Virus record (IMG/VR): IMGVR_UViG_3300020439_000059
Span: 1 to 27,257 of that record
Strand: one strand, 5' to 3'
DNA: 27,257 bases
From: a virus
Shown one piece after another: positions 1 through 27,257 of this stretch. Within the stretch, counting starts at the first letter, position 1; every line of letters starts with the position of its first letter. Made by a program: the position numbers and the translations under genes. The notes under the pieces are model-generated. The model worked only from the letters and a program-made list of their open reading frames with translations. It was not told the DNA's origin and did not search any database.

Positions 1-1560
1 GGTAACAGCGGTAGCATTATCAACATCATAGAACCTAAAGGCAGGAAGCCCAAGCACACCATATAAAGAGTTAAGTAGAATCTTCTGAACCAACTGACGT
101 TTTTTATACCATTCATATTTTTCTTTGTTCCCTGCTTTTCCATATTTTTTCATTTCGTTTTTGAACTCAACCCTTTGATTGAACCAAATATCTAAGATAT
201 CAGGTATACAACCAACTGTATCTGTTCTATATAATACACCATTTGATGCTACTGAAAACTTTGATTTATCAAAGAACTTTTTGAGATTCTCTTGCGTAAT
301 TGTATCTCCGTTAATAATCCATGTATCTCTTTTACCTTTTACGAAATCCTCTACACTCCAATCTTCAATCTTACCAACCTTAGTTTCAGGTGAGATATTA
401 ATAGTCATAATAATAGAGGGATATAGAGAAGTCAAATCCAAATCATAAATCCATTCGTACTTACCAACGATAGGTGCTTTTACATATGCTCCAATGAATT
501 TCTCTTCATTGTTATCCCTTAGAGCTTGCATCCTCTCCTGTCTATCAGCAGGTTTGTTGGGTGCTACGATACCTTTTCTTTTTAGGTAACATAACAATGC
601 TCCTTCTAAGTATTTTGATGAATAAACAAAATCCTCATATGGAACGTGACCTGCATGACAGATACCTCTAGCAGTATCGATGAACTGTAGTTTTCTATCC
701 ATATCAACAACCAATTCAACATCAACTAAGTTGTACTCAATGAACTTCTCTATATCATCTCTGAATAGTTGGTCTAAGTTACCTGTATATTCTACCTTTC
801 CTCTCCCTAACTCTTTGTTAGCAATAGAATCTAATCGGTAATTATCCAACTCTGTATAAGTAAAGTTTTTGTAAAGTGCTAAATAATCTAAATAAGATAC
901 ACCAGCCATAAAGAATCTTTTTCTGTAAGGTGACCAGAAACATTTACCAATCGGTGATAATCTGTTTGCGTGTCTTTCACCTAACAATCTTTTGATTCTA
1001 TTGTATAACATAGGTGTATCGAAGTAATCAATATTCCAACCAGTAACAATCGTAGGATTTATGTATTCATAAAGTTCTAAAAACTTCATTAACATATCCC
1101 TTTCATCTTTGAATGGGATTACGATTGCTTTATCGGTTTTCTTCTCTACCATCAAACCATCTTTATCCATTACTAACACCCAATACTGATTGGTTGCTGA
1201 ATCATGTAATGCGATAGAAGTTAGTTCGTTCTTAGCTTCTTCAGGATTTGGTAAACCACTTTCCATCTCACACTCAATATCATATGTAAGAATTACGTGT
1301 CCTTCTGATGGTAAATCTGAATCGGTGTAAGTATCTACTAATACTCTAGTCGTTTCAGGTACATCTGATTCAAATAAGTTAGGGTCATCTTTTGAGAATT
1401 TGTAAATCTTTGTTAATCTATCTCCGTACAAAGATACTGCTTCTCCTTTATCTGCTTTTTCATACGCATAACGAGTGTATGGAAAAGAACGATATCCTAA
1501 TTTATCATCCCAAAGGTGAACTAAGTTTTTTTCTCTTTGATAATATACGTTTTGGTACAT
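1..1560 (-). CDS. 43: DNA polymerase, family B, T4 gp43-like (3' part outside window)
   Basis: Replicative DNA polymerase with 3'-5' proofreading. I translated 520 codons from the ATG at 1560; the frame stays open to base 1, so the thumb and the end of the palm are missing. Visible motifs in order: Exo I DIECE (about residues 94-98), Exo II NIDYFD (about 176-181), Exo III YNLVD (about 276-280), polymerase motif A DLTSLYPSI (about 375-383) and motif B with KILLNSLYG near the window edge, followed by FRFYDVDNATAVT, which closely resembles T4 gp43. All exonuclease and motif A aspartates are present, so both activities should be intact. T4 gp43 is 898 aa, so a bit over half is seen. The start overlaps the stop of the upstream glycosyltransferase in TAATG, which implies translational coupling. 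Confidence 0.95.
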   Translation of the reverse strand, partial: MYQNVYYQREKNLVHLWDDKLGYRSFPYTRYAYEKADKGEAVSLYGDRLTKIYKFSKDDPNLFESDVPETTRVLVDTYTDSDLPSEGHVILTYDIECEMESGLPNPEEAKNELTSIALHDSATNQYWVLVMDKDGLMVEKKTDKAIVIPFKDERDMLMKFLELYEYINPTIVTGWNIDYFDTPMLYNRIKRLLGERHANRLSPIGKCFWSPYRKRFFMAGVSYLDYLALYKNFTYTELDNYRLDSIANKELGRGKVEYTGNLDQLFRDDIEKFIEYNLVDVELVVDMDRKLQFIDTARGICHAGHVPYEDFVYSSKYLEGALLCYLKRKGIVAPNKPADRQERMQALRDNNEEKFIGAYVKAPIVGKYEWIYDLDLTSLYPSIIMTINISPETKVGKIEDWSVEDFVKGKRDTWIINGDTITQENLKKFFDKSKFSVASNGVLYRTDTVGCIPDILDIWFNQRVEFKNEMKKYGKAGNKEKYEWYKKRQLVQKILLNSLYGVLGLPAFRFYDVDNATAVT

Positions 1561-2687
1561 TAAGTATTTAACTGTTTATGAAGTTCTTTAATCATTTTAC
1601 CTTCGTTTGTAGATAATTCTTTTGCTCTTTCTAAAGAACGAAGTTCGTGGGTAAGTCTAAATATATCATCATCCAACATTTTATCTAACAAATCGAAAAA
1701 TTCTGTTTTCTTTTTGAAGAATAACCCATATGGGTCAATCTCTCTATAACACAATGAGTCCTGAAATATCATTGGAGTACCATTCATCATACAATCCGTA
1801 CCACTTACACTCCAACCATAATTTGTTTGTCTCATCTGTACACCAACTTTACAATTCTGTAATCTTTGGTAGTATTCATGCTTTGGAACTTTTGTATTAT
1901 CAATCCAAGTCTCAGGTGATTTACCAACCAACTGAGGAATCCATACTACAAAGTCCTCTCTACGTTTTCTGTATTCTCTCATCAACTTTAGAAAAGCAGG
2001 ATAACCTTTGTAACCAGCTGCTCTATGATTGAATACAATAACATTTCTTTTTTCATCTGATGGTTTCTCAATTATCTTAGATTTATCCACACCTAAATTC
2101 CAAACCTTTAGAATATTATCTAAATCAGAAACAAACTCTTCACTAAAAGTTTCACTAGCTTCTTCTAATACTCTGTTCTTTTGGTCTTGTGTATTAAGAT
2201 AACAAGTATCCATTTGTGATACTCCTAATAATTCTATAGGTAACCACATCCACTTTGCTTTGCCTGGTCTCCTATCAACTCCATTGGCAGATTTCATTTC
2301 CCACCAATGACAATATCCAATTATTTTTGTATCAACATTTTTCTTATATCTACCAACTTGAACCCAATCAGGTAAATGTGAGTAGATTACATCGTAATCA
2401 ACATCCTTCATTAACTTAATAAAATCAGGTGGGAATGCTCTTTGATTCATCATATCACCTGAGAATGGTAGGATGTGTTGTTTTACGTTTTCTAAGTTTA
2501 GTTTCTTTACGGCCTTTGGTAAGATTACATTCCAATAATATTCACCTTCATTATCTAATGCGATGATATGATTGTAGAGTACATCTACAAAAGAATCTTT
2601 TTCGATGTTAGAGGCATTGGTGATATTTGGTATCACCAACACCTTCTTAGCATCTACATATGAAATTTTTGTATCCCAAAACTGCAT
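1560..2687 (-). CDS. GT-B fold glycosyltransferase
   Basis: A 375-aa protein resembling GT-B (group 1/GT4-like) glycosyltransferases, which move a sugar from a nucleotide-sugar donor to an acceptor. The C-terminal half has the features of the donor-binding Rossmann domain: a strand-loop VIVFNHRAAGYKGYP, then VVWIPQ, then YQRLQNCKVGVQMR and a GTDCMMNGTPMIFQD segment where such enzymes contact the donor. The N-terminal half (KKVLVIPNITNAS, DYDVIYSHLP) fits an acceptor domain. No signal peptide or membrane segment is seen, so it should be cytosolic. It sits between a ParB-nuclease fusion and the DNA polymerase with TAATG overlaps at both ends. By analogy with T4 alpha- and beta-glucosyltransferases, phage DNA is a possible acceptor, but sequence alone cannot separate this from glycan modification. 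The fold is fairly sure; the acceptor is unknown. Confidence 0.75.
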   Translation of the reverse strand: MQFWDTKISYVDAKKVLVIPNITNASNIEKDSFVDVLYNHIIALDNEGEYYWNVILPKAVKKLNLENVKQHILPFSGDMMNQRAFPPDFIKLMKDVDYDVIYSHLPDWVQVGRYKKNVDTKIIGYCHWWEMKSANGVDRRPGKAKWMWLPIELLGVSQMDTCYLNTQDQKNRVLEEASETFSEEFVSDLDNILKVWNLGVDKSKIIEKPSDEKRNVIVFNHRAAGYKGYPAFLKLMREYRKRREDFVVWIPQLVGKSPETWIDNTKVPKHEYYQRLQNCKVGVQMRQTNYGWSVSGTDCMMNGTPMIFQDSLCYREIDPYGLFFKKKTEFFDLLDKMLDDDIFRLTHELRSLERAKELSTNEGKMIKELHKQLNT

Positions 2688-3874
2688 TAATACTTAGCTA
2701 ATTGTAATTCAACCTTACCTGCGTTTTTAAAAACATCACCATAGATAATTCTGAACCCGTCATCATCTTTGTGGTTGTCCCAAACATTTGAAATTGGTAA
2801 GGTGTGCCCTCCGATACCAGCAGATTTCCAATCATTAGCATCTAACTTAGTAAATATCAAACACAATCTCTCAATATTCTCATCGTAGGTCATCAAAATG
2901 TATTGACCTTCTCTAATTCCCATACCACCTTTCCAAGTAGTAGAATTACCCTTAAAGTTAGTAACCTTAATCTCAACCTTATCATCAATATCATTATGAT
3001 ATATATCAGGGTCGGTGGGATGACCACTAGCACACCTAACATCATGTCCCTCACTTTTTAATAATTCAGCACCAATAGTTTCCATCAAATGAGAAATGTT
3101 ACTAGCAATAGTACCTTTTGTAAAGTCCATAACTGGGTTATAATCTACACTATTAATTTTAACAGTCAAAGCCATCATTTGTTTGATTGTGTTAAAAACT
3201 CTATTCACCATATTTGTAAAGAATGAATCTTCATAAATCTCACTCCAATCTCTATCAGGATTATTAGATTTAACAACCTTAACTTTATTTCTACCCGTAG
3301 CATCTTCCCAAGCAAATTTAACTGCCATTTCACCAGCATCAACTTTTTTTAATAATTCGGGTTTATTGTTTTTAATTTCTATCAATTTTTTCATAGTATC
3401 TCTAGAAGTTCCCATTTGTTTAAGATGTATATTTTCATCTTTAGTAGGTCTAGCGATACCAAATTCGCTTACATATGCGTTATTAAACTCTATAAATTCA
3501 TTGAGTCTATCTGAATGTGAAACTTCTCGCCTAACATTACTTACGGCTAAATCCACCAAAGTGCTGAATGGTTTATCATCGGTTGGATAATCCGCATCAG
3601 TATATTCACACCATAAATCACAACCTGCGATTTTAGCTGATTCATATCTAGTATGACCAGAATCAATCAACCCATCTTTATGAATTAACACAGGTTGGAT
3701 GTTGGGAACTTTTTTCTGAGAGATTCTTTCTTTGTAGGTTTCTGCTATTTCTTTTTGCTTTTTTAATTCCTTCTCTTTGTTATTGTACAAATGAGCATTT
3801 TTAGGATTGGGTTTAAGTTGTGATGGGTTAACCATCATTTTACCTTTAACTTTTTTTGCTATTGCTAATGCCAT
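2687..3874 (-). CDS. ParB-like domain fused to a PD-(D/E)XK nuclease-like domain
   Basis: A 395-aa protein with two recognisable parts. Residues about 14-115 look like a ParB/Srx N-terminal domain: a proline-rich start (NPSQLKPNPKNA) and the diagnostic box LIDSGHTRYESAKIAG (about 69-84). The C-terminal third resembles a PD-(D/E)XK restriction-type nuclease core: a helix with E269, then D288-P-D290, then strand VEIKV with E301 and K303, followed by a WKGG turn and a hydrophobic strand YILMTY. The middle, about 120-260, has a short helical stretch (LKQMGTSRDTMKKLIEI) like the helix-turn-helix that follows ParB domains. I infer a DNA-binding nuclease, possibly sequence- or modification-dependent. 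It starts a three-gene unit behind a strong Bacteroidota-type promoter. ParB-like domains occur widely in phage proteins with other roles, so a partition function is unlikely. Confidence 0.65.
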   Translation of the reverse strand: MALAIAKKVKGKMMVNPSQLKPNPKNAHLYNNKEKELKKQKEIAETYKERISQKKVPNIQPVLIHKDGLIDSGHTRYESAKIAGCDLWCEYTDADYPTDDKPFSTLVDLAVSNVRREVSHSDRLNEFIEFNNAYVSEFGIARPTKDENIHLKQMGTSRDTMKKLIEIKNNKPELLKKVDAGEMAVKFAWEDATGRNKVKVVKSNNPDRDWSEIYEDSFFTNMVNRVFNTIKQMMALTVKINSVDYNPVMDFTKGTIASNISHLMETIGAELLKSEGHDVRCASGHPTDPDIYHNDIDDKVEIKVTNFKGNSTTWKGGMGIREGQYILMTYDENIERLCLIFTKLDANDWKSAGIGGHTLPISNVWDNHKDDDGFRIIYGDVFKNAGKVELQLAKY

Positions 3875-3902
3875 AATTAATGTTTTAATATTTTAATGTT
3901 TA

Positions 3903-3934
3903 CTAATATACGAAAAATATTTGAGAATACCAAA
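3903..3934 (-). promoter_or_regulatory. Bacteroidota-type promoter P1
   Basis: Read on the minus strand: TTTG (3931-3934), 20 nt, then TATATTAG (3903-3910). The spacer ends in ATTTTTCG. It lies between the stop of the 5' nuclease gene (3935) and the start of the ParB fusion (3874), in the right direction. The boxes match the TTTG/TAnnTTTG promoter of Bacteroidota with one mismatch in the second box. Confidence 0.7.
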
Positions 3935-4981
3935 TTATTTTGTAATAATATTTCCAAATGTATCTCGTAACCAATCGTTGAAGTTTTTTCCGAATGCATC
4001 AGTAACTTTATATTTCACTAATACCTTCATAATATCTAACTTATTGATTGGATTTACTTCTTCATCAAATCTATCTAATATAGACATTTTGATGTTACCA
4101 CTAATGTCTGGGTCATGCAACTGCATTAGTTCCTCATTCATTAGTATCTGTTCTTTTGAATTTAGTATCTCATCATAGATTTTAATCTTTCCTTTCTTTT
4201 CTTCAGCTAAACTGAGTAAATCATCTACCGAAAGTTTTTTATCTTCGGTAATCTCAGGAAATCTTTTAACTAATGTTTTGATACCACATCCATGAACTCC
4301 TGGTATATTATCTGATGTATCACCATCCAATACTCTGTATAGGAGTAGATTCTTAGATTCAATACCATATTCTTCTTTTACCAACTCTTTGTTGTAAAGT
4401 TTCTTTTTGGTAGGAGACCAAACGATGGTCGTATCATCTACTAATTGTAGGAAATCCTTATCAGTAGACATGACCACCGCTTGTTCGTTCTCTTTCAATA
4501 ATTGTGTACTAATGTATGCCATCACATCATCAGCTTCACAACCATCGTAAATCATCGTTGTCATAGGTAGATAGTTCATAATGTCAGCCAACCAAACAAA
4601 TTGTCTTTTCATTGATTCTCTTTCATCTTCTTCGTTCATCAAATCAGCATATTGTCTATTGACTCTTAACTTATTCTTTGAACGTTCAGATTTATACCCA
4701 CTAAAACGTTTCTTTCTCTTCTGAGAACCTCCCTTACCATCAAACACTACAATTACTCTCGTAGGTTGAGTATTTCTAATTGCGTAACCTATTGATTTCA
4801 GAACACCAGTTACACCACCGACGTGGTCACCATCATCATTCATTGTAGGAATGGATGACCAACATCTGATAAATGTATTAAGACCATCGATAATTAGAAC
4901 TCGGTCATTTCGTTTCCTATCGATATTTTGGTCATGTGCTCTCTCAACCGAATTGAGAATATCTTTGTAGAGTTTTTTCAT
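3935..4981 (-). CDS. 5'-3' exonuclease / flap endonuclease (T4 RNase H-like)
   Basis: A 348-aa FEN/PIN-family 5' nuclease, expected to remove RNA primers and 5' flaps on the lagging strand. The full set of metal ligands of the family is visible: D32 (LIIDGLNT), D81 (VVFDGKGG), the EADD cluster E149-D152 (DGCEADDVMAY), D174/D176 (STDKDFLQL) and D221/D224 in the helix-3-turn-helix GDTSDNIPGVHGCGIKT. A lysine/arginine-rich arch (QKRKKRFSGYKSERSKNK) follows the second motif. The length is close to T4 Rnh (305 aa). It sits directly behind the UvsX gene and a small ORF, in a replication-recombination unit. The ATG at 4981 follows the upstream stop by 1 nt, consistent with coupled translation. Confidence 0.88.
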   Translation of the reverse strand: MKKLYKDILNSVERAHDQNIDRKRNDRVLIIDGLNTFIRCWSSIPTMNDDGDHVGGVTGVLKSIGYAIRNTQPTRVIVVFDGKGGSQKRKKRFSGYKSERSKNKLRVNRQYADLMNEEDERESMKRQFVWLADIMNYLPMTTMIYDGCEADDVMAYISTQLLKENEQAVVMSTDKDFLQLVDDTTIVWSPTKKKLYNKELVKEEYGIESKNLLLYRVLDGDTSDNIPGVHGCGIKTLVKRFPEITEDKKLSVDDLLSLAEEKKGKIKIYDEILNSKEQILMNEELMQLHDPDISGNIKMSILDRFDEEVNPINKLDIMKVLVKYKVTDAFGKNFNDWLRDTFGNIITK

Positions 4982-4982
4982 A

Positions 4983-5261
4983 CTAAGTAGTTGTAGTTGT
5001 ATAGGTTACTCCTTCATTTAAAGTATCTTTACCATTAAAGTACTTCTCTAAAGTTTCTAACCTTTCATCAGCGGATGCTAATAATTTTAAAGCTTCCGTT
5101 GCGTTATCCCAAAAATCTTTTGTGGAATGGTCTCCTATTCCAGCAGGAAAACTACCAAGTAGTTCTAACGATAATAAAGCTTTGTTCTTATCAGCTAATG
5201 CTTCTGATTTCAACATTTCATAAATTTTCTTATCTATTTTCATAATTTTAAATTTAATCAT
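4983..5261 (-). CDS. small protein of unknown function
   Basis: A 92-aa ORF wedged between uvsX and the 5' nuclease. Its start overlaps the uvsX stop by 8 nt and its end is 1 nt from the next start, so it is a real operon member. The ATG at 5261 has GGAG close upstream; a second ATG at 5243 (MKIDKK) would give 86 aa. The sequence is helical, with a lysine-rich N-terminus and a final run of threonines (TYTTTTT). I recognise no domain. Its position suggests a role linked to recombination or primer processing, but this is inference only. Confidence 0.65.
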   Translation of the reverse strand: MIKFKIMKIDKKIYEMLKSEALADKNKALLSLELLGSFPAGIGDHSTKDFWDNATEALKLLASADERLETLEKYFNGKDTLNEGVTYTTTTT

Positions 5262-6372
5262 TTTCTCCAGCCAACTCAGTATCCAATTCCATAGCTTCGA
5301 TATCTAAGGTGTCTGATTTATATTGTAAGATAGTTGATTCACAAATCTTTTTGTAAATCTGTTCTCTCACATCATCCCTCTCATCCATCAATTCGATAAA
5401 ATCTTTTGATTGGAATTTGATTTCTTCACCAGTATCAGTATCAATGTATGTGTACCAAGCGCCAGCTTGTTTAACCAGTTTGTTATCTTTCATAACTCGT
5501 AACCAAGAACCATAGTTATCAATACCTCTATCGAAGTAGATTTCAAAATCTGCTGCTCTCAATGGAGGTCCCATTCTATTCTTAATTACTTGACATCTCA
5601 CTTTCATACCTACAACCTTATCCAATCCATTCACTTTCATTTTGATTTGACCCATGCCCTTCAATCTCAATCTTACAGAGGAATGGAAAGCAAGTGCTTT
5701 ACCACCCGAAGTAGTCCAAGGGTCACCAAACATAGCGTTCATTTTTTGTCTAAGTTGATTTGTAAATACTAAGGAGATTTTCTGCCTACCAATCATATTG
5801 GTAATCTTTCTCATCGCCTTTGAGATAATAATAGCTTTATCTGTAGCATATCCATCTTTGTTGTAATCAGCTGCCAACTCATTCTTAGTTGAAGCTGCTG
5901 CTACTGAATCTACTACGATTGTAACTAATTTATCTCTTGAGGTTTGTCTAACCTTTTCGATGATAGTTTCTGTAAAGTCAAAGATTTGTTCTACAGAGTC
6001 TGCCGATACATAAAGTAATTTAGAAACGTCTACACCGATTGCTTCTAAAAATTCTCTACTTACCGCAGTTTCGGTATCAATCAATACTGCTACACCACCT
6101 TGCTTTTGTGTTTCAGCAAGTAAATGAGCGGATAGTAATGATTTACCACTCTGTTCCAAACCAGTAACTTCTGTGATTCTACCAACTGGTAATCCACCAT
6201 ATGGGCGATTAGAAATGGCTACATCCAACATAGCACATCCAGTCGAAATCCAACCTTCAACATTTGTTGGGGCTTCATCCGAATCTAAGAAGAATGCTAC
6301 CTTCTGGTCTTTTGCTGATTTGTTCAGCTCGCCAGCTAGGATATCTGCTAAGTCTAAATCTTTCTTTGCCAT
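5254..6372 (-). CDS. uvsX: UvsX, RecA-like recombinase
   Basis: A 372-aa RecA/Rad51-family strand-exchange ATPase, similar in length to T4 UvsX (391 aa). Walker A is GLEQSGKS (71-78), and Walker B is the hydrophobic strand VTIVVDS with D155. The FTNQLRQKMNAMFGDPWTTSGGKAL segment corresponds to the L2/DNA-binding loop region that follows the switch glutamine. The C-terminus is acidic (ELDTELAGEND), as in RecA-type proteins, where it tempers DNA binding. It is 12 nt downstream of the SSB gene; in T4 the gp32, UvsX and UvsY proteins act together in recombination-dependent replication. No clear Shine-Dalgarno is seen before the ATG (upstream CCCCATAT), so it may depend on coupling with the SSB gene. 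Confidence 0.92.
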   Translation of the reverse strand: MAKKDLDLADILAGELNKSAKDQKVAFFLDSDEAPTNVEGWISTGCAMLDVAISNRPYGGLPVGRITEVTGLEQSGKSLLSAHLLAETQKQGGVAVLIDTETAVSREFLEAIGVDVSKLLYVSADSVEQIFDFTETIIEKVRQTSRDKLVTIVVDSVAAASTKNELAADYNKDGYATDKAIIISKAMRKITNMIGRQKISLVFTNQLRQKMNAMFGDPWTTSGGKALAFHSSVRLRLKGMGQIKMKVNGLDKVVGMKVRCQVIKNRMGPPLRAADFEIYFDRGIDNYGSWLRVMKDNKLVKQAGAWYTYIDTDTGEEIKFQSKDFIELMDERDDVREQIYKKICESTILQYKSDTLDIEAMELDTELAGEND

Positions 6373-6384
6373 ATATGGGGTTTA

Positions 6385-7209
6385 TTAGTTGTTAAACAAA
6401 TCATCAAATGCCGCTGCAACATCATCTGTTTTCTTAGTTGCTTTTGGCTTATCTTCATCTACATCAAATGGTAAATCATTTACCTCTTCAGTAGGTTTTT
6501 TAGAAAGTGTCTCTTCTGCTACAGAAGGTTCACCATCATCATTTTTAGATTCTGCAGTTGGATTTAACCATCCTTCTAACACACCTTTTAATTCATCGTA
6601 AGATAACTCTGAATATAAATCTGTGATTTCAGTTTGCCCATCTAAAAATTTAGTAACATCATCTGCAGATTCTGCCAATGGTGTTTGATTTGGTTTAACT
6701 CTAATAGTAGTTACAGGATATGAAGTTCCTGCTTCTTCAGCTGATTGGTATTCGATAGTAATATCTCTACCACTCTTTGGGTCTGTGATATCTCCGTAAT
6801 CTGGGTCAGCGATGTAACCTAAGATTTCTTGATATACAGTTTTACCGAATCCCCAAAATTTGATTCCTTCACCTTCTTGTCCTCTTACTAAGATTGGTAC
6901 GAAAGTTCTTAACTTCGGCTCCATTTGTTTTGCAGCTTTCCAATCTTCCTTATCACCCATTCTCTTCAATCTATCAGCGAACTCAACGATTGGGTCAGGT
7001 CTACCAAATGATTGTGGTGAGAGATAAGTTTTGTTGTTAATGTTGTAGTGAAAATACAATTCGATGAAAGGATTATCTTTTTCGAATTTGTAGGGAACGA
7101 TTCTGACTTGATGTTTACCAGGTGTTGGTTTCCATAGATTGTCAGATTTCTTTTGTGTGTTTTGTAGTTTGTTCAGTCTACCTCTGATTGCGTCAATGTT
7201 AATTGCCAT
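6385..7209 (-). CDS. 32: single-stranded DNA-binding protein, T4 gp32-like
   Basis: A 274-aa gp32-type SSB. The basic N-terminus has RLNKLQ, matching the LAST-type cooperativity motif of gp32. The central core carries the aromatic-rich OB-fold segments (VRIVPYKFEKDNPFIELYFHY, FWGFGKTVYQEILGYI). The C-terminal 60 residues are acidic and low complexity and end in DDVAAAFDDLFNN, the expected protein-docking tail. The zinc-binding His/Cys set of T4 gp32 is absent; I see no cysteine in the core, as in several marine T4-like SSBs. A good Shine-Dalgarno AAAGGAG precedes the ATG. The 108-nt leader upstream holds a late-type promoter motif and two hairpins, so expression may be regulated through the leader, as T4 gp32 is, though I found no pseudoknot. 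Confidence 0.88.
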   Translation of the reverse strand: MAINIDAIRGRLNKLQNTQKKSDNLWKPTPGKHQVRIVPYKFEKDNPFIELYFHYNINNKTYLSPQSFGRPDPIVEFADRLKRMGDKEDWKAAKQMEPKLRTFVPILVRGQEGEGIKFWGFGKTVYQEILGYIADPDYGDITDPKSGRDITIEYQSAEEAGTSYPVTTIRVKPNQTPLAESADDVTKFLDGQTEITDLYSELSYDELKGVLEGWLNPTAESKNDDGEPSVAEETLSKKPTEEVNDLPFDVDEDKPKATKKTDDVAAAFDDLFNN

Positions 7210-7258
7210 AATTTACTCCTTTAAGTTATTAATGTTTAAATTTTATGGTTGAATGTTA

Positions 7259-7275
7259 AGTGGCTTTCCTCCACT
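7259..7275 (-). other. hairpin in the leader of the SSB gene
   Basis: Minus-strand AGTGG-AGGAAAG-CCACT forms a 5-bp stem with a 7-nt loop, about 50 nt before the SSB start codon and after the proposed promoter motif. It has no U-tract, so it is not a terminator. It could be an mRNA structure for translational control, but no pseudoknot partner for the loop was found. Confidence 0.35.
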
Positions 7276-7284
7276 CGGTGTATA

Positions 7285-7294
7285 TATAAATATA
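7285..7294 (-). promoter_or_regulatory. candidate late promoter motif TATATTTATA before SSB
   Basis: Exact 10-mer TATATTTATA on the minus strand, 75 nt before the SSB start. The same 10-mer, in the same orientation, precedes several tail genes. Directly upstream is the 18-nt inverted repeat at 7295-7312. Confidence 0.45.
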
Positions 7295-7312
7295 ACGTTT
7301 TTCTAAAAACGT
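7295..7312 (-). repeat. perfect inverted repeat abutting the SSB promoter motif
   Basis: Minus-strand ACGTTTTT-AG-AAAAACGT, a perfect 8-nt inverted repeat just past the stop of the DUF1599 gene (7318) and immediately upstream of TATATTTATA. It lacks the GC-rich stem and long U-tract of a normal terminator. It could be a weak terminator or a protein-binding site. Confidence 0.4.
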
Positions 7313-7317
7313 AACAT

Positions 7318-7662
7318 TTATTTTGCCCATTTTTTCCTTTGTACAATTTGTGATATTACACCATATACGGACAAATCTTCATAGGTGTCTTGTATGTTTT
7401 CACCTACTTCATCGGGCTGTCCTTTTACCACTAATTGTAACAATCTTTGAATCTTGTCATTCTTCCTAAACCAAAGACCTGTAAGTGCCACTTTGATATC
7501 ATCTTCAGTTTCCAAAGATGTACCAACTGATATATTACCAGGTCCATAGTTCCTCTGTTTTTTACAGAAGGTTTCGTACATTTCATCTAAGATTGCTCGG
7601 AATTCTTTTGTAGTTTGTGGGTATTTCTCTTCGCAATACTCCACCGCAGATTGTTTATTCAT
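7318..7662 (-). CDS. DUF1599 / nucleotide modification associated domain 1 protein
   Basis: A 114-aa protein that fits the DUF1599 (Nmad1) family. Its features are a helical N-terminus, the core KKQRNYGPGNIS, then LTGLWFRKNDKIQRLLQL and a final helix with DTYEDLSVYGVI, the pattern of charged helices also seen in MazG-like all-alpha nucleotide enzymes. The family was named from its occurrence near nucleotide-modification genes in phages; no reaction is established to my knowledge. The gene forms its own short unit, preceded by promoter P2 and followed by the inverted repeat at 7295-7312. Confidence is good for the family and low for function. Confidence 0.68.
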   Translation of the reverse strand: MNKQSAVEYCEEKYPQTTKEFRAILDEMYETFCKKQRNYGPGNISVGTSLETEDDIKVALTGLWFRKNDKIQRLLQLVVKGQPDEVGENIQDTYEDLSVYGVISQIVQRKKWAK

Positions 7663-7683
7663 ATAACTTTTTATAATTTAGTA

Positions 7684-7715
7684 CTAATATACAAAAAAAA
7701 TTTGATATATCCAAA
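7684..7715 (-). promoter_or_regulatory. Bacteroidota-type promoter P2
   Basis: Minus strand: TTTG (7712-7715), 20-nt spacer, TATATTAG (7684-7691). The boxes are identical to P1 and P3. It is located 22 nt before the start of the DUF1599 gene and just past the stop of the gene at 7721. Confidence 0.7.
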
Positions 7716-7720
7716 TAAAA

Positions 7721-8116
7721 TTAAGAAAATTTTATTACATCGAATACTCTTGTGTTGATTTTTTTAGTTCCATCAACATTTGTTACTATGATTGCATTCT
7801 TAAACTTCTCCCAATCGATAGTAAATGATTTATCTAATACACCATTGTTTTCTTCTTTTACTAATTCATTAAGTGCGTTTATTGTGTACAATGTATTAGA
7901 TTGTTTTTTTCTATGAACCAAAATAGTATCTTCTAATGGTTTCTCTGGCTTATATGCCGTATCAATGTTGTAAGTTACAAACAACTCATCTAAATCAGAT
8001 TTATTTTGTAACACATAAATGTAATTGTAAACTATGTGATACTTTTCTCTGATTTCCTGTAGTGTTGTTTGAAGTTTTTCTTTTGTGGTAAACGTACACA
8101 ATAACTGGGTCTTCAT
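7721..8116 (-). CDS. conserved-looking phage protein of unknown function
   Basis: A 131-aa soluble protein that I cannot assign. It begins MKTQLLCTFTTKEKLQTTLQEI, then KYHIVYNYIYVLQN and ELFVTYNID, a compact alternating strand/helix layout that could be a small alpha-beta fold. No catalytic motif, signal peptide or membrane segment is visible. Upstream lies a copy of the TATATTTATA motif (8149-8158), with GAGAGA 11 nt before the ATG, suggesting it begins or follows a late transcript. It is the last gene before promoter P2. Its products may be late, as those of its neighbours with the same motif, but that is inference. Confidence 0.65.
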   Translation of the reverse strand: MKTQLLCTFTTKEKLQTTLQEIREKYHIVYNYIYVLQNKSDLDELFVTYNIDTAYKPEKPLEDTILVHRKKQSNTLYTINALNELVKEENNGVLDKSFTIDWEKFKNAIIVTNVDGTKKINTRVFDVIKFS

Positions 8117-8148
8117 ATAATAATCTCTCTATGGTATTTCTATTCACC

Positions 8149-8158
8149 TATAAATATA
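8149..8158 (-). promoter_or_regulatory. candidate late promoter motif TATATTTATA
   Basis: Exact 10-mer TATATTTATA on the minus strand in the gap between the 623-aa gene and the 131-aa gene, 32 nt before the latter's start. No TTTG box stands 20 nt upstream, which sets it apart from P1-P5. Confidence 0.45.
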
Positions 8159-8171
8159 ATATATAAAAAGA

Positions 8172-10043
8172 TTAATTAGATTCTACCTCTTCAATATCTT
8201 TTTTGAATTTTTCCAAAGAATCAGAATCCCATTCATCAGTATTGAATGTTCCCATCTTTAGAGCATGTGCCATAAACGGAGTTTGTAACATTTCCATAGT
8301 AGGTGAAGCTCCTATACCTCTGGCTCTACCTTGTAATTTAAATAAAGGAAATTTTTTATTTGATTCATGTCTAAATAAAATTTCACCTGAATCATAATCG
8401 ATTTCAATCGAATCTGAAATGAATTGTTCTAACTCAGAATATTCTTTGTTACCATCTCTTACTTCTTGTATCTGTTCTTGTAACATAGATTGGAAATTAG
8501 AACCAAACAAACTTACTAATGTTTGTTCATTTAATACAGCCCCATCTGGCTCTATACCATACATTGTTTGGAATCCATCTACACCACCTTCTTTTACCCT
8601 TTGATTTAATCCTAATGTTTCGGATATATGCATTGATTTTATGATGTGTTTATTCATACCATTTTTAGCTTCTGTATCACTATTCAATACATCAAATGTT
8701 CTTTGTGTTAATGCAGCTTCAGATTCTCTCAGATGGTCATATTCCTCTTTGTGATAAGCTTGTGTTAGTTTAGCTATTACCTTTTGGTCATATTTACTCA
8801 TATTACCATTAACGAGTCTTTCATATAATGATTTTGGATTTTCTAAAATTCTAAAATAAGTTGGTTGATTAGAACCACCAAAATATTTTTTCATTATTGC
8901 CTCATCATTTTTAAGTTTTTCAAAATCTTCTCTAATAACATCTTCAGTAATAGTACCTCCAACAAATTTGAATCTTTCGGTTAAATCATCATCATATGCT
9001 TTAATTGACATTGCTTCAGATAATCTTGTATGTGATTCTTCACCCATTTGTGATTTTAAATCACTTAATAATAATTCAGATTGTTTTTTCCATCCACCAT
9101 TATTTAAAAATACTTTGCCATCTTTTTTAAGAGATAATCCTAAGTTTTTACCATCTTTAGTTCTTACAAACATATCAGATGAAGTTTCTAAGTTAGGGTC
9201 TACTCCTATAGACATTCTACCAGCATCAGTATCCCATGCAACAGTTTCGATATTTTCTGTACCAATCGTTTCATCAATCTTTTTGATTGAAGCTATTGTT
9301 GCTCCTACCCATTTTTTACCTACTTTAGAATTTAATATGTGGTCATCAGAATTTACTAATTTAGTGAACTCAGCTTCGATTTCATCTAATGATTTACCTT
9401 CTTGTATTAATCTTAAACCTTTATGAACCATAGCTTCACCAGCTCTTGATTCTGCAGTACCAGCCCCTACATTTTGTGTTTCACCAGCTTTTGTTCTTTG
9501 AGCTTGAGCTTTGGCTTCTGTTTTGGTCATCATAAGAGACTTATCAGCTGAGTTATGGTCTATTTTGGTTTTTTCTTCTTTGGGTAATCCTTCAAACCTT
9601 TTTAGCTTTTCATCTCTAGTTTCTTTTGTTTTATCTGCTTCTTTTTCTTTTTTCTTATCTTTAGTATAATCAAAATCCTTTGATGTTAATTTTGTTGATT
9701 GATTTTCAGGTTCTTCATTACCATCCTTATCAACTTTTACCAACTTACCATCAACATTTTTGTGAGTTACACCCTTACCATCTTCTTTTCCATATCCTTT
9801 ACCTAACCATTTAAGACCCATTTTTTCGGCTCTTTCTTTTTCTCTATCATCTAATGGTTTTTCTTCCTCTTCTTTCAGTAAGTTTTTGATTAGTTCGTAT
9901 TTGATATCAGCCAATCCCCACTCAGTAAGTATCTCACTCAATATTGTTATGTGTTGTGGTTTACTAAAATCAGGATATCCCTCCTCAGAGCGATATCTTA
10001 ATTCTAATAATATATCTTCAAAAAATTGGTTGTTATCAGCCAT
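8172..10043 (-). CDS. large protein of unknown function with possible PD-(D/E)XK-like core
   Basis: A 623-aa protein in at least three parts. Residues 1-58 form a compact segment (LRYRSEEGYPDFSKPQHITIL, EILTEWG, ELIKNLL) that resembles an N-terminal module seen on diverse large phage proteins, perhaps a docking domain. Residues about 60-195 are highly charged and lysine/glutamate-rich and look disordered or coiled. From about 200 on the protein is folded: helix GEAMVHKGL with E203, SSDMFVRT with D290, and LGLSLKK with K306, an arrangement like E-x(n)-D-x(n)-SxK in degenerate PD-(D/E)XK nucleases. The remaining 300 residues are helical with no motif I recognise. The near-motif CATATTTATA ends 3 nt before the ATG. 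It may be a late or virion protein. The nuclease idea is weak. Confidence 0.6.
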   Translation of the reverse strand: MADNNQFFEDILLELRYRSEEGYPDFSKPQHITILSEILTEWGLADIKYELIKNLLKEEEEKPLDDREKERAEKMGLKWLGKGYGKEDGKGVTHKNVDGKLVKVDKDGNEEPENQSTKLTSKDFDYTKDKKKEKEADKTKETRDEKLKRFEGLPKEEKTKIDHNSADKSLMMTKTEAKAQAQRTKAGETQNVGAGTAESRAGEAMVHKGLRLIQEGKSLDEIEAEFTKLVNSDDHILNSKVGKKWVGATIASIKKIDETIGTENIETVAWDTDAGRMSIGVDPNLETSSDMFVRTKDGKNLGLSLKKDGKVFLNNGGWKKQSELLLSDLKSQMGEESHTRLSEAMSIKAYDDDLTERFKFVGGTITEDVIREDFEKLKNDEAIMKKYFGGSNQPTYFRILENPKSLYERLVNGNMSKYDQKVIAKLTQAYHKEEYDHLRESEAALTQRTFDVLNSDTEAKNGMNKHIIKSMHISETLGLNQRVKEGGVDGFQTMYGIEPDGAVLNEQTLVSLFGSNFQSMLQEQIQEVRDGNKEYSELEQFISDSIEIDYDSGEILFRHESNKKFPLFKLQGRARGIGASPTMEMLQTPFMAHALKMGTFNTDEWDSDSLEKFKKDIEEVESN

Positions 10044-10046
10044 ATC

Positions 10047-10056
10047 TATAAATATG
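10047..10056 (-). promoter_or_regulatory. near-match to late motif (CATATTTATA)
   Basis: Minus-strand CATATTTATA, 9 of 10 to the TATATTTATA motif, ending 3 nt before the ATG of the 623-aa gene. If used, the transcript would start at or just after the ATG and be leaderless, so it may equally be a chance AT-rich gap. Confidence 0.25.
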
Positions 10057-10057
10057 A

Positions 10058-10675
10058 TTAAAAGAGAGTTTTCTCTCTTCTAACCTCACATTGTATTTCG
10101 TAATCACTCCAATGTTTAGTTGGGACAGAGTTAGGAAAATAGAAACATTCTTTTCTTCCATTAGGAAAAGTTATATGTTTCCAATATCCACTTGGTACAT
10201 GCCCACCAGTCGGTAAAATCAAATACCCATCTTTAAATTCTAAAACCACTCTAACTTTTAACGTACCGAATTCTTTAGCCCAAATTCTTTCTTGAGCTTC
10301 CAACTCTCTCCATGCTCCTCTGTTTAGTTTATCAAATTGTAAGGAACAATTTAAATATGAGAATGTTGTTTTTAGGTTTTCCTTAGTATCGGTAAAAGCA
10401 GCGGCTGGTGCCATATGCCCTTTATCCCAAACGTTATTTCTATAATCATTATTATCTGATGTGTGAACACCTTTAGGTACATAAAAATCCATACTACCTC
10501 TGTCGAATTTTTTAGTTATATTTCTTACATTATACTCTACCCAATTAGGTTGTTCTAATACCTCATTGTACGAAACACTAAATACATCATTTTTGATTCG
10601 TACATCCGTTCTGTTTTGCGCTTCTAAAAATCCTACACTTAATAGTAGGTACAAGCTTATTAAAAATTTATTCAT
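10058..10675 (-). CDS. secreted DNA/RNA non-specific endonuclease (NucA/Serratia type)
   Basis: A 205-aa beta-beta-alpha-metal nuclease that cuts single- and double-stranded DNA and RNA. Residues 1-20 are a clear signal peptide (one Lys, a Leu-rich core, ending LEAQ), so export to the periplasm or outside is expected. The active site is complete: DKGH with general base H87 (D84-H87), metal ligand N118 (KLNRGAW), and E126 eight residues later, the same N-to-E spacing as in Serratia nuclease (N119/E127). A small-domain strand pattern (YLILPTGGHVPSGYWK) follows. An exported nuclease is unusual in a replication/accessory block of a T4-like phage, and the Bacteroidota-like signal peptide suggests capture from a host. 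It is followed 14 nt later by the 623-aa gene. Periplasmic digestion of incoming or host DNA and RNA is plausible. Confidence 0.85.
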   Translation of the reverse strand: MNKFLISLYLLLSVGFLEAQNRTDVRIKNDVFSVSYNEVLEQPNWVEYNVRNITKKFDRGSMDFYVPKGVHTSDNNDYRNNVWDKGHMAPAAAFTDTKENLKTTFSYLNCSLQFDKLNRGAWRELEAQERIWAKEFGTLKVRVVLEFKDGYLILPTGGHVPSGYWKHITFPNGRKECFYFPNSVPTKHWSDYEIQCEVRREKTLF

Positions 10676-10678
10676 ATA

Positions 10679-10688
10679 TATAAATATT
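10679..10688 (-). promoter_or_regulatory. near-match to late motif (AATATTTATA)
   Basis: Minus-strand AATATTTATA, 9 of 10 to the proposed late motif, overlapping the polymerase stop codon at 10687 and ending 3 nt before the nuclease ATG. As with the site at 10047, use would give a leaderless transcript. Confidence 0.25.
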
Positions 10689-11943
10689 AAAGTTCTGAGT
10701 AATCATTACCAAACTCAACTTTAGTAGGAAATCCAAAACTTTCGAGAACGGATTTCACTTCCTTCACTACATCTTTTTCCTCAGGTGAAAACTCAAATAA
10801 GAATGAATCATAAGTGTACAGAATCGGAAGAGGTAATCCCTTATCCTTCAGTTTTTTCATTGCTTCAATGTTAAACTCTGTTTCTGTCGCTTGAAGGAGA
10901 TAATTAAAGTACTTCTGAGCCGTTGGTTGTTCAATCCATCCCAATGGTATCCTTCTACCTTTAGGTGTCGTTAGGTAACCTCTATTGATAGATTCTTCGT
11001 GCATCTTTCTAATATACGAATCAACCTTATCAAAGAATGGTATCTTTCTATCTTCATCACTCACACCACCATATAAGATTCTAAATGTTCTACCTTTACT
11101 CTCATCATACGAACAACCATATTGGTCTGCTAACCATTGGTGAACCGATGTATCGGGCAACTTATAACCAATCATCTTACCAATCAATCTAACGTGATAG
11201 GCATCGTAATCGAATTGTACGAATGATTTACCTTCTTTTGGAACGAATATCTTTCTACTACCATCCTTCTTATTAAGAGCGGAGTAATTAATCCCTAAGT
11301 GTCTGTTCGAAGGTCTGCTCGTTATTGTGTATGGGTTGTACTCCGTAAAGGCTCGAGAGAACCAAAGTGATTTCTTATTATCTTTCCACTTATCAAAAAA
11401 TTTTTCCCTATCGACCCGAATCCCCAATCGTTCTACATCTGAAAGGATAGGAATCATAGTATCATCAATCCAATCAATAGTAGGTCTAAGATTACCGAAG
11501 TCATTAGAGATATCTCCTAATACTTCCATAAACTTCATTATAGGGATTGATTTACCTAAACCATCCCTCATACCCAATCGGTGGTAAAAGTTCGTTAGAG
11601 CTTCTAATTTCTCACCAAAAGGATATAATTTATTTTCATTAAAGAAAAGGGAGGTTTGTATATCTTTTTGATTTTGTATTTTTAAATCAGTTTGTAGTAA
11701 TGCTTTTTTGTTCCAAATCCATTTTGTTTGTTTTGATTCGGATAAATCTATTTCTATAGGTTCACAATCGTTGTGATTAAATGGAAGTACAAAATCTAAG
11801 TTTTTGAATCTTACATATAAAAAAGAAACATCACAAGTCATTGGATGTCTTTCTAAATCTTCCCAAATCGGAATAACTATAGATTCTTCGTTATTCCAAT
11901 ACTCTAAGAATTGGTCTTTCTCTATTTTACTTTCTACTATCAA
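10687..11943 (-). CDS. divergent family A (Pol I-like) DNA polymerase
   Basis: A 418-aa protein whose residues about 155-418 follow the palm-fingers layout of family A polymerases: ERLGIRVDRE (palm entry), TSRPSNRHLGINYS (as in the thumb-palm SS/NLQN region), motif A FVQFDYDAYHVRL (D245, R252), motif B with K283, F287 and Y291 in the K-x3-F-x3-Y spacing, GYLTTPKGRRIPL, NYLLQATETEFNIEAM, and motif C YTYDSFLFEF (D379). Both catalytic aspartates are kept. Compared with E. coli Pol I, steric-gate E710 is His250, R754 is Tyr279 and E883 is Ser380. The N-terminal 150 residues match no exonuclease motif and may be a degraded domain. The start is uncertain: position 11943 is TTG, overlapping the DUF4385 gene by 17 nt. 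With gp43 nearby, this is probably an accessory or repair polymerase. Confidence 0.75.
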   Translation of the reverse strand: MIVESKIEKDQFLEYWNNEESIVIPIWEDLERHPMTCDVSFLYVRFKNLDFVLPFNHNDCEPIEIDLSESKQTKWIWNKKALLQTDLKIQNQKDIQTSLFFNENKLYPFGEKLEALTNFYHRLGMRDGLGKSIPIMKFMEVLGDISNDFGNLRPTIDWIDDTMIPILSDVERLGIRVDREKFFDKWKDNKKSLWFSRAFTEYNPYTITSRPSNRHLGINYSALNKKDGSRKIFVPKEGKSFVQFDYDAYHVRLIGKMIGYKLPDTSVHQWLADQYGCSYDESKGRTFRILYGGVSDEDRKIPFFDKVDSYIRKMHEESINRGYLTTPKGRRIPLGWIEQPTAQKYFNYLLQATETEFNIEAMKKLKDKGLPLPILYTYDSFLFEFSPEEKDVVKEVKSVLESFGFPTKVEFGNDYSEL

Positions 11944-12418
11944 TCTTAAATTGTTCTTTCATTTTTAAATACCCACCATGCATTCTTGCTTTCTTCCAAT
12001 ATCTTTTGAATATATCTGCTGATTGTGCTTTCTCTGATGTATCCCAATCCTCTTCTTGTGGTAGAACTTTCCACTTGCCAAATTGTTTTATCCATTTAGT
12101 ACCTGATTTGTGATTTGCGTATCTCCTACTACGAGTGAATCCCATATGAAGATATTTCTTAGCCATATCTGCTCCTACAAAATCACCTTCTAATAAGTAT
12201 TTGATAAACATCTTATAAATAGTTTCAGCAGATTTTTGTGCAACATTGGGTGTTTTAAATCTCCAATGTTTACCAATCTCTGATTTATAAGGTTCACATA
12301 CTAATACACCTTGCTGTCCTCTACCTATCTTATATAAGTGAGGATTTTTCCTATAATCAATATCAGATTTCCAATGATATTGTTTTTCATCGAAATCTAC
12401 ATAAGATGGTTGCATCAT
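11927..12418 (-). CDS. DUF4385 family protein
   Basis: A 163-aa protein matching the DUF4385 pattern: HWKSDIDYRKNPHLYKIGRGQQGV near the N-terminus, EPYKSEIGKHWRFKTP, then AETIYKMFIKY, DMAKKYLHMGFTRSRRYANH and a basic C-terminus. The family occurs in bacteria and phages without a known activity; the many aromatic and basic residues would suit nucleic-acid binding, which is only an inference. Two adjacent ATGs begin the ORF (12418 and 12415). Promoter P3 ends directly at them, so the transcript is probably leaderless. It overlaps the polymerase gene, so the two form one unit. Confidence 0.75.
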   Translation of the reverse strand: MMQPSYVDFDEKQYHWKSDIDYRKNPHLYKIGRGQQGVLVCEPYKSEIGKHWRFKTPNVAQKSAETIYKMFIKYLLEGDFVGADMAKKYLHMGFTRSRRYANHKSGTKWIKQFGKWKVLPQEEDWDTSEKAQSADIFKRYWKKARMHGGYLKMKEQFKIDSRK

Positions 12419-12419
12419 A

Positions 12420-12451
12420 CTAATATACGAAAAATATTTTAATTATCCAAA
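12420..12451 (-). promoter_or_regulatory. Bacteroidota-type promoter P3 abutting a start codon
   Basis: Minus strand: TTTG (12448-12451), 20-nt spacer ending ATTTTTCG, TATATTAG (12420-12427). Its -33 box lies inside the end of the upstream 79-aa gene. The second box ends one base before the first ATG of the DUF4385 gene, so the start of transcription should fall on or next to the start codon. Confidence 0.7.
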
Positions 12452-12682
12452 TCTTTTATCAGAAATTTCATAATTGTAAAGTGTTCCGCAATCATCATCT
12501 TCATCTACAATATTTTCTGTAATTGTTAAATAATCTGGTAATAGTTTTTTTAATCCATCTAAATTAACAGATTTCCAATAACCAAATCTAATCGTTAAGG
12601 CATTCGTATCATATCCGATTTCAAAATCAGATGAACCATACCATTTTCTAATTTCTTTAAATTTTTTATATCCTATTCTCAT
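12443..12682 (-). CDS. small protein of unknown function
   Basis: A 79-aa ORF, MRIGYKKFKEIRKWYGSS followed by DTNALTIRFGYWKSV and an acidic C-terminal part (NIVDEDDDCGTLYNYE). The alternating hydrophobic pattern suggests a small mixed alpha-beta domain. No family is recognised. It starts 1 nt after the upstream stop and ends over promoter P3, so it closes the three-gene unit begun at P4. Confidence 0.6.
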   Translation of the reverse strand: MRIGYKKFKEIRKWYGSSDFEIGYDTNALTIRFGYWKSVNLDGLKKLLPDYLTITENIVDEDDDCGTLYNYEISDKRFG

Positions 12683-12683
12683 A

Positions 12684-13004
12684 TTAATAACCTACAAATT
12701 CATACATAACGGGTTCTACCAATCCTTGCTTAACTGCGTATGGATATTCTTCATTTAACCAATAGTTCTGAACATTGTGAACTTCATCGTGAACATCTGC
12801 GTAAAGGTCATCGATACTATATCCATCACCATATTTGATACCACCACAAAGAACCATCAGTTCATTGAGTTTATCGAAATCGTTCTGATACTTAACAATC
12901 GATTCAACGATGTTATGTTTCATAATATTAGCCACCTCATCATTGTAATCATACATTTCTTTTGACCAGGGTTTTGTTACTTTAGGTTTTATTAGTACAT
13001 TCAT
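12684..13004 (-). CDS. small acidic protein of unknown function
   Basis: A 106-aa acidic, aromatic-rich protein (ADVHDEVHNVQNYWLNEEYPYAV), mostly helical, with no recognisable motif. It lies 10 nt after the LPD29-like gene and 1 nt before the next one, so it belongs to that unit. The HDEVH stretch is not enough to call a metal enzyme. Confidence 0.6.
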   Translation of the reverse strand: MNVLIKPKVTKPWSKEMYDYNDEVANIMKHNIVESIVKYQNDFDKLNELMVLCGGIKYGDGYSIDDLYADVHDEVHNVQNYWLNEEYPYAVKQGLVEPVMYEFVGY

Positions 13005-13014
13005 ATTTTATATT

Positions 13015-13617
13015 TTATTCACAACCCATTATAGAGTCGATGTTTTTAAGAACTGATTTACTCATAAATTGTTTGTTATATCCTAACCAACCACCATAGT
13101 TGTTAACGATTTTATCAATCCACTCTTTTTCTTCATCAGTTGGATTCATAGTTTTTTCACACCACTCATTCCACTCATTCATCCAGTAGTATTTAGAACC
13201 CCAATTAGGTTTGTTCTCAATAAAGATGTAAGAAGGGAAGTACTTCATTGGAGTACCATTATCAGTAGTAGGTTTATCTTCTCTATCTTCGTACATATCA
13301 ATCATACCATTGAAAGAACCACCTTTTAACATATACTCCCACTCAGATATCTGCTCAAAGATATTTTGGTGAATCGATGAACCATCTTTGTTACACACAT
13401 TCACTCTAACAGAAGAACCACCACTATATACCTCAGAGGTAGAACTCACAACTATATCAGGAAAGTTATTTTTTACAAATTGTTTGATTATTGAAGCAAC
13501 AACTTTAGCTCTCATATAAACATAAGGTTCGTTGTTGTTATAGGAATCATAGCCGATTGATTCCGAAGGGATAAGGAAATCATTTCCTTTAATTGAAATT
13601 TTAACTTTTTTACTCAT
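13015..13617 (-). CDS. LPD29-like domain protein
   Basis: A 200-aa protein. Residues about 35-80 (MRAKVVASIIKQFVKNNFPDI, then SSTSEVYSGGSSVRVNV) match the pattern of the large polyvalent protein-associated domain LPD29: a helix, an FP turn, and the YSGGSS-x-x-V strand. LPD29 is found in polyvalent phage and plasmid proteins and in small stand-alone proteins; its activity is not established to my knowledge. The C-terminal part is rich in Trp, Tyr and Asn (YYWMNEWNEWCEK, NNYGGWLGYNKQF) with no motif I know. It is the first gene after promoter P4 and its palindrome. Confidence 0.55.
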   Translation of the reverse strand: MSKKVKISIKGNDFLIPSESIGYDSYNNNEPYVYMRAKVVASIIKQFVKNNFPDIVVSSTSEVYSGGSSVRVNVCNKDGSSIHQNIFEQISEWEYMLKGGSFNGMIDMYEDREDKPTTDNGTPMKYFPSYIFIENKPNWGSKYYWMNEWNEWCEKTMNPTDEEKEWIDKIVNNYGGWLGYNKQFMSKSVLKNIDSIMGCE

Positions 13618-13641
13618 ACTTTTAAGGTTTAATCTTTAATC

Positions 13642-13656
13642 ATTTACATAGTAAAT
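13642..13656. repeat. palindrome at P4 (possible operator)
   Basis: The sequence atttac-ata-gtaaat is a 6-nt inverted repeat with a 3-nt centre. It overlaps the second promoter box of P4 and the expected transcription start. An identical 15-mer sits at the same place in P5 (14367-14381). Confidence 0.5.
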
Positions 13657-13683
13657 ATACGAAAAATAAATGAGAAATCCAAG
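13652..13683 (-). promoter_or_regulatory. Bacteroidota-type promoter P4
   Basis: Minus strand: CTTG (13680-13683), 20-nt spacer ending ATTTTTCG, TATATTTA (13652-13659). It lies in the 84-nt gap between the phosphatase gene and the LPD29-like gene. Confidence 0.68.
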
Positions 13684-13701
13684 GAAAAAGTGAATTATTT
13701 T

Positions 13702-14160
13702 TTAAAAATTTCCATCAGCAACCTGAAATACATTCAATCCGTTGCTTCTCCACATATCTACTACCTTTTGTCTATCATCAAATACAGCGAATATGTCATC
13801 TTTGTTGGAAAATAAGGAATCTAACCAATTTTGTTTTAAATCATCATCTGGCATAAACTTAAATTGGTTATTATCTGGTCTCATTTTTAGAATATCAAAT
13901 GGTACATCATTATCATCTAACCACTTTTTTGTAACATCTTTAGTGGTTTTTAATCTACCACTAAGAATAATAATTCTAAATCCGTTCTGTTTGAACATCT
14001 GAGCTACTTTGATTACAGGTAAGTTGGGTTTATCTAAATCAATATTCTTTGGGTCAAAGAATATATCCCAATCTATCTTACCATTATCTTTGGTAGATAT
14101 TTTTCTCCTATCATCGATAAGAGCAAGAGTACCATCTAAATCAAAAATTACATTTTTCAT
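13702..14160 (-). CDS. HAD-family 3'-phosphatase, like the C-terminal domain of T4 polynucleotide kinase
   Basis: A 152-aa HAD phosphatase. Motif I is FDLDGTLA (nucleophile D7, acid D9), motif II is the strand IIILSGR, and motif IV is FDDR. The end, VFDDRQKVVDMWRSNGLNVFQVADGNF split around the strand turn, closely parallels the last residues of T4 Pnkp (IDDRTQVVEMW, QVASGDF). In T4 Pnkp this domain removes 3'-phosphates and 2',3'-cyclic phosphates from nicked RNA or DNA. The kinase domain is absent here: the protein starts right at motif I. I place the start at the ATG at 14160, which overlaps the upstream stop as TGATG, and not at the in-frame TTG before it. Confidence 0.78.
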   Translation of the reverse strand: MKNVIFDLDGTLALIDDRRKISTKDNGKIDWDIFFDPKNIDLDKPNLPVIKVAQMFKQNGFRIIILSGRLKTTKDVTKKWLDDNDVPFDILKMRPDNNQFKFMPDDDLKQNWLDSLFSNKDDIFAVFDDRQKVVDMWRSNGLNVFQVADGNF

Positions 14161-14357
14161 CAATCTAACATCATTAATTGTTTATCGATTTTGTTCAAAT
14201 CAGTCATAGCATCTTGTAGAGAGAACCTTACATCATCAGATTTTGGGAAATCTTTTTTCATTTTTCGTAAAGTATCAATCTTATCCAAAGCAACTATCTT
14301 ATCTTTTTGTAGTTGTTTGATTTTATCTTGTTTTATTTTAAAATCTGAAGTCATCAT
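14160..14357 (-). CDS. small coiled-coil-like protein
   Basis: A 65-aa, lysine- and aspartate-rich protein with leucine/isoleucine heptads (KIKQLQKDKIVALDKIDTL), likely one long helix or coiled coil. There is no known family. It is the first gene behind promoter P5 and is joined to the phosphatase gene by TGATG. It may partner the phosphatase, but only position suggests this. Confidence 0.6.
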   Translation of the reverse strand: MMTSDFKIKQDKIKQLQKDKIVALDKIDTLRKMKKDFPKSDDVRFSLQDAMTDLNKIDKQLMMLD

Positions 14358-14366
14358 ATCACAATT

Positions 14367-14381
14367 ATTTACATAGTAAAT
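14367..14381. repeat. palindrome at P5 (possible operator)
   Basis: Same 15-mer atttac-ata-gtaaat as at 13642-13656, again overlapping the second promoter box and the expected start site. Confidence 0.5.
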
Positions 14382-14408
14382 ATACGAAAAATAATTGGAA
14401 TATACAAG
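14377..14408 (-). promoter_or_regulatory. Bacteroidota-type promoter P5
   Basis: Minus strand: CTTG (14405-14408), 20-nt spacer ending ATTTTTCG, TATATTTA (14377-14384). It lies in the gap after the PhyH-like gene and starts the coiled-coil/phosphatase unit. Confidence 0.68.
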
Positions 14409-14414
14409 GATTTT

Positions 14415-15170
14415 TTAAGAAATTTTTGCTGAACCTACATCTATTGGTTCTCTCTTCATATGATTACCTTTAGCGAAGTTAGCACCTTCTTTAATATAAC
14501 CAGTTAAAAATGCTTTTCTGAATCTATTTGATGTATTGGCTTCTGAACCATGTACTACGTTTGAATGAAGTAATGCAACTTGTCCTTTTCTTAGGTATCC
14601 ATCTATATGTGGAAAGTTGTGGTCATCTGGTAATACACAAGGTTTACCTCTTTCATTTCTCCAATTTTTTGGGTTTGAACCAGCTCTTACTTCATCTACT
14701 TCTATTGGTAATCTACCTAAGTGATGTGAACCTTCTAAATACCAAACAGAACCATTATTTGGGTCATGATTATCAAATGCAATAGAAACATTGATTATTT
14801 CATTTGAATTACATTGTGTATAAAATATGTTTTGATGCATATCTCTACCTAATTGACCTGGTGGTTTAAAATATGCCCAAGTTTGTACACCAAAGATTTT
14901 AGAATCCATAAGAAACTCACAAGCTTCAATAACTTTTGGATGTTTCATCAAATCTGTAAGTAGTTGTGATTCTTTATGCGGATACATATATGGGTCGTAT
15001 TCTCCCCATTCATTGTTTTCATCTTCTTCTTGTCTACGGATTCTGATTCTTTCTAATTCATCAGCGTATAAATCTACTTCTTCTTCTGTTAATAGATTTA
15101 AAATAGATACTCCTTTGTATCTCCAATCAAATTCTAATTGTTGTTTTTCTAATTCGGTAAGATATTTCAT
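14415..15170 (-). CDS. PhyH-type 2-oxoglutarate oxygenase with altered metal site
   Basis: A 251-aa protein of the phytanoyl-CoA dioxygenase (PhyH) family, double-stranded beta-helix fold. Visible family features are MHQNIFYTQ (112-120), NVSIAFDNHDPNNGSVWYLEGSHHLG with the GS-W-x-x-x-GSHH turn, and LHSNVVHGSEANTSNRFRK with distal His207 and 2OG-binding Arg218. The usual facial triad is HxD...H; here the HxD position reads H112-Q-N114, and the codon is AAC on direct reading. An Asp-to-Asn change removes one iron ligand charge and may alter or abolish activity. It follows the baseplate genes at a 23-nt gap that contains TATAAATA, so late expression is plausible. The substrate is unknown. Confidence 0.78.
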   Translation of the reverse strand: MKYLTELEKQQLEFDWRYKGVSILNLLTEEEVDLYADELERIRIRRQEEDENNEWGEYDPYMYPHKESQLLTDLMKHPKVIEACEFLMDSKIFGVQTWAYFKPPGQLGRDMHQNIFYTQCNSNEIINVSIAFDNHDPNNGSVWYLEGSHHLGRLPIEVDEVRAGSNPKNWRNERGKPCVLPDDHNFPHIDGYLRKGQVALLHSNVVHGSEANTSNRFRKAFLTGYIKEGANFAKGNHMKREPIDVGSAKIS

Positions 15171-15181
15171 TGTAACTTATT

Positions 15182-15189
15182 TATTTATA
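15182..15189 (-). promoter_or_regulatory. T4-type TATAAATA octamer
   Basis: Minus-strand TATAAATA, the T4 late promoter octamer, 11 nt before the PhyH-like gene start. The gap is all A/T, so a chance match is quite possible, and the other late-gene gaps here carry TATATTTATA instead. Confidence 0.25.
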
Positions 15190-15193
15190 TATA

Positions 15194-15553
15194 TTATCTT
15201 TTTGAATATTCTAAAAGATTTACTAATCTATTTTTCAATTGTGGCATTTTAGATAGTTGTTCTGATATACTAGCTCTATTTGAATTTTTTATTTCTTCTT
15301 TTGTACCATCGATTCTCCATTTCATTTTTACTACTTTAAACAATGGATTTGCAGCTAATTGTAAGTAATTGTTTTCTGATACTTCTACAATGGGTGATTG
15401 AGAATCATTTACCTTCTGAGAAAATCTTCTTAAAATATACCCTCTCTTCACATCAACATCCTTTATTTTAGGTACAAATGGAAATGGATTTACACTCAGA
15501 TTAAAGTTCTGAAATGTGCTTACCTTTTTATATCTCTTAATCATATCATCCAT
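15194..15553 (-). CDS. baseplate-associated protein of unknown function
   Basis: A 119-aa protein directly after the hub gene (1-nt gap), so it is probably a late structural or assembly protein. It contains a beta-rich N-terminal part (FQNFNLSVNPFPFVP, VKRGYILRRFSQK), then ENNYLQLAANPLFKVVKMKWRIDG and a basic helical tail. The RGYILRRF...N...I.EV pattern looks like short wedge-type phage proteins, but I cannot assign it to a T4 gene product. Confidence 0.6.
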   Translation of the reverse strand: MDDMIKRYKKVSTFQNFNLSVNPFPFVPKIKDVDVKRGYILRRFSQKVNDSQSPIVEVSENNYLQLAANPLFKVVKMKWRIDGTKEEIKNSNRASISEQLSKMPQLKNRLVNLLEYSKR

Positions 15554-15554
15554 A

Positions 15555-17915
15555 CTATCCTCCTGCTCTAAAAGTTCCTTCTATTTCTGTAGTCCACAAC
15601 ATACCATCTATATTATGAGCTACATTTGTAACTTGAAAAAATCCATTTTGTCTATATCTACTTGGTATTCCAATAACATTGAATGTATCACCATGCGTTA
15701 TTCCACTATTTCCATGTATTTTAAATGTGTATTTCATACCACCTATGATAGCACCACTACCTTTTAAAGATGTTTTGTTACTATCAGAAAAATCAGGATT
15801 ATCTTCATTTAAAAATGTTTTAAATAAACTCTGGTCACCATATGTTGGAAATATCATAGCTTGGTCTAATGTAATACTGATTACTTGGTTTTGTTGACTT
15901 CTAAATAAATTACCTATTCCAGCTAAAACTTGTTGTCCACCGCCAACATCTAAATTAAATTTACCAATTTTGAATCTTGGGAAAGCACCAATCTTTCCTA
16001 AAAACTGATTATATAGAGCTGCTATAGCATCTTCCTCACTACCTTCTTCCTCTGGTGGATTAGTAGCTGAACTTTTTTGTGGATTTTCTACATTTTTTCT
16101 AGCACTATCATTTATAATTTTTAACACAGAATCTTGTAGTGTTGTATTCGAAATAGGTCCTTTACCCATACTTTCGTTTTGTTCAGCATTAAAATCAGGA
16201 TCTTGACCTGAAGCTGCTTTATTTCTATCAGCTATAATAGAACTCATCATTTCAGCTGGTAAATCTATATCCAATGTACCATCTAAGAAAAACGAACCTT
16301 CACCATTATGTACTAACCTATTAGCACTTTTCTTTCCGTGGTCATTTAAATTCATTTCTACTACTTGTAATGCCATATCACCCTTTGCATGTCCATCAAT
16401 TGCTTGTGGTAATGCTTTTTCTATAATTTGAAAACTCCACATACTATTTACGGCTGATGACATTCCATTTAGTATTTCTAATAAAGCATCTGAGTATGTT
16501 AGATTTTCTGCTTCTATAACACTACAAGCAAAATCAAAGTTTATATATAGGTTATCTAAATATCCCCAAGTTCTAGAACCTCTCGTTGGACTTTTAAAAT
16601 CAGAATTGGATGAAAAGTTTGGAGCTGCTCCATCTTCAGGAAATTGTACTGCTATATTACCATTTCTATCCCTTTGACCACAAGGGTTATTACCTGCTTC
16701 AAATGTTTGCTCTCCACCTTGTAGAATTTTAATGAATCCAAAATCTGGTGTTCTTTCGTTTGGTATTAGTAATTTATCTTTCTTTGTTGAAAATATCCTA
16801 TCAAAAGCACTACATAAAGTAAATTCTGTATAAACCTTATATGGAAAAGATTTCGAACCTACTTTCATACCAACTTCCGTTTTTACCAATGGGTTGGTAT
16901 CCATAATCTTTTTAAATGTTTTAAATCTTATATATCTTTCGTTACCTACTAATTTAGTACCTTTGGGTATTGATAATCTACCTTCAGAAGTAGATACTTT
17001 ATTCCAACCAGCACCACCTTCAGATTCATCTTGTAATTTTGTTTTTGTATCTTCATTAAAATTTATAAAATTTTCTTCACCCGAAAACTCTACATCATCA
17101 ATTAAATTTTTTACGGCTGTAGTTTGTTTATGACCAGGTAATGAGTTATGCATTTGCATACAGTTTTTTCTACCTGCATCTTCTTCATCATCTATATCTC
17201 CAATTTTCCACTCATCTGGTTTAGGTTGTTTTGTTTTATCAGCTGATGAGTTTGTTATAGGTTTTTGAATTTTCATAGTTTCAGGTAGTTCACCTAATCC
17301 TTTTAATGTTACATCACAAGTAAAAACATCACCACTACTACCAATTTTGAATCCAGTTATGAATCCTAAAAAATTATCGTAATCACCTTCTGAATTTTTT
17401 CTTTTTTCTAAAACTTTATTGAAATTCATCATTGATGATATTGTGTCTGCGTTTAGACTTAATTGTTGATTCAATGAACGTTCTAAATCCCAACCATATT
17501 CTACTACACAAGTAAATCCTGGTTCTCCAAAATATTGTTGTACTACATCTAATTGACCTGGTGTAAAACAATCAATACTAAAATTTAATTCTCTAGTCAA
17601 CCCATAAGTACCATTCTTAACAGATAGTCCTTTTATAATAGGTGAAGGTCTTAATCCTCTATCATCACCACTAACGGTAACAGGACTTCCACCCCAATCC
17701 AATCCTACTACACCAGGAGATTCAGCATTACCATAAACACTATTTTCTCCAACCAAAGGTAAGTTAGGTGCTGTTTGTAAAACCAATCCACCACCTGCAT
17801 TGGAAGTTACTCGTATCCATACGTTTAAACGTGAAGTATAAACTTGCTCCTTTTTTAGAAACAAATTATCTAGTACATATTGTTGAATTGGTCTATATGA
17901 AGGAAATTCACTCAT
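15555..17915 (-). CDS. baseplate hub protein (gp27/gpD-like)
   Basis: A 786-aa protein likely forming the central hub at the tail tip, which joins the tube to the spike. The C-terminal segment (TFNVIGIPSRYRQNGFFQVTNVAHNIDG, then WTTEIEGTFR) is typical of hub proteins of the gp27/gpD/XkdQ group. The N-terminal half has the expected beta-barrel-like pattern (NGTYGLTRELNFSIDCFTPGQLDVVQQYF, CVVEYGWD) and a GFKIGSSGDVFTCDVTLKG strand pair. Length is about twice T4 gp27 (391 aa), with an Asp/Lys/Ser-rich insertion around residues 215-300. It comes just after the LysM protein with an 8-nt overlap, the usual order LysM then hub in contractile tails. There is no lysozyme domain, so the spike must be encoded elsewhere. 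Confidence 0.7.
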   Translation of the reverse strand: MSEFPSYRPIQQYVLDNLFLKKEQVYTSRLNVWIRVTSNAGGGLVLQTAPNLPLVGENSVYGNAESPGVVGLDWGGSPVTVSGDDRGLRPSPIIKGLSVKNGTYGLTRELNFSIDCFTPGQLDVVQQYFGEPGFTCVVEYGWDLERSLNQQLSLNADTISSMMNFNKVLEKRKNSEGDYDNFLGFITGFKIGSSGDVFTCDVTLKGLGELPETMKIQKPITNSSADKTKQPKPDEWKIGDIDDEEDAGRKNCMQMHNSLPGHKQTTAVKNLIDDVEFSGEENFINFNEDTKTKLQDESEGGAGWNKVSTSEGRLSIPKGTKLVGNERYIRFKTFKKIMDTNPLVKTEVGMKVGSKSFPYKVYTEFTLCSAFDRIFSTKKDKLLIPNERTPDFGFIKILQGGEQTFEAGNNPCGQRDRNGNIAVQFPEDGAAPNFSSNSDFKSPTRGSRTWGYLDNLYINFDFACSVIEAENLTYSDALLEILNGMSSAVNSMWSFQIIEKALPQAIDGHAKGDMALQVVEMNLNDHGKKSANRLVHNGEGSFFLDGTLDIDLPAEMMSSIIADRNKAASGQDPDFNAEQNESMGKGPISNTTLQDSVLKIINDSARKNVENPQKSSATNPPEEEGSEEDAIAALYNQFLGKIGAFPRFKIGKFNLDVGGGQQVLAGIGNLFRSQQNQVISITLDQAMIFPTYGDQSLFKTFLNEDNPDFSDSNKTSLKGSGAIIGGMKYTFKIHGNSGITHGDTFNVIGIPSRYRQNGFFQVTNVAHNIDGMLWTTEIEGTFRAGG

Positions 17916-18207
17916 TATTGGTTTCTTTTCTTATAATTTCCATATGGTCTGCAGGAATTCTAAGAATAGTACCATCTTTCAATCCAAGCTTACCATCATG
18001 TATGTTGTTAGCATTAGCAATAATCCACCAGTAAGCAGGTGAGCCGTAATATTGATTAGCAAGTAAATCTAACCTATCACCTGTTTGTGATGCTACATAT
18101 ATATCATCATTACTTAAAGGTATCTTTTTTAACCTTTTCGATTTATATACAGTTTTACCATCTGGTGTTTTCTTTGTATCGTTATTTAAATATCTACTTA
18201 TTGCCAT
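17908..18207 (-). CDS. LysM-domain baseplate protein (gp53/gpX-like)
   Basis: A 99-aa protein with a LysM-like domain at about residues 37-86 (YVASQTGDRLDLLANQYYGSP, YWWIIANANNI, LKDGTILRIP), the pattern found in T4 gp53, P2 gpX and XkdP-type tail proteins. In T4, gp53 belongs to the baseplate wedge; in other contractile tails the LysM protein links hub and wedges. Position between the cap-like protein and the hub agrees. No signal peptide is present, so this is not a cell-wall hydrolase. Confidence 0.8.
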   Translation of the reverse strand: MAISRYLNNDTKKTPDGKTVYKSKRLKKIPLSNDDIYVASQTGDRLDLLANQYYGSPAYWWIIANANNIHDGKLGLKDGTILRIPADHMEIIRKETNNE

Positions 18208-18208
18208 C

Positions 18209-19831
18209 TTAATATGTTATCGATTTAAAACTATATAACTTTTTTCTATCTTCCGTATTAGCTCTTTGTTCTATGAACTTCATACTGATTGCTACTTCTA
18301 TCAAATGTGGTAGTTTGTATCCTTTATCTACATCTACTTTTGTACCACCATTTTTACTAAAAAATGCTTCTGAACTCTCATAATCTTTTTGAGTTCCATC
18401 TAACTGCCAATTTGAATTATCAGGTATTGTATATTGTAGTGATTCTATAAAACAAACTTTATCTTTATATAAATCACCCATAGTAAAATATACAATTGGT
18501 GCTCTTACTGCTCCAATCTGTTTACCTTGATATCCTAATGGATATGCTAACGATGTTAAAAATTCTATTTTAGTCCAATTGTTTGCTAACTCAGCTGAGT
18601 TCATTGGATAAATTGTAAAGTTAAAATTGGCTCCCCTTTCAACTGAATCATATGTATAGAAATTAAATGGATTACCACTAAATCTATTTGAATTCCAACT
18701 TGGTGATACAGTTTCAGAAAGTCCAGTTATAGTTCCTCTAAAGTGTACAGTTTCACCTGTTACTATGTTTCTAAAATAAAGTGGTATGAAATCCTTAGTA
18801 TCTAATTCATGCTTTATAGCAGTTTCTTTATCAGTACCACCATCATAGATACCACTTTGATTTATCACATCATCTTTTTTTGTAAATCCTTTTACACCTT
18901 CTAAATCATAATCATTATTAGCACTGAACCTTTCATCAGATGTTGGAAAGGATTTTTTACCTTTTTCTGCTGGATTTATTCCATCGGTAGGTTCTATAAT
19001 AACTTCTTTTCCATCTTCACCAATTCCTAATTTACCTCTATATCCTTTATTTACTCTAACTTCTGCTAATTTTGCTTCATTACCTTTATATCTTTTTAGG
19101 ATACCAAATTTACCTTCTTTTGTTGAATCGGTTTCTTGAGTTAATTCAGCTTCGTTAATTTGACTTGAGTAACTTCCACCATTAGGGTTATAAAATATTT
19201 TTTGAAATGAATCAGCATCATTTGTTCCCGCCCCTGCAGGTGAACCAAATAAAGCTCCTCTTATTTGACTTTTTACCTCATCTAATACTTTACCAGCTGC
19301 TTGTTGAGCCGCTGTTTTAGGGTTTCCTGTGGGTAATCCACTTTTTAACAATCCACTACCACCTAAGTCACCTTTTAACTCAGAGAGTGCTTTAGGATAT
19401 CCTAATTGTATATTATCAATTGATTTGAGTTCTCCAATAATCGATGATGGGTTAGTATCACCTGGTGGTTTACCAACAATCTTCGATAACTTTTGTCCTA
19501 CTTTAGATTCTTTAAATTTATTAAACTTTCCTTTTACTTTTCCAGCAAACTTAGAATCCCCAACGCTTTTTAATGCGTTTTGTACTGCACCAGGTGATGA
19601 ATCAGTACCACCATCAGCTGTTGTATTACGAAGTTCAATCATCTTATCTTTCATCTTCGTACTACGATTAGCTATTCTAAAAGTATCTGTTCCGTAAATA
19701 AGTGGATTGTTTATTTCTACCGCAGATTTAATTCGGATACCACTAACTTCTTGTTCAACTTTAGTTAATCTATCTGGTTTGACTTGTTTATCTAAACCTG
19801 CTCCCCTAAATAATTCTAATATCGTTGGCAT
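18209..19831 (-). CDS. baseplate / tail-tube junction protein
   Basis: A 540-aa protein after the tape measure, where T4 has gp48 and gp54, the proteins that cap the baseplate and start the tube. The last 190 residues look folded and conserved: YFRNIVTGETVHFRGTITGL, SPSWNSNRFSGNPFNFYTYDSVERGANF, FTIYPMN, WTKIEFLTSLAYP and a final LPHLIEVAISMKFIEQ, a beta-rich pattern like tube-type domains. Residues about 80-300 are Gly/Ser/Lys-rich and of low complexity. I infer a tube-initiator or cap role from order and pattern; a direct gp48 or gp54 assignment is not possible by eye. A single base separates its stop from the LysM start and from the preceding stop. Confidence 0.55.
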   Translation of the reverse strand: MPTILELFRGAGLDKQVKPDRLTKVEQEVSGIRIKSAVEINNPLIYGTDTFRIANRSTKMKDKMIELRNTTADGGTDSSPGAVQNALKSVGDSKFAGKVKGKFNKFKESKVGQKLSKIVGKPPGDTNPSSIIGELKSIDNIQLGYPKALSELKGDLGGSGLLKSGLPTGNPKTAAQQAAGKVLDEVKSQIRGALFGSPAGAGTNDADSFQKIFYNPNGGSYSSQINEAELTQETDSTKEGKFGILKRYKGNEAKLAEVRVNKGYRGKLGIGEDGKEVIIEPTDGINPAEKGKKSFPTSDERFSANNDYDLEGVKGFTKKDDVINQSGIYDGGTDKETAIKHELDTKDFIPLYFRNIVTGETVHFRGTITGLSETVSPSWNSNRFSGNPFNFYTYDSVERGANFNFTIYPMNSAELANNWTKIEFLTSLAYPLGYQGKQIGAVRAPIVYFTMGDLYKDKVCFIESLQYTIPDNSNWQLDGTQKDYESSEAFFSKNGGTKVDVDKGYKLPHLIEVAISMKFIEQRANTEDRKKLYSFKSITY

Positions 19832-19832
19832 A

Positions 19833-21980
19833 TTATATAGCTACTCCAAATTTATTTTCTGTACTTCGTTGTACCACTTTTGATACTCCATCTGCAACTT
19901 TTCTACCATCCATATTGACTTGGACTTGTAAATTTTTAATTTCGTTTCCTAAATTTTCTATAGCGGATACTATAGCTCCACTACCCATAATATCACCACC
20001 TAATGGTATTACTGCTTCCGGTCCTGCTTCTCCTATTAAAGCGTTTGTTGGACCTGTTACAATACCACCTTTAGCCATTGGAGTTGAAAATTCTGAACCT
20101 TGAGTTGAACCACCGATATCTGCACGAGCATCCCTACCAATACTATCACCACCAGCTCCAAAAAACGAACCTATACTACTAAAAAATCCTGAAATCCTAT
20201 CAAATAATGGCATAACTAAATCAACAATTCCCATTATAATATTATAAACAACACTAATTACTGCTCCAATAGTGTTAAATACTGCTCCTAATATAGAACC
20301 AACAATTTTAAATGCTGGTAAGAGTATCTTACCTGCTAAATTTAATAATTGTAATACTACCTTTCCAACTGGTGCTAAAGCATCCATAATTGTTGAACCT
20401 ATAGCTCCAAATGTATTCTTTAGTTCATCTGTTAAACCTTGTAATTCTTGTTGTTGTTGATTTCTTCTATTTTGAGTAGCTAAATCACTTTCAGTAATAT
20501 CTTGTAATTTTTTTCCACTTTCTAATAATTGTTGAGCAGCTTTTAATCTTTCCTTATCTTGTCCACCAAACCTTTCTCTTAATCTAAGTTGTTTTCTTAG
20601 TTCACCAACTTCCATTCCACTAGCTTTAGCAATTGAATCTAATTGGAATTTGTTTAGGTTATTTAAATCAACTGTTGATTCTAATGAATCTAAAACAGAT
20701 TGTTGAGCTCCTAATATATCACCTGTTGCTGCTAACTCTCTTGCTTTGTTAAAGTTAATAGATTGACCTAACATCGCTGAAGCTTCTAACTCAGCCGTTA
20801 TACTATTTTCAAAATCTAATAAACCTTCTGAAACTTTTGCTGCTTCAGTTAACGATGTACCTAATGCTGCTGCTTCAATGGCTGCACTTGCTAATTCCTT
20901 AGCTGAACCTCCAAAAAATACCGCTGCAGTTTCAGCATTTTCAGCAATATCTTTTATAACTTGAGATGGTGCAACACCAACTTGGTTTGCTAACTCTACT
21001 GTTTGTGCCGTTAATGCCTGAGCTGCTTCTTGCGATGCACCACTAATATCTTGAAAGATTCCATTTACTTGTGCTGCTTCTGATGTAGCGATACCAAAGT
21101 TTTTATTTAAAATTACTAATGATTTTAAAACTTCAGCTGATGGTTGTTCTATACCTCTAAATTCGTTTGTAAAATCAGCTGCTGCTTGTGCAACATCTTC
21201 AAACGATGCTCCAATACCAGCAGTATCAGTTTTTACTTTAGCTATATTAGCTGCAGTTTGTTCTGTATTAGCATTAAGTAAACCAGTTTCTTCTCTAAAC
21301 TTTCGAGCTGCTTCATCTATAGCCGTAAATGCTTTTACTCCAGCCATAATGGCTGCTCCTATTGCTACAATGGCTAGTGTTACTGGATTGATTGCTGCTC
21401 TTAAAAATCCAAGTGATTTTCCACCAGCTGCTCTTAATGCTTCAAATCCACCCGCTCCATCTCTAAATGAGGAAGCAAATTCAGTTGTAAATGTCATAGC
21501 TGCATCATTGATACTTTCTTTCATACCATCGATAGGTCCTCTTAAAAGTGCACCAAATGGACCTAACCCATCTACTATACTATCTAATTGTTGATTAAGA
21601 TTACTAGCGAACTCTTGTGAAGCTGCATCAGCTGCTTCTATAGCATTAATTTTATTTTCTTCGGTTCTTAAAGTTTGATTAGTAACATCTTTGAGTGCTC
21701 TTGCCTTAGCCAATGAACCATTTTCTGTTCTTCTCTTATCATTAGCTAATTTTTTAAAATCAGCTTCATTTTTTAAAATGGCTTTTGTTATATCTGATTT
21801 ATCTTCAAGTCCATCAAGTGATTTTTTAAGATTTTCTTGAAATTTTGCTTCAGCAGATGACATACCTTTCATCTCTTTACCTGTATCGGTTATAGTTGTT
21901 TTTATATCCTTTAGTAAAGATGAAGATACCTTTAATACATCTTGGTATTCCTGTTCTAATTCTGCTTTAGTTTTAGCCAT
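19833..21980 (-). CDS. tail tape measure protein
   Basis: A 715-aa tape measure protein, which sets tail length and passes into the host during ejection. It has long helical/coiled-coil regions at the N-terminus (residues 1-135) and centre, Ala-rich repeats, a hydrophobic segment at about 198-218 (PVTLAIVAIGAAIMAGVKAF) and a long hydrophobic stretch at about 540-600 (LLNLAGKILLPAFKIVGSI onwards). Near the C-terminus it carries the signature GGIVTGPTNALIGEAGPEAVIPL, found in many phage tape measures. The length is near T4 gp29 (590 aa). It lies behind the frameshifting assembly chaperone and a small basic ORF, the common chaperone-then-tape-measure order. Confidence 0.88.
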   Translation of the reverse strand: MAKTKAELEQEYQDVLKVSSSLLKDIKTTITDTGKEMKGMSSAEAKFQENLKKSLDGLEDKSDITKAILKNEADFKKLANDKRRTENGSLAKARALKDVTNQTLRTEENKINAIEAADAASQEFASNLNQQLDSIVDGLGPFGALLRGPIDGMKESINDAAMTFTTEFASSFRDGAGGFEALRAAGGKSLGFLRAAINPVTLAIVAIGAAIMAGVKAFTAIDEAARKFREETGLLNANTEQTAANIAKVKTDTAGIGASFEDVAQAAADFTNEFRGIEQPSAEVLKSLVILNKNFGIATSEAAQVNGIFQDISGASQEAAQALTAQTVELANQVGVAPSQVIKDIAENAETAAVFFGGSAKELASAAIEAAALGTSLTEAAKVSEGLLDFENSITAELEASAMLGQSINFNKARELAATGDILGAQQSVLDSLESTVDLNNLNKFQLDSIAKASGMEVGELRKQLRLRERFGGQDKERLKAAQQLLESGKKLQDITESDLATQNRRNQQQQELQGLTDELKNTFGAIGSTIMDALAPVGKVVLQLLNLAGKILLPAFKIVGSILGAVFNTIGAVISVVYNIIMGIVDLVMPLFDRISGFFSSIGSFFGAGGDSIGRDARADIGGSTQGSEFSTPMAKGGIVTGPTNALIGEAGPEAVIPLGGDIMGSGAIVSAIENLGNEIKNLQVQVNMDGRKVADGVSKVVQRSTENKFGVAI

Positions 21981-21983
21981 CTA

Positions 21984-22223
21984 TTATAATCCTGCGTATT
22001 TTTTTAAACCGGGTGCAATTTTTACACCAGCTTTTTCTGCTTTTTTAATTTGATTTCTTAAATCACCTGCTGCCTTATCAGCTTTATCTACTGCTTTTTT
22101 AAAATCAGAGCTGTTTTTTAACCTCTTTGATAAAATCCTAGCAAACATTTTTTGTACGAAACCTTCTGTTTTATAAGATTTAGTATTTCTGATATAATCA
22201 GCTTGTTCTTTTGTTAGTTTCAT
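21984..22223 (-). CDS. small basic protein between assembly chaperone and tape measure
   Basis: A 79-aa lysine-rich helical protein (MKLTKEQADYIRNTKSYKTEGF, then KAVDKADKAAGDLRNQIKKAEKAG). I place the start at the ATG at 22223 because AAGGAG lies 7 nt upstream; an in-frame ATG at 22247 has no ribosome site. No family is recognised. It follows a terminator and a late-type motif, so it heads the transcript carrying the tape measure and baseplate genes. A role in tape measure folding is possible from position. Confidence 0.65.
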   Translation of the reverse strand: MKLTKEQADYIRNTKSYKTEGFVQKMFARILSKRLKNSSDFKKAVDKADKAAGDLRNQIKKAEKAGVKIAPGLKKYAGL

Positions 22224-22256
22224 AGTTTTTCTCCTTTGTGGATACATTTATACAAC

Positions 22257-22266
22257 TATAAATATA
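22257..22266 (-). promoter_or_regulatory. candidate late promoter motif TATATTTATA
   Basis: Exact 10-mer TATATTTATA on the minus strand, between the terminator at 22271-22300 and the 79-aa gene (33 nt before its ATG). A promoter is expected here because the terminator should stop upstream transcription. Confidence 0.55.
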
Positions 22267-22270
22267 AGGT

Positions 22271-22300
22271 AAAAAAAAAGTGAGGAATTATTTCCTCACT
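22271..22300 (-). terminator. rho-independent terminator
   Basis: Minus strand: AGTGAGGAA-ATAA-TTCCTCACT, a perfect 9-bp stem with a 4-nt loop, followed by a run of nine T in all. The stop codon of the frameshift extension lies in the loop, so the stem is right at the gene end. Confidence 0.85.
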
Positions 22301-22515
22301 CTCACGTTTGGTTTTCTGACATTTGATGATGTTTTCTTCATCGCTTTATCTCTTTGCTTTTGTTCATTTTTCTTAGCTTCTGATAATTTTTTATAATGGA
22401 AGTTTCTAATGTGAACAGGCATTTCGTAAACATCCTTAAATGTAAAACCATTTCCATAGTAACACATTTCAAAAATTTGATTGTGTACTATTGAAGAATA
22501 GTTATTCGGAAGGCC
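22288..22515 (-). CDS. frameshift extension of the gp26-like tail assembly chaperone
   Basis: A 75-codon frame in the +1 frame after the gp26-like gene, ending inside the terminator loop. It is open from 22545, just after a TGA, and has no credible start of its own: the first ATG is 16 codons in, within the conserved-looking part, with no ribosome site. It encodes GLPNNYSSIVHNQIFEMCYY, then GNGFTFKDVYEMPVHIRNF and HYKKLSEAKKNEQ, resembling the C-terminal domains of phage tail assembly chaperones (short helices, then an MP-x-x-x-R-x-F turn), and finishes with a very basic tail. A +1 slip at TTT-TTT-T (22516-22522) would give a 325-aa fusion. This piece fills what would otherwise be a 250-base gap. 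See finding on frameshifting. Confidence 0.75.
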   Translation of the reverse strand, partial: GLPNNYSSIVHNQIFEMCYYGNGFTFKDVYEMPVHIRNFHYKKLSEAKKNEQKQRDKAMKKTSSNVRKPNVRVRK

Positions 22516-23266
22516 AAAAAAACCCGACTCCCATTGGGATAGGAGTCATCTCCTTCTCTCCTGTATTTGGGTTATCGTACTCAAACTCCATTTTCATATC
22601 AGGTTGGAGTTCCTTAATATGAGTCCTAAAAGCTCTCGTGTCTCTAGCTAAAAATTTGTTATTTACAAAATCTACTATTGATTTAGTATCTTCTTTACCA
22701 TCAACTGATTTAATCATATATCTGTATCTGGTTGTTAACTCTGCTGATGCTCCATCTTTATTTAATCTATTCATAGCTCTTACATCAGTATCAATCGCTT
22801 TTTCATCACCATGTGTAAGCATTTTCCACTTGATAACATTTTTACCTACTGGAGTTACCCATTCGTAAATATTTTCTCTGTTAAGTTTATCTAAATCAAC
22901 ATCTTTTGTTTGTACTTTACTTAAGTCTATTTGTAGTTCTGTTTGTCCTTCTATTGATGGTACTTGTATTTTATATTCAGGCCCATATCCTAAAATACGA
23001 GTTGCTAATACAATAGCATTTTTATCACCGATTATAATATCATCAATGTTTATTTTTTTATCAGCGATAATAGATTCAAATAGTTTATCTAATACTACAC
23101 CCTTAGAAATTAAGTTTTGTGATGCTAAAATTTCTTCTTCTTTAGCTGTCATATACTTAATTTCCAACTCACCACTAGATAACGGGTGGTCTTCGGGATA
23201 ACATTTACCTTGTGATGGAAGTGAGATTACTTCCGTTGGAAAGTCATATTTTTTATTTTCTGCCAT
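22502..23266 (-). CDS. gp26-like baseplate/tail assembly chaperone (zero-frame product)
   Basis: A 254-aa protein resembling T4 gp26-family proteins of marine T4-like phages: LPSQGKCYPEDHPLSSGELEIKYMTAKEEEIL at the N-terminus (proline-glycine turn then strand, then T-x-x-EE-x-L), a middle with ILGYGPEYKIQV and EIQ-type strands, and ends FFWPSE. In T4, gp26 is needed for hub assembly; in phages with the same gene order this position belongs to the chaperone that coats the tape measure. Just before the stop the codons read GGG TTT TTT TGG, a seven-T run suited to slippage into the frame of the extension at 22288-22515. A late-type motif (23289-23298) lies 22 nt upstream of the ATG. It follows the oxygenase gene. 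Confidence 0.72.
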   Translation of the reverse strand: MAENKKYDFPTEVISLPSQGKCYPEDHPLSSGELEIKYMTAKEEEILASQNLISKGVVLDKLFESIIADKKINIDDIIIGDKNAIVLATRILGYGPEYKIQVPSIEGQTELQIDLSKVQTKDVDLDKLNRENIYEWVTPVGKNVIKWKMLTHGDEKAIDTDVRAMNRLNKDGASAELTTRYRYMIKSVDGKEDTKSIVDFVNNKFLARDTRAFRTHIKELQPDMKMEFEYDNPNTGEKEMTPIPMGVGFFWPSE

Positions 23267-23288
23267 AATTAACCTTTATTTGTTTGTA

Positions 23289-23298
23289 TATAAATATA
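23289..23298 (-). promoter_or_regulatory. candidate late promoter motif TATATTTATA
   Basis: Exact 10-mer TATATTTATA on the minus strand in the gap between the oxygenase gene stop and the gp26-like gene, 22 nt before its ATG. Confidence 0.5.
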
Positions 23299-23312
23299 TA
23301 AGAATTAAAAAA

Positions 23313-23918
23313 TTAGAATTTTTCATAATAAAATCCTCTTTGAAAATTTTTACCCATTGATTTATTAGAATAAACACAAAGATATGCTCTTCTTGGTTGG
23401 TTAGATAAATTTATTTTAGATGAATGATATGTATTACCTTCAATCATTAGTATATCTCCTACCTTTGGATATAATGTTATCCATTCATCATCCAATACAC
23501 TAATTGCACCATTCTCTTTGGTAAAATCATCCAAAATCAACATACAATTTATAGTTAATAGTTCTTCATCATTTGGAAATGGGCCGTACTGATTATCTCT
23601 ATGTGGTTCAAATGAAAACTCTTCATATGGTTCTTTAACAACTATTTGGTCATTAAATAGATATGGTGTTGGAATATATGGAGTTATGATATCATACATA
23701 AACTTAGAAGTGTAGATATCATATAGTTTCTTATTTTCTTCATTAGATGATAAATCACAACTTGATGCCATATCTAGCCCTTTCCAATATATACCTGAAC
23801 CATTTGGTTTAGGTTTTCCTTCATATTCTTTGATTCTTTCCTTTACCTTTAAGGTATAACTCTGAAGGTATTCAACTATATCAGATGGTATTATATTTTC
23901 TATTAATTTATATTTCAT
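23313..23918 (-). CDS. 2-oxoglutarate/Fe(II)-dependent oxygenase
   Basis: A 201-aa oxygenase of the prolyl-hydroxylase/2OG-Fe(II) superfamily. The facial triad is visible: H106-R-D108 (FEPHRDNQYG) and distal H165 (GNTYHSS), with a 2OG-binding Arg at 176/177 (NQPRRAYLCVYS). The spacing of about 57 residues between HxD and distal His is normal for the fold. It should hydroxylate or otherwise oxidise a protein, nucleotide or small molecule using iron and 2-oxoglutarate; the substrate is unknown. The start overlaps the methyltransferase gene by 11 nt, so the two are coupled. Unlike the second oxygenase at 14415, its metal site is intact. Confidence 0.8.
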   Translation of the reverse strand: MKYKLIENIIPSDIVEYLQSYTLKVKERIKEYEGKPKPNGSGIYWKGLDMASSCDLSSNEENKKLYDIYTSKFMYDIITPYIPTPYLFNDQIVVKEPYEEFSFEPHRDNQYGPFPNDEELLTINCMLILDDFTKENGAISVLDDEWITLYPKVGDILMIEGNTYHSSKINLSNQPRRAYLCVYSNKSMGKNFQRGFYYEKF

Positions 23919-24468
23919 ATTTTATCCAACTTGTATCTCTATATATTTGAGTAGGTTCACCAATTAATTCATTAACTGCTTTTATTACACCAGGCCATCT
24001 TTTATGATAATCATGTCCTGCTATTACACCACCTTTTTTTAATTTCGGTAAACATAATTTTATATCTCTTTTTACATCTTCATATTCGTGATTTGCATCA
24101 ATGTAAATAAAATCAAAAGTTTCGTTTTCAAACGTATCAATAATATTGTAACTAAAATCTTTATGAAGAGTTATATTATTAAAGAATCTAGTATTCTGTT
24201 TAAACTCATTTTCTATAAACTCCCATTCGTATCTATGCCACTCGTTGTAGTTTTCATAACCTTCAAAGGGGTCTACACAATGTATTTCAGAAAACATATT
24301 AGATGATGCAAACATCATAGTTGATTCTCCCATATAAGAACCTACTTCTAACATTTTCATTTTTTCTTTGGTATGGTTTTCTAATTTTTTAAGTAAATCA
24401 AAAATACCGAAAAAACTACTATTTGGTTCTTCTTTTAACCAACTTATATTAAATCGTTGTGTGAACAT
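23908..24468 (-). CDS. class I SAM-dependent methyltransferase
   Basis: A 186-aa Rossmann-fold methyltransferase of the Methyltransf_24 type. Motif I is KMLEVGSYMGEST (38-50), motif II is IHCVDPFEGY (62-70) with an acidic residue for the SAM ribose, then FDFIYIDANHEYEDVKRDI (118-136) and GGVIAGHDY (146-154). The family is common in sugar and glycan modification clusters and in phages, and lacks the NPPY/DPPY motif of adenine or N4-cytosine DNA methylases. It lies just after the tail-tube terminator and overlaps the oxygenase, forming a two-gene insert in the tail module. The acceptor cannot be told from sequence. Confidence 0.8.
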   Translation of the reverse strand: MFTQRFNISWLKEEPNSSFFGIFDLLKKLENHTKEKMKMLEVGSYMGESTMMFASSNMFSEIHCVDPFEGYENYNEWHRYEWEFIENEFKQNTRFFNNITLHKDFSYNIIDTFENETFDFIYIDANHEYEDVKRDIKLCLPKLKKGGVIAGHDYHKRWPGVIKAVNELIGEPTQIYRDTSWIKYEI

Positions 24469-24486
24469 ACTAATACATATTAGAGC

Positions 24487-24515
24487 AAAAAAAAAGTTCT
24501 CACTAAGAGAACTTT
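24487..24515 (-). terminator. rho-independent terminator after the tail tube gene
   Basis: Minus strand: AAAGTTCTC-TTAGT-GAGAACTTT, a perfect 9-bp stem with a 5-nt loop, running into nine T. It stands 22 nt past the tail tube stop (24538) and should end or attenuate the sheath-tube transcript. Confidence 0.88.
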
Positions 24516-24537
24516 CTTTCTTCAGTATATTTTAGTA

Positions 24538-25026
24538 TTAGAATTCTAAGATAGCGTAATCATAAGATAACGTCAATGTGATTTCAGCTGGGTCATTAGA
24601 AGCCCAATCTAAATCGTTAAATGCAGCTGATGTAATGAATGCACCTTTTAGTGTCCATTGTTCAATCTTATCACCTACAGGCCCTAACATAAAGAAGTTT
24701 ACATCTTTCTTATAGAAATCTGCGTATCCATCTCTACCAGTTAGTGATTCATGTGAAGTTCTTACCCACTCCATCACTTGTTGTGCTCCAGAAGGAACAA
24801 TTGGGTCATATAGAGTAATCTCTACATCTTGCCACTCACCTTTTCCTTTCAGTTTTCTCTTAACGTTAATATGGTCTAACGTTACAGGTTCGAACTGAAT
24901 TGTCGGTCTGTTGGCTGTTTTTATTAAATATGAATCTATACCATCGATGTTCATGATGAATCTGTTCTTCATCTTCGGTTCGAAGTTGGTATAAAACATT
25001 TCGTTGAATTCTAATACTTCTGCCAT
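24538..25026 (-). CDS. 19: tail tube protein (gp19-like)
   Basis: A 162-aa major tail tube protein, almost the length of T4 gp19 (163 aa), which polymerises inside the sheath. The family pattern is clear: KNRFIMNIDGIDSYLIKTANRPTIQF near the N-terminus, LDHINVKRKLKGKGEWQDVEITLYDPI, a VMEWVR helix, then LGPVGDKIEQWTLKGAFITSAAFNDLDWAS and the final strand ITLTLSYDYAILEF. It lies 50 nt after the sheath gene in the standard sheath-tube order. AGGAG is 10 nt before the ATG. The gap carries the late-type motif at 25050 and a terminator follows, as suits a very highly expressed structural gene. Confidence 0.93.
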   Translation of the reverse strand: MAEVLEFNEMFYTNFEPKMKNRFIMNIDGIDSYLIKTANRPTIQFEPVTLDHINVKRKLKGKGEWQDVEITLYDPIVPSGAQQVMEWVRTSHESLTGRDGYADFYKKDVNFFMLGPVGDKIEQWTLKGAFITSAAFNDLDWASNDPAEITLTLSYDYAILEF

Positions 25027-25049
25027 TTTATTTTATCTCCTATTACTAT

Positions 25050-25059
25050 TATAAATATA
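25050..25059 (-). promoter_or_regulatory. candidate late promoter motif TATATTTATA
   Basis: Exact 10-mer TATATTTATA on the minus strand, 23 nt before the tail tube ATG, within the 50-nt gap between sheath and tube genes. Confidence 0.55.
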
Positions 25060-25076
25060 TAGTTTTTATTTTTTCA

Positions 25077-27257
25077 TTATGCTGAGAACGAAGCCCCTGT
25101 CGGTAGAATGTTGAAATCAATTACAATGAATTCAGCTGTCTTAGTAGGTTGTAAGAATATTTGACCTGCTAAGATGTTTCTATCGATTACATCAGGAGTG
25201 TTGTTTGTTTCATCCATCACCACTTTGAATGCGTATAACCCTTGTCTTTGTTGTACACCTTCTAAATAAGGTTGTACTGTGTTTATAAATCTATTTCTAG
25301 TCTGTGCTGTATTTTGTTCGAATACTAAGTATCGAGAAGTACTTGCTACAAACTTCTTAACTTTAATTAACAATCTTCTAACATTGATTCTATCTAAAGC
25401 GGATGCCTTATCTTGCAATGTCTTTTGTCCAAATGCTACAATACCTTCGCCAGGGAATGCTGCGATTGGGTTTACTTTGTTTTCATAAAGTGTATCTCTT
25501 TCAGCGTGTGTTAATCTGTTTAATACTGAAACTGCTCCTACGATTCCACCTCTGTTTAAACCAGCAGGTGCGAACCACTCAGCTGCTACTCTATCGTTAG
25601 CTGCGTAAATACCTGGCATCAATACTGATGGTGGTACTGCGGTTAGTTTGTTAGTATTAATATCGATTGTTTTAACCCAAGGATAGTAAACTCCAACATA
25701 GTTTGAATCTACTGCATCTGCCTGAGTTGTTGCTTGTGCTATAGTATCGTTTACTGAAGTTGCATCTCCAATGAAGAACGCATCTTGTCTATCCTCTACC
25801 ATATCAACAATTTTATCGAACACATACGAGTGTAATCTTCTAATCACACCAGGTGCTGATACTAAGTTGATATCGAAATCATCAGGATTAGATACTGAGT
25901 TAATTGCTTTTACATATGCTACCGAACCACTAGCAGTAGAAGATGATAGGTTAAATCCTTGCGAGTTACCTGCTGAGATGTTTGAACCTAATTGTTTTCT
26001 TACTGTTGGTGATACTCCATCAAATCCACTTTGGAAGAATACACTAAATTGTCTCTTAGCTATATCAGTTGCGTTTGAACCAGTCATTTCATAAGAAAGA
26101 TTTGAATCAAATGCGAATACTGAGTTAGAACCTGTACCGGCATTATTAGGTACTGGTGCTAAGTAGTTAGAGTTATCAATCTTAGTAGTTGTAGTTTCCA
26201 CATCTAAACCAGCAAAGTTTACTTTATTAGATGAAGTGTTTGAATCAGAAGTTGTTCTGAAAGTTGCTGGAGGAACTAATCTTTCCTCTGGCGATAATGC
26301 TGAAACAACTGCGATTGGGTTAGTGTACTCACCATGTCCAAATGGAGCTGCTGTGATTGGGAATGAACCTTCTTCAACACATTCTACATAGATGTGTGCT
26401 GAATTATTCACATAATCACCTGTTTCAGTTTGTTTACCATTTGAATCGATAGTTACAACTCTATCACCTATTACTTTCTTAATGTAATTTGGTGAAGCTG
26501 GGTCTAAGTTAACATTGTTGAATGTTTCTAATACATTCTTTCTTTTATCTGTATCACTAAATTTTCTAACTGCTACTGAGAATGTTGCGTAATCTGTAGC
26601 TGCTGAACTTCCTGCGGCTTTAACATTAAAGATTGAAATCTTATACTCTTGGTTCGTATCAGTACCATGAGCTAAAGTATGGAATCTAAATAAGTTATGT
26701 CTTTCGCCTGAAATAAGTTGTGATTTAACATATGGTGTAGTTGCTCTACTTGTATCGAATGCGAAGTCCTGGTCTGCTAAAGATACAAACTCTACAGATG
26801 AACCACTATCTATAAAGAATCCAGTAGAATCAGTAGCTGCTTTTTCAAAGTAGTTGTAAACATATGCGTTTTTACTACCAAGCGGTGAATCACCAAATAC
26901 ATCTGAGATATCACTACCTGATGATGGGATTACTGATGCTGATACTGCAGTTCCTAATTCAGAACCACTTATGTTAAACGTAGAAGAGGATACTTGACAA
27001 CTAATTGAGTTTGAATCTGATGGGAATCCAGTTGATTCAGTTCCATTCTCAGTTGCAAATAAAGAACCTAACAATTGTCTACCTCCAGCACTACCTGAAG
27101 TTGCTAATGTTCCAGCTGCTACAACACCGATTGGGTCAACGTGAGTATATCCTCCAACGTGTCCAACTCTAACGATAGTTACAGTTCCTGCTTCTCTTAA
27201 ATAATTTTGTACGGTATATCCTGTATAGTATGTTCCATCAGGTGTACCGAATATTTC
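25077..27257 (-). CDS. 18: tail sheath protein (gp18-like, 5' end outside window)
   Basis: Contractile tail sheath. The frame is open to the window edge: the 61 codons before the internal TTG at 27074 read through as EIFGTPDGTYYTGYTVQNYL onwards, so the gene is partial at its 5' end and 726 residues are visible (T4 gp18 is 659 aa). The C-terminal quarter has the sheath core: YLVFEQNTAQTRNRFINTVQ, YLEGVQQRQGLYAFKVVMD, the NNTPDVIDRNILAGQIFLQP strand and EFIVIDFNI, the parts that interlock neighbouring subunits. The visible N-terminal half is Ser/Thr/Asn-rich (for example a GSNSVFAFDSN stretch) and probably forms the variable, exposed outer domains. The tube gene follows. Confidence 0.93.
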   Translation of the reverse strand, partial: EIFGTPDGTYYTGYTVQNYLREAGTVTIVRVGHVGGYTHVDPIGVVAAGTLATSGSAGGRQLLGSLFATENGTESTGFPSDSNSISCQVSSSTFNISGSELGTAVSASVIPSSGSDISDVFGDSPLGSKNAYVYNYFEKAATDSTGFFIDSGSSVEFVSLADQDFAFDTSRATTPYVKSQLISGERHNLFRFHTLAHGTDTNQEYKISIFNVKAAGSSAATDYATFSVAVRKFSDTDKRKNVLETFNNVNLDPASPNYIKKVIGDRVVTIDSNGKQTETGDYVNNSAHIYVECVEEGSFPITAAPFGHGEYTNPIAVVSALSPEERLVPPATFRTTSDSNTSSNKVNFAGLDVETTTTKIDNSNYLAPVPNNAGTGSNSVFAFDSNLSYEMTGSNATDIAKRQFSVFFQSGFDGVSPTVRKQLGSNISAGNSQGFNLSSSTASGSVAYVKAINSVSNPDDFDINLVSAPGVIRRLHSYVFDKIVDMVEDRQDAFFIGDATSVNDTIAQATTQADAVDSNYVGVYYPWVKTIDINTNKLTAVPPSVLMPGIYAANDRVAAEWFAPAGLNRGGIVGAVSVLNRLTHAERDTLYENKVNPIAAFPGEGIVAFGQKTLQDKASALDRINVRRLLIKVKKFVASTSRYLVFEQNTAQTRNRFINTVQPYLEGVQQRQGLYAFKVVMDETNNTPDVIDRNILAGQIFLQPTKTAEFIVIDFNILPTGASFSA

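Follow-up and report, generated by a model that had tools for sequence, protein, structure and literature searches.

A gp26-like tail assembly chaperone gene with a conserved second frame, probably reached by a +1 ribosomal frameshift

The chaperone locus and its two frames

The window (the whole stretch of DNA that was analysed, 27,257 nt) is a 27-kb virus fragment, whose closest isolate is the Flavobacterium phage immuto (45% identity in the chaperone protein). On its minus strand, the tail assembly chaperone gene sits between the gene of a gp19-like tail tube protein (24538–25026; PF06841, E 2.5e-9; phrog_4542, E 9e-31), located upstream, and that of a 715-aa tape measure protein (19833–21980; phrog_1533, tail length tape measure, E 6e-4), located downstream. 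This order of tail tube, chaperone and tape measure genes is common to immuto, SP-15 and LIS04. The gap between the chaperone and tape measure genes holds a small basic ORF of 78 aa (21984–22220) that matched no known family, and genes for a PhyH-type dioxygenase and a Methyltransf_24 methyltransferase (23313–24468) are flanked by the tail tube and chaperone genes. A second PhyH gene is present at 14415–15170. We also observed a 418-aa protein (10687–11943) having a DNA polymerase family A match (C-terminal part only, below the Pfam cut-off); the remainder of this polymerase may be encoded elsewhere.

The zero frame of the chaperone gene (22502–23266, minus strand) encodes a protein of 254 aa, TAC-N, and ends with GGG TTT TTT TGG CCT TCC GAA TAA. 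Here exactly seven T (22522–22516) form the Phe-Phe codons 249–250 and the first base of TGG, giving the putative slip site TTT_TTT_T, which is preceded by the codon GGG (22523–22525). From shortly before the T-run, the +1 frame has no stop until a TAA at 22290–22288, and its part beyond the run is an extension of 75 codons plus TAA (22288–22515, minus strand; TAC-C domain). Between the upstream stop of this frame and the slip site there is no ATG, GTG or TTG in the window, and from its first ATG the extension would be only 59 aa long. Shifting to +1, with TGGC read as one step, would give a 325-aa fusion, TAC-NC (22288–23266, minus strand), whose translation has no internal stop; the corresponding fusion is likewise uninterrupted in the relatives. 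The first-pass annotation of this DNA had given the 254-aa frame, the seven-T run, the 75-codon frame and the 59 residues with correct coordinates and counts, and its remark that the +1 frame lacks a credible start also holds.

The extension ends, as had been noticed earlier, inside an intrinsic terminator (22271–22299, minus strand). A perfect hairpin, GTGAGGAA-ATAA-TTCCTCAC-T9 (22299–22271), has the TAA of the extension in its loop and is kept in 15 relatives, with a consensus fold of −15.2 compared with −0.2 for shuffled columns. One lineage (L029/L030) has compensating changes on both sides of the stem. A conserved intrinsic terminator closes the chaperone gene ahead of the tape measure gene.

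By profile and fold, the window chaperone belongs to the T4 gp26/phrog_150/PF12322 family. TAC-N matched phrog_150, "baseplate hub" (E 9.3e-8 for the window), as did 30 of 31 aligned sequences, and it matched PF12322, T4_baseplate, with E 5.9e-5 and 23.3 bits, just under the cut-off of 24.5. Its AlphaFold2 model (pLDDT 90.5) found the baseplate hub assembly proteins of SP-15, Campylobacter phage CP220 and T4-like phages in BFVD, with E values from 2e-17 to 3e-7.

The extension carries the motif GFxxxxVYxMPxxLRxFYxxKLxxxKKKE and was modelled by AlphaFold2 as three helices (pLDDT 82), the two halves having been folded separately and not as the 325-aa fusion. It aligns with the extension of the group of SP-15, LIS04 and GXN1 (hhalign 96%, E 1e-9). 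The first-pass annotation had likened it to the C-terminal part of tail assembly chaperones, and hhalign bears this out: the extension is homologous to those of known T4-like chaperones, namely the group of LR756511, which uses a −1 shift (E 5e-6), and, more weakly, the cyanophages (E 3.3e-4; none of 200 column shuffles scored as high). A direct match to the C-terminus of T4 gp51 was not significant (E 0.16). Nor was the fold of HK97 gp13, a solved tail chaperone, in a search of PDB folds (E 2.6).

Conservation of the second frame and of the slip site

A scan of IMG/VR gave 37 relatives, and a second scan using the alignment added 80 out of at least 599. There were 117 sequences having the 3′ end, the window included, and 91 of them were non-redundant. 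Seven T in the same phase were found in 116 of the 117, the exception (L121) having TTC_TTT_T. The +1 frame was complete for 55–110 codons in 87 of the 91 non-redundant sequences, and in three others, to judge from the lengths of the contigs, it runs off the end. In one relative (L026, 4048–4110), a 5-base deletion breaks the extension, either as an assembly error or as a defective copy.

Since homopolymers are prone to error, one might suppose that the number of T was misread by sequencing or assembly and that the true locus is a single gene with six T. Because nearly all relatives keep the run in phase, such an error is excluded; the run is present in more than 100 independent contigs with the zero-frame stop soon after, and equivalent sites exist in isolates. 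The relatives have already refuted this explanation, whose probability we regard as negligible.

In pairs with a TAC-N identity of >72%, TAC-N had a dN/dS ratio of 0.163 and the extension a ratio of 0.170, whereas the DNA of the extension gave 1.42 and 1.25 in the other two frames. Judged from these ratios, the extension is under purifying selection equal to that of the main frame; a lack of such selection, which the first-pass annotation had named as a reason to drop the frameshift, was not observed.

The T-run itself is rare elsewhere. TTT_TTT_T in phase occurs once among the 8,149 codons of the window, at the slip site, which is also the sole T-run of seven or more within a gene on the minus strand of the window. 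In 90 relatives, we counted 90 occurrences in 68,421 codons, equal to one per chaperone gene. The pattern is not due to chance.

We further compared how often relatives having the same amino acid use the same codon. The mean identity over the ORF was 0.569, and the top window of seven codons, with a mean of 0.845, was exactly that of codons 248–254, in which the codons of F249 and F250 are invariant (identity 1.0). Codon 251 is either Trp (TGG) or Tyr (TAC in 46 sequences and TAT in 4), its first base always being T, whereas Tyr elsewhere is TAT in 80% of the cases. Dual coding accounts for part of the constraint from codon 251 onward. The codon before the run is also biased: its third base is T in none of the 91 non-redundant relatives against 58 expected from codon usage, and GGG accounts for 38 of the 44 Gly codons at this position but for 5% of those elsewhere; these counts come from related sequences that are not independent, and the bias is still far outside codon usage. 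A base other than T before the run would remove a competing U_UUU_UUU heptamer for −1 shifting and would cap the length of the run.

Alignment of homologues and inspection of synonymous sites had both been suggested as checks in the first-pass annotation, and both agree with its proposal of a programmed frameshift, for which the conservation of the frames and the T-run, the selection and the synonymous constraint at the slip site argue together. Conservation, dN/dS, the distribution of start codons and the codon constraint all characterize a conserved second frame that is reached only by recoding.

Could the second frame be a separate small gene, having its own start and translated by coupling? 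Two relatives, L244 and L249, are of this kind, with a non-slippery site and the C-terminal domain starting from its own ATG a few bases past the stop, and GenBank records carry annotations of a short downstream ORF. But in 38 of the 91 relatives, including the window, a start codon is lacking from the +1 frame ahead of the slip site; the conservation starts right at the slip, and the internal ATGs would truncate the conserved domain and are themselves unconserved. We find a separate gene extremely improbable and retain recoding as the probable way into the second frame. In the records, the extension is a separate hypothetical ORF in Mel-JY01, immuto and SP-15 and is left blank in LIS04 and GXN1. 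It had been predicted that normal gene calling would miss the extension; the long form was indeed absent or split in every annotated +1 record that we examined.

Direction and proposed mechanism of the shift

The first-pass annotation had left the direction as +1 or −2. On the seven U of the window sequence, tRNA-Phe could also re-pair after a −2 slip, a shift of the kind reportedly used by phage Mu, and the fusion would then be longer by one Phe (326 aa). The relatives that carry the +1 domain decide between the two. Their sites are AGC_UUU_CUU in immuto, AAC_UUU_CUA in LR756508, UUC_UUU_CGU in GXN1 (Streptococcus), UUU_UUU_CAC in SP-15, UUU_UUU_AGU in LIS04, UCC_UUU_UUU_UGG in RM378, UUC_UUU_UGG in L234–L248 (L244 apart) and UUC_UUU_U in L121. 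The direction is +1 and not −2, because relatives with UUU_C or UUC_UUU_U cannot re-pair at −2: there is no UUU at this position in immuto and LR756508 (UUU_C), in L121 and L234–L248 (UUC_UUU_U) or in GXN1 (UUC_UUU_C). The +1 half of the earlier proposal therefore stands, and its −2 half, which we judge highly unlikely, does not.

Among these sites, the first Phe codon alone fits a +1 shift in immuto, LR756508 and LIS04, and the second alone fits in GXN1, L121 and L234–L248. The best reading of the comparison is that a tRNA-Phe paired with UUU would slip forward by one base and pair with UUU or UUC, this being the sole event that fits every site.

The same short runs bear on slippage of RNA polymerase, by which some mRNAs would have six U and would be read through without any ribosomal shift. 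The homopolymer is held at seven and its preceding base is never T, both of which would suit such slippage, though seven T are short for it. We set transcriptional slippage aside because distant relatives have short T-runs, of three or four T, and share the arrangement; the chance that it explains the locus is in our view very slim. A ribosomal +1 shift is thus the reading followed below.

The site does not have the features of the well-known types of shift. It is not a −1 heptamer of the form X_XXY_YYZ, as the phase is TTT_TTT_T, the preceding base is not T and the extension is in +1. It also differs from an RF2-type +1 site, as the A-site codon is TGG, TAC or TAT and the constraint extends back only to codon 248. 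At the RF2 site (prfB, CUU_UGA), the tRNA in the P site, on a U-rich codon, also pairs anew one base further on, as proposed here, but it does so with the help of a Shine-Dalgarno sequence and of a stop codon that occupies the A site, while the window group has UGG, UAC or UAU there and no conserved element of the Shine-Dalgarno type. G-rich codons do precede the site, and a Shine-Dalgarno-like stimulator was considered for them; codon conservation is at or below average two codons upstream. As it begins only one codon upstream of the slip, at codon 248, no such stimulator is conserved. No conserved RNA structure emerged from consensus folds computed for the site itself and for the sequence on either side of it (a 3-bp coincidence only). 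The UUU_U tetranucleotide alone occurs in 45 places in the genes of the window, and therefore it cannot be all that a shift requires. The PRFect paper reports that, for +1 shifts, UUU and CCC come next in slipperiness behind CUU of the RF2 site.

Both coding frames are conserved, the slip site is invariant, the relatives give the direction of the shift, selection acts on TAC-N as well as on the extension, and the neighbouring genes suit a tail chaperone. On these grounds, we consider it highly probable that one locus yields, via a +1 slip, a short and a long version of a T4-like tail assembly chaperone of the gp26/gp51 family. Most ribosomes would end translation at the zero-frame TAA, with the 254-aa TAC-N as their product. 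In a fraction of ribosomes, predicted to be low, peptidyl-tRNA-Phe would be on UUU in the P site, with a presumably slow UGG (UAC in relatives) in the A site; it would re-pair one base forward on UUU, and reading would resume at GGC in the +1 frame. The choice of the slipping Phe codon in the window phage is one that we infer. The product would be the 325-aa TAC-NC, carrying the C-terminal helical TAC-C domain that is not otherwise made. By analogy with lambda G/GT, the tape measure protein would be covered by many copies of TAC-N and few of TAC-NC, which would bring in the tail tube subunits, and the chaperone function is predicted on this basis.

Modes of shifting in the gp26 family

Two-frame tail chaperones are classical. 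Frameshifting is reportedly found in several T4-like groups, and genes 26 and 51 are said to serve as the chaperone in T4. Lambda G/GT resembles the window gene in its place before the tape measure gene, in having a short form and a rare long form and in slipping shortly before the first frame ends, but shifts −1 and not +1; the two are compared by arrangement and not by sequence relation. The haloarchaeal myovirus HSTV-2 (PMC5009743) and actinobacteriophages, whose forward-shift tail chaperones are among the PRFect training cases (PRFect paper), are reported to have a +1 chaperone shift like the one proposed for the window; they are other phage groups and are likened by direction only.

Within the family, the phrog_150 profile covers both halves, and P-SSM2, S-PM2, HTVC008M and Cr30 match it in two pieces with an offset of −1. 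The sites are (NN)T_TTT_TTC in P-SSM2, S-PM2 and 24 further cyanophage-like loci and (NN)T_TTT_TTT in Caulobacter phage Cr30; for the pelagiphage HTVC008M the −1 assignment is taken from the frame offset. Agrobacterium phage Atu_ph07 and LR756511 with its relatives L231–L233 also use −1, with a T_TTT_TTC heptamer. All these phages have homologous TAC-N and C-terminal domains and slip at the equivalent Phe-Phe, but they shift −1, whereas the window group would shift +1 at TTT_TTT_T or UUU_C.

T4 shares with the window the TAC-N family (phrog_150, PF12322), the terminal Phe-Phe and the existence of two forms, one short and one long. Its forms are in two divergent genes, 26 and 51, that lie apart, and the C-terminus of gp26 (..KEFFELL) is encoded by the non-slippery TTC TTT G, whereas in the window a single gene would give both by a +1 shift. 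L244 (2690–3030) and L249 (2680–3000), which have TTC_TTG or TTC_CTT at the site and the C-terminal domain as a separate gene, are a natural control at the sequence level: slipperiness is lost and the domain gains its own start. This separate gene carries an extra N-terminal stretch.

The family tree requires at least three changes of mode, with LR756511, Atu_ph07 and RM378 being placed on long branches with weak supports, and it suggests that the direction of the shift switched more than once within the chaperone family. We hold tentatively, at slightly less than even confidence, the broader view that the same terminal Phe-Phe was re-used for −1, +1 or no shift, the direction having changed more than once, and that the +1 shift would be obtained from about 8 bases, without a stop codon, a Shine-Dalgarno sequence or an RNA structure.

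A 2016 review (PMC5009743) described the tail-chaperone frameshift as conserved in long-tailed phages "except T4", and the tail assembly chaperone genes of T4-like phages have since been identified (Vladimirov, Gautam and Davidson, Virology 2022, 566:9–15). The link from T4 genes to the two-frame chaperones, which the first-pass annotation had presented as a connection that this frameshift would make, is not new and was published in 2022. The new part is the opposite direction, because the other frameshifting T4-like groups examined use −1. As far as the 2022 paper can be judged from the papers citing it, what our comparison of sequences would add is a +1 shift in the gp26 family, its direction being assigned by comparison.

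These results bring in numerous phages, from marine and other sources, that would shift the opposite way at equivalent codons. They form a natural series in which to ask, with the protein nearly constant, why a −1 shift, a +1 shift or none is used, and they offer a short, stimulus-poor +1 site for measurement. They also provide a rule for re-annotation, by which the long form would be restored in the records of the +1 phages.
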